A stretch of DNA of 64,000 nucleotides from Calorimonas adulescens. Its GTDB lineage: Bacteria > Bacillota > Thermoanaerobacteria > Thermoanaerobacterales > UBA4877. The stretch is from the NCBI RefSeq assembly GCF_008274215.1, contig NZ_VTPS01000002.1, positions 62,001 through 126,000 on the forward strand, in the 5' to 3' direction. The stretch's first letter is position 1, and each line of letters opens with the position of its first letter. The translations under genes and the position numbers were made by a program. The notes below the pieces were generated by a model that was given only the letters and a program-made list of their open reading frames with translations, did no database searches and was not told the origin of the DNA. Positions 1-64,000 of this stretch are shown piece after piece.

Positions 1-51
1 ACGATAATACCAAGGGCCAAATCGGTCTACCCGTTATAATGTGCCATTATA

Positions 52-837
52 TTATTTTACATTTACTACCATATCCTTATTCTTTTCAAAAATAAGCCTT
101 AACCCCTCCATGGTAAGGAGACTGTTTACCTCATCTATTTCCTCAGATTCATCAGATATCAGCCTGGCCAGGCCGCCCGTGGCTACCACAAAGGCATCCT
201 TACCCAACTCCTTCTTCATCCTTTTTACCATATAGTCCACGAGGCCCACGTACCCATAAATGATACCAGCCTGCATACCTGCTACTGTATTTCTTGCAAT
301 AACACGGTCCGGCTTCTCAAGCTCTATCTTTGGCAGTTTGGCAGTCCTCTGGAAGAGGGCATCGGCAGATATAACAACACCTGGTGCTATAGCACCACCC
401 AGGTATTCGGCACTCTCCGATACAGCACAGAACGTGGTTGCTGTCCCGAAATCAATGATTATTACAGGGCCACCATAAATTTCATATGCAGCAACAGCAT
501 TTACTATCCTGTCTGCGCCAACCTCCTTAGGGTTATCATATTTAATATTAAGTCCTGTCTTTATGCCAGGACCTATAAATATGGGCTGAACCCTGATATA
601 TTTTATGCACATACTGAACAGGGCATGATTAACCGGTGGCACCACAGAAGATATAATTACAGAATCTATTTGATTAATGGCTATATTAGACCAGCCCAGC
701 ATCTCCCTTGCCAAAAGACCATATTCATCAGAAGACTTATCCCTATCGGTTGAAAACCTCCAGGAATGAAGCAATTTATCTTTGTCAAAGACACCCATTA
801 CAATGTTCGTATTGCCTACGTCAAAGGCCAGAAGCAT
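52..837 (-). CDS. coaX: Type III pantothenate kinase
   Basis: Phosphorylates pantothenate with ATP, the first step of coenzyme A synthesis in the cytoplasm. The 261-residue length is normal for the family. Visible motifs are DVGNTN at the N terminus (ATP phosphate binding), GADR (about 107-110) and DFGTATT (about 129-135). I place the start at 837 because AAAGGATG lies six bases upstream and known family members begin with this Met. That Shine-Dalgarno sequence is inside the last codons of the upstream P1-peptidase gene, so the two are probably translationally coupled. Bases 1-51, downstream of it, show no assignable gene. Confidence 0.95.
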
Positions 838-841
838 AAAA

Positions 842-1801
842 TCATCCTTTCTTAGTGAGCTCATTGTATGATGGTAGCCCTACTATGCTATCAGCAGATT
901 TGACTGCATTGATAATGGCCTTTTCTACAACCTCTGCTGCAGCTTCACAAAGGGTCATAATGTCATACTCTATATTACCAGTAGACATGGCAAAAATGCA
1001 ATCCCCATCATAAATTGTATGTACTGGTTTTATAACCCTTGAATAACCATCATGGGCTACCTGAGCCATTTTGTTTGCCTGCTCCTTGGTAAGTCTTGCA
1101 TTGGTAGCTACTACTGATAAGGTAGTATTTTTGCCCCATGGCTTTTCCTCAGGCACATTTTTCTTGAGATACTCGTAAGTATTCAAAAAACCTCCATTTT
1201 CATCTCTGCACCCTGCAATAATACTGCCGTTCTCATATATATCTCCCAAAGCATTTACAACGCTTATTGCGCCTATAATAACCCCATTAGCAAGTTCTAT
1301 GGAGTAACTTCCAATGCCGCTCTTCGTGGCCCAATTTATTCCACGGATCTTACCAACACTGGCACCTGTCCCGGCACCCACAGAACCCTGTTCAACCTTG
1401 CAGTCCGCCGAATTTCTGGCAGCCATATACCCCATCTTTTTATCTGGCCTTACTCCAGGATCACCGACATCAAGGTCATATATCACAGCTGCCGGTACAA
1501 TGGGTACCTTAGCAGTACCTGTATTAAAACCAATGCCCTTTTCCTCAAGATACTGCATAACGCCACCCGCCGCATCAAGCCCAAACGCACTACCTCCTGT
1601 AAGAAGTACAGCATGTATCCTGTCCACCAGGTTGGTTGGATGAAGGAGGTCTGTCTCACGGGTACCTGGTGATGAACCCCTTACATCTACCCCACCTATT
1701 GCGCCGTTTTCTGCTATAACTACCGTACATCCTGTAAACGCTTTATAATCACTGTAATGCCCTACTTTAATCCCCGGAACATCTGTTATTGTACCATTCA
1801 T
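842..1801 (-). CDS. P1 family (DmpA/BapA-like) self-processing aminopeptidase
   Basis: An N-terminal-nucleophile hydrolase of the peptidase S58/DmpA family, which cleaves itself into two chains and usually acts as an aminopeptidase or amidase on unusual N-terminal residues. The 319 residues open with [14 protein letters not shown], the typical family start. [13 protein letters not shown] (about 70-82) and the late segment [12 protein letters not shown], with the presumed Asn-Thr cleavage site and new N-terminal Thr, are visible. The start at 1801 has a GGGGAGGGG ribosome-binding site. No signal peptide is seen. It sits directly upstream of coaX; no functional link is known to me. Confidence 0.88.
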
Positions 1802-2078
1802 TATCTTATCCCCTCCCCAAAAAACTAATAATATTATACCACATATTAACATTCAGGGTATCTTTTTTATAATTCAGTGCTTCTGCAAGGCCTATTTAGA
1901 TTATACTGAATGTCAAAATGATATCAAAACTGTTTATACGATACGTTTAATTAATAATTAATATGCTTGCACAGTGAAAACCTCCACATTCAGGTAGGAA
2001 AAAACTATAAATATCTACTTCACAAAATCCCTCTTAAATAGTAATATTTAAGATATAAAACTATATGGGGGAGATCTG

Positions 2079-3359
2079 ATGATAAAGGTAAATGCAAAGG
2101 GGCACCTTGAAATAGGCGGCATTGACGCTGTGGACCTTGCAGAGGAATTTGGTACCCCTCTTTACTGCATAGATGAGGATATATTGAGAAAAAACATAGA
2201 GGAATATAAGGATGGATTTAAACAGATTGATATTGACATAGCCTATGCCGGCAAGGCATTCCTTACACTGGCTATGTGTCAGATCATAATGGAAGAAGGA
2301 CTCAGTCTGGACGTGGTGTCCGGTGGAGAACTTTATACAGCCATCAAAGCCGGGTTCAACCTTAAAAAGGTATATTTCCACGGAAATAATAAGAGCGTAT
2401 CCGAGCTCACGATGGCCGTGGAAAATGGTGTTGGAAGAATAGTAGTTGATAACTTCCATGAGCTTGGTCTGCTCGAAGATATACTTGAAAAACACAACAC
2501 AAAACAGGACATATTATTAAGGCTCTCACCAGGAATAGAGGCTCATACCCATTCATACATAAGTACTGGCCAGCTTGACTCAAAATTCGGATTTGGCATC
2601 AATGACGGAAGTGCTATAAAGGCCATTAAAACTGCGCTGATGTCTAAAAGACTGAATTTGACCGGCATACACGCCCATATAGGCTCACAGATATTTGCAT
2701 TGGAGTCATACAGTGAAGAGGTCAATGTGTTATGTAGTTTTCTTAGGATGGTAAAAGCTGAAACCGGTTGGAGTGCCAAGGAATTGGACATAGGCGGAGG
2801 ACTTGGCATTAAATACAACGGTCAGGATGAGCCGCCTGCCATCAGTGAATATGCCCAGGTCATTATTGACAGCTTTAAAAGATCAGTGGATGAATTCCAG
2901 ATAAAAATACCAAGGCTTATCATTGAACCGGGACGTTCAATAATAGGAAACGCAGGATATACACTTTATACGGTCGGTTCCATAAAGGATATCCCTGGAA
3001 TAAGAAAATATGTATCTGTGGATGGCGGGATGGCAGACAATCCCAGGACCGCTCTGTATGGCGCTAAATACCACGCAGTGCTGGCAAACAAGGCTGATAG
3101 AGAAGCTGTTGAAATGGTATCTATAGCTGGTAAGTGTTGCGAATCAGGTGATATGCTTATCTGGGATATCAACCTGCCTGAGATAGAACCTGGAGATATA
3201 CTGGCTGTGTTTTCTACAGGTGCATACAACTATTCCATGTCCAGTAACTATAACAGGCTGCCCAGGCCTGCTGTAGTTCTGGTGAGGGATGGTAATGCCA
3301 AGATAATTGTGAAGCGGGAGACATATGAGGACATAATAAGGAATGACATAATGATATAG
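2079..3359 (+). CDS. lysA: Diaminopimelate decarboxylase
   Basis: PLP enzyme that decarboxylates meso-diaminopimelate to lysine, the last step of lysine synthesis. The 426 residues have the full fold: YAGKAFLT carries the Schiff-base lysine in the N-terminal barrel, followed by HAHIGSQIF, the phosphate-binding EPGRSI and CCESGD near the C terminus with the second-subunit active-site Cys. GGGGGA lies 6 bases before the ATG. The gene stands alone on the plus strand, and about 225 bases upstream are AT-rich and presumably hold its promoter. No lysine riboswitch was recognised there. Its end is shared with a long bidirectional hairpin. Confidence 0.95.
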   Translation: MIKVNAKGHLEIGGIDAVDLAEEFGTPLYCIDEDILRKNIEEYKDGFKQIDIDIAYAGKAFLTLAMCQIIMEEGLSLDVVSGGELYTAIKAGFNLKKVYFHGNNKSVSELTMAVENGVGRIVVDNFHELGLLEDILEKHNTKQDILLRLSPGIEAHTHSYISTGQLDSKFGFGINDGSAIKAIKTALMSKRLNLTGIHAHIGSQIFALESYSEEVNVLCSFLRMVKAETGWSAKELDIGGGLGIKYNGQDEPPAISEYAQVIIDSFKRSVDEFQIKIPRLIIEPGRSIIGNAGYTLYTVGSIKDIPGIRKYVSVDGGMADNPRTALYGAKYHAVLANKADREAVEMVSIAGKCCESGDMLIWDINLPEIEPGDILAVFSTGAYNYSMSSNYNRLPRPAVVLVRDGNAKIIVKRETYEDIIRNDIMI

Positions 3360-3389
3360 AAGGAGGCATTGCGCCTCCTTCTATATCAT
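3351..3389. terminator. Bidirectional hairpin shared by lysA and nhaC ends
   Basis: A perfect 17-base-pair stem (3351-3367 with 3373-3389) and a 5-base loop. The left arm contains the last codons and TAG of lysA; the right arm contains the TGA of nhaC. The U-tract is poor on both strands, so this may act as a processing or convergent-end hairpin as much as a classical terminator. Confidence 0.8.
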
Positions 3390-5035
3390 TCCTTTATATC
3401 AAGCTTAAGGTCCTCAGGGTTTGTGCTCTTGCCTACAAACCGCACAACGAGATATGTTACAACTGCGCCCAATAGCAATGCAATCCAGACATTTAACCCA
3501 AGTCCGACTGGTATATAGCCAAACACGGCCGATATAAGAGCTACCGAAACAGCATATGGCATTTGCGTAGTCACATGGTCCATATGGTCACAGGCAGAAG
3601 CCATGGAAGAGAGTATGGTGGTGTCAGATATTGGCGAGCAATGATCACCAAATACCGCACCTGCCATAACCGATCCTAGAGTTGGGAGAAGTGGTGCCCC
3701 AAGGCCATGAGCCAAAGGTAGAGCAAGAGGCATGGATATAGCCATTGTGCCCCACGAGGTACCGGTTGAAAATGATATCAGGCATGAGATAAGAAAGACC
3801 AGGAATGGAACAAGCCCAGGCGACAGGTTCCCTGATAGCGCACTGATAAGATAATCAGCCGTCTTAATATCCTTGGTAACAGCACCTAAAGACCATGCCA
3901 GAGTCAAAATAATTGCTGTAATCAAGAGGGACTTTGCACCTTCAACGAAGGTATCAAAGGCTTCTCCAATTGTAAATATCCCTTGAAATAAGCCCATAAT
4001 TATAGCTATACCCGTAGCCGACACAGCTGCCCATAGAAGAGCAATGCTGGCATCAGCATTTCCCAATGCCTCTCTTATTCCCTCGGCTGTCAACGGTAAT
4101 CCTGCACCACCACCGCTGTACCAAAGACCCCAAAACCCAACAACAACCAATGTCAGAATAGGAATAACCGCATTATATATACGTGGCTTCACCTTAAAGT
4201 CACCGGTCTCTTCCACATTCATCATCGGTTTGGCATTTTCAGAAATAACCCTGCCGGTGGTCCTTGCCCTGACTTCTGCTCTATACATAGGCCCAAAATC
4301 CCTCATTAGATATGCTACTAAAAATACAAATAAGAGCATGAAAAGTCCATAAAATCTATACGGGATGCTGGACAAAAATGTGAGATAGGCATTAGCTTTA
4401 ATTCCTAAAGAATTGAAGCTATCATTAATGAGGCCCACCTCATAACCTATCCATGTGGAAATAAAGGCAACATCTGAAACCGGAGCTGCTGTAGCATCTA
4501 CCAAAAAAGCAAGTTTTTCCCTTGAAACCCGCATCTTATCATTTAACGGCCTCATCGTTGGCCCAACAACAAGAGAATTGGCATAATCATCAAAGAAGAC
4601 CAGGATACCCACCAATTCTGTTACTATTTGAGAACCTCTTGCATTTCCAGCCAGTTTGCTCAGGGCATCAGCTACCGCCTTCATTCCTCCCATTTTTTCT
4701 ATGATGGCCACCATACCACCTATGGTTAATGTGAATACAAGTATCCCCGCATGCCACGGGTCTGCCACCGCCTTTATTATATATGTATCCAGCGAGTGAA
4801 GGAAACCTTGAAACGGGTTCCAGCCATTTAACATAGTAACCCCTACAAACAGGCCGAGGAACAGGGATACTATTACCTGCCTTGTGATAAATGCAAGTAT
4901 GATGGCAAGCAGTGGTGGCAAAAGAGATAGTATGCCAAAATTAACCTCTGCTGCTTCTTCTCCTTGAGCAAAAACTGGTGTAGCAACCGTAACAAAAATC
5001 AGAATTGTAGGCAACAAGAATATTTTTTTCTCCAA
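3386..5035 (-). CDS. NhaC family Na+/H+ antiporter
   Basis: Polytopic inner-membrane antiporter of the NhaC superfamily. The 549 residues begin with a hydrophobic signal-like stretch ending VFAQGEE and then about 11-13 membrane segments. The conserved SFSTGTSWGTMAI segment and the following FGDHCSPISDTT, the family hallmark, lie in the C-terminal third. The start is a TTG at 5035 with AAGGAGGG seven bases upstream. The substrate may be Na+/H+ or an organic ion exchange as in some paralogues; sequence alone does not decide. It is convergent with lysA and ends inside the same hairpin. Confidence 0.88.
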   Translation of the reverse strand: MEKKIFLLPTILIFVTVATPVFAQGEEAAEVNFGILSLLPPLLAIILAFITRQVIVSLFLGLFVGVTMLNGWNPFQGFLHSLDTYIIKAVADPWHAGILVFTLTIGGMVAIIEKMGGMKAVADALSKLAGNARGSQIVTELVGILVFFDDYANSLVVGPTMRPLNDKMRVSREKLAFLVDATAAPVSDVAFISTWIGYEVGLINDSFNSLGIKANAYLTFLSSIPYRFYGLFMLLFVFLVAYLMRDFGPMYRAEVRARTTGRVISENAKPMMNVEETGDFKVKPRIYNAVIPILTLVVVGFWGLWYSGGGAGLPLTAEGIREALGNADASIALLWAAVSATGIAIIMGLFQGIFTIGEAFDTFVEGAKSLLITAIILTLAWSLGAVTKDIKTADYLISALSGNLSPGLVPFLVFLISCLISFSTGTSWGTMAISMPLALPLAHGLGAPLLPTLGSVMAGAVFGDHCSPISDTTILSSMASACDHMDHVTTQMPYAVSVALISAVFGYIPVGLGLNVWIALLLGAVVTYLVVRFVGKSTNPEDLKLDIKE

Positions 5036-5137
5036 AAACTTTCCCTCCTTAATTATCTAAATAAAAAATATACATTAAAATAAATTCTACAAGAAATACA
5101 AAATCCCTGCCTGTTGAAGTAAATTTTAATATTTTTA

Positions 5138-5166
5138 AAAACCCTCCACCATCTGATGGAGGGTTT
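5138..5166 (-). terminator. Intrinsic terminator after rplY
   Basis: A 10-base-pair stem (AAACCCTCCA with TGGAGGGTTT) and 8-base loop, followed on the minus strand by a U-rich tail. It lies 19 bases after the rplY stop. Confidence 0.85.
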
Positions 5167-5184
5167 GACTTATCCTACCATGCT

Positions 5185-5769
5185 TTATTCTTCTGTAGCT
5201 TCATTCTCTACCGGTACTTCTGAAGCCTTGGTATAAATTACACTTAATACAACACCGTCAGGGTCGTCTTTTACCTCTATACCATCCGGCAGCTTTATGT
5301 CCTTAACAAACACTGTATCTCCTATATTCATATTCGATACGTCTATATTGATTTCAGATGGAAGATCCTGAGGAAGGCCAACCAATTCAAGCTCCCTTAA
5401 CTGATGTTGTATAATGCCTCCCTTGCTTTCTACTAAACCCTCTCCTGTAACTACTATTGGCACCTTCTTTTCTATTTCTTCATTCAAAGATACCTGTTGA
5501 AAGTCAATATGCAACACCTTTCCAGTTACCGGGTCTTCCTGTATCTCTTTGATTATAGTAGAAAATGTTGAACCGTCAACTGTTACATTATATATTGCCC
5601 CCTTACCGTGACGCTTTAGAAGGTTTGTTATATCCTTTTCATTCACACTTATGGGTGTATTGCTCACATTCTTGCCATAGAGTACCGCTGGTATTTTACC
5701 TTCTTTTTTGAGTTTTTGATTTTGATTTTTCCCGGGTTTTCTTACATATACGTTGATATCAACCGCCAT
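5185..5769 (-). CDS. rplY: 50S ribosomal protein L25/general stress protein Ctc
   Basis: The long (TL5/CTC) form of L25, which binds 5S rRNA and adds a C-terminal beta domain. The 194 residues start MAVDINVYVRKPGKN, with KLKKEGKIPAVLYG typical of the 5S-binding domain and LREL and DPDGVV in the second domain; the tail is acidic. Of two in-frame ATGs six bases apart I take the second, because GGAGGAGG overlaps the first. It is monocistronic and ends at a strong terminator. The 400 bases upstream hold its promoter and, divergently, the liv riboswitch. Confidence 0.93.
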   Translation of the reverse strand: MAVDINVYVRKPGKNQNQKLKKEGKIPAVLYGKNVSNTPISVNEKDITNLLKRHGKGAIYNVTVDGSTFSTIIKEIQEDPVTGKVLHIDFQQVSLNEEIEKKVPIVVTGEGLVESKGGIIQHQLRELELVGLPQDLPSEINIDVSNMNIGDTVFVKDIKLPDGIEVKDDPDGVVLSVIYTKASEVPVENEATEE

Positions 5770-5969
5770 ATACATCCTCCTCCCTGTGTTTTTTATATAA
5801 TTATAACACTTTATGCAGGATTTCTACAAATTTAGTGTTGAATAATCTGCTGGGTGTCATACGCAAATTAAAATTTTTTAATAAAAAATTTCTAATTTCT
5901 TAAGAAGGATTTTTATAGACTTTATCGAATAAGTATAGAACAAAATAAAAATATCGTTTATATGTTTAC

Positions 5970-6087
5970 GTGGAAGGATATCTAGGGTTCCGGCATAAAA
6001 TGCGACTGTGACCAAGCGATATCATAATACACCGAAGGTATAAAAGACCATCGGAAGGTTCCGCCCTAAGTGGGGCTTGTTTTTTTA
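5970..6087 (+). promoter_or_regulatory. ykkC-family riboswitch (probably ppGpp class) with terminator
   Basis: The leader matches the ykkC aptamer superfamily: GGAAGGATATCTAGGGTTCC, then a short hairpin, GACTG, GACCAAGC, a GATATC that can pair back to the first GATATC, ACACCG, and a closing CGGAAGGTTCC. A GCCCT/GGGGC hairpin followed by seven T residues (to 6087) looks like the expression platform. ykkC subtypes bind guanidine, ppGpp, PRPP or nucleoside diphosphates. The ppGpp class (2a) is the one reported with branched-chain amino acid genes, and the downstream gene here is a branched-chain amino acid binding protein. The class is inferred from this context, not from ligand-specific residues. 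Confidence 0.8.
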
Positions 6088-6177
6088 TACTTAAAGGGGG
6101 TGATTGCCAAAATCGACATTAACATTATCAAAAGGAGTTTATTTATGAATATTACAAAACAAAATGGAGGTATGTGT

Positions 6178-7347
6178 ATGAGTAAAAGGTTTTATTTGAT
6201 GCTTACAATGGTTTTGGTTGTCACCCTTTTCGTTAGTGCCTGCGGAAACAGTCAGACGCAAAACTCACAGCCGGCACAGCAGAGCAGCAGTCAAGGAACT
6301 GGAAGCAAAGAATCTTTAAAGCTTGGTATGGTTGGTCCATTAACAGGGAATACAGCAACTTATGGCACCAGTGTAAAAAATGGCGTAGAGATAGCAGTGG
6401 ATGAGTTTAATAACAATGGCGGATATAACGGACAGAATGTAGAGCTGGTTGCAGAAGACAGCCGTGGAGACCAGACGGAAGCCAGCAATGCTACCAGGAA
6501 ACTCATAGAGCAGGATAAGGTATTTGCCATAGTGGGTGCAGTCTTAAGCAGCGAGACATTGACAGCCGCACCGATAGCCAATGATGCCGGCATACCAATG
6601 ATAAGTCCATCAGCCACAGCACCCGGTGTACCTGAGGTGGGACCATATATTTTTAGAAACTGTATAGCTGACAACGTGCAGGCAGTACAGATGGCTGAAT
6701 ATGCGGCAAAAGAGCTCGGATTGAAGAGGTTTGCGGTAATGTATACAAACAATGATTACGGCCTGGCCCTCAAGAATGCCTTCACAGATACAGCCAAAAC
6801 CCTGGGCGAGGTGGTTGGAGTAGAGGCCTATATGGATGGAGACAATGATTTTAGAGCACAGCTCTCCAAACTAAAACAACAAAACCCGGATGCCCTCTAT
6901 ATAGGCGGTTATTATACAGAAGCTGCCAAGATAGCCCAGCAGGCCAAACAGCAGGGACTAGACAATGTTGTGTTACTTGGCGGTGACGGTTTTTATTCAC
7001 CACAGCTTGTTGAACTGGGTGGAGATGCAGTAGAGGGTGCAGTGTTTACCGCTGGTTTCTTCTCTGGAGACCCTGCAGAGCCTGTGCAGAAATTTGTATC
7101 AGCATATAAGGCCAAGTTTAACGCCGAACCTGATATGTTTGCTGCCCAAGCATATGATGCGGCTAATATTGTGTTAAATGCCTTGAAAAAGGCTGGCCCA
7201 GATTCAAAAGCTATTAGAGAAGAAATGGCTGCTACAAAAGATTTCCCAGGCATTACCGGTGTCACATCCTTTGATGAACAGGGCGACGCCGTAAAACAGG
7301 TCCTGATATTGAAGGTCGTGGATGGCAAATTTACGAAGTTAAGATAA
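6178..7347 (+). CDS. livJ: Branched-chain amino acid ABC transporter, substrate-binding lipoprotein
   Basis: Extracellular periplasmic-binding-type I protein that captures Leu/Ile/Val or related substrates. The 389-residue product has a lipoprotein signal ending in the lipobox VSAC, a Ser/Gln-rich linker, then LKLGMVGPLTGNTATYG typical of Leu-binding proteins and GDGFYSPQLVELGGDAVEG late on. I start at 6178 (GGAGG seven bases upstream). An in-frame ATG at 6145 also has AAAGGAG at good spacing and would add 11 residues before the signal. An earlier in-frame GTG lies inside the riboswitch terminator and is not credible. It is followed by an attenuator-like hairpin before livH. Confidence 0.93.
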   Translation: MSKRFYLMLTMVLVVTLFVSACGNSQTQNSQPAQQSSSQGTGSKESLKLGMVGPLTGNTATYGTSVKNGVEIAVDEFNNNGGYNGQNVELVAEDSRGDQTEASNATRKLIEQDKVFAIVGAVLSSETLTAAPIANDAGIPMISPSATAPGVPEVGPYIFRNCIADNVQAVQMAEYAAKELGLKRFAVMYTNNDYGLALKNAFTDTAKTLGEVVGVEAYMDGDNDFRAQLSKLKQQNPDALYIGGYYTEAAKIAQQAKQQGLDNVVLLGGDGFYSPQLVELGGDAVEGAVFTAGFFSGDPAEPVQKFVSAYKAKFNAEPDMFAAQAYDAANIVLNALKKAGPDSKAIREEMAATKDFPGITGVTSFDEQGDAVKQVLILKVVDGKFTKLR

Positions 7348-7363
7348 ACTTGTAATTATATTA

Positions 7364-7405
7364 TATGGACAGGGATATCTATCTCTGTCCATAAAATCAT
7401 TTTTT
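7364..7405 (+). terminator. Hairpin between livJ and livH
   Basis: A stem of about 13 base pairs (TATGGACAG with CTGTCCATA, plus an inner GGATA/TATCT) followed by ATTTTTTATT. Probably a partial terminator that makes livJ more abundant than the membrane genes, as is common for binding-protein operons. Bases 7428-7511 downstream contain a separated inverted repeat, GAACATGATA and TATCATGTTC. Confidence 0.75.
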
Positions 7406-7551
7406 ATTCTACTATATAAAGTCTGTATGAACATGATAGAGGCATCCATGTGACTAAAAAATACCATATACTCTCTCCAGGGTCACGTTTGATGCTGCAT
7501 ATCATGTTCAAACTGGTTTTTGTACTATAATTATTTTTAAGAGGTGGTTAA

Positions 7552-8421
7552 ATGTTTTTCGACCAGTTGATAAATAGCCTTACATTGGGCAGTACTTACG
7601 CATTAATAGCCCTTGGATATACCATGGTATATGGAATACTCCAGTTAATAAATTTTGCCCATGGCGAGATCTACATGATAGGCGCATTTATTGGACTAAT
7701 TATGGTTAGTTATTTTCACCTTCCATTTTATGTGGCATTAATCATAGCCATGGCCGGTTCTGCCATCCTGGGTGTCTGTGTAGAAAAGATAGCCTATAAA
7801 CCGCTCAGGGAGTCTCCCAGGCTTGCACTCCTGATAAGTGCTATAGGAATGTCCATATTTCTTCAAAACTCGGCACTTATTATAGCCGGGCCTGCGGCCA
7901 GGCCATTCTCTCAAAATATAAACTACGGCAGCTTTACTATAGGTGGTATGCATATATCAACACTTCAAATCACTATAATAGCTGTTTCCGTCATTATGAT
8001 GATTGGTCTTCATTTCTTCATAATGAAGACCAAGATGGGAAAAGCCATGAGAGCAACATCATATGACCAGGCTGCAGCAAGGCTTATGGGAATAGACATA
8101 GATAATGTAATCTCAGCCACCTTTGCACTCGGGTCTGCTCTTGGAGCAGCTGCTGGTGTACTGATTGGACTGTACTTTAATTCTGTTGACCCAACGATGG
8201 GAGCAATGCCAGGTCTCAAAGGGTTTATTGCGGCTGTTGTCGGTGGCATAGGCAACATACCCGGAGCAATGCTTGGTGGGTTGCTTCTTGGTGCGGCAGA
8301 GGTGTTTGGCACTATATATATATCATCATACAAGGATGCCATTGCATTTACTTTACTAATTGCAATACTTCTTTTGAAACCTTCTGGCCTTATGGGCAGT
8401 ACATTGAGAGAAAAGGTATAA
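7552..8421 (+). CDS. livH: Branched-chain amino acid ABC transporter permease LivH
   Basis: First permease subunit of the Liv transporter, 289 residues with about eight membrane helices. The start, MFFDQLINSLTLGSTYALIALG, is typical of LivH, as are YGILQLINFAHGEIYM and the C-terminal cytoplasmic-loop sequence GLKGFIAAVVGGIGNIPGA that contacts the ATPase. AGAGGTGG lies just before the ATG. It is followed at 12 bases by livM and should form a heterodimer with it. Confidence 0.94.
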   Translation: MFFDQLINSLTLGSTYALIALGYTMVYGILQLINFAHGEIYMIGAFIGLIMVSYFHLPFYVALIIAMAGSAILGVCVEKIAYKPLRESPRLALLISAIGMSIFLQNSALIIAGPAARPFSQNINYGSFTIGGMHISTLQITIIAVSVIMMIGLHFFIMKTKMGKAMRATSYDQAAARLMGIDIDNVISATFALGSALGAAAGVLIGLYFNSVDPTMGAMPGLKGFIAAVVGGIGNIPGAMLGGLLLGAAEVFGTIYISSYKDAIAFTLLIAILLLKPSGLMGSTLREKV

Positions 8422-8433
8422 AGGAGGCTAATG

Positions 8434-9330
8434 ATGAGCGGTTATTATTCTCAGATTTTCATTATAATGGGCATAAACATACTCCTGGCCATGGGTTTGA
8501 ACCTTATAACAGGTTATACAGGCCAGCTCTCGCTTGGTCACGCTACATTTATGGGGATAGGCGCCTATACCTCTGCACTGCTTACAAAGGCTGGTGCACC
8601 ATTTTATGCCTCTCTCCTGGCTGGAATCCTTATGGCTTCATTTTTTGGCCTGGCCATAGGCATACCGACCCTGAGACTGCGCGGAGATTATCTTGCTATT
8701 GCAACACTTGGATTTGGAGAAATAGTAAGGACATTTTTAAACAACCTGAGTATAACGGGTGGCCCTAACGGCATAAGGGCAATACCGTTGAAAACCAACC
8801 TGACAATGGTCATCATCCTTACAGTTCTGTGTTTCTATCTGCTATACAGGCTACAGTCCTCAAGGCTTGGGAAGGTCATGAGAGCGGTGGGTCAGGATGA
8901 GATTGCCTCTGAGGCTACAGGTATAAACTCCTCATACTATAAAATCATGGCATTTGTCATAGGGGCTGGCTTGGCAGGCCTGGCGGGCGGACTTTATGCC
9001 AATTATTTCAGGTATATAAACCCGGCAAACTTCACATTCAATAAATCCATCGAGATACTGTGCATGGTCGTGCTGGGAGGTCTTGGCAACCCGTTCGGTC
9101 CCATTGTGGGCGGTGTAATCATCAGCGCTTTACCTGAGATCTTAAGAAACATTTCTCCTGTGGTCTCTCAGTACAGGATGGTGCTTTATGGGTTGACACT
9201 GATTGTGATGATGATAATAAGACCGCAGGGCATACTGGGTGGAAGCGGATTGTTTAGCAGTCCAAGGCGTGAGGGACACTTTAAACTCTTCAGGTTAGCC
9301 AAGGAGGTTATAAGAAATGCGGATTCTTAA
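8434..9330 (+). CDS. livM: Branched-chain amino acid ABC transporter permease LivM
   Basis: Second permease subunit, 298 residues, polytopic. GLNLITGYTGQLSLGHATFMG and CMVVLGGLGNPFGPIVGG are the standard LivM signatures. Two adjacent ATGs (8431 and 8434) are possible; the second sits six bases after AAGGAGG and is preferred. The C terminus overlaps livG by 14 bases, so the two are co-translated. Confidence 0.94.
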   Translation: MSGYYSQIFIIMGINILLAMGLNLITGYTGQLSLGHATFMGIGAYTSALLTKAGAPFYASLLAGILMASFFGLAIGIPTLRLRGDYLAIATLGFGEIVRTFLNNLSITGGPNGIRAIPLKTNLTMVIILTVLCFYLLYRLQSSRLGKVMRAVGQDEIASEATGINSSYYKIMAFVIGAGLAGLAGGLYANYFRYINPANFTFNKSIEILCMVVLGGLGNPFGPIVGGVIISALPEILRNISPVVSQYRMVLYGLTLIVMMIIRPQGILGGSGLFSSPRREGHFKLFRLAKEVIRNADS

Positions 9331-10069
9331 GGGCAGCAAACTTACCATGAGGTTTGGAGGGCTCAAGGCTGTAAACAATGTTGACTTTAACCTCACTAAT
9401 GGTGAAATTTTAAGCCTTATAGGGCCCAACGGTGCTGGAAAGACCACACTTTTTAATCTTTTGACCGGCATCTATACCCCAACCGAGGGAAGCATATACA
9501 TGGATGAAAAAAACATAACCGGTTTAAAACCCTATGATATCGCCTCAATCGGTATAACCAGGACATTTCAGAACATCAGGCTATTCGCCGATATGAGCGT
9601 GGAGGACAACATCATGATGGGTCTTCATACAAAAGTTGGTGCCCCACTTATAGGAAGCATCATACCAACGCCCTCATCCATAAGGGCCAACAAATTTGCA
9701 AAAGAGAGGCTGGACTGGGTTTTAAACTATTTGGGACTATACAGTCTGCGGAAGGAAAAGGCAAAAAACCTTCCCTATGGTCTTCAGAGGAAACTGGAGA
9801 TAGGCCGTGCTATAGCCCCTGAACCAGAGGTACTCCTTTTAGACGAACCTGCTGCAGGAATGAATCCTCAGGAAACCAACGAACTTATGGGATTGATTTA
9901 TGATCTCAGGGATAAAGGGATTACAATCCTGTTGATAGAACACGATATGAAGCTGGTCATGGGCATATCTGACAGGGTAATGGTATTAAATTATGGTGAG
10001 AAAATAGCCGACGGTAAACCTGAGGAGGTAAAACAAAACCCTGATGTCATAAAGGCTTACCTGGGCTAA
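9317..10069 (+). CDS. livG: Branched-chain amino acid ABC transporter ATP-binding protein LivG
   Basis: Cytoplasmic ATPase of the Liv system, 250 residues. It has Walker A GPNGAGKTT, a Q-loop in RTFQNIRLF, the signature LPYGLQRKLEIGRA (LPYG rather than LSGG, as in many LivG proteins), Walker B LLLDEPAAGMNP and a switch His in LLIEHDM. AAGGAGG lies nine bases upstream. Liv operons usually follow this with a second ATPase, livF; here the next 250 bases contain no such gene. LivG may act as a homodimer or pair with a LivF encoded elsewhere. Confidence 0.94.
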   Translation: MRILKGSKLTMRFGGLKAVNNVDFNLTNGEILSLIGPNGAGKTTLFNLLTGIYTPTEGSIYMDEKNITGLKPYDIASIGITRTFQNIRLFADMSVEDNIMMGLHTKVGAPLIGSIIPTPSSIRANKFAKERLDWVLNYLGLYSLRKEKAKNLPYGLQRKLEIGRAIAPEPEVLLLDEPAAGMNPQETNELMGLIYDLRDKGITILLIEHDMKLVMGISDRVMVLNYGEKIADGKPEEVKQNPDVIKAYLG

Positions 10070-10311
10070 AATTAATAGGGTACGCCTCCATTCGGCGTCA
10101 CAAGCCTTAAGGTCGGCTCACCTGGCGTTTTGCCAAATGCCCCTGGTCCACTTGTTGCAAATCCAATAGTATCATGAACCCTTCTAAGGCCATATTTGAT
10201 GCTGCATGTCGCACTCTAAGGTCTAAATTTGTTAAAAACATATTCATCTCGTAATATATTTTAGTTGTTCTAAGAAGGGTTTTATCTTTTTTTGTCAAAA
10301 TATATAACGAG
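10070..10311. other. Unassigned structured intergenic segment where livF would be expected
   Basis: No conserved protein was recognised. Several short inverted repeats are visible: ACGCC/GGCGT at 10083-10099, TGGCGTTTTGCCA at 10122-10134, and a long-range pairing of AACCCTTCT (about 10179) with AGAAGGGTT (about 10274) just before a run of seven T residues at 10287-10293. On the minus strand a 46-codon open frame starts near 10247 with codon use unlike the neighbours. This could be a regulatory leader for mogA, a remnant of a mobile element, or both; I cannot name it. Confidence 0.4.
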
Positions 10312-10320
10312 GTGAATTTC

Positions 10321-10809
10321 ATGATAAAGGTTGGAATAATAACCATAAGCGACAAGGGGTCAAAGGGAGAAAGGGTTGATGAGAGTGGTCCTGCTATAAT
10401 GGAAATGATTTCATCTATTAACGGTGAGGTCTCAGACTATACAATAGTACCGGATGATGTAGATAAGATACAGGCTGAGATTATACGTATGGTGGATGAG
10501 AAACATCTGGACCTGGTACTTACAACCGGAGGAACTGGTTTATCTCCAAGGGATGTCACACCGGAGGCCACAAGGGGTGTAATAGAAAAAGAGATACCCG
10601 GCCTTACCGAGGCTATGAGGATGAAGACCATGGAGAAGACACCCGCTGCAATATTGTCAAGGGCTGTGGCTGGCACAAGAAAAGGGTCTATTATTGTAAA
10701 CCTGCCTGGAAGTGTAAGGGCTGTAAGAGAAAATCTTGAAATTATATTGCCTGTGCTCCCTCACGGTTTAGAGATACTGCAGGGCAGGATGGGGGATCAT
10801 ATGAAATGA
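10321..10809 (+). CDS. mogA: Molybdopterin adenylyltransferase MogA/MoaB family
   Basis: Small cytoplasmic enzyme that adenylylates molybdopterin before metal insertion into the molybdenum or tungsten cofactor. The 162 residues show the MPT-binding fold: ITISDKGSKGERVDESGP at the N terminus and TTGGTGLSPRDVTPEAT (about 73-89), the family signature. The start at 10321 has GAGGTG at good spacing; an in-frame GTG nine bases earlier is inside that site. No other moa, mod or moe genes are in the window. Its stop overlaps the next start by four bases (ATGA), so it is coupled to an FtsA-like protein. Confidence 0.88.
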   Translation: MIKVGIITISDKGSKGERVDESGPAIMEMISSINGEVSDYTIVPDDVDKIQAEIIRMVDEKHLDLVLTTGGTGLSPRDVTPEATRGVIEKEIPGLTEAMRMKTMEKTPAAILSRAVAGTRKGSIIVNLPGSVRAVRENLEIILPVLPHGLEILQGRMGDHMK

Positions 10810-12581
10810 GTACAGAGATCTTCTCTCTTGATATAGGTACCAGGACCGTCAAGGCTGTTGTTGCTGAAATAGATAATAAAAAACTATGCGTCAAGGCATC
10901 TGCAGTAAGGGAACACAGGAGCAGAAGCATGTTTGATGGCCAGGTGCATGATATAGAAATGGTATCTGAAGTGGTAAAAGAGGTAAAACATGACCTTGAA
11001 AAGTCCATCGGCTATGAGCTGAGTAGTGCAGCCATAGCTGCTGCCGGGCGTTCCCTCATAACCATCAAGACACGCATAGACATGGACATAGATGATGATA
11101 CGGAAATTGATAAGGAGTTTGTAAATACTCTGGAACTGAACTGCATCAAAAAAGCAGAGAATGAGGTTAAACATGCCACTGGAAATCAGGATTTGTACTG
11201 TGTTGGCTACAGCACAATTGCTTACTACCTGAATGACAGCTTTATCACCAATCTTGCAGGGCACAGGGGTAAAAAGGCAGGTGTAGAGGTTATAGCCACA
11301 TTTTTACCCAAGATGGTGGTGGACAGTCTATTTACTGTAGTGGAAAAATCAGGCCTTGGAGTAAGCTTTATCACCTTAGAGCCAATAGCAGCCATTAATA
11401 TGGCCATACCATCTGAGCTCAGGCTTTTAAACCTGGGCCTTGTAGACATTGGAGCAGGGACATCGGACATTGCGATAACTAAGGATGGCAGTGTATTTGC
11501 ATATGGAATGGTCCCCATGGCAGGAGATGAGGTCACAGAGGCTATTGAAAAACACTATCTTATTGATTTTAATACTGCTGAAAATATTAAACTCAGCCTG
11601 GGCAGCAGGAAGTCTGTAAGTTTTAAGGATATCCTTGGCAATAAAATAAAGGTAAGCAGAGATGAAGTATATGAGGTAATAAAGCCTGTAATCAGTAACC
11701 TTGCACACGAGATTGCCAAGGTAATAATTGAGTACAACAAGAAGGCACCCTCTGCCCTGTTCTTGGTTGGTGGAAGCAGCCAGCTGCCGTTTATAAAAGA
11801 ACTGCTGGCAGATGAGCTCAAGATGCCTTCCCAGAGAATAACCGTCAAAAAGAGGACTGACCTTTCCAATGTCATATTTGATGGAAAAATACTGTCCGGA
11901 CCTGATGCCATAACTCCTCTTGGTATAGCCATAACAGCGGCAACAGGTCTAAGACATAATTTCCTGAGGATTACAGTGAATGACAGAGATATTAAATTGC
12001 TAAATACAAAGATTTTTAAGGTGAAGGATGCTGTAATAGAGGCAGGTATAGGGCCTGAAGAGCTCTTTGGTGCACGCCCTAAGGGACTACAATTTTATTT
12101 CAATGATGAGCTTATTATTTTGCGTGGTGAGCCGGCCAGGCCAGGCCAGATAATACTTAACGGAAATCCCGCCTCACTGGAAAGTGTAATAGGCGACGGT
12201 GATGAAATAAATATAATACCGGCCAGGCCAGGCAAAGAACCTGTGATTACCGTAGGTGAATTTGCCAACATGAAAAATCTCCCCAGAGATGGGAAGATTT
12301 TAATTAACGGTGCTGAAGTCCCTCTTGATAGAATTATACGGGAGGGTGACCGCATCATATACAAACCTAAAGAAGAAGATAGCATAAAAGTAATCATAAA
12401 CGGTCAAACCGTAAAGATCCCGGGAGATAAAGGACTGATATTTGTCGATATATTCAAGTACTATCCTTTTGACCTGAACAACCCTAAGGGCAATAAAATT
12501 GTACTGAAGCTTAACAGGATGGATGCAAGCTACACCGACGCCATAAGGGATGGAGATAATATTGAAATATACTGGGAATGA
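10806..12581 (+). CDS. FtsA/PilM-like actin-fold ATPase with C-terminal beta-grasp-like repeats
   Basis: A 591-residue protein. The first 380 or so residues are an FtsA-type actin-fold ATPase: LDIGTRTVKAVV (phosphate 1), VDIGAGTSDIAI (phosphate 2) and LVGGSSQLPFIKELL (adenosine). The last 200 residues hold at least three copies of a pattern such as ILINGAEVPLDRIIREGDRI: a strand with NG, a spacer, then (E/D)GD(E/R)I. This resembles ThiS/MoaD/ubiquitin-like beta-grasp domains. Proteins called cell division FtsA domain protein in Clostridia have this general layout. There is no membrane-anchoring amphipathic tail of true FtsA, and the last residues are EIYWE, not the GG of sulfur carriers. Function unknown. 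It overlaps mogA by four bases. Confidence 0.7.
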   Translation: MSTEIFSLDIGTRTVKAVVAEIDNKKLCVKASAVREHRSRSMFDGQVHDIEMVSEVVKEVKHDLEKSIGYELSSAAIAAAGRSLITIKTRIDMDIDDDTEIDKEFVNTLELNCIKKAENEVKHATGNQDLYCVGYSTIAYYLNDSFITNLAGHRGKKAGVEVIATFLPKMVVDSLFTVVEKSGLGVSFITLEPIAAINMAIPSELRLLNLGLVDIGAGTSDIAITKDGSVFAYGMVPMAGDEVTEAIEKHYLIDFNTAENIKLSLGSRKSVSFKDILGNKIKVSRDEVYEVIKPVISNLAHEIAKVIIEYNKKAPSALFLVGGSSQLPFIKELLADELKMPSQRITVKKRTDLSNVIFDGKILSGPDAITPLGIAITAATGLRHNFLRITVNDRDIKLLNTKIFKVKDAVIEAGIGPEELFGARPKGLQFYFNDELIILRGEPARPGQIILNGNPASLESVIGDGDEINIIPARPGKEPVITVGEFANMKNLPRDGKILINGAEVPLDRIIREGDRIIYKPKEEDSIKVIINGQTVKIPGDKGLIFVDIFKYYPFDLNNPKGNKIVLKLNRMDASYTDAIRDGDNIEIYWE

Positions 12582-12614
12582 ATTTATGCCTTCGATCTAT
12601 CATGCTTGAATTCA

Positions 12615-13826
12615 TCATAGACTCAGCATTTTCTCCTCCAAAGCATCTGCATCTATTGTCATCCCTGCCACTCCAGAATCCATTGCAGCTTTAGCCACGC
12701 TGGCTGCCACATGGGCACCTACCCTCTTATCAAAAGCCTTTGGAAGGATATTTTCGCTGCTCAAATTTTCGCCTACCAGTTCTGCTATAGCATTGGCCGC
12801 TGCGATCTTCATCTCCTCATTTATCTCCCTTGCCTTCACCTCAAGGGCACCCCTGAATATGCCCGGAAACGCCAGGACATTATTCACCTGATTTGGAAAG
12901 TCAGACCTTCCTGTGCCGACGACTTTTGCACCTCCTGCTTTTGCCTCATCAGGCCATATCTCCGGTACAGGATTTGCCATGGCAAGTACTATAGCATCCC
13001 TGTTCATTGTGGCTACCATGTCTCTCGTAGCAATCTCAGGACCTGAGACACCTATAAACACATCAGCGCCTTTCATAGCATCAGCTAAGCTTCCTTTTAT
13101 TCCAGCCTTATTTGTAAGAGCTGCTATCTCTTTCTTACTCCAGTCGTTCCCTTCTCTGCCCTGGTATATTGTACCTTTCCTATCACATATTATTACATCC
13201 CTTACTCCAGAGTTCAAAAGAAGTCTGGCGGTAGCAACACCAGCAGCTCCGGCACCGCTTATGACCACAGTGACATCCTTCATCTCTTTGCCAACCACTT
13301 TTAGTGCGTTCATCATTGCAGCTAAGATTACCACAGCAGTGCCATGCTGGTCATCATGAAATACAGGTATACTAAGCTCCTGTTTTAATCTCCTTTCTAC
13401 CTCAAAACACCTGGGGGCAGATATATCCTCTAAGTTTATGCCGCCAAAGGTAGGTGATATGTTCTTTACAGTAGCCACAATCTCATCTACATCCTGTGTG
13501 GCTAAGCATATGGGAAATGCATCTACCCCACCGAAGGTCTTAAAAAGTACGCATTTCCCCTCCATTACAGGCATGCCGGCCAGGCCGCCAATATTTCCAA
13601 GCCCTAAGACAGCAGAACCATCTGTTACTACAGCCACCATATGCCCCTTTGCTGTATATTCATATGCAAGATCGGGGTCTTTATGTATATCCTTGCATGG
13701 TTCAGCTACACCGGGAGTGTAGGTCAGGCTTAAATCCTTAGAGTTCTCTACCGGCACCTTGCTGATAACCTCAATTTTCCCCCTGTTTTCTTTATGTAGT
13801 TTTAATGCCTCTTCTCTCAAATCCAT
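12615..13826 (-). CDS. NAD-dependent malic enzyme
   Basis: Oxidative decarboxylation of malate to pyruvate and CO2. The 403-residue product is the short bacterial form without the phosphotransacetylase domain. YTPGVAEPC (substrate loop), FHDDQHGTAVV (metal/substrate) and GAGAAGVATARLL (nucleotide binding) are clear, and LANPVPEIWPDEA follows. I start at 13826, with AGGGGGA upstream, rather than at the longer in-frame start. It lies downstream of korAB on the same strand with a 130-base gap and could share pyruvate/2-oxoacid flux with it. Confidence 0.93.
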   Translation of the reverse strand: MDLREEALKLHKENRGKIEVISKVPVENSKDLSLTYTPGVAEPCKDIHKDPDLAYEYTAKGHMVAVVTDGSAVLGLGNIGGLAGMPVMEGKCVLFKTFGGVDAFPICLATQDVDEIVATVKNISPTFGGINLEDISAPRCFEVERRLKQELSIPVFHDDQHGTAVVILAAMMNALKVVGKEMKDVTVVISGAGAAGVATARLLLNSGVRDVIICDRKGTIYQGREGNDWSKKEIAALTNKAGIKGSLADAMKGADVFIGVSGPEIATRDMVATMNRDAIVLAMANPVPEIWPDEAKAGGAKVVGTGRSDFPNQVNNVLAFPGIFRGALEVKAREINEEMKIAAANAIAELVGENLSSENILPKAFDKRVGAHVAASVAKAAMDSGVAGMTIDADALEEKMLSL

Positions 13827-13958
13827 TTTTAATCCCCCTTTTATTCTTAATAACAAACGCAACAGATATAGAAAGGCACAAAATAATAATGAGAAAGGTG
13901 AGAAGCATTATTCTGTTTTGCAGGCTGAGTCTTTTCATACATTCACATGCCCCACCAT

Positions 13959-14813
13959 CTATACAAAATCTCTCAAGAGTTTTTCTGCATCCTTGGGATT
14001 CAGTTCTCTGTCCACCAGCGGCGGCCCGTTCTTTATAAAGTCAAACCTATCCTCATAGGGTTCTTTCTCAACCTTGTAGAGGATTCCTATTGGTATTTTA
14101 TCTCCAAACTCCATAGCCTTTTTCATGGCTTCCTTTCTATTGGTATAGTCATAGTCGTCAGGCAAGTGATAAACCCTCTGTTTGTACCATGCAAAGGTAT
14201 TGACCTTGTTCCATACAACACATGGCTGGAATATATCCACCAGGGCATAGCCTTTATACATGATGGCCTCTTTCATAAGGTTTACCAAATGGGGTATGTC
14301 GCCTGAAAATCCCCTTGCCACAAATCCAGCACCCATGGTAAGAGCCAATGCTACAGGATTTAAGGGTTCTGCCTTGACACCGTCAAACTGCAGGGTGGTA
14401 TGCTGACCCATGGCAGTAGTCGGAGAGGCCTGGCCCTTTGTAAGGCCGTATATCTGGTTGTCATGAACAAAATGGGCTATATCAATATTATACCTTATGG
14501 TATGGATGAAGTGGTTTCCACCCTCTCCATATGAGTCGCCATCACCAGACTCTACTATAACCTTGAGGTCCTTATTGGCCAGCTTTATGCCAATCGCAGG
14601 AGGCAAAGCTCTTCCGTGAAGGCCGTTAAAACCGTTCACCTTGATATAGTGAGGCATTTTGGCGGCCTGGCCTATACCGGAGGAGATCACCACCTGATGA
14701 GGTTCCAAACCAAGCTCTTCCAGAGCCTGCTTCAAAGCAGTCCTTATCATATAGTTACCGCATCCCGGACACCATGCAGGTTTATCATACAGCTTATATT
14801 CATACTTTGTCAT
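13959..14813 (-). CDS. korB: 2-oxoacid:ferredoxin oxidoreductase subunit beta
   Basis: Thiamine-diphosphate-binding beta subunit of a two-subunit 2-oxoglutarate (or other 2-oxoacid):ferredoxin oxidoreductase. The 284 residues include WCPGCGN at the N terminus, ESGDGDSYGEGGNHF for the diphosphate-Mg site and a later Gly-rich segment. Two-subunit enzymes of this type take several 2-oxoacids, so substrate is uncertain between 2-oxoglutarate and pyruvate or branched-chain oxoacids. It overlaps korA by four bases (ATGA) and its Shine-Dalgarno GGAGG is inside the end of korA. Confidence 0.9.
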   Translation of the reverse strand: MTKYEYKLYDKPAWCPGCGNYMIRTALKQALEELGLEPHQVVISSGIGQAAKMPHYIKVNGFNGLHGRALPPAIGIKLANKDLKVIVESGDGDSYGEGGNHFIHTIRYNIDIAHFVHDNQIYGLTKGQASPTTAMGQHTTLQFDGVKAEPLNPVALALTMGAGFVARGFSGDIPHLVNLMKEAIMYKGYALVDIFQPCVVWNKVNTFAWYKQRVYHLPDDYDYTNRKEAMKKAMEFGDKIPIGILYKVEKEPYEDRFDFIKNGPPLVDRELNPKDAEKLLRDFV

Positions 14814-16480
14814 AGCACTTCCTCCTTTAACCTGTTATAAATCTCGACCCCACTGAAGGCACGGCCGTCATACTTCAAAATTTTGTGGCTGCACCTTATG
14901 AGGGCTTTCTCCTTTATAAGGCTGTCCAGCTGACCTGTAGCATTCTGTTCAATATCTATCAACTTCTGCACCTTTGGATAGAGTTCCATCAGTCTCTTTG
15001 TAGGCAAAGGCCATATATCACCATAAACCAATGCCCCAATTGATACACCTTCACCATTCAGTCTCTCTACAGCTTCTCTCACCGCACCATAGGTTGAACC
15101 CCAGCATACAATAAGGTTCTCTGGGTTTTCCTTGCCTATAAACCATGGTTCTTCTATCTCCTGCCTTAATCCCTCCAGTTTTCTCATCCTCTTATCTACC
15201 ATGGCCACCCTCATCTCGGCGCTCTCTGTTATATGCCCCCATTCGTCATGCTCATCACTGTCTACCAAGACTACCTGCCCCTCTACCTTCCCAGGCAGTA
15301 TTCTTGGAGATACACCGCTCTCAGTTATCTTAAACCGTTTATACTCCTCTCCTTCCACAGCTTCTGGACCTGATATATATCTTTCAATCTTTACCTTACC
15401 AAAATCATAAGGCTTGATAGTAACCGTATAATCAGAAAGATATTCATCACTCATTAATAAAACAGGTATTTGATACTTTTCGGCAATATTAAAGGCTCTC
15501 GCTGTCTGATAAAATGCATCCTCAGGGTCTCTTAATGCAATGACCATCCTTGGAAACTCACCATGGCCTGCGTGAATCAAAAATCTCAGGTCAGCCTGTT
15601 CTGTCCTTGTAGGAAAGCCTGTAGCAGGAGCCGGCCTTTGAACATCTATAACCACCACCGGAGTTTCTATCATCCCGGCCAAGCTGAGTGCCTCAACCAT
15701 TAGAGCAAACCCACCGCCAGATGACCCGGTCATTGCCCTCACACCGGCATATGAGGCACCAAGTGCCATATTTAATGCAGCCACCTCATCCTCCACCTGC
15801 TGGACCATTATGCCCATCTCATCTGACTTTGAAGCCATAAACGTCAGCACCCCTGAGGATGGGGTCATAGGATAACCGCAATAAAATTTGCACCCCGCAG
15901 CAATTGCACCCATGGCTACTGCCTGGTTTCCATTAATTATGATATTTTTATCCTCCCTTGTTTCCAGTTTATGTCTTACCCCTATCATTTCGTATCCTGC
16001 TCTTACTGCCTGAATGTTGGTTTCTGCAATCTTCCCTGAAAACTCATCCCTAATTACTCCTTCGGCAATATCAAGCGGCAACCCAAATATCTTAAGAATA
16101 GCTCCCAGACCAGCCGTTGTATAGACGCGCATGTCCTGAACCTTCTTCGATGTTTCTACTAAAGGAAGATGCATAACTTCTTTTACCTTTGCTATGTCGT
16201 TGTCGCATATTATGATACCATCCTGCTTTAATCTCGAATTATGCAGGTTGATAGTCTCCTCATTTAAAGCAAATATGATATCCAGATCTGGACTATGCGT
16301 ATATAAAGGCTTATCTGAAAATCTTACTTGATTAAAGTTGTGTCCACCCCTTATCCTGGACATATAGTCCTTATATGTAAATACATAAAAGCCGCACCGC
16401 TTTAACGTCTTCTCCAGGAGGTTACCTATGGTATCCATGCCCTGGCCGGCTTCACCACCTATAAGGATATTGTATTCCAT
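14810..16480 (-). CDS. korA: 2-oxoacid:ferredoxin oxidoreductase subunit alpha (gamma-alpha fusion)
   Basis: Partner of korB; 556 residues. The N-terminal 190 or so residues are the gamma domain (IGGEAGQGMDTIG), followed by the pyrimidine-binding alpha domain starting near NGNQAVAMGAIAAG with the YPMTPSS motif, and the C-terminal domain II. No ferredoxin-type cysteine cluster is present, as expected for this class. The start at 16480 has GGAGG seven bases upstream; an in-frame ATG six bases earlier is too close to that site. Oxidation of 2-oxoacids here feeds low-potential electrons to ferredoxin. Confidence 0.9.
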   Translation of the reverse strand: MEYNILIGGEAGQGMDTIGNLLEKTLKRCGFYVFTYKDYMSRIRGGHNFNQVRFSDKPLYTHSPDLDIIFALNEETINLHNSRLKQDGIIICDNDIAKVKEVMHLPLVETSKKVQDMRVYTTAGLGAILKIFGLPLDIAEGVIRDEFSGKIAETNIQAVRAGYEMIGVRHKLETREDKNIIINGNQAVAMGAIAAGCKFYCGYPMTPSSGVLTFMASKSDEMGIMVQQVEDEVAALNMALGASYAGVRAMTGSSGGGFALMVEALSLAGMIETPVVVIDVQRPAPATGFPTRTEQADLRFLIHAGHGEFPRMVIALRDPEDAFYQTARAFNIAEKYQIPVLLMSDEYLSDYTVTIKPYDFGKVKIERYISGPEAVEGEEYKRFKITESGVSPRILPGKVEGQVVLVDSDEHDEWGHITESAEMRVAMVDKRMRKLEGLRQEIEEPWFIGKENPENLIVCWGSTYGAVREAVERLNGEGVSIGALVYGDIWPLPTKRLMELYPKVQKLIDIEQNATGQLDSLIKEKALIRCSHKILKYDGRAFSGVEIYNRLKEEVL

Positions 16481-16562
16481 TGTCATGCCTCCTCGCAAAA
16501 TATTTTCCTTTGAAAGTAATTCTTCATTTATTATATCATATAAGGCAAAGTTTATGAAAGAT

Positions 16563-16775
16563 TCACATGGTAAAGCTATCCATACCTCTCTTTAAATAAA
16601 GGTCTTGCCTACCACCCATTTTTTCAAAGGATTCTATCAGCTGAAGACAGAGGTTGTTAACCTCAACCAAGTCAATGCTGCAGGTCGCAACCACACCGTC
16701 TATTCTCTGTCTACTCAGTATACGGTAGAGTGGAATTAGCATAAGGTAAAACCAGTACCTTAGCATTTTCTCCAT
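16563..16775 (-). CDS. Doubtful small ORF overlapping the end of larA-like gene
   Basis: A 70-codon frame starting inside the last 65 bases of the upstream larA-like gene and filling most of the gap before korA. I recognise no family and see only a weak ribosome-binding site. It could be a real coupled small gene, a decayed fragment, or chance. Confidence 0.2.
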   Translation of the reverse strand: MEKMLRYWFYLMLIPLYRILSRQRIDGVVATCSIDLVEVNNLCLQLIESFEKMGGRQDLYLKRGMDSFTM

Positions 16776-17961
16776 ACTCTGCCAGTGCTCTGTCCAATGC
16801 TTCCTGTGCTGATCTGGCAGGTATAAAGAATATGTCTTTTACCAGTTTGTCATCCATAGATGATATAAGGTATACCTTTACCCTCTCCAGCACCATACAT
16901 ATCACGGCGGCCTTGTGCGCGCCAAGCCTAAATTCTTTCTGTATCCATTCCACAGGTTCATGGGGTGTCTTAGCCTTTAACATCCATTCAGCAAATGTAT
17001 TTTCTCCCAAACCCTCTCTGCACTCCGCAATCAGGATTACACTTCCACCATCTTTTACAGCATAGCTGGCATTCTCCAGTCCCTTTTGCGCCTGATAGAG
17101 GTTTATATCTTTGGGATAACCACCACAGGATGCTATGATTATATCTACTTTTTCTTCTATTTCTCTCTTGTACATCCTGTCAATGTATTTTGTCCCTTCT
17201 CTATGGGCCTTTACGGGATCACCAGCTACTACCTTTACAATCTCTTTATGACTGTTTAAAACAGCATTTACTATAAAAGATACACCTGCTATTTTACCCG
17301 CCTCTTCTATATCCTCCCTCATGGGATTGCCATCTGCTCTACCTGGCATTGTACCTGGCTTTATCATCATGACATGGTTGGTCTCTATTGTTTTCTTGCT
17401 GCACACACCGGGGAGTAGTGATTTATTTCCTCCGCTGTATCCTGCCTTATAGTGAAACTCCAGATTGGCTGTACCTATTATAAGGTCAGCCTCAGCTACG
17501 GGTCTAAATACCTCCACGGGGGTCCCCCTGGATGTTGTACCCATATAAACGCAGTCATTTATATCATGGTCTATGCATCTGACCCGGTTATGTACCTCTT
17601 CTCCAACAAGCCTTTTCTTTTCATCCTCAGTGTGCTTCCTATGATATCCAAGTCCAAATACTATGGTTATCTTCTCATCACTCACACCTGCCTCATTCAG
17701 CTCATCCAGCACAGGTGGTATCAGTATATGGGATGGGGACGGCCTTGTGATGTCACTGGCAAGTATTACTACATTCTTCGTGCCTCTTGCAAGTTCTTTT
17801 AAGGGCACCGAGCCAATAGGATTATCAAGGGCATTTCTCACCTCTCTCAGTGGGTCTCTAACCCCTTCCATGTCCTCAGGATTTAAAATGCCAACCAGAT
17901 TTTTATCCGGTATGTTTAACTCAGTGAGACCATCACTATATTTCAGGTTTATGACAGTCAC
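16711..17961 (-). CDS. LarA family nickel-dependent racemase (lactate racemase-like), copy 1
   Basis: LarA enzymes use the nickel-pincer nucleotide cofactor to racemise or epimerise 2-hydroxyacids. The 416 residues have SDITRPSP near residue 69, GLGYHRKHT (catalytic His of the H-R segment), then FHYKAGYSGGNKSLLPGV with the second catalytic His and the Lys that binds the pincer cofactor, and NHV with the nickel-binding His. The start is GTG at 17961 with GAGGTG seven bases upstream. No larB, larC or larE genes for cofactor synthesis are in the window. It lies upstream of korAB and malic enzyme on the same strand. The actual substrate could be lactate, malate or another 2-hydroxyacid. Confidence 0.88.
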   Translation of the reverse strand: MTVINLKYSDGLTELNIPDKNLVGILNPEDMEGVRDPLREVRNALDNPIGSVPLKELARGTKNVVILASDITRPSPSHILIPPVLDELNEAGVSDEKITIVFGLGYHRKHTEDEKKRLVGEEVHNRVRCIDHDINDCVYMGTTSRGTPVEVFRPVAEADLIIGTANLEFHYKAGYSGGNKSLLPGVCSKKTIETNHVMMIKPGTMPGRADGNPMREDIEEAGKIAGVSFIVNAVLNSHKEIVKVVAGDPVKAHREGTKYIDRMYKREIEEKVDIIIASCGGYPKDINLYQAQKGLENASYAVKDGGSVILIAECREGLGENTFAEWMLKAKTPHEPVEWIQKEFRLGAHKAAVICMVLERVKVYLISSMDDKLVKDIFFIPARSAQEALDRALAEYGENAKVLVLPYANSTLPYTE

Positions 17962-18101
17962 AACATATCACCTCGCCATATTGGTTACTGCCATTATCAC
18001 ACCAGGCATATACGTCATTATTATAAAATCTAAAATATGGATTGCTATAAACGGTAAGCAAAAACCATGTCACACGAATAAAATCATATCTCCCCTTAGT
18101 A

Positions 18102-18176
18102 TAAAGGACATCCATAAAATTATACATGGATGCCCTTTATTGTTAAATAAACGTCCAATGAACGTTTATTTAACAA
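18102..18176. repeat. Two adjacent long inverted repeats upstream of larA-like gene
   Basis: The first (about 18102-18139) pairs AAAGG-CATCCAT with ATGGATG-CCTTT with one mismatch. The second (18140-18176) is a perfect 15-base-pair AT-rich palindrome, with arms beginning TTGTTAAATAAACG and a 7-base loop. There is no U-tract on either strand, so they may be operators or degenerate mobile-element ends rather than terminators. Confidence 0.6.
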
Positions 18177-18228
18177 TCTGTAGTATCGTTTTCTTTTAGT
18201 ATTTTCCACAAAGCTGCTCTGCTAATAG

Positions 18229-18348
18229 CTAATTTTCAAATTCGCCTTTTAAAATACAGCCACTCTTGATGAGTCCATTTTCTACAGTCTCATGTATCCT
18301 TTCGGGCAGTTTATCTTCTTCTATCATTTTTAATATTCCTGCCGTCAT
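18229..18348 (-). other. Short unassigned ORF, possible gene remnant
   Basis: A 39-codon open frame with protein-like composition (MTAGILKMIEEDKLPERI at its start, rich in charged residues) but no ribosome-binding site. It lies in a 430-base stretch between the larA-like gene and the broken protease gene. It may be the 3' remnant of a lost gene; I do not recognise it. Apart from the inverted repeats at 18102-18176, the rest of 17962-18391 shows nothing definite. Confidence 0.2.
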
Positions 18349-18391
18349 ATGGTATGGGCATATATTCTACAGAGGGCCTCCTCTGGGGAGG

Positions 18392-18882
18392 CTATGGGTA
18401 GAGTTCCATAAGTTGATAAACCTCTAAAGGCATGTTGTGATTTACGTTTAAACCCATGTTCTTTAAATCTTTACAGGTTATCGGATAGTCGTGGGGCCAT
18501 CTGCCCTCAGTCAATATCTTTGCAATTTCCAATGCTCTATCTTCTTCCATATTGTTAGCTCTGAGTATCTCATAGACACAATCCATCACCTGTGCTTTCG
18601 CCTTGTTGGCCATATCTGCCAATATGAGAGTTTCATCGTCAATATACCTTTTATCTTTTAGCTCCAGTACCTTCAATATCGATGCCGCAGGATAATTGCC
18701 AATCTGCGGGTCTACAGGCCCCAGCACTGCATTTTCGTCCATAATTATCTCATCTGCTGCAGGGGCAATAAGTGTACCTCATCACTCTGCTTAAAGACCG
18801 GGATAAGGGTATAGATAAAAATTAGAAGCCATATCAAATCCCAGAAATACAAGATACACACTCCCTTCATTTTCATATCCAT
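18392..18882 (-). pseudogene. Internally deleted SDH-family (ClpP-class) membrane serine protease gene
   Basis: The intact family (PF01972-type, ClpP/SppA-like) has an N-terminal membrane helix followed by a crotonase-fold protease domain. Here the N terminus survives (about 18882-18795: FWDLIWLLIFIYTLIPVFKQ), then the frame jumps directly to the late protease segment. Two stop codons sit just before TLIAPAADEIIMDENAVLGP, and the remaining 116 codons to 18392 read through the normal C terminus. About 100 codons, including the catalytic region, are gone and the two parts are out of frame. Almost certainly non-functional. Confidence 0.8.
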
Positions 18883-19383
18883 TCATTCTCAAAATATCGA
18901 CTTTTATGTTACCTTAATGAGATTATACCATATTCTATCATATATTATTGATTTTGTAACCAACTCCATACTTTATCTGTCTCATGTTATTATAATATTA
19001 ATCGGAAATAAGTAATCTGGAGTTTTAAAAAGACTAAACAAAGAGGGGAACCTGGAATATTCTCACAAGCAATGGAAATACCAAAAAGTGTAAATGTACT
19101 TCTCACTTAAAAAGCGGTAGATTACCTAAAGAAATCTTTTTTGGAACTTTTACCCTGAACATATAAGAAGTTATAGGTCTGAGACAGCAACAATTAACAA
19201 TTTACCTTTTTGGATAACTAAAGCAGTGTTACAGGATCTGAAAAGAAATGGTCTGAAGTTTAAAAGAACATATATACCTTATTAGAAATCAATTAAAAAA
19301 TGACGTTATTTGCATATAAATGTAGACTTTTTCTATTATAATAATATATAATTTATTTATATGATTCATTATGGAGGTCCAAT
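18883..19383. other. 500-base AT-rich region without a recognisable gene
   Basis: All frames are closed by frequent stops. It presumably contains the aarF promoter near 19310-19370, where TTTATATGATT and TATAATAATATATAAT stretches occur. I see no repeats, RNA or insertion-sequence ends I can name. Confidence 0.5.
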
Positions 19384-20979
19384 ATGAGGCGTAGATTTTA
19401 CCGTATTATACATCTTTTTTTATATATCATATGGAAACTGCAACTGGCTCAATGGAAAGGATGGTTTAAAGACAATGCCTACAGTGACAACCTCTTGGCC
19501 TTGTTGAAGAATCTATCCAAAAGATATAAGGATACCGCTATTGATATGGGTGGCCTGTTGATAAAGTTGGGCCAATTTTTCAGTGCACGTATAGATATAC
19601 TGCCTGATGAGGTCATACAGGAACTGGCACAGCTTCAAGACAGGGTTCCACCAGTTGATTATAAATCCATAAAGACGATTATAGAAAATGAGTTTGAGAA
19701 GCCAATAGATGAGGTTTATATATATTTTTCCAAAGAAACCATAGGCTCTGCATCACTGGCGCAGGTACACATGGCAAAACTATCTGATGGAAAAGATGTA
19801 GCGGTAAAGGTATTGCGTCCCGGCATAGAAGATATTATAAGTACCGACCTCAAAGCTTTGCGCAGGGTTATTGATATAATGAAGCATATAAAATGGATAT
19901 CCAGAGATATAGACTTAGACGGGCTCTACATGGAGTTTTATCAGACCTTGAAGAATGAGATGGACTATAAGGCAGAATTAAGCAATGCTGAGACAATCAA
20001 GAATAACCTCAAGGGATTTACAGATTTCTATATACCAAGATATTATCATGAATACTGCACCAGACGTGTCTTAACAATGGAATTTATTGATGGTATAAAG
20101 ATTACTGATGAGGAAGGTCTGGCACATATAGGTGCTGACAAGAAAAAAATAACCAGAATTCTCATAGATTCATTTTTTCACCAAATTATAGAGGATGGTT
20201 TTTTTCATGCCGACCCACATCCTGGAAATATATTCGCTTTAAAGGATGGAAGGGTTGCACTCATAGATTTCGGCATGGTTGGCAGTATAACACCAAAAAA
20301 CATGAGGAATATACGCAGAATGGTCCTGTCCATCGTGTTCCGTGAGGTTGAGCAGCTCGTCGATGCCTTGGATGAAATGGGCTTCATAAAGCCCAATGCA
20401 GATGAAAAGAGGCTTACAGCTTCACTGGAATACATGATTGACAAGTTCTGGTCCAGGACCACCCTCTCAGATTTGGATGAGGAATTTCTCCGTGGCATGG
20501 CTCAGGAGAGCCAGCAACTTATCTTTGAGCAGCCGATACAGTTGCCATCAGACTTTGCATTCCTTGGAAAGACATTCATAACCCTGTTTGGCATATGTGC
20601 AGCTCTCGACAAGGACTTAGATTATGGCAAGCTTACCAAAGAGTTTGCCCAAAGGATAATAAAGAGCGAGGTCACACGCCTGCCTAGTGAATTGATCCGC
20701 ATAAGCAGGAAATTTATTACAGACATTATAGAACTGCCAAACATCGTAGATAGCGGTCTCGCCATGATAAAAGATGGGAATTTCCGTGTAATTTCAAAGA
20801 TACCCGATATGGAAAGACTCATAGAGTTAGAAAAAGATAGGTCAACCAGACTCATGTTTTCCATATACACCTGTGGTATGGGCATACTGTCAACCTATCT
20901 TTTCCTCTCTGATTATAAGGCAATAGGTATTTTAGGATTTGTCACTACTGTGATATTATTTATTCGGTCATTAACATAA
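19384..20979 (+). CDS. AarF/UbiB/ABC1 family atypical protein kinase
   Basis: UbiB-family protein-kinase-like ATPase with C-terminal membrane helices. In other bacteria it supports isoprenoid-quinone or lipid handling; the role in quinone-poor anaerobes is unclear. The 531 residues show the family KxGQ motif in LIKLGQFFSARIDILPDE, the Ala-rich loop GSASLAQVH, VAVKVLRPG with the ATP Lys, DPHPGNIF (catalytic loop) and LIDFGMVG (metal binding). Two hydrophobic segments end the protein. GGAGGT precedes the ATG. Its stop codon is in a hairpin shared with the convergent aroB. Confidence 0.9.
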   Translation: MRRRFYRIIHLFLYIIWKLQLAQWKGWFKDNAYSDNLLALLKNLSKRYKDTAIDMGGLLIKLGQFFSARIDILPDEVIQELAQLQDRVPPVDYKSIKTIIENEFEKPIDEVYIYFSKETIGSASLAQVHMAKLSDGKDVAVKVLRPGIEDIISTDLKALRRVIDIMKHIKWISRDIDLDGLYMEFYQTLKNEMDYKAELSNAETIKNNLKGFTDFYIPRYYHEYCTRRVLTMEFIDGIKITDEEGLAHIGADKKKITRILIDSFFHQIIEDGFFHADPHPGNIFALKDGRVALIDFGMVGSITPKNMRNIRRMVLSIVFREVEQLVDALDEMGFIKPNADEKRLTASLEYMIDKFWSRTTLSDLDEEFLRGMAQESQQLIFEQPIQLPSDFAFLGKTFITLFGICAALDKDLDYGKLTKEFAQRIIKSEVTRLPSELIRISRKFITDIIELPNIVDSGLAMIKDGNFRVISKIPDMERLIELEKDRSTRLMFSIYTCGMGILSTYLFLSDYKAIGILGFVTTVILFIRSLT

Positions 20980-21007
20980 GGTCCCAGACTATATCGCCGG
21001 GACCTTA
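20977..21007. terminator. Bidirectional hairpin shared by aarF-like gene and aroB
   Basis: A 9-base-pair stem (TAAGGTCCC with GGGACCTTA) and 13-base loop. The aarF-like stop TAA is the first part of the left arm and the aroB stop (20989-20991) lies in the loop. Confidence 0.75.
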
Positions 21008-22002
21008 AGAATCTCATATAAATCTTTTTCATCCATCAGTACCTTTCTTACCCGACCTATATCCTCAGGCAATATTAAACCTATTTTCCCTCCCACATTT
21101 TTTTTATCATGGGACATTAATGATACCAGTTCTTTATCGAGATGGTATTGTGCCTTTAGCCCGCATCTGTCTATGAGTTCTATTATGCAGTGTAGTTTTT
21201 TGCTTTGTAATATGCCAAGCCTGTATGAGACTAAAGACTCATAGTAGATGCCAGCTGCCACCGCAGTGCCATGGCTTATATCATAGTGTGTCTCTAAGGC
21301 ATGTCCTATAGTATGGCCCAGGTTTAAATGTGTCCTGATCCCTCTATCAGTCTTGTCCTGATTCACTATATCAACCTTTATTTTGATGCACTTTTCTATC
21401 ATGTCCTTTATAACCTCATAATCCATTGACAGCACGTCATTGAGATTATTGTCCAACCACTCATAAAGACTACGGCTCAGTACTGCATACTTGATAACCT
21501 CTCCCATGGATGATTTTATCTCACTGGTTGGCAATGTTTTTAAAAATTCTGTGTCCATGTATACAATAAATGGGTCATAAAATGTCCCTACCTGGTTTTT
21601 TATCCCTTTATAGTCTATTGCTGTCTTACCACCTATTGAGCTGTCAATCATTGCCAGCAGTGTTGTAGGTATATTTATAAAACCTATACCCCTTTTGAAT
21701 GTAGAGGCAGCAAACCCTGCAGCATCTCCGGTGGAACCGCCCCCAACAGCAATAATGAAGTCTCCTCTATCCAGTTCTTTTTCAATACATGCATCATATA
21801 TCCGGAGTATGGTAGACATGTCTTTGGCCTTCTCCCCCGGCCCTACAATCACTTTTTCTCCTGAAATGTATCTACTGTAAAGAGCATCGACCATTTCGTC
21901 TATTACATACAAATATTTTTTTCTTTTATCCAGCAGCAGGCATACATTAAAACTATTGTCAATGTATACGTCATACCCTGCCCTCAAGTCCAATTTTTTC
22001 AT
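20989..22002 (-). CDS. aroB: 3-dehydroquinate synthase
   Basis: Second enzyme of the shikimate pathway, converting DAHP to 3-dehydroquinate with NAD+ and a divalent metal. The 337 residues contain IAVGGGSTGDAAGFAA (NAD binding), PTTLLAMIDSSIGGKTAID, and the metal ligands in GEVIKYA, LNLGHTIGHALE and HGTAVAAG. The ATG at 22002 has AGGAG nine bases upstream; a TTG directly before it is also possible. It overlaps the end of hisC by 32 bases. Other aro genes are not here. Confidence 0.94.
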   Translation of the reverse strand: MKKLDLRAGYDVYIDNSFNVCLLLDKRKKYLYVIDEMVDALYSRYISGEKVIVGPGEKAKDMSTILRIYDACIEKELDRGDFIIAVGGGSTGDAAGFAASTFKRGIGFINIPTTLLAMIDSSIGGKTAIDYKGIKNQVGTFYDPFIVYMDTEFLKTLPTSEIKSSMGEVIKYAVLSRSLYEWLDNNLNDVLSMDYEVIKDMIEKCIKIKVDIVNQDKTDRGIRTHLNLGHTIGHALETHYDISHGTAVAAGIYYESLVSYRLGILQSKKLHCIIELIDRCGLKAQYHLDKELVSLMSHDKKNVGGKIGLILPEDIGRVRKVLMDEKDLYEILKVPAI

Positions 22003-23056
22003 CAATACACTCTCCTAATCTACCCATCGCTTCTAAAAATTTTAAAACCTCTTTGTGTTCACCAACCGTGACCCTTATCCATGTACCATATCCATCCACT
22101 GTTATTGGTTTTATGATTACCCCATTTTTCGCTAGGACTTCGAAGGCTTCGTAACTTTCCAGTCTGGCATTTACAAGAACAAAGTTGGTCTCGCTCGGTA
22201 CATATTCAAATCCAAGCACATCCAATCCCTCGTACATCAATTTTTTATTGCTTCGGTTTTCTTTTATAACCATTTCTCTAAATTCTTCATCATCCAGAGC
22301 TGCACAAGCTGCAACATATGCCAGACAGTTTTCATTAAAAATGAGTTTATACTTCTCTAAAGTTTGTATCATCTCTGGAGAAGCAATGGCATACCCTGCA
22401 CGAAGTCCGGCCAGGCCATAAACCTTGGAAAAAGTACGTACAACAATTACATTATTGCCTTCTTTTAAATATTTAAGTCCGCTAACATAGTTACTATCGT
22501 CCACAAAATCAATGTACGCCTCATCAAAAATGACACATATGTCATTGTCAATTTTATCAAAAAAATAATCAAGTTCATCTCTTTTTATTACGGTCCCGGT
22601 GGGGTTGTTGGGGTTACATATATAGATAGCCTTTGTCTTTTCAGTCACAGACCTTAGGATGGCATCTATATCAAACCTGTGTTCCTTTAGTATGGGTTTT
22701 ATCACCTTAGCTCCAACATTTTCCGATGAAGCGATAAATGTCTCAAAGGTGGGCACTTCCGTTATAACCTCATCGCCACATCTTAATACAGACCTTGCTA
22801 TAAGGTCTAAAATCTCATCGGCCCCATTCCCCAGAATTATATCTTCGCAATCTATTTCATTTAAGACAGAAAGCTTTTCCTTCAACTCCCTGCCTATTGG
22901 GTCAGGATAGAGGTTGCAATTATATGCAGCTCTGGTTATTGCATCTATTGCTTTAGGTGATGGCCCGAAGGGATTTTCGTTGAAAGACAGCTTGACAACA
23001 CTGTCCAAGCCGTATAACCTCTTCAGTTCTTCTTTCGTAAGTTCAAACTTCTGCAA
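21971..23056 (-). CDS. hisC: Histidinol-phosphate aminotransferase (class I/II)
   Basis: PLP-dependent aminotransferase, 361 residues. SFNENPFGPSPKA, ICNPNNPTGT, IFDEAYIDF and the PLP-lysine segment RTFSKVYGLAGLRAGYA are diagnostic of HisC. The start is TTG at 23056 preceded by AAGGGGTGA. Lying with aroB rather than with other his genes, it may serve aromatic amino acid transamination as well as histidine synthesis, as HisC-type enzymes do in some bacteria. Confidence 0.9.
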   Translation of the reverse strand: MQKFELTKEELKRLYGLDSVVKLSFNENPFGPSPKAIDAITRAAYNCNLYPDPIGRELKEKLSVLNEIDCEDIILGNGADEILDLIARSVLRCGDEVITEVPTFETFIASSENVGAKVIKPILKEHRFDIDAILRSVTEKTKAIYICNPNNPTGTVIKRDELDYFFDKIDNDICVIFDEAYIDFVDDSNYVSGLKYLKEGNNVIVVRTFSKVYGLAGLRAGYAIASPEMIQTLEKYKLIFNENCLAYVAACAALDDEEFREMVIKENRSNKKLMYEGLDVLGFEYVPSETNFVLVNARLESYEAFEVLAKNGVIIKPITVDGYGTWIRVTVGEHKEVLKFLEAMGRLGECIDEKIGLEGRV

Positions 23057-23128
23057 ATGATCTCACCCCTTATAAAAAGCTTTCGATAATTATACACCAA
23101 AAATGCATATTATCGCAAGCTGTGAAAA

Positions 23129-23145
23129 GCCGGGCATTACCCGGC
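23129..23145 (-). terminator. Terminator after SLH protein gene
   Basis: GCCGGG and CCCGGC form a 6-base-pair stem with loop CATTA, followed on the minus strand by TTTTC. It is just downstream of the 23154 stop. Confidence 0.7.
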
Positions 23146-23153
23146 ACACAAAA

Positions 23154-24467
23154 TTAAAATTCAATAGTCTTCAATATATTTCCTCTGCTGTCCAGGAATC
23201 TAATTTCTTTGACTTCCCCGGCAGGTTTTATAACCTTTATATCGTAAGGATAGGTTATAACCTGAGTAACCATATCTCCAGCCTTTGGAGAGCGTTCCGT
23301 AACAAATACGCTTATGCTTCCATCTTCCGCGCTCCTGGCACCATAGATGCTAATACTATAACCTCCTGTAGGTTTTTCACCTGCAGCAGCCAGCAGATAA
23401 TATGTGTCTCCATCTTTAAATGCTTTATACCCACCTTCTTCTTTAATGTCTTCCAGTTCATTTATTACACCATCCGGCACATCCTCCAAATCAACCGCCT
23501 CCAATTTTAATTCTCCATATGAGGTCGTATCTTCATTCGCGGCTGCAAAAATTATCTGCGATTTAAATACAACCAGCGATACATATTCCCCAATTTTTAT
23601 ATCCTTTATATCATTGTATTCCTCACCATCGAAAAATTGTGCATCCGTCCGATAGCTTAATCTTATCTCACGCATGTTTTTTGATGCAATTGAATCAGGT
23701 AGTTCTTGGTTTTCAACATCTATGATAAGGGTATTATTATTTTTATCGATACCTGTAACCCTGCCAGAAATATAAACACATTTGTCTGTTACTGATGGTC
23801 TTTTAGCCGGCAATGGTATGACATCACCCAACCTGCTGAATAACCTATCCAGTATAACGCTCATTTCTGCCCTTGTTAGCGGCTTTTCAGGTACAAACTT
23901 TCCATCAATTCCATTTATAATATTTTCAATATATGCAATGTAGATATATGGGATATCATCAGCATTGATTTCGTTAATATCTGAAAATATGTCCCTCAAG
24001 TCATACTCATCATCCACATAACCTTCAAGGCCCAGTGCTCTCACAACCAGTTTGGCGGCATCAACACGTTTTACGGGAGCGTTCAGGCTAACACCCTGAA
24101 CTTCTTCTAAAGTGAGCAACCCATTTTCATAAGCAACAGCTACATACCCTAACAGGTCCTTGTCTATCTTGATCCCCTTTAGTTCTGATGGTATCTCATA
24201 GTCATTTAAGGCCTCATCCTCCAGTCCCAGGGCCCTTACAAACATTATAAGCGCCTCTCCCCACGTCACCGGCTTTTGTGGGTTAAAAAAACCATTTCCG
24301 GTACCTTTCAATATACCCTTATCACTCATCCTGCTTACAGCTTCCTCCGCCCACTCGTAGCCTTTCATATCCTTAAACGGCTCTCCTTTCGGGGCAGCAT
24401 AGGCCGGCATTATCAACGTGGTAATCAGCATAAAGGCAGACAATAATAATGGAAGTGCCCTCTTCAT
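23154..24467 (-). CDS. S-layer homology domain surface protein
   Basis: Exported cell-surface protein of 437 residues. It has a signal peptide (MKRALPLLLSAFMLITTLIM, cleavage near AYAA), then three SLH repeats at about 30-90, 95-150 and 155-215 that should anchor it to pyruvylated wall polysaccharide. A beta-rich C-terminal half with no family I recognise follows. GGGAGGG lies before the ATG. It is a single gene with its own terminator. Confidence 0.88.
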   Translation of the reverse strand: MKRALPLLLSAFMLITTLIMPAYAAPKGEPFKDMKGYEWAEEAVSRMSDKGILKGTGNGFFNPQKPVTWGEALIMFVRALGLEDEALNDYEIPSELKGIKIDKDLLGYVAVAYENGLLTLEEVQGVSLNAPVKRVDAAKLVVRALGLEGYVDDEYDLRDIFSDINEINADDIPYIYIAYIENIINGIDGKFVPEKPLTRAEMSVILDRLFSRLGDVIPLPAKRPSVTDKCVYISGRVTGIDKNNNTLIIDVENQELPDSIASKNMREIRLSYRTDAQFFDGEEYNDIKDIKIGEYVSLVVFKSQIIFAAANEDTTSYGELKLEAVDLEDVPDGVINELEDIKEEGGYKAFKDGDTYYLLAAAGEKPTGGYSISIYGARSAEDGSISVFVTERSPKAGDMVTQVITYPYDIKVIKPAGEVKEIRFLDSRGNILKTIEF

Positions 24468-24633
24468 TTTTTACCCTCCCTTATATCATTTTATGCCATT
24501 GTACTTTAGAAAGTTTACAGTAAGATTACAACAACATTACAGAAAAGTTAAAATTTACTTTTGACGTACACATGTATGTCATTAACACCCTGAGGCAACC
24601 TTAAAAACAGGCACAATAAGGTAAGGCAGGCCT

Positions 24634-24669
24634 GTCAAAAATAGCTGCCTGCCGGCAGCTATTTTTGAC
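24634..24669. terminator. Strong bidirectional terminator after flavodiiron gene
   Basis: A perfect 16-base-pair stem with a four-base loop; the arms carry AAAAATAGCTGCC and its complement so that each strand ends in a T-run. It lies directly after the 24671 stop codon. Confidence 0.85.
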
Positions 24670-24670
24670 T

Positions 24671-25873
24671 TTAATCCTGTTTATTTAGCACTTTTTCAGC
24701 AATTCTTTCAGCAAACTCATCTATTTTATCAAGGTCTGCTTGAGAGGGTGCGAAATTTATTTTTACTCCCGGCTCTACCACATCCATTTTACGGGATTTT
24801 AACATATCCTCCATTATCTTTAACGCCTCACCACTCCACCCATAAGAGCCAAAAGCTGCACTAACTTTTCCCTTGGCTTTTATTGGATTCATGTTAACCA
24901 GGACATTCCATATAGGTTCTACAACATCGGCAGCAATCGTTGGCGACCCAACCACAATACCTGCTGACTCCTGTAAAATCTTATCTATATCATCCTTTGA
25001 CGCATGTGTTGCATCAATGGTATGGGCACTTAAGCCTTTTTCTCTCAGCTTACAGGCTAATCTTTCGGCCGCCTTTTTTGTGTTGCCGTAAGCGGAGACA
25101 TAATATACAGTCACCTTTTTACTGTCATATGTAGGTTCTTTCGCCCATTTTTCGTACAAAGCAACAACTGCAAAGGGGTCTTTCCTTAATATGGGGCCGT
25201 GTCCGGGGCAGATCACGTTAAAATCAATGTTAAGTTTTCTTAACTTGTCAATAGCCTCTAAAACCTTTGACTTGAAGGGACTTATTATGGAGTTAAAATA
25301 GACCCAAACAGCTTCTGTAAAATCTCCTATCTCGTCATCGAATATGCTGTCCCCTTCCGGACAATAATGGCACCCAAAAGCATCACATGTAAATAAGATC
25401 TTATCATATTCATCATAGGTCATCATGGTGTCGGGCCAGTGCAGAAAAGGTGTATATATAAACTTAAGCTTCCTATCGCCAAGATCCAGCTCGCTTCCAT
25501 CCATTGCCGCTATAGATGGAAAGTCTTTGTTCAAAACAGCTTTCATGTTCGTCAGTGCTGCCCTGGTTGCTACTACCTTGGCATTAGGTGCAATTTCCAG
25601 CAGTTTGCCCACGGCCCATGAATGGTCTGGTTCAGAGTGGTCAAGAACAATATACTCAATCTTCGCTGGATCAATTAATGACTTAAGGTTCGTTAGGAAC
25701 TCCTCTTGGAATCCCTCTTTAGACGCCTCTACTATTGTTGGTTTTTCAGCCATAATCAAATAGGAATTATACGTTGTACCCCATGGTGTGTCAAACACTA
25801 TATCAAACTTTCTGAGGTTTGGATCTTTGACCCCTATGGAATAAACTCCTTCTTTCACCTTTCGCACAGCCAT
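24671..25873 (-). CDS. FprA-type flavodiiron protein (O2/NO reductase)
   Basis: Cytoplasmic detoxifying enzyme that reduces O2 to water or NO to N2O with electrons from rubredoxin or a coenzyme. The 400 residues have a metallo-beta-lactamase-like domain with the di-iron ligands in DHSEPDHSW, FLHWPDT, CDAFGC and CPGHGP, then a flavodoxin domain from about residue 252 (VYYVSAYGNTKKAAERL, FMN binding). No rubredoxin domain is fused. AAGGAGG precedes the ATG. Typical of oxygen-sensitive anaerobes. Confidence 0.94.
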   Translation of the reverse strand: MAVRKVKEGVYSIGVKDPNLRKFDIVFDTPWGTTYNSYLIMAEKPTIVEASKEGFQEEFLTNLKSLIDPAKIEYIVLDHSEPDHSWAVGKLLEIAPNAKVVATRAALTNMKAVLNKDFPSIAAMDGSELDLGDRKLKFIYTPFLHWPDTMMTYDEYDKILFTCDAFGCHYCPEGDSIFDDEIGDFTEAVWVYFNSIISPFKSKVLEAIDKLRKLNIDFNVICPGHGPILRKDPFAVVALYEKWAKEPTYDSKKVTVYYVSAYGNTKKAAERLACKLREKGLSAHTIDATHASKDDIDKILQESAGIVVGSPTIAADVVEPIWNVLVNMNPIKAKGKVSAAFGSYGWSGEALKIMEDMLKSRKMDVVEPGVKINFAPSQADLDKIDEFAERIAEKVLNKQD

Positions 25874-25904
25874 TTATATTTTCCTCCTTTTTCATCTTTA
25901 AATA

Positions 25905-26315
25905 CTACAAACTGTTTTTAATGAGGTCATATACCATTCGGTTGTACTTTTTTAAATTTACAGGTATGGAGCCATTGGTAACCGCTAGTAAAGTGTAACC
26001 TTCTGCCAGCTTTTCATTTTCTTCATCTCTGTATATGGCATAATCAAACCTAATCCTTACACCTGTAAATTCTGTCACTATTGTCTTTACTGTTATAACA
26101 TCGTCATAAAAAATGGAATGATAATACCTGCAATGCGACTCCACAACAGGAAGAAATATCCCCATCTCCTCCAGTTTCTTATACGATATGCCCAGATTTC
26201 TAAACCAATCTGTCCTGCCCACTTCAAAATACCTATAGTAGTTAGAATAATAGACAACACCCATCTGGTCAGTCTCCTCATATCTGACCCTTATTTTACT
26301 TTCACTTATAAGCAA
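25905..26315 (-). CDS. YbgC/4HBT-family acyl-CoA thioesterase
   Basis: A 136-residue hot-dog-fold thioesterase. RVRYEETDQMGVVYYSNYYRYFE is the family catalytic segment with the active Asp in TDQMG (shown here as two overlapping parts: RVRYEETDQMG and VVYYSNY). The start appears to be TTG at 26315 with GGGGATG upstream. The nearest ATG upstream is out of frame. The physiological acyl-CoA is unknown. Confidence 0.87.
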   Translation of the reverse strand: MLISESKIRVRYEETDQMGVVYYSNYYRYFEVGRTDWFRNLGISYKKLEEMGIFLPVVESHCRYYHSIFYDDVITVKTIVTEFTGVRIRFDYAIYRDEENEKLAEGYTLLAVTNGSIPVNLKKYNRMVYDLIKNSL

Positions 26316-26404
26316 AATATCATCCCCTGCACATCATAATGATAACTAATTATTCGTAGAAAATCAATATCCTCTCCGGCTGTTAAATTACCAATAAACA
26401 TAGC

Positions 26405-26436
26405 AGAAAAGCTGTAACCTGCCTATGAGCTTTTCT
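26405..26436 (-). terminator. Hairpin over the csrA stop codon
   Basis: AGAAAAGCT and AGCTTTTCT form a 9-base-pair stem around a 14-base loop that contains the csrA TAG. The U-tract after it is weak, so termination efficiency is uncertain. Confidence 0.55.
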
Positions 26437-26656
26437 TTTCAAACAATTCTTTCAACCTGACCATGCTGTCTTTTTGTGTATTCGCTGCTGTTATATTTTC
26501 ATTCTTTACCTCCAGAAGCTCCGAACGTACTATCTCTATATTCCTGGGGGCTAAAATGCCTATACTGACCTTATCTTCCTCCACTTCCATTATAGTAACC
26601 TCGATATTATCCCCTATCTTTATGCTCTGTCCCTTCTTCCTTGTTAGCACCAGCAT
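26423..26656 (-). CDS. csrA: Carbon storage regulator CsrA
   Basis: Dimeric RNA-binding protein that blocks translation, classically of flagellin (hag) mRNA in Gram-positive bacteria. The 77 residues begin MLVLTRKKGQSIKIGDNIEV, with APRNIEIVRSEL in the RNA-binding strand 5 region. It starts one base after the fliW fusion ends, the standard fliW-csrA order. FliW binds CsrA and releases it when flagellin is secreted. No hag gene is in the window. Confidence 0.96.
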   Translation of the reverse strand: MLVLTRKKGQSIKIGDNIEVTIMEVEEDKVSIGILAPRNIEIVRSELLEVKNENITAANTQKDSMVRLKELFEKKSS

Positions 26657-26657
26657 A

Positions 26658-27782
26658 TCACCTTATCTCCTTTACTATCTCTATACCGTTCATGCTGAGA
26701 TGATATAAAAACATAGGGTTTATAAGGTCAGCATAATGGTCTATACTATCAAATGTATCCACACAGTTATACGGTATTATTATATCTACAGGTGTATCAC
26801 TGCTGTTTAAGAACATCTTTAGAGTCATAGCAGTCTGATACACACAAAGGTCCGTGCAGTTGCCAACTATTATAAAGCACTTAGTCCCCCTTTTAATTAA
26901 TTCATGGACATATGTGTTGAAGTCTGGATTAGTAAAGGCATTGAGGGAATTCTTAGCAAAAATCCTGGCGTTTTGTGAGAAACCCTTAAGGCTGTCCACT
27001 ATCATTGATTCCTGAGTACCTGCCATGGCATGGGGAGGAAATGCATTGAACTCCATAGAGCCCTCATGATGGGAATCGTTTAGAAATGCCACATCTTTTA
27101 CTCCCTCTGCTACAAGCCTCTTTGTAAGTGTAAAAATCGGCATTTCAAGATTATGTATACGCGGGCTGGAAAGCGGCCCTATCCTTGAAAATCCGTTTAT
27201 CATATCCACTATCAACAGAGAGATGTTCGATGTCGCAGGATATCTCTTTTTTAACTCATTGAATTCAATTGGTTTTAACCCATACACAAACCTGTATAGT
27301 GAGCGTATAGAGTTCTCACAGCTCCTATAATACTCTTCTTCCATGCTGTAACCCCTAAGGTCTTCTTTTAAATAATATCTTATAGGATAGTCACCCTCGT
27401 CTAGAATGATTTGAGCTGCTATCTTTTTATCCCTGTTGACTACTATGGGAGCCTTCAGATTGCATGATATCTCCTCAATATTTTCAGGTATTACCACTAT
27501 ATTATATATCTGCATAGATGAAATATCATCTATTGACAGTTTCCTCATCTCTTCCACAGGTATCTGCGGTTTGTACCATGACACAACATCTGTACCGTCA
27601 ACCATCACAAATGCCAGGCCAGGGTTTTCCACCGATTGAAGCCATATGAAAGGCTCGCTGCCATCTTTCCCAACAAGTATGTATTTCTTTAACCCGTCAA
27701 AACCCAAAATTTCATTTTGAAAGTATATTATTTCATTTTCGTCATACTCTATTGGACCAAAATTGCTTGTTTCTAAAAGCAT
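26658..27782 (-). CDS. fliW: FliW flagellar assembly factor fused to an isochorismatase-like hydrolase
   Basis: Residues 1 to about 141 are FliW (FGPIEYDENEIIYFQ, FLGF-like EILGF, APIVVN), which antagonises CsrA and binds flagellin. Residues about 148-374 are a cysteine hydrolase of the isochorismatase/nicotinamidase superfamily: LLIVDMINGF (Asp193), the metal set NDSHH plus FPPH (Asp236, His238, His251), IFAKNS (Lys277) and NCTDLCV (Cys313), so the catalytic triad and PncA-type metal ligands all seem intact. FliW alone is normally about 150 residues. The frame is continuous. An internal ATG at 27344, seven bases after AGGGG, could also give the hydrolase alone. Confidence 0.88.
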   Translation of the reverse strand: MLLETSNFGPIEYDENEIIYFQNEILGFDGLKKYILVGKDGSEPFIWLQSVENPGLAFVMVDGTDVVSWYKPQIPVEEMRKLSIDDISSMQIYNIVVIPENIEEISCNLKAPIVVNRDKKIAAQIILDEGDYPIRYYLKEDLRGYSMEEEYYRSCENSIRSLYRFVYGLKPIEFNELKKRYPATSNISLLIVDMINGFSRIGPLSSPRIHNLEMPIFTLTKRLVAEGVKDVAFLNDSHHEGSMEFNAFPPHAMAGTQESMIVDSLKGFSQNARIFAKNSLNAFTNPDFNTYVHELIKRGTKCFIIVGNCTDLCVYQTAMTLKMFLNSSDTPVDIIIPYNCVDTFDSIDHYADLINPMFLYHLSMNGIEIVKEIR

Positions 27783-27859
27783 AAAAGTTCCTCCTTAAAA
27801 AATACAACATCTATTGTTATTTTATCATCATATGCAGGAATTGTGAACATATAAAAATA

Positions 27860-27881
27860 AAGGACATCATTTGATGTCCTT
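27860..27881 (-). terminator. Terminator after flgL
   Basis: AAGGACATC and GATGTCCTT form a stem around a 4-base loop, followed on the minus strand by TTATTTTT. It separates flgL from fliW-csrA, which may therefore be partly independent. Confidence 0.8.
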
Positions 27882-27884
27882 AGA

Positions 27885-28814
27885 TTAATCCAAAAAGTCC
27901 ACTAAAGATGGTTGAATAATCCTGGCCCCTACATTAAGCGAGGCTGTATATACATTTTCTGCATTGGTAAGGTCCATAATAACCTTCGCTATATCCGCAT
28001 CCTCCGCTTTTGACAAAAGGTTAGTAAAGTTAGTCTGGTCGTCGGACAGCCTGTTTTTTGTAAGTTCCACCCTGTTCATTCTTGCTCCAATATCGGCCCT
28101 TATGGAGAGTATATTATTGATATAGTTGTCAATGTCCTCAATATATGAGGAAACTGCATTGGTATCGCCAGCATTTAACTTAGTTACTATGTCATCAATT
28201 AATTTAAAAATATTATCTGGTGTGGTCGTATCTCCAAATATCTGTTTGCCTGTTATATTAATGGGTATCCGATCATTGGCACCTACATTGAACTCTATTT
28301 TCCACGGGTCACCAGTAATTGTCCCATTATCCGAACCATTATAATCAACTCCGCCATTAGGGTTTGAGGAATTTAAGGTATATACCTCAGAGGTTGTATT
28401 CATACCCCCAAATATGAACCTGTCAGAGTATCTCGTGTTACCTATGTTGACAAGCTGTTCTTTTAATTGTACCAACTCGCTGGCTATGGCCTGTGTATCT
28501 GAGGGGCTGTTTGTACCGTTAGACCCCTGTACGGCAAGTTCCCTGATCCTGTTTAAAATATCGGTAATATTGCTAAGTGAGGTATCTGTAAGCTCAAGCC
28601 ATGAATTGGCATCATCTACATTTTTTTGATACTGGTCAATGGAGGACACGTCTTTTTTTAGCTTCATGACTGTTACAGTACCTACAGGATCATCGGAGGG
28701 ATACTGAATGAGTTTACCAGAGGCAAGAATGCGTTGAAACCTGTCCATTCTCTCAGTATTCTTATTTAAATTTATGAGGAAATTGTTTATCATCATGTTA
28801 TTTGTTACACGCAT
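27885..28814 (-). CDS. flgL: Flagellar hook-associated protein 3
   Basis: Junction protein between hook and filament, exported through the flagellar type III system. The 309 residues begin MRVTNNMMINNFLINLN with YPSDDPVG, and end with a flagellin-like helical region (DLTNAENVYTASLNVGARII). GGGAGG precedes the ATG. It follows flgK by only five bases. Confidence 0.94.
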   Translation of the reverse strand: MRVTNNMMINNFLINLNKNTERMDRFQRILASGKLIQYPSDDPVGTVTVMKLKKDVSSIDQYQKNVDDANSWLELTDTSLSNITDILNRIRELAVQGSNGTNSPSDTQAIASELVQLKEQLVNIGNTRYSDRFIFGGMNTTSEVYTLNSSNPNGGVDYNGSDNGTITGDPWKIEFNVGANDRIPINITGKQIFGDTTTPDNIFKLIDDIVTKLNAGDTNAVSSYIEDIDNYINNILSIRADIGARMNRVELTKNRLSDDQTNFTNLLSKAEDADIAKVIMDLTNAENVYTASLNVGARIIQPSLVDFLD

Positions 28815-28819
28815 TCAGC

Positions 28820-30250
28820 CTACCTCCCTACTATACCCATCTTATTGACTATGGTATCTATCATCTCATCTATAGCCGTTATCATCCTTGCGGCTGCATT
28901 GTATATGTGCTGGTATTTCACCATGTCGGCCATCTCTTCATCCAGTGATACACCTGATATGGACTGTCTGTTGTTGTCTATCTGCTGTATCAAGACACTT
29001 TGATTTTCAGACATCATCTCAGCCTGCTGGGTGTCCACACCAAGGTTTGAGACAAGAGAACGTGTGAAGTCTTCAAAACTGCCTTCACTAAATATGCTGG
29101 TATCTGACCTGAGGGCAATCATCTCCAATGCCTTAGAGTTATCCCCCGGCAGATCAGACACTGAGGCTGCAGCTATATTGTTAAGGTCATTTTTTATATC
29201 GTCAGAAATGTCTATATCCATAGCCCCATTACCTTTAAAAAAGAGGTAACCAGTCCCTGCACTACCTAAACCATATCCTGTCTCATGTATAGCATTTACC
29301 TCAGAAATAAACTTACTGGCAAATTCATTCCACTCGGTAATATAGTATTTCACACCTTTATATTCAGGGTCACCACTCCCATCCCTTGCATCTAACATAC
29401 CCTTCAGCATTCCAGACTTTATATTCACTGCAGTACCTGTGTCCTTCCACACGGGATAGACCATGTTCATATCCGATGGGTCAGCCTGAGCCTCAATCTC
29501 ATAATAGCTGGTGTGGTCCACAAGTGCCTGGCCACCTATATCCACCCTCATTCTGCCCTGGCTGTCCTCATAACTGGTAATATTTACAAGGTTTGAAAGC
29601 TTGTCCAGTAAAAGATTCCTTTCGTCCCTGAGGTCGTTGGCCTTATCGCCATTCAATTCAAACTTGTATATCTGGTCATTGAGCTCTGCTATTCTCTTCG
29701 CATAGGAATTTATCTCCTCTATACGTGTGGTTATATTCAGATTTATCTCATCCCTTTTATCAAGTAGCTTGGTATATGTTGTTCTTATAGTTTGGACTAC
29801 AGCCACTCCCTTTTCTCTCACCACTGCCCTGGTAGACAGGCTTTCCGGATTTTTGGACAGTTCTTCCCACGCATCAAAAAACTCACCAATTACAGTAGCT
29901 ATGCCAGAGTCCGACGGTTCATTAAATATGGCTTCAAGACTATCCAGCACCTGTGTCTTAGCATCCCATTCACCATAAAGTGAGTTCTCAATTCTGTACT
30001 GAACATCTAAAAAAATATCCCTTATTTGATTTATACCTGTCACATCAACACCTGCACCTATCCTCCCTTGTCCATACATGTCATTCATTCCCAGGGACGT
30101 AGGTGGTGCCTTGGCAGAGAGTTCCACCCTCTGACGGGTATATCCCGGTGTATCTGCATTGGCCACATTATGGGATATCACATCAAGGGCTTTCTGCGCC
30201 GCGAATAGACCTGATTTAGCTATCTCAAAGCCATAAAAAATTGATGACAT
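28820..30250 (-). CDS. flgK: Flagellar hook-associated protein 1
   Basis: Hook-filament junction protein of 476 residues. The rod-type N terminus FYGFEIAKSGLFAAQKALDV and HNVANADTPGYTRQR and the C-terminal GVSLDEEMADMVKYQHIYNAAAR are diagnostic. The ATG at 30250 has GAGGTG at six bases; a longer in-frame start nine bases earlier lacks spacing. It is in the order flgM-flgN-flgK-flgL. Confidence 0.95.
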   Translation of the reverse strand: MSSIFYGFEIAKSGLFAAQKALDVISHNVANADTPGYTRQRVELSAKAPPTSLGMNDMYGQGRIGAGVDVTGINQIRDIFLDVQYRIENSLYGEWDAKTQVLDSLEAIFNEPSDSGIATVIGEFFDAWEELSKNPESLSTRAVVREKGVAVVQTIRTTYTKLLDKRDEINLNITTRIEEINSYAKRIAELNDQIYKFELNGDKANDLRDERNLLLDKLSNLVNITSYEDSQGRMRVDIGGQALVDHTSYYEIEAQADPSDMNMVYPVWKDTGTAVNIKSGMLKGMLDARDGSGDPEYKGVKYYITEWNEFASKFISEVNAIHETGYGLGSAGTGYLFFKGNGAMDIDISDDIKNDLNNIAAASVSDLPGDNSKALEMIALRSDTSIFSEGSFEDFTRSLVSNLGVDTQQAEMMSENQSVLIQQIDNNRQSISGVSLDEEMADMVKYQHIYNAAARMITAIDEMIDTIVNKMGIVGR

Positions 30251-30267
30251 TATGAGCACCTCACTGC

Positions 30268-30744
30268 TTAGATTTTCTCATCGAACAATGCTGAAGACTT
30301 TTTATTTGTCCCTTTACTGCCATATGTTACGCTGTCCGAGGAAATAGCATCTCCGATCAGGTTTATGGAAAATTCTATATATTCTAAGGCCTGCTCAATA
30401 AGTGCCTGATTGTGTTCATTTACCTCAGCAACATCCTGGAGAAGTTTTTTAAACCTTTCCTGAAATTCTTTGAACTTTATTTTATCTTCCTCATTGCTAT
30501 TCTCAATAAGATTATTGAAGTCCTCTATGTTGTTGCCTTTTGTATTTGCCTTAAGCCATCTTTCTCTTGCATCCTCCAGTTTAGATATTGTGGCAATACA
30601 TGCCTGTTCAGCGTTTACTATCCCATCCAATTCATTTACCATTCCTTTTATCAGTACATCCTTCTTTTTATGTCCAAGTTCGTTCAGGTCATTATATACC
30701 TCATACTCTTGCTCCAGGATATCTAATAATTCATTTAGATTCAC
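30268..30744 (-). CDS. flgN: FlgN family flagellar export chaperone
   Basis: A 158-residue helical protein starting MNLNELLDILEQEYEVYNDL, in the position of B. subtilis yvyG/flgN. It should chaperone FlgK and FlgL to the export apparatus. The start is GTG at 30744, overlapping the flgM stop by four bases (GTGA). Confidence 0.85.
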   Translation of the reverse strand: MNLNELLDILEQEYEVYNDLNELGHKKKDVLIKGMVNELDGIVNAEQACIATISKLEDARERWLKANTKGNNIEDFNNLIENSNEEDKIKFKEFQERFKKLLQDVAEVNEHNQALIEQALEYIEFSINLIGDAISSDSVTYGSKGTNKKSSALFDEKI

Positions 30745-31028
30745 AGGGCCCCACCCCTTTTTACCCTGATGGAAAGCATAATGTTATCCACCATTTTCTT
30801 TGCAACTTCTTCTGAAGAAACGTTGTATGTGCCTTCCTTTATACTGGTTTTTACTTTATCAATCTTCGGGTCAGGCTGTAACTTAACATTTTTGGCCTTT
30901 TCAATAGCTTTATAAAAATCACCTATTTCTAATTTATCCTTTGGATCGTTTAAAGGTCTATCCCGTCCCTGCTTTACAGCATTGTATGTATTCAGTACCT
31001 CTCTAATGTTTACTCCATCAACCTTCAT
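30741..31028 (-). CDS. flgM: Anti-sigma-28 factor FlgM
   Basis: Small 95-residue protein that holds the flagellar sigma factor (SigD/FliA) until hook completion. KVDGVNIREVLNTYN at the start and VSSEEVAKKMVDNIM near the end match the FlgM sigma-binding helices. The ATG at 31028 is preferred over a GTG directly before it. Confidence 0.88.
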   Translation of the reverse strand: MKVDGVNIREVLNTYNAVKQGRDRPLNDPKDKLEIGDFYKAIEKAKNVKLQPDPKIDKVKTSIKEGTYNVSSEEVAKKMVDNIMLSIRVKRGGAL

Positions 31029-31075
31029 CACTTACACCCCACCCTTGATATTTCATAAATATTATATCGACAGAT

Positions 31076-31486
31076 TTATTTTTTTCTTGAGTCCTTATTT
31101 ATCCTGTCAGAAATATGAAATTTACCTTGTTCTGATCTGCTGCTTTCTTCCAGGGATATACCTTCAAACTGGCTCCTTATCTTCTTAAGGCATTCGTCGC
31201 AGAATCTTCCAGACCTTATCGGTTTGCCGCACCTCTCACATGACAGTAATATACTGGTATTTTCCTGTGAAATCTCAAGCTTACCCTGTTTTAAAAAATC
31301 CCATATCTTATCAGGCTCAACCCCTGTTGCCTCAGACACCTCCATGATTGAGGCGCCCGGATACTTGTACAAAAAGTCTTTCACCTTTTTGTAGTCTTCT
31401 TCATCTTCCCGTATACAGTCAGAGCAAAGGTCAATTCCATTGTAGACAAACAGCTTACCGCACCTCTTACAATTTTTTAATTTCAT
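31076..31486 (-). CDS. yvyF: YvyF-like flagellar-region zinc-binding protein
   Basis: TIGR03826-type protein of 136 residues found between comF and flgM in Gram-positive flagellar loci. It has two four-cysteine sets (CKRCGKLF...CSDC near the N terminus and CERCGKPI...CDEC near residue 90) flanking a helix-turn-helix-like segment SIMEVSEATGVEPDKI. Its molecular role is not established. Confidence 0.88.
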   Translation of the reverse strand: MKLKNCKRCGKLFVYNGIDLCSDCIREDEEDYKKVKDFLYKYPGASIMEVSEATGVEPDKIWDFLKQGKLEISQENTSILLSCERCGKPIRSGRFCDECLKKIRSQFEGISLEESSRSEQGKFHISDRINKDSRKK

Positions 31487-31498
31487 ACAGACACCCCT

Positions 31499-32230
31499 TT
31501 ATCTGCCGGTGGCAAGTGTAGCGGTATACACCTTTTTCACACCGTTATCTAATAGAACCCTTGCACATTCATCCAGCGTTGATCCTGTAGTTAATATATC
31601 GTCAATTAGCAAAATTATTTTAGAGTGAACAATAATTCTATTTTTAACGGAAAAGGCCCCACATACATTTTCTTTCCGTCGCTCCTTTTTAAGCATTGTC
31701 TGGCTCTCAGTATACATATCCCTTATCAGGACATCGTCAAGTACTTTTATTCCTAATGTTTTCCCAATATATTTGGCTAAAAGATAGGACTGGTTGTAAC
31801 CCCTTTCCTCTTCTTTTTCATGGTGCAACGGTACCGGTATGATGTAGTCCACTGGAAAATCCATTTCCTTTATCTTTATACTCATCTGCTCTGCAAATGG
31901 CCTGGCCAGATACCTATGGCCATGATATTTAAATTTATGGACTATACTGGAAAATTCTCTGGTGTATTTAAATACACTTATGTTTCTATAGAAATAGTGC
32001 CCTGTCTCTGCGCACTCTTCACACATGTCGAACCCATCAGGTAATTCACATCCACATATAAAGCAGGTATTGCCGTTGATAAAGGGAAGTTTATCATAAC
32101 ACTCCTCACAAAAATAGCCATCCTCCAGTGGTCTCCCACACATGGCACAGTGATGCGGAAAAACTAAAGAACCGATGTTTTTTACAACATAGCTTAAATA
32201 AGATAGTCCTGCAGTATTTTGAGTCTCCAT
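31499..32230 (-). CDS. ComF family protein (phosphoribosyltransferase-like)
   Basis: ComFC-type protein of 243 residues linked to DNA uptake in competent bacteria. An N-terminal zinc ribbon (HHCAMCGRPL, CEECYDKL, CFICGCEL, CEECAETG) is followed by a PRTase domain with LLIDDILTTGST. The only feature upstream is recD2, whose end it overlaps by 37 bases, suggesting coupled expression of DNA-processing functions with the flagellar operon. Confidence 0.93.
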   Translation of the reverse strand: METQNTAGLSYLSYVVKNIGSLVFPHHCAMCGRPLEDGYFCEECYDKLPFINGNTCFICGCELPDGFDMCEECAETGHYFYRNISVFKYTREFSSIVHKFKYHGHRYLARPFAEQMSIKIKEMDFPVDYIIPVPLHHEKEEERGYNQSYLLAKYIGKTLGIKVLDDVLIRDMYTESQTMLKKERRKENVCGAFSVKNRIIVHSKIILLIDDILTTGSTLDECARVLLDNGVKKVYTATLATGR

Positions 32231-34377
32231 TTTAACCCTGAATACCTCTCTTCAATTCTATTATTTTTTATCATCATACCCATTCGCTGCTCATCACCCA
32301 CCAGTACCACCCGTTTTTTAGCCCTGGTGATTGCAGTATATAAAAGATTTCTTGTCATAATCATTGGCACGCCGTAGCTTATCGCCATCACCACTGTATC
32401 AAATTCAGAGCCCTGACTTTTATGCACGGTAATGGCATAAGCCAGAGTCAATTCCTCCAGGTCGGATATCTCATATACGGTCTTTTTCCCATCAAAATCC
32501 ACAACAAGCGTGCTGTCATCCCTGTCTATCTTCTCTATAAACCCTATATCGCCATTATATACACCCATACCGGATTCGTCACAGCTTTCCCATCGTTTAT
32601 TATAGTCATTTCTTATTTGCATCACCTTATCCCCTTCTCTAAATATCCTATCCTTGAGCTTTATTTCTTCTTTGTCAGGAGAATAGGGGTTGAGAAGTTC
32701 CTGAAGTACTGCATTGAGGTTATACGTGCCCAGTATACCCTTCTTCATTGGTAAAAGCACCTGTATATCCAACGGATTCAAGTTATAGGCCTCAGGCAGC
32801 CTGTTTATAACCAGATCTTTTATGATGTTCAATATGTTACTCTGGTTCTTTTCCCTTATGAAAAAGAAGTCATTGGACGAATTATCCAATAAGGGGTATA
32901 GACCCTGGTTTATCCTGTGGGCATTTACAATAATGTTACTCATGCTCGCCTGTCTAAATATCTGGTTCAGTCTTACCACATTAAACATACCACTGTCTAT
33001 TATATCCCTGAGGACATTTCCTGCGCCCACAGAGGGTAGCTGGTCTACATCTCCTACAATTATGAGTCTTGTCCCGGGACTGATGGCTTTCAGGAGATTG
33101 TTCATCAATATTATATCAATCATTGATGCCTCGTCAATAATTATGGCATCGCACCCCAGTTTTTCCTCTTCATTCTTTTTAAATTCAATCCCATTGTATT
33201 CTAACAGCCTGTGAATGGTCTTTGCTTCCATACCTGTAGTTTCACTCATCCTTTTTGCTGCCCTGCCGGTTGGCGCTGCAAGATATGTTCTTATTTTATT
33301 CTTCCTGAACATGGATATTATTCCTTTTAATGTAGTCGTCTTGCCTGTGCCGGGTCCACCGGTTATTATCAATATCCCCTTCTCCAGTGCCGCTCTAATG
33401 GCCCTTTTTTGTTCCTCGGCAAATGTTATCCCCATATCCCTTTGAATTTCATCAAGGTCTTTATCAATCAGGGTATTTAGTTCTTTAAACTCAACTGACG
33501 ACAGCTCAAAGAGCCTCTTTACCACATTGTTCTCCGCTGTATAAAAAGGTTTTAAGTATATAACCCTCTCACCATCTATTGTATCGATCGCAATGTTATT
33601 GTTGACTGCCAGCGAAGTGATTGCTTCTTTTATCCTACCCTCTCCTGTGTTTAGAAGTTTCATGGCTGCTTCGAGGAGTACCTCTTCAGGCAGGTATGTA
33701 TCTCCATTATTTGCTGCCTTTTGAAGGCAGTAGTATGTTCCAGCCTCAATCCTTTCTGCAGATTCAGCAGTAAACCCCATGTTCTGTGCTATCCTGTCGG
33801 CTGTCATAAAACCTATGCCATATACCCTGTATGTCATATCATAGGGGTTGCTCTTTACCATATTTACAGTCTCCGCACCATATGTTTTAAATATCCTCAT
33901 GGCCTGGCCGGGTGTAACCCCAAGTCCCTGGAGAAAAATCATTATCTCCCTCATACCCTTTTGAGATTCATACGAGTCTATAATCATACGCAGTTTTGTC
34001 TCACCTATACCCTCTATCTCCAAAAGCCTTTCGGGGTCGTTGTCCAGTATATTCAAAGTCTCCTCGCCAAAAAGCTCGACAATCCTGTGTGCCGTAACCT
34101 CCCCAATGCCCTTTATCATGCCTGATGCAAGGTATTTTTCAATGGCATCCAATGTGGATGGTCTTTCTATCTCACACCATTCAATATCAAATTGTTCCCC
34201 GTATACCGGGTGTATCCTCCACCTCCCCCTGAGCCTGACATTATCTCCTACAGAAATATAAGATAGGGCGCCAGTACATGTCACCAGTACCTCACCGGCA
34301 TCTATGTCAAATACAGTAAAACCGCTTTCTTCGCTCTTATACCTTATATCCTCCACAATGCCTTTCAATTCTTCCAT
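32194..34377 (-). CDS. recD2: RecD2 family ATP-dependent 5'-3' DNA helicase
   Basis: YrrC/RecD2 helicase of 727 residues. The N-terminal OB-like domain (GIVEDIRYKSEESGFTVF) and helix-hairpin-helix stretches (GIGEVTAHRI, GIGETKLRMI) precede the superfamily 1 motor: Walker A GGPGTGKTTT, IIDEASMID, GDVDQLPSVGAGNVL and, at the end, TVHKSQGSEFDTVV and YTAITRAK. I choose the Met at 34377 as start. Longer in-frame starts exist up to 34407. Confidence 0.94.
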   Translation of the reverse strand: MEELKGIVEDIRYKSEESGFTVFDIDAGEVLVTCTGALSYISVGDNVRLRGRWRIHPVYGEQFDIEWCEIERPSTLDAIEKYLASGMIKGIGEVTAHRIVELFGEETLNILDNDPERLLEIEGIGETKLRMIIDSYESQKGMREIMIFLQGLGVTPGQAMRIFKTYGAETVNMVKSNPYDMTYRVYGIGFMTADRIAQNMGFTAESAERIEAGTYYCLQKAANNGDTYLPEEVLLEAAMKLLNTGEGRIKEAITSLAVNNNIAIDTIDGERVIYLKPFYTAENNVVKRLFELSSVEFKELNTLIDKDLDEIQRDMGITFAEEQKRAIRAALEKGILIITGGPGTGKTTTLKGIISMFRKNKIRTYLAAPTGRAAKRMSETTGMEAKTIHRLLEYNGIEFKKNEEEKLGCDAIIIDEASMIDIILMNNLLKAISPGTRLIIVGDVDQLPSVGAGNVLRDIIDSGMFNVVRLNQIFRQASMSNIIVNAHRINQGLYPLLDNSSNDFFFIREKNQSNILNIIKDLVINRLPEAYNLNPLDIQVLLPMKKGILGTYNLNAVLQELLNPYSPDKEEIKLKDRIFREGDKVMQIRNDYNKRWESCDESGMGVYNGDIGFIEKIDRDDSTLVVDFDGKKTVYEISDLEELTLAYAITVHKSQGSEFDTVVMAISYGVPMIMTRNLLYTAITRAKKRVVLVGDEQRMGMMIKNNRIEERYSGLKWRLKILQDYLI

Positions 34378-34428
34378 TTGATTCACCATCCTGACCATAG
34401 TATACATAAAAAATATATTTATAGCAAT

Positions 34429-34489
34429 AAAAAGCCTGCATCAGAAATTTTTATTTATATCATTACCAATTCTGTATTTCAGGCTTTTT
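34429..34489. terminator. Hairpin between the toxin remnant and recD2
   Basis: AAAAAGCCTG pairs with CAGGCTTTTT around a 41-base loop that itself can pair in part. Both strands end in T-runs. It separates the toxin-antitoxin locus from recD2. Confidence 0.6.
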
Positions 34490-34569
34490 GACTTCGTATA
34501 TTGATTGACCAGCATTATTTTTTATTGGAAAAAGCCGGTCATCACCCCTGCCAGGATAAGAACAGTGAA

Positions 34570-34712
34570 TCAGCCAGCAGACCGTAAAGACCTAACCATC
34601 TTCGCATATACAACCCTATGAATTTCAACAACCTGTTCTTTAACTACATAGAACACCAAATAATTTTTTAGAAGTCTTTACTTGCCAAAGGCAGGTATTT
34701 AATTTCATACAT
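34570..34712 (-). pseudogene. RelE/ParE-type toxin gene, deleted and frameshifted
   Basis: The ATG at 34712 overlaps the antitoxin stop and opens MYEIKYLPLASKDF, a typical RelE/ParE start, but a TAA follows after 14 codons. About 20 bases further, another frame reads YLVFYVVKEQVVEIHRVVY, the family C-terminal strand, ending at 34570. The middle of the toxin (roughly 40 codons) is missing. Not functional as a toxin. Confidence 0.75.
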
Positions 34713-34992
34713 TATCAGATTCCGCCTTATCAGCAAGCCTTGTCCTTAAATCATTAAATACTTCTTCATGTGAAAAGCGTTTATCAGTGGACTTTGCTTG
34801 AAGCTCTGCTTCCTTAAGCTTAAAGTAGATTTCACTTTCAAACAGTTTGCGTTCATATGCTTCCATGCTCATTACTACCATATCACCATAACCATTCTTG
34901 GTCAAAAATACTGGTTCTTCAGTTTCATGGACAATCCTCGATATTTCAGCAAAATTATTCCTTAAATCTGAAACAGGTCTAATATGTGACAT
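34705..34992 (-). CDS. Phd/YefM-type antitoxin (orphan)
   Basis: A 95-residue antitoxin of the Phd/YefM fold: RPVSDLRNNFAEISRIVHE, TKNGYGDMVVMSMEAYERK. These normally bind operator DNA through the N terminus and neutralise a RelE/ParE toxin through the C terminus. It is intact with a good ribosome-binding site (AGGAGTGATGATT), while its toxin is broken. A perfect operator-like palindrome lies 20 bases upstream. Confidence 0.88.
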   Translation of the reverse strand: MSHIRPVSDLRNNFAEISRIVHETEEPVFLTKNGYGDMVVMSMEAYERKLFESEIYFKLKEAELQAKSTDKRFSHEEVFNDLRTRLADKAESDNV

Positions 34993-35012
34993 ACAATCAT
35001 CACTCCTTTATT

Positions 35013-35047
35013 AATTTAGCATAATTTTGTCATAATTATGCTAAATT
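35013..35047. promoter_or_regulatory. Operator-like palindrome upstream of the antitoxin
   Basis: A perfect 14-base inverted repeat, AATTTAGCATAATT with AATTATGCTAAATT, seven bases apart. Position and symmetry suit autoregulation by the antitoxin. Confidence 0.65.
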
Positions 35048-35137
35048 ATCAATAAGGTTATAAAAGTTATTTTTCGTCATTAAGCCGCTCAATAGATTTT
35101 ATATCAAATGGATTGGTCAGAATCATAATATAAAACC

Positions 35138-35175
35138 AATCCCCTGAACCCTTTAAAATCAAGGGTTAGGGGATT
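35138..35175 (-). terminator. Displaced guaA terminator at the left element junction
   Basis: A strong stem (AATCCCCT and AACCCTT with AAGGGTT and AGGGGATT, one bulged base) nine bases after the guaA-like IEWE-stop remnant. On the minus strand it is followed by GGTTTTATATT. Its position suggests it was the original guaA terminator before insertion. Confidence 0.6.
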
Positions 35176-35183
35176 TTTATCAA

Positions 35184-35201
35184 TTATTCCCACTCAATTG
35201 T
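35184..35201 (-). other. Left attachment site: displaced 3' end of guaA
   Basis: On the minus strand the six codons ACA-ATT-GAG-TGG-GAA-TAA read TIEWE-stop, the last residues of GMP synthase. The same peptide ends the real guaA at 51724. The shared core on the plus strand is TATTCCCAYTC. Integrases that target the guaA 3' end are known, and the element's integrase lies beside guaA. Confidence 0.65.
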
Positions 35202-35336
35202 TAAAGTTTTATTCGTCGTTATTTCTATTGTTTTCTGCTATTTCTATTATTCATATTATCAAAATTATTGGCATTTTTATAGTTTTAAAAATTTCTTGCT
35301 GCCATTTTGCTACCACGATTTATGTCTGGTTACGGT

Positions 35337-35669
35337 TTAAATTATGAATTCCCTCTGGTACCATTGGTGGAGGTCCTCTGTGGTGTTTAGCTTGGCCGCC
35401 AGCGCCTGGCCGCCTTCGACCAGCTTATAATACTTGCGCTTGAACTCTTCGATTGTTAATACCTTGAACTGCCATTCCCCCGGCATGTATCCTTCAGATA
35501 TGAAAGTAAATCCCTTCTCGGTCTCCTCTTTAAGCTTTCCTGGGATCTCATGGCCTCTATTGGTATCAAAATAACGGAGGTTGCCTTTGTGCATGTGTAC
35601 GTCCAGAGCTATGCCGGTGAAACTTTCCTCATCCGGAAGCTTGTACATATAAACGGCTTGTCTGTCCAT
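35337..35669 (-). CDS. Phage-element hypothetical protein
   Basis: A 110-residue protein beginning MDRQAVYMYKLPDEESF; no family recognised. Mixed alpha/beta composition, no cysteines or membrane segment. The ATG at 35669 follows GGAGG by about ten bases; a longer frame starts at 35711. It is the last gene of a minus-strand series driven from the 38.35 kb promoter. Confidence 0.6.
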   Translation of the reverse strand: MDRQAVYMYKLPDEESFTGIALDVHMHKGNLRYFDTNRGHEIPGKLKEETEKGFTFISEGYMPGEWQFKVLTIEEFKRKYYKLVEGGQALAAKLNTTEDLHQWYQREFII

Positions 35670-35816
35670 GATCTTTGTTCCTCCTCTTATCTGAAAATAA
35701 GCACTTTGCACCGTACTGGCACTGTGCTATTACTGTGCTTTTCCGGTGCATCTCTGGTGCTCTTTTAGTGCTCTGTATTCTGCTATTATACTACATCAGA
35801 CATCTGATTAAAATAC

Positions 35817-36197
35817 CTATTGAAACTCTGGCGCTGGTATTTTACTACACCTTCTGTAAAGCTGCGGATTCCTGTATTTACTAAAGTTATTTACCTGAAT
35901 GTAATTGCTTCCATTCGTACTGTATCGCACGATAAAGCGTCTATCGTGCAGGCTCTGCAGCATTTCATCAACCTGGCCGGCGCTCACGTCGTCAAATCCC
36001 ATTATAACCTTCTTAATCTTCCTGGGATTGTCCTCCATGCGTCCCTTATCATCTACCATGATCCAGAGGCCTGCAAATAATAATCTGGTTAATGGCGGGA
36101 GCTCTCCCATGGCATCGTTGTCAAAAATGAGGTTCTTTATATTGCTCATTTGCTCCATCTGCCTTTGAAAAACTGGTGTTATACATGCTTTACTCAT
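35817..36197 (-). CDS. Phage-element protein, replisome-organiser-like winged helix
   Basis: 126 residues. The segment LPPLTRLLFAGLWIMVDDKGRMEDNPRKI with KKVIMGFD and a C-terminal NYIQVNNFSKYRNPQ resembles N-terminal domains of phage replication/DnaD-like proteins. GGAGG lies eight bases before the ATG. Family assignment is from pattern only. Confidence 0.6.
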   Translation of the reverse strand: MSKACITPVFQRQMEQMSNIKNLIFDNDAMGELPPLTRLLFAGLWIMVDDKGRMEDNPRKIKKVIMGFDDVSAGQVDEMLQSLHDRRFIVRYSTNGSNYIQVNNFSKYRNPQLYRRCSKIPAPEFQ

Positions 36198-36220
36198 ACC
36201 GTTAACCTCCTTCTCAAATT

Positions 36221-36496
36221 TTAAGCCGTTATTTTGATGGTATCGGCGTCTCCAGTAATTAGTCTTATCAGCTGTGCGCCCGCTCTGATTCCATCGATAT
36301 AGCCCTGGTCATATACAGAAGTTGTAAGGTTGTTGAGTTTGTCTTCTGCCGCTATTTTGCCTACTTTCTCAGCCAGTAATGACAAGATTTCCTCTTTGGC
36401 TACCTCGATATCCTCCTGAAGATCAGCTGTAGATATGGCATTGGTATTCTCCTCGGTCTGCAAAAAACATGCTAATTGATAAATGTTCTTTTTCAT
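36221..36496 (-). CDS. Phage-element hypothetical protein
   Basis: A 91-residue acidic, largely helical protein with a good GGAGG site. No motif or family is recognised. It sits between the phage Gp37/Gp68 homologue and the replisome-like gene. Confidence 0.5.
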   Translation of the reverse strand: MKKNIYQLACFLQTEENTNAISTADLQEDIEVAKEEILSLLAEKVGKIAAEDKLNNLTTSVYDQGYIDGIRAGAQLIRLITGDADTIKITA

Positions 36497-36516
36497 CCTT
36501 CATTCCTCCTCGTTTA

Positions 36517-37467
36517 TTATTCGTTCCGGAGCGGGCACCATGTCGGGCTGGTCCGTGCATACCTTCCTGGTATATGTTTGCCTACCTTCATGCAATCGTG
36601 CCGGCTCCCTCGCTTCCCTTCCGGGGTTATTTTGCAGTACTCACACTTCTTGCAGTGTGGGATTGGTTTCTCCTCCGGCCGTATCAGTTCTGCAGGGAAC
36701 TCCTGTACTAAATCCCCGCCCCAGACTTTCTCCAGCTCTTTGCTGCTATTCATAAAGACCGGGATTTCGGCGGTTCTGGCTGTAGTGACGATTGTCTCTA
36801 TCCATTCCCGCTTTGGCTTTACTTTGTCCCGCCTATTTCCGGTCTCGGCTCCGATGATGATCCAGTCCATGAAGTCTATGTCGCTTATGTCTATCTCCTC
36901 CAGGAGCGGCTCTATATTGATGAATTGGTTATGCTGCTTCCTGGGGAGGAATACTATCTGATCAAGGTCAGCGCTCCTGGTGACGGTCGTCCCGTACCAG
37001 AAATTCCTGGAGCGGGGGAGTAGCCCTATGGAGCTCATTTGTTCGTATCTTTGCGGGTACCTTGTCATGAAAAGGTAATTGTGCCATGGTGCTGCTTCAC
37101 AGGCCCTGAATACTTCCCCTATCCAGGTATCCGGGATCCAAGGTCCGAACAGATCCCCCAAGCTGCAAACGAAAATGTTCGCTGGTTTCTTCTTTTGTGC
37201 CGGCATTGGCAGGCGGTACCTGTGCATTATAGGTTCAAATCCCACCGGGTCCGGTATAACCTTGCCTACCTGGTTTTTAAATGGGTTATCCAGGATATAA
37301 AGTCCGTTTTCATCCTTCCGGAGCTGGCTGGATCCTTTGTTGATCCTCACGTCTCCGGAGAAGCGCTTTGCTTGTTTCGCTGCGTAGCAGTATGGGCAGC
37401 CATGCCGGCAGCCGGTGACCGGGTTCCAGGTGAAGTTACGCCACTCGATCTGTGATATGTTCATCAT
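36517..37467 (-). CDS. Phage Gp37/Gp68 family (DUF5131) protein, radical-SAM-like
   Basis: 316 residues starting MMNISQIEWRNFTWNPVTGC. GCRHGCPYCYA gives a CxxxCxxC cluster typical of radical SAM proteins, and the Gp37/Gp68 phage family shares it. A second Cys set near the C terminus (CKKCEYCK, and a late C) could bind a further cluster or zinc. Substrate unknown in this family. GGGAGG precedes the start. Confidence 0.85.
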   Translation of the reverse strand: MMNISQIEWRNFTWNPVTGCRHGCPYCYAAKQAKRFSGDVRINKGSSQLRKDENGLYILDNPFKNQVGKVIPDPVGFEPIMHRYRLPMPAQKKKPANIFVCSLGDLFGPWIPDTWIGEVFRACEAAPWHNYLFMTRYPQRYEQMSSIGLLPRSRNFWYGTTVTRSADLDQIVFLPRKQHNQFINIEPLLEEIDISDIDFMDWIIIGAETGNRRDKVKPKREWIETIVTTARTAEIPVFMNSSKELEKVWGGDLVQEFPAELIRPEEKPIPHCKKCEYCKITPEGKRGSRHDCMKVGKHIPGRYARTSPTWCPLRNE

Positions 37468-37497
37468 CTGTTTATTCCTCCCTTCCTGGTATTAGTC

Positions 37498-37547
37498 GGT
37501 GATAGGTAAAAGGTAATAGGTAATAGGTAATAGGTTAAAGGTAATAG
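37498..37547. repeat. Short tandem repeat of GGTAATAG-type units
   Basis: Five to six imperfect copies of an 8-base unit (GGTAATAG, with GATAGGTAAAAG and GTTAAAG variants) between the Gp37/Gp68 gene and the next gene upstream. They could be slippage-prone sequence or protein-binding iterons. Confidence 0.75.
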
Positions 37548-37570
37548 GCCCGGCTTGTACTGTGCTTTTC

Positions 37571-37858
37571 TCATACTTGTATGAGACTAATCTGGTGCTT
37601 TTTGGAGGTCCTTGATTTTGTTTGGTTTTCAATAGGCGTCGGTATTCTGTCCTTATGTTGCTGCTTTGCGATAGCTGCAGCTTCTTTTCTTATTGTCTCA
37701 GCTTCCTCCGGTGTCCTGGCTGTGATCAGGATGGTGATTACTCCAGGCTTTAGTTCTCGTGCTACATGGATCGGCGTTTCGTCCTCGTCAATCGTGATTA
37801 TGTACCTTACCTTTGGCTGCTTTGTGATAGCTGATTGAAAGCTTACTACTTTAGTCAT
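37571..37858 (-). CDS. Phage-element hypothetical protein
   Basis: 95 residues, beginning MTKVVSFQSAITKQPKVRY; a strand-rich first half and a basic, Lys/Gln-rich tail. AGGGGG precedes the ATG. No family recognised. The 200 bases upstream of it (37859-38056) hold only the frame-shifted tail noted for the next gene. Confidence 0.5.
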   Translation of the reverse strand: MTKVVSFQSAITKQPKVRYIITIDEDETPIHVARELKPGVITILITARTPEEAETIRKEAAAIAKQQHKDRIPTPIENQTKSRTSKKHQISLIQV

Positions 37859-38056
37859 GTCTTTTACCCCCTATATCAATTTATGTGGTTGGGTCGTCCT
37901 CTTAAGGTATGTTTGCCTGCTCCTGGTTGATTATCCACCCGCGCCGCGTGGAGGCGGCAGGCTCTGCGGGCATGGCACCTGGCGGTGCCATTTGTGGTTG
38001 GGTTGTCTGTTGATCCGGTTTTCTTTTTCCTGCTGGCTTCCGGTACTGACTTTAAG

Positions 38057-38308
38057 TTAGTTATAAATTGAACTATGGGAGCGGATCTGGTACTGTGTCG
38101 CCTTAAATGCTGCTGTATCAAAGCGGCTGCTTTTTACAGCCTTCCAACGGATCTTGAAAACATCAACAACCATTTCATCAACTCCTCTGGCGCTCATCTC
38201 AGCTTTAATCGCATCCTGAATACTATTTATCTCCGCCTGAAGCTCTTCCGCCATTGCCTGAAGTTCTTTAAGTTCTCTAACTTTGCTTACTAATTCGATT
38301 GTACTCAT
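38057..38308 (-). CDS. Small coiled-coil phage protein with a probable 3' frameshift
   Basis: 83 residues: a coiled coil (ELKELQAMAEELQAEINSI) followed by DVFKIRWKAVKSSRFDTAAFK. Phage proteins of this kind usually continue after the FDTAAFK-like segment into a QF..T......SRRF ending. Here the frame ends quickly, while another frame just downstream reads VQFITNLKSVPEASRKKK (38050-37995), which looks like that ending. One small indel near 38080 would explain both. First gene of the minus-strand series. Confidence 0.55.
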   Translation of the reverse strand: MSTIELVSKVRELKELQAMAEELQAEINSIQDAIKAEMSARGVDEMVVDVFKIRWKAVKSSRFDTAAFKATQYQIRSHSSIYN

Positions 38309-38339
38309 GTGATCACTCCCTTTAATTATTTCTGTTTAT

Positions 38340-38438
38340 AATATAAACGATATTGTTTATAGTGTCAATGACTAATTTAACGATTCTCAATAAAATAGAA
38401 ATATTATCGTTGATTTATTAAATAAATTCGTTTATAAT
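38340..38438. promoter_or_regulatory. Divergent promoters and operator of the element's left switch
   Basis: Minus-strand promoter: TTGACA (38368-38363), 17 bases, TATATT (38345-38340). Plus-strand promoter: TTGATT (38410-38415), 17 bases, TATAAT (38433-38438). The palindrome ATAAAC-N6-GTTTAT (38343-38360) lies in the spacer of the minus promoter and is a likely operator for the adjacent HTH protein. Confidence 0.75.
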
Positions 38439-38462
38439 GAGAATATTGAAAGGAGTGGTTGT

Positions 38463-38678
38463 ATGTCAGTGTCTGAACAGCTGAAAATTCTATGTGTAAA
38501 GCTTGGAATAAGTGTCTCCGAACTTGGAAGGATATCCGGGAAAAGTCCACAAGCTTTCAGCCAGAAGATGAAGCGGGAAAGTTTCACTGTAGACGAATTA
38601 AAGAAAATTGCCGAAGCAGCCGGATGTAAATACGAGGGCTCTTTTATACTGCCATCTGGCGAGAAGGTAACATACTAA
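38463..38678 (+). CDS. XRE-family HTH regulator (Cro/CI-like)
   Basis: 71 residues consisting of one helix-turn-helix domain (LGISVSELGRISGKSPQAFS is the HTH core) and a short beta tail. AAAGGAG lies before the ATG and a consensus promoter is 25 bases upstream. It presumably regulates the divergent promoters at 38.34-38.44 kb. Confidence 0.85.
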   Translation: MSVSEQLKILCVKLGISVSELGRISGKSPQAFSQKMKRESFTVDELKKIAEAAGCKYEGSFILPSGEKVTY

Positions 38679-38697
38679 AAAAAAGGAGGTTGCCAAA

Positions 38698-38895
38698 ATG
38701 TCCAATAATGAGATATACAAGTGCATAGCCTGTGGCAAACACTTCTCCGTGACTATATCAAATGCAGGATATCCCGGCGGGAAAGAACGAGAAAGCATAA
38801 ATTGTCCCTGGTGTGGTGCTGAAAACGGCAGCGAGGTAACAAGCGGCATTATTACCACCCAGAAAGTAATTTCGGAGGACGGTGATAATCAATGA
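38698..38895 (+). CDS. Small zinc-ribbon protein
   Basis: 65 residues with CIACGKHF and CPWCGAEN, a classic two-CxxC zinc ribbon. It overlaps the Fic gene by four bases (ATGA), so it may be a partner or regulator of Fic. No known family named. Confidence 0.7.
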   Translation: MSNNEIYKCIACGKHFSVTISNAGYPGGKERESINCPWCGAENGSEVTSGIITTQKVISEDGDNQ

Positions 38896-39641
38896 CTTTA
38901 TATGAAAAAATCGACCGCTACAAACTGGCCATTGATGAAAAGCGTCCTTTTGAAGGTCATTTGCTTCATGAAATTAAAAACTACTACCGGATAGGCCTTA
39001 CATGGTCCAGCAACGCTCTTGAAGGGAACACTCTCACTTTAAGTGAAACGAAGATCCTTCTGGAAGACGGACTGACTGTTGGAGGGAAGCCTCTTCGGGA
39101 TACATTCGAAGCTCTGGGGCATGCAAAGGCTTATGACTTCATGTTTACATTGCTTAATAGTTACCAAATAACCGAAGAAGACGCCCTTACAATGCACCGG
39201 ATGTTCTATACAGGTATCGATGTCGAGGCAGCGGGGAAATACCGCGATCGCCCGGTCTTTATAACCGGATCAAAATATGAAGTATGCCCAGTAGAACGGA
39301 TAGAAGAGGAAATGAAAAAGCTGTTCCAGTGGGCATGCTCCGCGCGTAACAAATACCATCCGATCCAATTTGCCGCCCAGCTGCATAAGCGGTTTGTATT
39401 TATTCATCCTTTCATAGATGGAAATGGGAGAGTTGCTCGGTTGCTAATGAATACGGCGCTTATTCAAGACGGTTATATGCTGGCCATAATTCCGCCAGTC
39501 TTGCGACATGAGTATATTAGCTTACTGGAGCGGGCTCATGAAGATGATCAACCTTTTATGGACTTTATTGCCGAACGCGTTCTTGAGTCTGAAAAGGAAA
39601 TCATGAGGTTATTGAATATTCCTTTTCCTCATCTGTCCTAA
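38892..39641 (+). CDS. Fic family AMP-transferase-like protein (class II)
   Basis: 249 residues. The active-site motif HPFIDGNGR is intact. An N-terminal SNALEGN matches the inhibitory (S/T)xxxE(G/N) helix, so the enzyme should be self-inhibited (class II) and would transfer AMP or another nucleotide-phosphate to a target. No extra HTH domain is present. It is on the element with its own promoter and ends before a strong terminator. Confidence 0.9.
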   Translation: MTLYEKIDRYKLAIDEKRPFEGHLLHEIKNYYRIGLTWSSNALEGNTLTLSETKILLEDGLTVGGKPLRDTFEALGHAKAYDFMFTLLNSYQITEEDALTMHRMFYTGIDVEAAGKYRDRPVFITGSKYEVCPVERIEEEMKKLFQWACSARNKYHPIQFAAQLHKRFVFIHPFIDGNGRVARLLMNTALIQDGYMLAIIPPVLRHEYISLLERAHEDDQPFMDFIAERVLESEKEIMRLLNIPFPHLS

Positions 39642-39723
39642 AATAAGAGCGGTATCCGTCCATTAAGATTCCGCTCAAAATATACCCTGTGGTAATACTT
39701 AAGCCATTCCGCGTTTATATGAA

Positions 39724-39765
39724 AAAGAGAGCCTCTACCGGGATAAAGTCCTGGAGGCTCTCTTT
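39724..39765. terminator. Bidirectional terminator after fic
   Basis: A 12-base-pair stem (AAAGAGAGCCTC with GAGGCTCTCTTT) around an 18-base loop; both strands end in T-rich runs. It separates fic from the convergent small gene. Confidence 0.8.
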
Positions 39766-39826
39766 GTGTTTCTGGTGTAGCTTTGATGTCATTGTCCTAT
39801 TGTATGACATGGAAGAGCTATGGCCG

Positions 39827-40096
39827 CTAATATTCACTTGGGAAGAGGATTGTTGTCGCAGATCTATCCCATTCGGTAATAATCCAGATCTTTCCCTTGC
39901 TGGTCTCATATGCGGCCAGTATCCGCTCGCCTGTCCTGGCTGCCATATCATTCAGATCTTTATCCTCTTGACAAAGGTCTCCCCAGTCATATTTCCGGTA
40001 CCGGTTAAAGGCTGCTATGACTTCTTGAGCAAATGCCGGGTTTTCCTTCATTTCATCAGCTACACCTTTTATTGCGAGTATCGTTCCATATTCCAT
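39827..40096 (-). CDS. Small hypothetical protein
   Basis: 89 residues beginning MEYGTILAIKGVADEMKENP, ending in a beta-rich TSKGKIWIITEWDRSATTI. Small proteins with this pattern are common in Firmicute plasmids and phages with no known role. GGAG is present upstream of the ATG. Confidence 0.6.
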   Translation of the reverse strand: MEYGTILAIKGVADEMKENPAFAQEVIAAFNRYRKYDWGDLCQEDKDLNDMAARTGERILAAYETSKGKIWIITEWDRSATTILFPSEY

Positions 40097-40240
40097 GGGG
40101 TTTCTCCGCTTGCTTTAGTTTGTATTCATGTTAATACGATCAGCTCACCTGGTTAAGGCATACCAGGTGGGTAAATTCAGGACCAGCTCCAAATACGTTG
40201 GCGTATTTAATAACGTTCAGCGGATGAGGAGGTGGTTATC

Positions 40241-40597
40241 CTGATCATTGCTATTAATTACACCGTGGAATACGACGAGGCCCGCAAGGTTTATAAGATC
40301 CGGAATAAAGATGCTCCATTTTGCCCGGACTGCGGCCAGCTGCTCTCCGGATATGATACAAGAGCTCGCCATGTCGTTGATAGTTCGGGCCAGATCTGCT
40401 GGTACCGACTGCGCCGGTTAAAGTGTCTATGTTGCGATAAACTGCATCTTGAGCTTCCGGATTTTATGGCTCCTAAAAAGCATTATGAAGCCAGGCTTAT
40501 AGAAGATGTTATGGCTGGCCGATCGGATTCTTGCCCGGCTGATGATTCGACAATCCGAAGATGGAAAAAAGGAAAATACCCACCCAGTTTGCCTTAA
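40241..40597 (+). CDS. DUF6431-like zinc-finger protein with a non-standard start
   Basis: About 118 residues with CPDCGQLLSGYDTR and CLCCDKLHLELPDF, the DUF6431 cysteine pattern, and a basic DNA-binding-like C terminus (DSTIRRWKKGK). The strong GAGGAGG at 40226-40232 points to codons ATC (40238) or CTG (40241), not to any ATG or TTG; the only in-frame GTG (40232) overlaps the ribosome site itself. A six-codon frame (ATG at 40224, TGA at 40242) overlaps this start and could couple its translation. Confidence 0.6.
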   Translation: MIIAINYTVEYDEARKVYKIRNKDAPFCPDCGQLLSGYDTRARHVVDSSGQICWYRLRRLKCLCCDKLHLELPDFMAPKKHYEARLIEDVMAGRSDSCPADDSTIRRWKKGKYPPSLP

Positions 40598-40655
40598 TAA
40601 CCCGGAGCTTCTGTAGTATTTTTGTAGACAAGCCAGTTGAAAGGAGTGATAAACC

Positions 40656-41138
40656 ATTGGAAACAGAATTTTTAAAAAAATAGTTGTCTCATTCGGTATA
40701 GCTTTAGCTTTGTTTGTAGCCGCAGCAATCGGTTACAATTTTAACGATGCGAGCTTGTCCTTACCTGGAGACTCTGTGAAGACATTCTCCGATGTAGATG
40801 TATCATCGAATAACAGTGGCGCCCCTGGTATGATCACAATCCCAGGTTACAAGCATATCACTATGAAAGCAGGCCAGAAGGTTCAGAAGGTAGAGCTCGG
40901 TAATCCAAAACAAAATAACTGTTATATGTCAATTGCTATTAAGCTCCCAGATGGGACGCAGCTTTATGAGTCAGGTTTGCTTGAACCCGGACAGGTCCTT
41001 ACCTCTATTGAAATCTCCCGAGAGCTAAAATCCGGGATTTATGAAGGGGCAATCCTGAGCTATTCATGCTATGACATGGAGGAAATAAAAGAGCTAAATG
41101 GTGCTGTAACTATTTTTGATTTGGAGGTTATGCCATGA
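40656..41138 (+). CDS. Exported or membrane-anchored hypothetical protein, apparent ATT start
   Basis: About 160 residues with a signal/anchor (FKKIVVSFGIALALFVAAAIG) followed by a beta-rich domain. The frame has no ATG, GTG or TTG near AAGGAG (40641-40646); an ATT nine bases after it opens (I/M)GNRIFKK. A TTG at 40710 is inside the hydrophobic segment and would destroy the signal. It overlaps the next gene by four bases. Function unknown. Confidence 0.6.
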   Translation: MGNRIFKKIVVSFGIALALFVAAAIGYNFNDASLSLPGDSVKTFSDVDVSSNNSGAPGMITIPGYKHITMKAGQKVQKVELGNPKQNNCYMSIAIKLPDGTQLYESGLLEPGQVLTSIEISRELKSGIYEGAILSYSCYDMEEIKELNGAVTIFDLEVMP

Positions 41139-41665
41139 ATAAAAGAGTTTTGCCTGTATTAATAGCCATCATCCTGGTGTGCAGTGTTATGCCAATAGAA
41201 GCACTTGCAAGCCAGACATCTGGAAGTATGACCGTTTCCTATACCTATACTTTCACACCTGATTATACAATAAATATCCCCGCTTCAATCTCTATCAATG
41301 ATAGCGAAGTTATTACATTCACGGCTGAAAAAATGGATATTGGATCTGATAAGGAAGTCCATATTAAAATCGACGGTGAAGCTACATATGAAAACGGCGG
41401 AAATTTTTATCTTTATAAAGATAAAGGGACAGAAAACGAGTCAAAAATACCTTGCTCTATTTTGCGCTCAAATCCATCTGGAAGTATTGGATGGACTAAA
41501 ATTAACGGCTTGAGCAACGAGGATGTAGCTTGGTTTAGAGATGGTGATACAAATGTGAGAGGTTACGGAGCTCTTAAATTTATACCAAATGTCCCCAGCG
41601 GCTCTCCCTATGGAACATATACAGGAACGGTCTATTTTAAGATTGAGCTCATTGATAAAAGCTAA
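41135..41665 (+). CDS. Secreted beta-sandwich protein
   Basis: 176 residues with a clear signal peptide (MNKRVLPVLIAIILVCSVM, cleavage near ALAS) and a repetitive Ser/Thr/Gly, strand-rich mature part resembling Gram-positive secreted surface proteins (WxL-like). No anchor motif is seen at the C terminus. Translationally coupled to the upstream exported protein; together with the DUF6431 gene it forms a cargo-like block on the element. Confidence 0.65.
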   Translation: MNKRVLPVLIAIILVCSVMPIEALASQTSGSMTVSYTYTFTPDYTINIPASISINDSEVITFTAEKMDIGSDKEVHIKIDGEATYENGGNFYLYKDKGTENESKIPCSILRSNPSGSIGWTKINGLSNEDVAWFRDGDTNVRGYGALKFIPNVPSGSPYGTYTGTVYFKIELIDKS

Positions 41666-41693
41666 TTAATTCATAAAAGCATGTTAGTAGTAG

Positions 41694-41717
41694 AACCCTG
41701 GAAAAACCAGGGTTTTT
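41694..41717 (+). terminator. Terminator after the exported-protein pair
   Basis: AACCCTGG and CCAGGGTT with an A5 loop and a following T-run. The rest of 41718-41886 shows no gene. Confidence 0.85.
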
Positions 41718-41888
41718 GTTTTCTTGCTTACTCTATAAAATATATTTTAGGCGCGTATTTCCCCTTTATTTTGAATTTTAACTCCAACATGGGTATTTCT
41801 TACCTACTTTAAATTCGCTCCGTACAAGTCAAATCTGGCCGTTTCTCGCCTGCATTTTTGATATGGACATGTCCGTCCAAACAAGTAA

Positions 41889-41922
41889 AGCAAAAGAGCG
41901 GATTTTATTCCGCCCTTTTGCT
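41889..41922. terminator. Bidirectional terminator beyond the phage structural genes
   Basis: AGCAAAAG-GCGGA pairs with TCCGC-CTTTTGCT (one mismatch) around TTTTAT. It lies 15 bases past the stop of the gp10-like gene on the minus strand. Confidence 0.75.
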
Positions 41923-41936
41923 TTTTAAGGCTAAGC

Positions 41937-42419
41937 CTAATACGGCTCTTTGAAGATTTGACTAATACGAGGCATTGCTTTCTCGATGATAGGATCCTCA
42001 AATGGTCTTGGAGCCATTCTATCGGTTCCCTCTTCGAGATATGGAGCATACTTTACTTCAGTAGTAATTGCCGGTTTTATTGTTACGGTCTTGCCTATTC
42101 GCTCGGATGCAGATTGCGGTCTCCAACTTAAGCGCAGGTTTCCACTGCGATTTGCAGGCGGTTCACCTGGTGCTGAAGCTCTGTATAATTGCCCACCTCG
42201 CAATTTATGGCCATAATCTTTAAGCAAGCTCTTTGTTTGCTTTGTCATCCTGCTGCCATATGTGCCAGGCTTCTTATAAACCTTACCGGAACGCTCTCCT
42301 CGAAGGACAGTTAAAGCTGAATTCCGGAGCTCGTTGGCTGCACGAAACGCTCTTGATTTGGCTTGATAAGTTATTTCCTCCACAATCTCATTAACAGCGC
42401 CCTCTAAATCAATCTTCAA
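41937..42419 (-). CDS. HK97 gp10-like head-tail/tail-assembly protein
   Basis: 160 residues with the HK97-gp10 pattern: an N-terminal helix, KKPGTYGSRMTKQ, PPANRSGNLRLSW, VKYAPYLEEGTDRMAPRPF near the C terminus. The start is TTG at 42419, overlapping the tape-measure stop by four bases (TTGA). In whole phages this gene lies between connector and tail-tube genes, upstream of the tape measure; here it follows the tape measure directly. Confidence 0.75.
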   Translation of the reverse strand: MKIDLEGAVNEIVEEITYQAKSRAFRAANELRNSALTVLRGERSGKVYKKPGTYGSRMTKQTKSLLKDYGHKLRGGQLYRASAPGEPPANRSGNLRLSWRPQSASERIGKTVTIKPAITTEVKYAPYLEEGTDRMAPRPFEDPIIEKAMPRISQIFKEPY

Positions 42420-45400
42420 GCTTCAGCCACTCCTTTCACCGGCATATTTGCAAAAATGCGGGCCAGTCTTTCTGCCAGCTCGTCTCCGATGTCGTCAGTC
42501 ATTTCGCGGATATAAGCCTTCAGTATGGCCACCACTTTGTTTTCATCGGTGTTGTCTCCGCCGCCTTCAATCGTGAATTTAGGCTCTGCTTTGACTTCCA
42601 CCTTGATGGTGATATTCTGGTCGGCTCTTCCGGTTGCAGAGGCTACCGGGATCTCGTCGGGTTCATCGCCTACTATTCCGCCGTCTTCATAGGCTCTTAC
42701 TCCGAGAAGTTCACCGGTCCGCTGCCATAAGTCGAGGCCTCTTTGTCTCTTGCTTGGGCTTAACGGGATAATTCCTTCAGCTCCATCCTCGGCCACTATG
42801 CCCATGTGCGGTTTTGTTATAATGCCGCCGTATGCATGCTCAAGGATACTGCCTTTGCCTTTGCTGGTTGTCAGGCCGGTTTCTTTCGATCCTTTTTGGC
42901 CCAGGCCTCCGAGCCAGTCTTTGAAGCTCTGCCACTTGTCGCCGATCCACTCGCCGATGCCGCCGAGCTTATCGCCTACCCATTCCCATGCCTTGGTTGC
43001 TCCGTTTTTGATGGGTTCCCATACGTTATTTGAGAACCAGTCGGATACTCCGGACCAGGCTTCGCTTATGGCGTTCTTTGCAGCTGTGAACTGATCTCCC
43101 AGCCATGCCCCTGCTGTCTGCGCTGCGCTTTTCACCGGCTGCCATACCGTTTCATCAAACCATGTGCTTACGGTTCCCCATGTCTCGCTTACCCAGTTCT
43201 TGGCCTCGCTCCATCTTTCGCCTATCCACTGGCCTGCCGCCTGGGCTCCTGTTTTGACCGGGGTCCATATACTCTCTTCAAACCATGTTGAAAAGTCGGA
43301 CCAGCGCTCGCCTATCCATGTTCTTGCCTCGTTCCAGCGGTCGCTTACCCATTGGCCTGCTGTCTGTGCTGCATTGCTTACCGGGGTCCATATGGATTCA
43401 TCAAACCATGATGAAAAATCAGACCATCTGTCTCCGATCCATGTCCTGGCCTCATCCCATCTTTGGCCGACCCATTCACCTGCAGCTTGCGCTGCGTCTT
43501 TTACTGGGGTCCACACGCTCTCATCAAACCATGCGGAGAAATCGCTCCATTTCTCGCCTACCCAGTCTCTGACTTCACTCCATGCGCCGGCTGCTATGTT
43601 TATGGCCGATATTCCGACGTCTTTTACCGGAGTCCATACCGAAGTGTCAAACCAGTTACTGAAGTCGCTCCATTTGTTGCTGATCCAGTCTCCGGCCGCA
43701 TTCCACTTCTCGGCTACCCAGGATCCAGCGTTTGAAGCTCCGGTCTTGATGGAGTCCCATGTGTTACTTGCCCACTGCTTGGTATTCTCCCAGAACTTTG
43801 TTAATGCGCCGTCTTTGTCTGTGGCATCTGATAGGGCCTTACCAGCTTTATCTCCGCTGAAAAGTGCGGCCACTCCACCGATTCCAGCTCCTATAAGCGC
43901 TCCTGGTGCCGCTCCCACACCTCCAAATAAAGCGCCGATGCCTGCGCCTATGGCTGCACCTGTTCCGACCATACCTGCTTTGGTTCCTGCGGTTACATAT
44001 TCATCTTTAGCAGCTTTGCTATTGCCGGCCTTACTTGCTTTTATTCCCTGGTAAACATCAATACCAGCTGATCCAAGTCCAAGAATGCCGCCGATTATTC
44101 CAGCAATCGATGCACCTCCGACCGCTGCAGCTCCGCCTATAGTTGCAGCTCCACTACCAAGCGCATAGCCTGTATTTGCAAGTCCTGCTGTTACTGCACT
44201 TCCAGTGGTCCCCATTACTACGCTTGCTCCTTTGCCTGCCGGTGCATATACCGTGTATGCTTTTCCTGCAGCGGCAGCGGCTCCTGGTAACGCCAATGTA
44301 GGAGTTCCTCCTGGCAATTGCGGGGTTCCACCTCCGCCGGGTAACCTTGGCATGTTTGGTACTGGATTAGGATATACATTTGGCAAATTCCCATTATTAA
44401 TCGTTGGTCCATTTACATAAACTACGGATGCCGTTACTGTCATGGTGTTGGTTATGAAATGGTCCGGAAACGGTGAAGATGTCGTTGTAGGCATTCCATC
44501 TTTGCTGCCTTTACCAAAGAGGTTAATTAATCCTTTGCCGCCTTTACCTAATAGCTTGAAAATTCCGAGTTTTTGAAACGCCAGTGCTATTGCTCCGGCC
44601 GACAGCCAGGATGTGCTTGTTGGTTCCTCTCCTCCTGGGAGCAGCGTTCCCGCGTCCTTGAATACGCCCTTTATGGCGTTCAGGATTGCCTCGCCTACCT
44701 TCTTGCCATCAAATCCTCGTGTGAAACCTTCAGCGAATGAAGCTCCTATGCTGGTCCCATCCTCTACGGCGCCTTTGGCGTCAATTCCGAGTATGGCCAG
44801 CAATCCTGCAGAGAGTGCAGTTCCTATTCCTTCGCCGATTTTTTCGGCTTTGTCTGCAAGCCAGGCCTTACCGGTTGAATTCCACCATTCATAGAACGGC
44901 TGCGCTATGATCTTGTCCCAGGCTATCTTCAGCTTTTCTCCGAAGGTTTTCGCGTCTTTCCACTCCTGGGAGTTAACCATGCGCTGTATGCTGTTTCTTA
45001 AGTCGTCCACTCTGGCCATTACCCATTTGGAGATGTTTGCTCCGGCTTTCTTCCAGGCCTCTCCCCATTCAGCTATGATGTCCTGGTTCTCGTCTATCCA
45101 GGTTGTGAGCTTTTCAAGTCCTGGCTTTACGCCTTCCCACAGACCTTGTCCCCAGGGCCTCAAAAGTGAGTTTTGGAGAGTGTCTTTAAGGGTTGATAAC
45201 ATACCCTTTGCGGTCCTGGATTGGTTGGCCATCATTCCACCGAAGCGCTTTTCCATGCCTCGTAACAATGCATCGATAACTTTTGCCGCTTCTATGCTCT
45301 CTTTACCGATGTTCGCTATCTGCTCTCCGGTGAGGCCGAGCTCTTCCTGCAGGATCTGGTTAGCCGGTACGCCGAGTTCCTGGAGCTGTAAAAGCTCCTC

Positions 45401-46063
45401 TGCTTGTGCTCGCCCTTTGGCCCGCATCTGGCCGAGGGCTCTTGTGATTCTGTCTATTCCTTCAGAACCTGCTCCCAAGCCGCTGGCCGTGTCGCCTATG
45501 GTCTTCAGCATATCCAGCACCTTGTCGGCCTCAAATCCGAAGGCCATTAAGAGTTTGCTGCTGTTGATCAGTTCCGGAAATTCGAACGGTGTTTTATTCG
45601 CAAACTCTGACGCTTCCTTCAGGAACTGCTGGGCCTTCTCGGCGCTTTTTAGCATGGTTTCAAACGCTATCTGTGTCTGCTCAAAATCCGCGGCTATATC
45701 CATCGGCTTGTAAATGCCGGCAAATGCACCGGTCGCGCCGAGTATGGCACCTTGTATGGAGGTTGCGAAGTTCCATAGGCTTCTTAACGGTGCCGTGGCC
45801 AGGTCGATTACTTTCATCGTAAAGCTGAACGTCTTACCCGCTATGCTGCGCGCTTTTGATGAAACTTTACCGACAATGCTTGATGCTCTATCCAGCGCAT
45901 CAAGAACGATCTGGTATTTCGTTTTATTCATCTGCTCCAGCCGCTCCTGGGTCCTTTGACTTGCTTTATCAAAGGCATTCAGCTTATTTTTAGCCTGGGA
46001 CACTCCGGGATCTGTGTTATCCTTGATGTTTATCGGTATCTCAATTCTATAAACCTCTGCCAT
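42416..46063 (-). CDS. Phage tail tape measure protein with Trp-rich 41-residue repeats
   Basis: 1215 residues. The N-terminal third is a tape-measure core (FEQTQIAFETMLKSAEKAQ, PFEFPELINSSKLLMAFG, LGLTGEQIANIGKESI); a Gly/Ala-rich hydrophobic region follows (about 600-760). Then come about seven tandem repeats of about 41 residues built on W-(I/V)-G-x-(R/K)-W-S-D-F-x-x-WF-(D/E)-x-(S/T)-(I/V)-W-x-P-(V/I) (about 790-1075), and a short C-terminal domain. The length would set tail length for a siphovirus-like tail of roughly 180 nm by the usual rule of thumb. AAAGGAGG precedes the ATG. Confidence 0.9.
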   Translation of the reverse strand: MAEVYRIEIPINIKDNTDPGVSQAKNKLNAFDKASQRTQERLEQMNKTKYQIVLDALDRASSIVGKVSSKARSIAGKTFSFTMKVIDLATAPLRSLWNFATSIQGAILGATGAFAGIYKPMDIAADFEQTQIAFETMLKSAEKAQQFLKEASEFANKTPFEFPELINSSKLLMAFGFEADKVLDMLKTIGDTASGLGAGSEGIDRITRALGQMRAKGRAQAEELLQLQELGVPANQILQEELGLTGEQIANIGKESIEAAKVIDALLRGMEKRFGGMMANQSRTAKGMLSTLKDTLQNSLLRPWGQGLWEGVKPGLEKLTTWIDENQDIIAEWGEAWKKAGANISKWVMARVDDLRNSIQRMVNSQEWKDAKTFGEKLKIAWDKIIAQPFYEWWNSTGKAWLADKAEKIGEGIGTALSAGLLAILGIDAKGAVEDGTSIGASFAEGFTRGFDGKKVGEAILNAIKGVFKDAGTLLPGGEEPTSTSWLSAGAIALAFQKLGIFKLLGKGGKGLINLFGKGSKDGMPTTTSSPFPDHFITNTMTVTASVVYVNGPTINNGNLPNVYPNPVPNMPRLPGGGGTPQLPGGTPTLALPGAAAAAGKAYTVYAPAGKGASVVMGTTGSAVTAGLANTGYALGSGAATIGGAAAVGGASIAGIIGGILGLGSAGIDVYQGIKASKAGNSKAAKDEYVTAGTKAGMVGTGAAIGAGIGALFGGVGAAPGALIGAGIGGVAALFSGDKAGKALSDATDKDGALTKFWENTKQWASNTWDSIKTGASNAGSWVAEKWNAAGDWISNKWSDFSNWFDTSVWTPVKDVGISAINIAAGAWSEVRDWVGEKWSDFSAWFDESVWTPVKDAAQAAGEWVGQRWDEARTWIGDRWSDFSSWFDESIWTPVSNAAQTAGQWVSDRWNEARTWIGERWSDFSTWFEESIWTPVKTGAQAAGQWIGERWSEAKNWVSETWGTVSTWFDETVWQPVKSAAQTAGAWLGDQFTAAKNAISEAWSGVSDWFSNNVWEPIKNGATKAWEWVGDKLGGIGEWIGDKWQSFKDWLGGLGQKGSKETGLTTSKGKGSILEHAYGGIITKPHMGIVAEDGAEGIIPLSPSKRQRGLDLWQRTGELLGVRAYEDGGIVGDEPDEIPVASATGRADQNITIKVEVKAEPKFTIEGGGDNTDENKVVAILKAYIREMTDDIGDELAERLARIFANMPVKGVAEA

Positions 46064-46229
46064 TCTATTATCCTCCTTTCTGCAGTTTTTTAATTGATTG
46101 ATTTTTAGGAGGGAGGAGCTCTTACACAGTAAAGGAAACAGCTGGCTAATGCACTTATAATGCCTTTTTCCCTTAGCTTTCCGCTTTTCACGTTATCCCA
46201 TCCCTCCTTTCTGCTTATAGCTTCCCGGA

Positions 46230-46535
46230 CTATTCCTCCGAATTGATTTCTGGCCTGCTTTCAGTCAAGCAATAGTCCAAAATATCGCATATCTGCTTTA
46301 ATGCAGCGGTTATATATTCTTCGTTCATTGGACTGCCTATCTGAATGCTATTAATGAGCTTTATGGTTTCTTTCAGCTTGTCCATGGCCGTCTCATGTGG
46401 TGCCTTTTCAGCTGCCTTTCTTGCTGCAGCTATCCTTTCCTCTTGCTGCCGCTGTAGCTCCTGGCGTTGTTTTTGCTTTTCGATGTACTTAGCTCTTTCC
46501 TCATTTCTAACTTCTTCAGTAGGGAAAAACATCAT
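46230..46535 (-). CDS. Phage-element hypothetical protein
   Basis: 101 residues, largely charged coiled coil (QKQRQELQRQQEERIAAARK). Two ATGs follow GGAGGTGAAG; I use 46535. It overlaps the ArpU-like gene. No family recognised. The gap to the tape measure (46064-46229) has no gene. Confidence 0.55.
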   Translation of the reverse strand: MMFFPTEEVRNEERAKYIEKQKQRQELQRQQEERIAAARKAAEKAPHETAMDKLKETIKLINSIQIGSPMNEEYITAALKQICDILDYCLTESRPEINSEE

Positions 46536-46537
46536 CT

Positions 46538-46981
46538 TCACCTCCTTCCAAACTCTTCAGTTAGCTTTTTTGTTATTGCCTCCTGGAGTTTAGCTTTTAT
46601 AAAAGCCTGGCTTTCCTCTTCAGGGAGCAACTCAATCCCGCCGATACCATATAAAATTACCGTCAGGTCCTTTACGCCCCTGTCTATGTCCTTATATACG
46701 GTCCTTCGGTCAATGTTAAATAATTTCATCAATTGTTTATCTGTCAAAGGACTACTTGAAAAATAGTAATATAACAACACATTGTAAATTCTGGCCTTTT
46801 CTTCTCTTATGGCTAAGCTCTTATATCTCTGCATTGCCTCCACAAGGATTTCCCTCTCTTCGGGGCTTGATTTTTTATATTTAAATCGATTCAAAGCTCG
46901 CCTGACAGCTTTATAACGATTCTTTATAGCCAGTATTGAACAATCTTCAAGCTCAATGAATTCTTGGACATTAACCTCCAT
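46538..46981 (-). CDS. ArpU/sigma-like phage HTH regulator
   Basis: 147 residues. LTDKQLMKLFNIDRRTVYKDIDRG is a sigma-region-4-like helix-turn-helix near the C terminus; the layout resembles ArpU-type late-gene regulators. AAGGAGGGGG precedes the ATG. Likely controls late transcription together with the upstream sigma factor. Confidence 0.7.
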   Translation of the reverse strand: MEVNVQEFIELEDCSILAIKNRYKAVRRALNRFKYKKSSPEEREILVEAMQRYKSLAIREEKARIYNVLLYYYFSSSPLTDKQLMKLFNIDRRTVYKDIDRGVKDLTVILYGIGGIELLPEEESQAFIKAKLQEAITKKLTEEFGRR

Positions 46982-46998
46982 GATCCCCCTCCTTTTTC

Positions 46999-47682
46999 TT
47001 ATATAGGCTCAAGCCCGCTATCCCCCAATAGAACTATTAATTTTTCCGGATCAAGGTAGCTTGGCTGTTTATTGTTCCAGTTATAGGCCTTTCGTAATTC
47101 TCTTATAGCCTTTGAGCGCCGTAATTGGTTAAAAGCAGCATCTCTCGCTGAAATAACTGATCCGCGTTCCCATCCTAACTCCTGGGCAAGTGTCTCTATT
47201 GTCTTTTCATAATAGAAAATGCCATATATCACACACTGTTCCCGGGGAGGAAGCCTTTCTATTTCTTGTCTGACTATTATTTGCATATCATTTAGCTCAC
47301 AATAGCTGTATGTATCTGCAGTAGGATCCTCAATCGTATCTCCCAAAGTTAACGATTCATCATCTGACAATGGTGTCTCAAGTGAAATAGTTTCTACCTG
47401 TTTCTTTCTGAACCCTAACTCCTCAAGACAAACATTTTGCACGCAATATCCCAAATATGAGGTAAATTTTAAGCCTTTTTCAGGTGTAAAATATTTCACC
47501 GCTTCTAAAACAACAAAATAGCCGCACTGCAGCAAATCATATGGTTCCACTAAACTTTTTTTGCATAGGGGGAAATAGTGTTGTATTAGCTTGTATAGTA
47601 GAGGTCTTACCGCCAAATATAATTTATTCAGGCTTTCTATATCTCCCTGGGCGGCCATGGTTGCCAACTCCTCGTTTGTCAC
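46999..47682 (-). CDS. Phage-encoded sigma-70 family factor
   Basis: 227 residues with sigma region 2 (YDLLQCGYFVVLEAVKYFTPEKGLKFTSYL) and region 4 (RLPPREQCVIYGIFYYEKT plus an HTH). The start is GTG at 47682 with GAGGGGG upstream. It is intact and, with the ArpU-like gene, forms a transcriptional cascade for the element. Confidence 0.9.
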   Translation of the reverse strand: MTNEELATMAAQGDIESLNKLYLAVRPLLYKLIQHYFPLCKKSLVEPYDLLQCGYFVVLEAVKYFTPEKGLKFTSYLGYCVQNVCLEELGFRKKQVETISLETPLSDDESLTLGDTIEDPTADTYSYCELNDMQIIVRQEIERLPPREQCVIYGIFYYEKTIETLAQELGWERGSVISARDAAFNQLRRSKAIRELRKAYNWNNKQPSYLDPEKLIVLLGDSGLEPI

Positions 47683-47810
47683 TTGAAAAATCCCCCTCTC
47701 CGTGATAGAATATTAAAAAACATGTTAATATTTGGCTAAACGGAGCGGGAGCTGTTCTAAATGCTCTCGTTTTTATTTTTGCTTGTTAGCAACCATAGTT
47801 TTATCTCTCC

Positions 47811-48908
47811 TTATCTTCGGTAGAAGTCGAAATCTTCGGCTCTCTTAAAACCTGCAAGGGCATCTCTCTTACCTTTAATTTCTGGCGGCTTAGCCGCTGG
47901 CTGCTGATTATTTCCGTCAAAATTCTTGCTATTGGTTCCATTCACCGAGTCTCTGCAGAAAGAAAGGAAGTCTTCTCCATCATCGTATTTCTTTTCAGCC
48001 GGCACATGTTGTTTGGTGACAACCGTTTGTATTTCATCATCCCATCTTCCCTGATTTAACCAGGTAGTTGGGTTTGGTATAAATCTGCCATTTTCCCTTT
48101 GCCATTGATCTGTTAATTTTGCTTTGCCGATGGCCGTTAAAATTTTGTTATGAAGCTCTGCATCAGGCTTAATCTTAGTCCAGGCCGCCCATGCTGCTTT
48201 CTTGCCTACCTTCTTTGGATAAGCCGCCCAGAACTCGTCAAACCTTTTTTCAATCAGGGTCTTGGAGGGCTGTTCACAGGTTTCTTTTCCTGCTGCCGTT
48301 CCGGCCACTTTTACCCCTTCAACCGTTAGGCTCTCGCCTGATTGAATATCATTTGGTTCTGGGCTATAATCAGCGTCAGTCGAAGTAATTACTGTATTCT
48401 CTACTTTAGTGTTCTTTACTTTACTTTTCTTTACTTTACTTTGGGGATTAATGTTCACATTATCATTACTTGAATGGTGATTATTGTTGACAATAACTAA
48501 GTTTTTGTATGCATTAACTTCCTCATCATCTAAAAGCAAGTACGTTGAGTTAATTTGAACTCTTTGTCTTCTGTCTGCTGCCTTCAAATATCGCCTTTGT
48601 ATACCGCGTGAAGTCAATACTTTATGCTTTTCATATATGGATTCATCAAAGATGCCCCATTTTAAGCAATCGTTTATGATTTCATTAATTACGTTAATGT
48701 CTACATTAACCCGCCTTGCAAATAGTAACTGTTCTTTCTCTGTCCATTCATAAAAGTAACTGTTTTTATAAATTTTCATGAACAGCCTGATCACTACTCC
48801 AAAGCCTACTAATCCGTATCTTGCTTCAATAAGGGCTATTTTGTCGTCCTGATCCATATCCACATCGAGAGGGAAGTAATCTAATCCTTCTTTTTGAGGT
48901 CGGGCCAT
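47811..48908 (-). CDS. DUF4373 phage replication protein
   Basis: 365 residues. The N-terminal domain (FPLDVDMDQDDKIALIEARYG) is the DUF4373/Lin1244-like domain; a linker with four KVKKSK/KVKNTK/KVENT-type repeats follows (about 160-170). The C-terminal domain (RFDEFWAAYPKKVGKKAAW, PNPTTWLNQGRWDDE) resembles DnaA/DnaD-associated replication initiators. It probably recruits the host helicase. GGAGGTG precedes the ATG. Bases 47683-47810 contain a CGGGAGC/GCTCTCG hairpin and no gene. Confidence 0.85.
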   Translation of the reverse strand: MARPQKEGLDYFPLDVDMDQDDKIALIEARYGLVGFGVVIRLFMKIYKNSYFYEWTEKEQLLFARRVNVDINVINEIINDCLKWGIFDESIYEKHKVLTSRGIQRRYLKAADRRQRVQINSTYLLLDDEEVNAYKNLVIVNNNHHSSNDNVNINPQSKVKKSKVKNTKVENTVITSTDADYSPEPNDIQSGESLTVEGVKVAGTAAGKETCEQPSKTLIEKRFDEFWAAYPKKVGKKAAWAAWTKIKPDAELHNKILTAIGKAKLTDQWQRENGRFIPNPTTWLNQGRWDDEIQTVVTKQHVPAEKKYDDGEDFLSFCRDSVNGTNSKNFDGNNQQPAAKPPEIKGKRDALAGFKRAEDFDFYRR

Positions 48909-48953
48909 ACTTGCACCTCCAATCCTGGAGCTATTAATATGCTGTCCATTTCC

Positions 48954-49172
48954 CTACCTCCCGCTTGGCTGCTCTACAATAGTGAACAGCTCTTCAAATG
49001 GCAGGTTAAAGAAATCACATATTGCTTTAGCTGTTCTCGGGCTTGTCCCTTTTGCCTGTTCTACCCGAACAATAACAGAATGATTTACTCCAAGCTTTTT
49101 CGCCAGATCGGTTTTGCTCAATCCGCGCTTTACTCGCTCCGTCTTTAATAATTTTGTGTTCGCCACAATCAT
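48954..49172 (-). CDS. Cro-like XRE-family regulator
   Basis: 72 residues comprising one HTH domain (LSKTDLAKKLGVNHSVIVRV). It is transcribed divergently from the CI-like repressor and toward the replication gene, the Cro position in a lysis/lysogeny switch. Confidence 0.85.
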   Translation of the reverse strand: MIVANTKLLKTERVKRGLSKTDLAKKLGVNHSVIVRVEQAKGTSPRTAKAICDFFNLPFEELFTIVEQPSGR

Positions 49173-49242
49173 GACATTTAGACCTCCTTTACTTTAATAA
49201 TGCCACATTTATAAGCACATATTATCACACTGCTTGTCTTTA

Positions 49243-49286
49243 GTCAACAGAATTTTGTTGACAAAAGTGTCATGTTGTATTATACT
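49243..49286 (+). promoter_or_regulatory. Repressor promoter with overlapping operator
   Basis: TTGACA (49258-49263), 17 bases and TATACT (49281-49286) form a near-consensus sigma-A promoter for the CI-like gene. A perfect palindrome GTCAACA-N6-TGTTGAC (49243-49262) overlaps the -35 box and is the likely operator. Confidence 0.8.
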
Positions 49287-49328
49287 GAACACATTAAGGC
49301 ACGTTTACACACAGAACGGAGGATGTCA

Positions 49329-49901
49329 ATGATAGATAAAATACTCCTAAAGCTTCGTGAAGAAATGGGAATATCACAAGAAATGGCTGCAAAAAGTTTG
49401 AATGTTTCCCGCTCCGCTCTTGGATATTATGAAAGGGGTGAGCGCCAACCTGATGCTTCTTTTATTATCAAAGCTGCAGATTTTTTTGGTGTTACTGCTG
49501 ACTATCTCCTGGGTAGATCTGACTATCGTTCAGTAGAAAATCAGGCAATAGCAAATAAATTTGAACTTCCCTTATCTGATAAGGCAATCTCTTTTTTGAA
49601 GTCTGTTTCGCCTGAGCTTCTGCCTACCCTTGACTTGTTGCTCTCGGATCCAAACTTCGAGAACTTTCTGCTTGAAGTAATGACTTATATATATTCCTTG
49701 AAACATGGAGAAAGCTCGGAAAGTGTTGATATTATAAGCTATAAGCTAAACGAGGAAATAAACAAGGCCGGCAGCTCCTATACTCCTTCGGAAATCACAA
49801 AAATCATAAGTAGACTGCTTCCACGTCTGCAGCAGGCAAAAGTAATCGAAGCATTGGAGCGGCTTATTAATTCCATGGTAGAGCATGACAAGAGAGACTA
49901 A
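49329..49901 (+). CDS. CI-like XRE-family repressor
   Basis: 190 residues: an N-terminal HTH (MGISQEMAAKSLNVSRSALGYY) and a helical C-terminal domain without the LexA/CI peptidase Ser-Lys signature, so induction may be by an ImmA-like route rather than self-cleavage. No ImmA gene is adjacent. The ATG at 49329 has GGAGG six bases before it; the longer in-frame start at 49272 lies over the promoter. Confidence 0.85.
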   Translation: MIDKILLKLREEMGISQEMAAKSLNVSRSALGYYERGERQPDASFIIKAADFFGVTADYLLGRSDYRSVENQAIANKFELPLSDKAISFLKSVSPELLPTLDLLLSDPNFENFLLEVMTYIYSLKHGESSESVDIISYKLNEEINKAGSSYTPSEITKIISRLLPRLQQAKVIEALERLINSMVEHDKRD

Positions 49902-49968
49902 TATATAAATCCTAAATAAAAAAGTCCCGGCCTTAAGCAGCTGGGATTTTATGAAAGGAGGAGAAGTT

Positions 49969-50484
49969 ATGGCTTCTATAAATGTTAACTGCGCATGTGG
50001 CAATCAATTTGTTACAGAAGAACCTACAGCTGATTCCGGGTTTACTGTCGAATGCCCTACTTGCGGTGCTCGGATCCGAATAAAGCCTCCGGGAATTTCC
50101 CACAAACAGTTCAAAGCAGCTACAGCTCCATCTGCAGAGGAACGAATAGCCAACCGCATAAGAAAGTACGAAACAATATCAGGTATCCTTTGGTTGATAA
50201 TCGGGGCAGTACAGCTGGTCCTTGTGTGGACTGCAGCTGCCGGTGTATGGAATATCATCAATGCGATTATGAGGCTGCGCTCTGTAAAGAGTATATACGC
50301 TGGCAACCCTGCGATTGTGCCCTGGTATGACAGCCGGCGCAATTGGTTAATTGCTTTCGCAATCGTAAACCTTGTCCTGGGAGGTGTGATTGGTGTCTTC
50401 CTGGTCGCATTCGATTGGTGGATGAGAGACTATGTTTTGAGGAATAGGGCAGTATTTGAAGGGTCCCCCTCTCAATCGGCTTGA
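49969..50484 (+). CDS. Zinc-ribbon membrane protein
   Basis: 171 residues: a CACGNQF...CPTCGARI zinc ribbon at the N terminus, a linker, and two or three membrane helices (ISGILWLIIGAVQLVLVW, WLIAFAIVNLVLGGVIGVF). AAAGGAGG precedes the ATG. It lies between repressor and integrase, a usual place for superinfection-exclusion or lysogenic-conversion genes, though its function is unknown. Confidence 0.75.
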   Translation: MASINVNCACGNQFVTEEPTADSGFTVECPTCGARIRIKPPGISHKQFKAATAPSAEERIANRIRKYETISGILWLIIGAVQLVLVWTAAAGVWNIINAIMRLRSVKSIYAGNPAIVPWYDSRRNWLIAFAIVNLVLGGVIGVFLVAFDWWMRDYVLRNRAVFEGSPSQSA

Positions 50485-50537
50485 TTAGAATTGACGTGAT
50501 GATATGCTACTGACTTTTTCGGAAAGGAGGCGGTTTG

Positions 50538-51644
50538 TTGCCGGTTTACAAAGATGAAGAGAGAAAAACGTGGTATGTCTGGTTCCGCTACAAAGACTGG
50601 GCCGGCGTTGTGCGTCAGCACAAGAAGAGAGGCTTTCAGAAGAGATCTGAAGCTGTCCAGTACGAGCGAGACTTTCTAAAAAAGCAAAGTGGCAGCTGTG
50701 ATATGAGCTTCGGCTCTATGGTGGAGCTTTACATGGAAGATTGTAAATCGCGGCTCCGCTCCACGACATACGAAAGTAAGAAGTACCTCATTGAGTCAAA
50801 AATACTTCCAACTTTTAAAGATTTACCTGTCAATGCTATAACAGCTGCTACGGTGCGCAAATGGCAGAATGAGCTCCTGGATGATGATGCCGAGTATTCT
50901 CCAACATATCTTAAAACGATAAATAACCAGCTGTCGGCCATTTTCAATTTTGCCAAGCGCTATTATGGACTGAGTACCAATCCTGCAGCTGTCGCAGGAT
51001 CCATCGGTAAAAAGAACGCCGAGGCTATGCAGTTCTGGACAAAGGATGAATTCCAGCTTTTTATTGAAGCTGTTTCAGATAAGCCTGCGTCATATGCTAT
51101 TTTTAACACCTTATTCTGGACCGGTATGCGCTCCGGAGAGCTCCTGGCCCTTACTCTGAATGATATAAATTTCGAAGCTAAAACGATAAGCATAACAAAG
51201 AGCTACGCCAGGATCGGAGGAGAAGATGTGATCTCTCCTCCAAAAACTCCAAAGAGCCGCCGGGTAATAACTGTACCGGATTTTCTCCTGGATATCCTAA
51301 AGGATTACGCAGGCCGCCTGGTGGACTATGAGCCTTCGGACCGCCTTTTTGAATATACAAAGCACTACCTTCAAAGCGAAATGGACCGCGGGTGTAAGAA
51401 ATCAGGGGTAAAAAAGATACGTGTTCATGACATCCGCCATTCCCACGCATCCTTATTGATTGAACTGGGTTTTTCCCCGCTGCTTATATCAGAGCGTCTT
51501 GGCCATGAGAATGTGGAGACCACTCTGGAAATATACGCCCATTTATACCCTAATAAGCACGGGGAAGTTTCCAGTAAACTAAACGAACTATTTACCCCTA
51601 AAATTTGCCAAAAAACAGACAAAAATCCGGGCATTTCAGAATAA
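50538..51644 (+). CDS. int: Tyrosine integrase of the guaA-inserted element
   Basis: 368 residues. An N-terminal AP2-like arm-binding domain (WYVWFRYKDWAGVVRQHKKRGF) is followed by a core-binding SAM-like domain. The catalytic domain shows Arg in TGMRSGELLAL, HDIRHSHAS, GHENVETTLEIYAHLYP with the nucleophile Tyr. Two TTGs are adjacent; the second (50538) is seven bases from AAAGGAGG. It lies next to the junction in guaA and should mediate insertion there. Confidence 0.93.
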   Translation: MPVYKDEERKTWYVWFRYKDWAGVVRQHKKRGFQKRSEAVQYERDFLKKQSGSCDMSFGSMVELYMEDCKSRLRSTTYESKKYLIESKILPTFKDLPVNAITAATVRKWQNELLDDDAEYSPTYLKTINNQLSAIFNFAKRYYGLSTNPAAVAGSIGKKNAEAMQFWTKDEFQLFIEAVSDKPASYAIFNTLFWTGMRSGELLALTLNDINFEAKTISITKSYARIGGEDVISPPKTPKSRRVITVPDFLLDILKDYAGRLVDYEPSDRLFEYTKHYLQSEMDRGCKKSGVKKIRVHDIRHSHASLLIELGFSPLLISERLGHENVETTLEIYAHLYPNKHGEVSSKLNELFTPKICQKTDKNPGISE

Positions 51645-51654
51645 TGCTTCCAAA

Positions 51655-51665
51655 TTGCTACCACG
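51655..51665 (+). repeat. Right copy of TTGCTACCACG, possible integrase arm site
   Basis: An identical 11-mer in the same orientation is at 35317-35327, near the other end of the element. Flanks agree at 14 of 16 bases. It may be an arm-binding site or part of the attP region. Confidence 0.5.
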
Positions 51666-51677
51666 GACAAAAATTAA

Positions 51678-51713
51678 GCCTCTGAAACCCTTTATTTTAC
51701 TGGGTTCAGAGGC
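51678..51713. terminator. Bidirectional terminator between integrase and guaA
   Basis: GCCTCTGAA-CCC pairs with GGGTTCAGAGGC (one bulged A) around an 11-base loop; the plus strand continues GTTTTAA and the minus strand TTAATTTTT. It now serves guaA in place of the displaced terminator at 35138-35175. Confidence 0.85.
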
Positions 51714-51723
51714 GTTTTAACGT

Positions 51724-54731
<3,008 letters not shown>

Positions 54732-54737
54732 TCATAA

Positions 54738-54850
54738 TAAAAATGATAGGGCTAACCCTATCTACCTAATAAAGGGTTCACCCATAGTTGGAGATTTACG
54801 GTCATCCAGTAGATACTCCCGAACCATATTATCAGGATTATACGGAGAAC
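54738..54850 (-). promoter_or_regulatory. Guanine (purine) riboswitch controlling guaBA
   Basis: On the minus strand the aptamer reads TATAATCCTGATAATATGG, TTCGGGAGTATCTAC, GACCGTAAAT and ACTATG, all conserved purine-riboswitch segments. The C in CTATG (equivalent of C74) indicates guanine rather than adenine. Downstream GATAGGG and CCCTATC (54745-54762) form a terminator ending in ATTTTTATT, and AACCCT/AGGGTT can form the alternative pairing. Guanine should therefore turn guaBA off. Confidence 0.93.
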
Positions 54851-54903
54851 ACTTAAGTTTGTAAACAATATATCAGATTTTTGTATATGATGTCAATAGA
54901 TAT

Positions 54904-54938
54904 AAAAAGGCAGGGACTAAATTTAATCCCTGCCTTTT
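54904..54938 (-). terminator. Terminator after groEL
   Basis: AAAAGGCAGGGA pairs with TCCCTGCCTTTT around a 10-base loop, with T-rich flanks on both sides, 12 bases after the groEL stop. Confidence 0.85.
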
Positions 54939-54949
54939 CATATCTTAAT

Positions 54950-56900
<1,951 letters not shown>

Positions 56901-56927
56901 TTAGCACTCATTAATGTTGAGTGCTAA
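56901..56927. promoter_or_regulatory. CIRCE element (HrcA operator)
   Basis: A perfect TTAGCACTC-N9-GAGTGCTAA, 24 bases upstream of the groES start. HrcA repressor, encoded elsewhere, should silence groESL without heat stress. Bases 56928-57107 have no gene; they should contain the groES promoter. Confidence 0.97.
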
Positions 56928-57107
56928 TCACATTATATATAATAAAAAATGAAGGATTGGATATCAAACATCATTATGGTCAGTATAACAAACTTATATC
57001 CATATTACTCCATATATCACAGGATTACTATTTTTTTCTTATAAAATTCAATTTATCTATTATTATAAAGAAACTATGGCCATCTTCTCTACAATATCAA
57101 TAAAAAC

Positions 57108-57133
57108 AAAAAAAGGATGTCAATCATCCTTAA
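57108..57133 (-). terminator. Terminator of the mini-protein operon
   Basis: AAGGATG and CATCCTT form a hairpin that overlaps the last stop codon (57130-57132), followed on the minus strand by eight T residues. Confidence 0.8.
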
Positions 57134-57309
57134 AATATTTTTCTTATCAGTATTACCATAAGTAATAAGATAAAAATCCCATAGAAATCAAGAGACCGGG
57201 TATCTGTTTTAGAAATATCTGCCAAACCATTTTCCCCCAATGCCTCGTCACTTATGTCATCATTTAGCTTCTCATCAGCGCCATAGTTCTTATATATGTT
57301 ATAATCCAT
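57130..57309 (-). CDS. 59-residue C-tail-anchored mini-protein
   Basis: An acidic, soluble N-terminal part (MDYNIYKNYGADEKLNDDIS) and a C-terminal membrane segment (FYGIFILLLMVILIRKIF). The ATG overlaps the upstream stop by 11 bases, so it is coupled. It is the last gene of the small-protein operon and ends in its terminator. No family recognised. Confidence 0.65.
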   Translation of the reverse strand: MDYNIYKNYGADEKLNDDISDEALGENGLADISKTDTRSLDFYGIFILLLMVILIRKIF

Positions 57310-57640
57310 TCTCTACACCACCTTGCTGATTATTGAATTTGTTCAACTCATCCTGTGCTTTTAATACACTCATGTATGTATAATATTGTTTAAATGTATC
57401 TACAGTTTTCTGTCTCTTCGGCTTTAGGAACGGCTTTATGGCATTTAAAAGATTAACCCTTGGGTCATTGTTTTCATTGGTCGTAGCATCCATTATCTTT
57501 TTCATGGTAACTAAAAGCCGCTGTTTTTCAGGATCCTCTAACATCTTTTGGATACTTTCCATCAAATCTTTAAGATTTAAATTATTGGGTAACACGTTCT
57601 GGTTTTCAGAACCCTCTGTGTTTTTTTCGTTATCTGGCAA
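57299..57640 (-). CDS. Conserved Clostridia-type small protein in a mini-protein operon
   Basis: 113 residues. I choose the TTG at 57640 (AGGGAGGTG upstream) over upstream ATGs inside the previous gene. The core DLMESIQKMLEDPEKQRLLVTMKKIM...DPRVNLLNAIKPFLKPKRQK matches a pattern I associate with small sporulation-linked proteins of Clostridia, but the family name is not certain. No membrane segment. Confidence 0.6.
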   Translation of the reverse strand: MPDNEKNTEGSENQNVLPNNLNLKDLMESIQKMLEDPEKQRLLVTMKKIMDATTNENNDPRVNLLNAIKPFLKPKRQKTVDTFKQYYTYMSVLKAQDELNKFNNQQGGVENGL

Positions 57641-57708
57641 AATCAGCACCTCCCTTTTTAGTTGATAGTCGCACATAGTTATGTAAGGGCCCATAGGGGC
57701 CCCATTCT

Positions 57709-57915
57709 TTATATGCAGCCTCCGGAGAGGAGAAGAAAGAGAAGGATAACTAACAGCTGATTCCAATTGCCACTGCCGAATAGTCCTCCGCTTGCACTGG
57801 TGTCACTCTTGCTAAAGAGGCCAATCCCTGGTGAAAATAACCAGACAAGGAACAATATTAAGAGTAAGTCTTCCCTGGAGAGCCCAAAAGCTCCTCCGCC
57901 CTTAACATCTGCCAT
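57709..57915 (-). CDS. Leu-rich mini-protein, copy A
   Basis: 68 residues. Two hydrophobic Leu-rich segments (EDLLLILFLVWLFSPGIGLF and NQLLVILLFLLLSGG) separated by a Ser/Gly-rich loop. GGAGGAT precedes the ATG. It shares the acidic-D-(L)LLL-pattern with two neighbours, suggesting duplicated genes. Confidence 0.65.
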   Translation of the reverse strand: MADVKGGGAFGLSREDLLLILFLVWLFSPGIGLFSKSDTSASGGLFGSGNWNQLLVILLFLLLSGGCI

Positions 57916-57952
57916 AATAATCCTCCTTTCAGATATTGAAGATTAATAAGGG

Positions 57953-58075
57953 TTAGAATATTAATAGGAAAAGGAGAATAACTAATTGTCTTGGGTCATC
58001 AAATTCATCTTTATACATCCCGTATAGAAACAGGAGCAATAGCTGGTCTTGCGGGGTTACTTTTTGTGGTTTCAT
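57953..58075 (-). CDS. Leu-rich mini-protein, copy B
   Basis: 40 residues: MKPQKVTPQDQLLLLFLYG, then DDPRQLVILLFLLIF. AAGGAG precedes the ATG. Same two-segment layout as its neighbours in half the length. Confidence 0.6.
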   Translation of the reverse strand: MKPQKVTPQDQLLLLFLYGMYKDEFDDPRQLVILLFLLIF

Positions 58076-58124
58076 TGTGTTTTCTCCTTTTCTACTACAT
58101 AATATGTAGTTGCAGTAGTTTTTG

Positions 58125-58268
58125 TTAATATAATTCGTCATTGGACTTTATAAGCAGTATCAAAATTAAAAGGCAGAGGATGTTCTTATCTAACGTCTCT
58201 CCAAACAGCAGAAATATCAAAAACAGCAGAAGGATATCCTCAGCCTCTACAAACTCTAGAAATGGCAT
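58125..58268 (-). CDS. Leu-rich mini-protein, copy C
   Basis: 47 residues: MPFLEFVEAEDILLLFLIFL, a short polar loop GETLDK, and NILCLLILILLIK. AAAGGAG lies before the ATG at 58268. First gene of the mini-protein operon. Confidence 0.6.
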   Translation of the reverse strand: MPFLEFVEAEDILLLFLIFLLFGETLDKNILCLLILILLIKSNDELY

Positions 58269-58337
58269 AACATCAACTCCTTTCAACGTTCCTGCTACCA
58301 TCATATGATTGACTGGTTCCATTGGTTACAGGCAAAA

Positions 58338-58365
58338 TAAAAAAGCACACCCTTTTGAGGTATGC
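58338..58365 (-). terminator. Terminator between DUF554 gene and the mini-protein operon
   Basis: GCATACCT and GGGTGTGC form an 8-base-pair stem, followed on the minus strand by TTTTTTATTTT. It sits inside a larger inverted repeat, ACAGGCAAA (58328-58336) and TTTGCCTGT (58391-58399). Confidence 0.75.
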
Positions 58366-58400
58366 CAGCGTAAAAGTAAGGCCATGTAGGTTTGCCTGTA

Positions 58401-59075
58401 TTAAAAAATAAGAAAATATACCACAGGTACAAATATGGCCGGCAGTAAATTGGCCACCTTTATCTTTGTTATTCCCAGTATATTCAGTGAAATTCCAAAG
58501 ATAAGCAGTCCACCAACCGCTGTCATTTCATTTATCAGTACATCATTTACAAATGAACTCAAGAGACTGGACAGCAGTACAATAGTTCCCTGATAAATTA
58601 AAACAGATATTGAAGACAGGAGTACACCTGCACCAAAGGTAGAACTCAATATAATTGATGTAATACCATCAAGACCGGATTTGGTAATAAGTATAGTATT
58701 ATCACCACTAAGGCCGCTCTGTATAGAACCTACTATAGCCATAGCACCAACGCAAAATATAAGTGTAGCTGTTACAAAACCCTCTGATACGCTGCCATAA
58801 TGTTTCAATTTTTGTTCAAATCTCTGGCCTATATTGTTTAAAAATCCATCTATATCAATTATCTCACCCAGTACGCCACCCAGTGCTATGCTCAAAATCA
58901 TAACGATTGAATTAGTAGATTTTAAAGCAAAAGACATGCCTAACATTGCAGTAACAAGCCCAATGCCCTTCATCACAGTATCACGCACCCTTTCGGGTAT
59001 CCCTGTCTTTAAAAAAAGTCCAGCTATACTTCCTGCAGCTACAGCAAAAGAATTAATCAACACACCCAGCATCAA
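58401..59075 (-). CDS. DUF554 membrane protein
   Basis: 224 residues with seven or so membrane segments, typical of the DUF554 (YdfK-like) family: MMLGVLINSFAVAAGSIAGLF, GLVTAMLGMSFALKS, FSFGNPL-like GFVTATLIFCVGAMAIVG. The function is unknown. It overlaps the glycosylase gene by four bases. Confidence 0.88.
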   Translation of the reverse strand: MMLGVLINSFAVAAGSIAGLFLKTGIPERVRDTVMKGIGLVTAMLGMSFALKSTNSIVMILSIALGGVLGEIIDIDGFLNNIGQRFEQKLKHYGSVSEGFVTATLIFCVGAMAIVGSIQSGLSGDNTILITKSGLDGITSIILSSTFGAGVLLSSISVLIYQGTIVLLSSLLSSFVNDVLINEMTAVGGLLIFGISLNILGITKIKVANLLPAIFVPVVYFLIF

Positions 59076-59938
59076 ATACCCCCCCCTTTTCTGTTTCTAT
59101 AATAGTAAAAAAGATACAACTGCGCAAATCCGGCCAGTTCTTTAAATCTTTCCCTGGCATACTCACCTATTTTTTTAAAGCTGATCTTTTGATGTATATA
59201 TATCTCTGTCATAACCCTGTTTACCCATACATCTACAGGAAACGCTTCATATTTTTGTAATGAATAGAGCAGGATGCAGTCTGCAACCTTTTCGCCAATA
59301 CCTTTAACTTTCATCAACTCAGATTTAGCGGCAAAATAGTCCATCTTTTTGAGCACAGACAGGTCCAAATCACCCCATGCAACCCGCTTTGCGGCATCAC
59401 ATATGTATTCAGCCCTAAAGCCGCAGCGACTCTCCTGAATTTCACAAACCTCCGCATCAGCCAGTACATCAGGAGATGGAAACGTATAATAGGTATCACC
59501 ATTATACTCTATTGGTTTACCGTACATCCTAGACAGGTTCTCAATGATTCGTTTAATCTGCGGTATGCGGTTATTAGAAGAGACAATATATGAAATCAGG
59601 CATTCAAAGGGTTCCTGGTTTAATATGCGCAGGCCGTATCCATACTCCATAGCTTCCTTCATGTAGCCATCAAATTGCAGCCTCCTTTTGATTTCATTAT
59701 AATCTCTTTCTAGATCAAAGTAGTATATAATATCATCCATATCCTCTTCTGTTACATTGTCAATCAAAATATCCCCATTTAATTTTTTAACCTTGATAAC
59801 CTTATTCTTTACTACGCCAACAAAACCATCATCCTTACATTCCCAGCGAAAACATTGGCCACTTTCAAAAACCTGGTATGGTTCAAAATTATCGATATAT
59901 TTTATAAGTATTCCATTATCGGTTCTTATGTAATTCAT
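59072..59938 (-). CDS. 8-oxoguanine DNA glycosylase, OGG1-like
   Basis: 288 residues. The N-terminal OGG-N domain (FEPYQVFESGQCFRWEC) is followed by the helix-hairpin-helix KVKGIGEKVADCI, with the catalytic Lys and then Asp in FPVDVW. It removes 8-oxoG by base excision. The ATG at 59938 is 12 bases from AAGGGGGA, a little long; an in-frame TTG at 59968 lies before that site. It is coupled to DUF554 by a four-base overlap. Confidence 0.9.
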   Translation of the reverse strand: MNYIRTDNGILIKYIDNFEPYQVFESGQCFRWECKDDGFVGVVKNKVIKVKKLNGDILIDNVTEEDMDDIIYYFDLERDYNEIKRRLQFDGYMKEAMEYGYGLRILNQEPFECLISYIVSSNNRIPQIKRIIENLSRMYGKPIEYNGDTYYTFPSPDVLADAEVCEIQESRCGFRAEYICDAAKRVAWGDLDLSVLKKMDYFAAKSELMKVKGIGEKVADCILLYSLQKYEAFPVDVWVNRVMTEIYIHQKISFKKIGEYARERFKELAGFAQLYLFYYYRNRKGGGI

Positions 59939-60161
59939 TTGACAAATGTTTCCCCCTTTTAGCAGCAATCATTAATGACATTGTTACAAATTACTAACAT
60001 GACATATAGCATCCAGATGCAACATTAAAATGAGTCAATTAAGCTCACAAATTTTAGAGTATCCAGGGTGTCATTAGGTGCCAGGATGTTATTGACCTGC
60101 TGTTATGAATTTACTACCATGATTTATACTATCTATTGATAATAACATAAAAGACCTCATA

Positions 60162-60190
60162 AAAAAAGAGCCCATGTAGGGCTCATTTAA
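60162..60190 (-). terminator. Terminator after glutamate dehydrogenase gene
   Basis: GAGCCC and GGGCTC around ATGTA, followed on the minus strand by seven T residues. Bases 59969-60160 have no gene. Confidence 0.85.
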
Positions 60191-60191
60191 A

Positions 60192-61439
60192 TCAATACCA
60201 GCCTTTAACCTTCATTGCTTCAGCAACCCTCTTAACAGAGAGCATATAAGCAGCAGTCCTAAGGTTTACATTGTGTTCTTTGCTAAGCTTATATACAGCA
60301 TCAAAAGCATCTACCATCATAAGTTCCTCTTTTTGCGATACCTCTTCCTCTGTCCAGTAATACCCATACAGGTTCTGTACCCATTCAAAATAGGATACAG
60401 TGACACCGCCTGCGTTAGCAAGTATGTCAGGGATAACCACTACGTCTTTTTCTGTAAGTATCTCATCAGCCTCCGGAGTCGTCGGCCCATTAGCGCCTTC
60501 ACCTATTATCCTTGCTTTTATCCTGTCTGCATTTTCAGATGTTATTACATTCTCCAGTGCTGCCGGTACAAGGATATCCACGTCAAGATACAGTATCTCA
60601 TCTTTATCCATAGTGGTACTACCCGGGAATCCGTCAACATTCCTGTGTTCAGTGTTGTACTTTTCAAGAGCCTCTATATCAAGTCCATCCTTATTATATA
60701 TAGTTACCCTGCTGTTAGAAACCGCAACAATCTTTGCCCCATACTGGCTGAGGAATTTAGCCGCAAAACTGCCTACATTCCCGAACCCCTGGACGGCAAC
60801 CTTTGCCTTTTTCAGGTCTATTCCCATATTTTTAGCCGCTTCCCTGACTGTAATAGCAACTCCAAGCCCAGTAGCCGCAGTCCTGCCTTTAGACCCACCT
60901 ATAGATAAAGGTTTGCCTGTAATAACTGCAGGAGAATCTTTTCTAACTATTTTATTGTATTCGTCAAGCATCCATGCCATTATCTGGCCATTCGTGTTCA
61001 CATCAGGTGCAGGGACGTCAACCTGAGGACCAATAAAGTCTGCAATAGCACTTATGTAGCCTCTGGAAAGTCTCTCCAGTTCACCCTGTGACAGAGTTTT
61101 AGGGTCAACTATCACGCCACCCTTACCACCGCCATATGGAAGACCTAATAGCGAGGACTTAAATGTCATCCAGATAGAGAGTGCCTTTACCTCATCTGCG
61201 CTTACATTCTGATGGAATCTTATACCACCCTTTGTTGGCCCCAATGCCCTGTTGTGCTGGGAACGATATCCTGTAAACACTCTTACAGATCCATCGTCCA
61301 TTTTAACAGGAATAGCCACCTCTAAAAACCTCTGCGGTTTTGATAGAATTTCATATACCGCCTCCTCAAGACCCAACCTGTCACAAGCCTCTTTCACCTG
61401 TTCTTTTGCTATTTCATACGGATTTAATACCTCTCCCAT
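60192..61439 (-). CDS. gdhA: Glutamate dehydrogenase
   Basis: Glu/Leu/Phe/Val dehydrogenase family, 415 residues. [13 protein letters not shown] (catalytic Lys), [23 protein letters not shown] (NAD(P) Rossmann) and [11 protein letters not shown] are clear. The hexameric clostridial type usually uses NAD in amino acid fermentation. The start has GGAGG upstream. Divergent from larA-like copy 2. Confidence 0.95.
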
Positions 61440-61506
61440 CCATATTCCTCCTTAAAATTTTTTCCAATATTATTTTAACACACTTAAAATATTAGGTAAA
61501 TGACAT

Positions 61507-61599
61507 TTTGCATAAGAAAATTTATATTTTGAACTTGATGCATAAATTTCAATACTTTTGCATAATGCAATTTAAAAGTCATAATGAAACGCTTTCATT
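61507..61599. promoter_or_regulatory. Repeated palindromic sites between gdhA and larA-like copy 2
   Basis: TTGCATAATGCAA (61558-61570) is a perfect 13-base palindrome; partial copies TTTTGCATAA (61506-61515) and GATGCATAA (61538-61546) lie upstream. AATGAAA-CGC-TTTCATT (61583-61599) is a 17-base palindrome resembling LacI-family or catabolite-responsive sites but one base short of the usual cre spacing. The regulators are unknown. Confidence 0.6.
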
Positions 61600-61669
61600 C
61601 GGCTACTTATAATAGCATTTATTTTAATTTTTTGTTATAATTATAAAAAAGCTGAAGGGGGAATCAGCA

Positions 61670-62950
61670 GTGATAGAATATAGTTTAAAATATGGAAAGG
61701 AATATGTGAATATCAGTGTACCAGAAAAGTCAGACATTACTGTTCTTGAGCCGGAAGCCTCATCACCAATTCCTGACATCGAGAGTGCGCTTATCTATAG
61801 TATTAATAATCCAATTGAGTCCCCACCATTACCCAATCTTTTAAGTCCAACTGACAAAATAACCATTGTCATAAGTGATGCTACGCGAAGCTGGATCGGA
61901 ATTAATAATATATTGCCGCCTCTTGTAAATAGTCTAAACTCTTCTGGCATAAAAGATGAAGATATCGTTATATTAGTTGCCCTTGGAACCCATAGATTTC
62001 AGACAGAAGAAGAAATTGCAAGTTTGGTGGGGAAAGAAATATATGGAAGGATAAATATAGTACAGCATGACTGTGATGATTACAGCAATTTGCAATATAT
62101 AGGAACAACCAGTCTTGGCACAGAGGTAGAGGTTAATAAACTGCTTTTAAATAGAAAAGTCATAATTACCGGGGGAATTGTCCACCATGACATGGCAGGG
62201 TTTGGTGGAGGGCGAAAGTCTATACTTCCTGGGTGTGTCAGTCGAAAGACTATATTTCAAAACCATGTCCATACAATGAAACCTGATGGTCAGGGGATTG
62301 ATCCAAGAGTCGGTACGGGAAAACTGGAAGATAATCCCTTAAATATGGATATGGTTGAGGCTATGAATATGGTAGCCCCCATTTTCCTCATCAATCTCGT
62401 TGTTGATGGTGACGGCAAAACAATCGGTATCTTCTGTGGCGACCCCTATGCGGCATGGTATGAAGGGTGCAAATTTGCCGACGACGCCTTTTCAATAAAT
62501 ATAGATAAACCATCTGACCTTACAATCGTTTCGTGCGGCGGTTATCCCAAGGATATAAATCTGTACCAGGCTACCAAGTCACTTTTCAATGCGGCAGCGG
62601 CTACTAAAGATGGGGGAAATATAGTATTTCTGGCGGAGTGTATAGAAGGCGGCGGCAGTGATAAATTTTATGGATGGGGCAAATATCTTCCTTTTGATAA
62701 CCTTGAGAAAGAATTACGCAAACACTTTACTATAGAGGGCTATATATTTTACTATGCGGTTTATATAGCCCAAAAATACAGTGTTTATCTCATGTCAAAA
62801 GATCCGGATGAAACAGTAAAAGACATGGGGTTCATAACAGTGGACAATATAAACGATACGATTTGTAATATAGTCAATAAAAAGCCTATAAACAGCATAT
62901 ATATTATGCCTTATGGTTCCACAACCATACCCAAAATAACAGATAAATGA
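61670..62950 (+). CDS. LarA family nickel-dependent racemase (lactate racemase-like), copy 2
   Basis: 426 residues. ALGTHRFQT (His/Arg of the H-R segment), VHHDMAGFGGGRKSILPG (second His and the pincer-binding Lys), QNHVHTMKPDG (nickel His) are all present. The start is GTG at 61670 after GAAGGGGGAA. Clearly a distant paralogue of copy 1 at 16.7 kb; SCGGYPKDINLYQA is shared by both. Again no cofactor genes nearby. The substrate may differ between the copies. Confidence 0.88.
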   Translation: MIEYSLKYGKEYVNISVPEKSDITVLEPEASSPIPDIESALIYSINNPIESPPLPNLLSPTDKITIVISDATRSWIGINNILPPLVNSLNSSGIKDEDIVILVALGTHRFQTEEEIASLVGKEIYGRINIVQHDCDDYSNLQYIGTTSLGTEVEVNKLLLNRKVIITGGIVHHDMAGFGGGRKSILPGCVSRKTIFQNHVHTMKPDGQGIDPRVGTGKLEDNPLNMDMVEAMNMVAPIFLINLVVDGDGKTIGIFCGDPYAAWYEGCKFADDAFSINIDKPSDLTIVSCGGYPKDINLYQATKSLFNAAAATKDGGNIVFLAECIEGGGSDKFYGWGKYLPFDNLEKELRKHFTIEGYIFYYAVYIAQKYSVYLMSKDPDETVKDMGFITVDNINDTICNIVNKKPINSIYIMPYGSTTIPKITDK

Positions 62951-62991
62951 TACCACCTTGAAAATAAAAAAGATACATGCTGCACCTTTAT

Positions 62992-63029
62992 AAAAAATCT
63001 GGTATAGCTGTTGCTATACCAGATTTTTT
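62992..63029. terminator. Bidirectional terminator between larA-like copy 2 and metK
   Basis: A perfect 17-base-pair stem (AAAAAATCTGGTATAGC with its complement) and a four-base loop TGTT. The metK stop (63014-63016) is in the right arm, and each strand ends in six T residues. Confidence 0.9.
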
Positions 63030-64000
63030 ATTGATACCTGTTCTCTTAACTCTTCTGCCTTATCTGTCTTTTCCCATGAGAGGTCAAGATCTGTCCTACC
63101 AAAATGGCCATAGGCTGCCGTCTGTCTGTAAATTGGTTTTCTTAAGTCAAGTTTATCTATAATTGCTGCTGGTCTGAGGTCAAAATTATTATTTATCAGT
63201 TCAATAATTTTATCATCCGGTATTCTTCCCGTGCCAAAGGTATCGACCCTTATGGATATTGGCCTGGCCACACCTATTGCATACGCCAGTTCCACCTCGC
63301 ACTTATCTGCTATACCTGCAGCGACAATATTCTTAGCCACATATCTGGCCGCATAACTGGCTGACCTGTCTACCTTTGTGGGGTCTTTCCCGGAGAAGGC
63401 CCCGCCGCCATGTCTTGCATATCCACCATAGGTGTCTACAATAATCTTACGCCCGGTAAGTCCTGAGTCACCTTGAGGGCCACCCACGGTAAACCTGCCC
63501 GTTGGATTTATATAGTATTTTGTGTTATCGTCTAAGAACTCCGCCGGAATGACAGGTTTTATGACATATTCTATGATATCTTTTTCTATAGTATCATGGT
63601 CCACCTCTGGATGATGCTGTGCCGAAACCACAATAGTATCAACCCTCACTGGTTTATCACCATCATACTCAATGGTCACCTGAGTTTTGCCATCCGGCCT
63701 GAGATATGGAATAGTCCCATCCTTTCTAACCTCCGCCAATCTCTTCGCCAGCTTATTGGCAAAGGAAATTGGCATGGGCATGAGTTCCGGGGTCTCATTA
63801 CATGCATAGCCAAACATCATCCCCTGGTCGCCTGCACCAATCAGATCATATGTACTGCCCGAATATCCCCTCTTCACTTCCAGAGACTGATTTACCCCCA
63901 ATGCTATATCTGGTGACTGTTCATCAATTGATGTTATTATGGCACAGGTATCACCGTCAAATCCAAATTTTGCCCTTGTGTATCCAATCTCTCTTATTGT
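63014..64000 (-). CDS. metK: S-adenosylmethionine synthetase (5' end beyond window)
   Basis: Partial: 328 C-terminal residues; the frame runs open to the window edge ([19 protein letters not shown]) and lacks the N terminus of about 60-70 residues. [30 protein letters not shown]-like [18 protein letters not shown] and DLSWEKTD near the end are diagnostic. It makes SAM from methionine and ATP. The gene must start a little right of 64000. Confidence 0.97.

Follow-up and report, generated by a model that had tools for sequence, protein, structure and literature searches.

A FliW protein joined to a nicotinamidase-like hydrolase in Calorimonas adulescens and a related genome

The window, as we call the whole stretch of 64,000 nucleotides of C. 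adulescens analyzed here, carries an ordinary flagellar cluster, with flgM, flgN, flgK and flgL upstream of fliW and csrA immediately downstream. As a rule FliW, which balances flagellin production, is a small regulator made of one domain. Here, a single open reading frame, which starts with ATG and shows no internal stop in the ORF listing of the window, matches both the Pfam FliW family (PF02623, residues 19–138, E = 1.5e-35, 122.1 bits versus a curated cut-off of 25) and the Isochorismatase family (PF00857, residues 189–321, E = 2.3e-12, also above its curated cut-off). These matches bear out the sequence-only reading, which had proposed that FliW continues in frame into an isochorismatase/nicotinamidase-like hydrolase and had named a search of the C-terminal half against Pfam isochorismatase as a check. 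In alignments, the hydrolase part includes the N-terminal helix of its stand-alone homologues. Further along the cluster, downstream of csrA, a gene for a protein with S-layer homology and a C-terminal PrcB domain (23154–24467) adjoins one for an ODP/flavodoxin-type protein (24671–25873).

Table 1. Positions of the fusion gene, its parts and the neighbouring signals in the window
Feature	Position	Strand	Basis
Hairpin resembling a terminator, between flgL and the fusion gene; shared with G001	27860..27881	-	
Vegetative-type promoter-like site TTCACA-17-TAAAAT, identical in G001	27819..27847	-	
Likely Shine-Dalgarno sequence (AAGGAGG) of the fusion gene	27790..27796	-	
fliW-nicotinamidase fusion gene (putative activity), 374 aa	26658..27782	-	ORF, Pfam and sister-genome copy
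FliW domain, residues 1–138	27369..27782	-	PF02623 and fold match to 5dmd/5dmb
Hinge, residues 139–150, where model confidence is minimal	27333..27368	-	pLDDT
Internal ATG, not conserved (ATA in G001)	27342..27344	-	Comparison with G001
Nicotinamidase-like cysteine hydrolase, residues 147–374	26661..27344	-	PF00857, homologue alignment, invariant residues
AAGGAG, likely Shine-Dalgarno of csrA, within the hydrolase tail	26667..26672	-	
csrA, 77 aa, starting one base past the fusion stop codon; V50 and N54 kept	26423..26656	-	

The one other genome of the family that we examined, G001, is a separately assembled MAG (Thermoanaerobacteraceae bacterium isolate Yes75-04, locus L041), and it encodes the same fusion, of equal length, 79% identical and free of stops. 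Neither genome shows a frameshift or a stop codon between the halves, the result that had been named beforehand as speaking against a fusion. Since the fusion occurs in two separate assemblies, a sequencing error is very unlikely, and we rejected an assembly or frameshift artefact on the strength of the independently assembled copy. Nonsynonymous divergence between the two genes amounts to a dN of 0.135 for the FliW half and 0.102 for the hydrolase half, values that are informative by themselves and not as dN/dS because synonymous sites are saturated between the two fusion genomes. The low dN in both halves, set against this saturation, indicates that both are under purifying selection.

The hydrolase half carries the catalytic Asp-Lys-Cys residues (D193, K277 and C313) as well as the Asp-His-His metal site of PncA (D236, H238 and H251), at exactly the positions that had been proposed for them. 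All six are invariant in an alignment of 60 sequences of relatives, where position numbers correspond to those of the fusion minus 146. We compared the surroundings of 76 related loci in Clostridia, Chloroflexota, Armatimonadota and other groups; as they were taken from the best 80 among 449 confirmed hits, they stand for the nearest relatives and do not sample the family at random. A nicotinate phosphoribosyltransferase gene is present at 45 of them (at most 300 bp away in 41, and downstream in the same orientation in 44), and a Nudix gene, always upstream, at 22 (at most 300 bp away in 21); the single Nudix gene checked matched the NtrR repressor model. Where recurrent neighbours point to a clear pathway, that pathway is NAD salvage, and members of the clade to which the fusion belongs (L058, L067, L075) share this neighbourhood. 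In the window genome the nicotinate phosphoribosyltransferase gene is located on another contig (C7), and the linkage is known from relatives. PncA structures were returned by both profile and fold comparisons. Together with the invariant residues and the NAD-salvage neighbours, these matches led us to infer nicotinamide as the substrate, and the residues, the gene context of relatives and the predicted fold indicate that the hydrolase is most likely a PncA-type nicotinamidase. Of the two enzyme types considered at the outset, NAD- or isochorismate-related, the first is retained; the window cluster shows no siderophore or phenazine gene context of the kind associated with isochorismatases of the EntB/PhzD type, and a nicotinamidase is very probably the better assignment.

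When compared to the PncA structures of B. subtilis (5ZN8), S. mutans (3S2S) and S. pneumoniae (3O90–3O94), the fusion hydrolase shares the fold, the Asp-Lys-Cys residues, the Asp-His-His ligands and, as seen in its relatives, the NAD-salvage gene context. It is, however, just 22–24% identical to them by structural alignment, sits behind FliW and not free, and is encoded away from the phosphoribosyltransferase gene of its own genome. The stand-alone hydrolases of Thermoanaerobacter and Thermoanaerobacterium (for example L004, L015 and L020) are 41–45% identical over the whole domain, N-terminal helix included, but are encoded by a separate gene distant from fliW and carry, in the C-terminal half, two short insertions that are missing in the fusion.

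In a tree of the hydrolases, the two fusion sequences cluster, at moderate support (91/64), with stand-alone genes from the neighbouring family inside a clade of 20 sequences (100/100), and their branch measures 1.19 changes per site versus 0.39 for the stand-alone relatives. This long branch hints at faster change around the fusion, and could reflect an altered substrate or a new role. An isochorismatase-superfamily amidase acting on a substrate other than nicotinamide would be in line with it, as well as with the presence of an N-carbamoylsarcosine-amidase-related protein among the best single-sequence PDB matches and with the curated NCBIfam nicotinamidase models, which serve as an aid to naming and of which none matched the window domain over its cut-off, weak matches being seen in relatives only. 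We nevertheless regard such an enzyme as improbable in view of the strong NAD-salvage neighbourhood of the relatives, the PncA metal site, the rank of PncA folds among the best matches and the lack of any other nicotinamidase candidate in the window genome. The same long branch would fit a hydrolase half that is the decayed remnant of an accidental gene fusion, a reading that is hardly credible and that we rejected: the six active-site residues are kept, the hydrolase half is under strong constraint, with a dN below that of the FliW half at saturated synonymous sites, and it is the only isochorismatase-family protein of the genome.

The fusion is also the sole detectable FliW of the window genome. 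Neither the window genome nor G001 gave a match to NadA, to PF04095 (the NAPRTase family, which includes NAMPT) or to PnuC, but both encode a nicotinate phosphoribosyltransferase of the QRPTase type (490 bits versus a cut-off of 243). This combination suggests that the fused domain probably carries nicotinamide salvage in both organisms; as far as these tests show, it is the sole route from nicotinamide to NAD. Among relatives, NadA, and with it de novo NAD synthesis, is kept alongside a stand-alone hydrolase in G010 (L121) and G011 (L122), and NadA is missing in three further members of their family (G009, G014 and G023), as in both fusion genomes.

Structure prediction of the full-length protein generated two confident folds, one FliW-like and one PncA-like, with a mean pLDDT of 93.8 and a pTM of 0.67; pLDDT values are above 90 except around residues 141–160, where they range from 66 to 86 (minimum at 141–150). 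The predicted FliW half matches the 5dmd and 5dmb chains with a target-normalised TM-score of 0.90, and is predicted to fold like the CsrA-bound FliW of 5DMB. The first 138 residues of the fusion resemble Bacillus/Geobacillus FliW (5DMB, 5DMD) in both sequence and fold, and the likeness extends to the flgL-fliW-csrA gene order, the residues of CsrA that contact FliW and a flagellin leader whose hairpin is CsrA-like. The fusion differs from these proteins in its additional C-terminal enzyme domain of 228 residues and in having its own putative vegetative-type promoter behind a terminator-like hairpin.

In Campylobacter CsrA, V51 and N55 are required for FliW binding (PMC7829508), and V50 and N54 of the window CsrA have the same four-residue spacing. 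The flagellin gene lies elsewhere in both fusion genomes, and its leaders are near-identical, with a hairpin exposing GGA (GGCATGGATGCC) and an AAGGAGG motif (GGAGG Shine-Dalgarno); a sigma-D-like promoter was recognised in the leader by eye, and a similar hairpin occurs in the flagellin leaders of two relatives from the neighbouring family. Since the FliW-contact residues of CsrA and the CsrA-like leader hairpin are intact, FliW probably still works, and these sequence features suggest that the flagellin-FliW-CsrA partner switch is probably preserved as well. In the two relatives examined, the start of csrA overlaps the 3' end of fliW; in the fusion lineage, the hydrolase part lies between the FliW part and csrA. 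CsrA synthesis is translationally coupled to FliW in B. subtilis (PMC6529632); by analogy, such coupling would pass to the hydrolase end of the fusion. Relatives also carry an extra ORF between flgL and fliW (L037:6451-7008 and L038:5004-5561), YviE/DUF6470-like by appearance, which is absent from the window cluster.

A metabolic sensor, in which the substrate, product or turnover of the nicotinamidase alters FliW binding to CsrA or flagellin, or binding of CsrA or flagellin alters the enzyme, so that motility and the CsrA regulon follow NAD status, would agree with the persistence of the covalent link across two genera at 79% identity, with the functional appearance of both partners of the fusion, and with the start of csrA one base past the fusion stop. 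The pTM value and the low confidence of the hinge mean, however, that the domain-domain arrangement is not confident, and the fusion is known in two species only; we consider a sensor of this kind unlikely, and slightly more doubtful still that nicotinamide binding or turnover gates the hold of FliW on CsrA and thereby makes both flagellin synthesis and the CsrA regulon depend directly on NAD status. With two domains that are each modelled confidently, flanking a hinge and lacking a confident mutual placement, the prediction favours two jobs in one chain over an allosteric device.

The promoter-like and terminator-like sites upstream of the fusion gene are consensus matches, and since counts of promoter-like sites are near chance, their weight comes from conservation in the two genomes. 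Scans of two relatives showed no coding-strand terminator-like site directly ahead of fliW. If it acts as the consensus suggests, a promoter placed behind a terminator would make expression of the salvage enzyme independent of flagellar transcription.

An ATG within the frame, at 27344 and seven bases behind an AGGGG motif, had been taken to allow both full-length and hydrolase-only products. Both signals are present in the window, at the point where stand-alone homologues start in the alignment; G001 has ATA in place of the start codon and AAAAAT in place of AGGGG, and we therefore discarded the internal start as a conserved feature. With both signals missing from the second genome, the hydrolase-only product is not supported. 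The ATG is best read as a leftover or a chance occurrence. Two separate proteins, generated either by initiation at this site or by cleavage in the hinge and leaving the fused frame of little importance, would account for the position of AGGGG and the ATG and for the low model confidence of the hinge, but are very unlikely, given the G001 sequence and a hinge in which no cleavage motif is known.

Profile searches located the fusion in just the two family members among the matches listed for the class (37 genomes); in the neighbouring family (20 genomes, one of them fragmented) both genes are present but separate. In a sample of the phylum (398 genomes), where a true fusion is expected near the top of the profile ranking, the window gene and its G001 counterpart alone span the fusion profile among the matches listed. 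FliW alone was found in 276 of these 398 genomes, mostly in frames of about 140–190 residues among the matches listed. Six longer FliW frames (G174, G253, G329, G245, G377 and G281) were dismissed, being open frames extended upstream or frames with low-complexity tails; inspection by eye recognised no isochorismatase domain in them, and none aligns with the hydrolase part of the fusion profile. FliW proteins with long low-complexity or proline-rich C-terminal tails were also seen in other genomes of the phylum (L134:1004-1630, L137:683-1312). The fusion is limited to two genera of one family among the genomes searched, and the possibility raised earlier that all relatives have two separate genes applies to the neighbouring family but not to the window's own. 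A literature search of partial coverage returned no paper on a FliW-isochorismatase fusion or on a fusion of CsrA or flagellar proteins with a nicotinamidase; within the collections searched and the open literature the architecture is thus new, each of its parts being known already. Judging from the tree, with its moderate grouping support, the simplest account of its origin would be vertical descent of the hydrolase gene followed by relocation into the fliW/csrA junction.

The data describe a genuine, lineage-restricted union of two known families, in which the metabolic identity of the second half is well supported. We consider it reasonably probable that the gene encodes a single bifunctional protein whose two jobs, as a FliW regulator and as a nicotinamidase salvage enzyme, are largely independent. 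The FliW half would take its customary part in the partner switch of flagellin, FliW and CsrA; the hydrolase would deamidate nicotinamide to nicotinate for nicotinate phosphoribosyltransferase, supporting NAD salvage where NadA is not detectable. Most likely, a stand-alone nicotinamidase gene of the same order moved into the fliW/csrA junction; the vegetative-type promoter behind the terminator may allow the salvage enzyme to be made independently of the flagellar operon, the putative ribosome site of csrA now falls within the hydrolase tail, and the halves, placed on a short hinge, probably work largely independently.

A regulatory link between the enzyme and FliW would be notable if real, and the fusion lineage provides a test case from nature for the question of whether flagellar and CsrA control can be wired to NAD metabolism or whether fusions of this sort arise from gene placement alone. 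Because the only apparent nicotinamide-salvage enzyme is hung on FliW, deletion of 'fliW' in this family would probably produce a vitamin B3 phenotype as well, a possible source of error in studies of motility.
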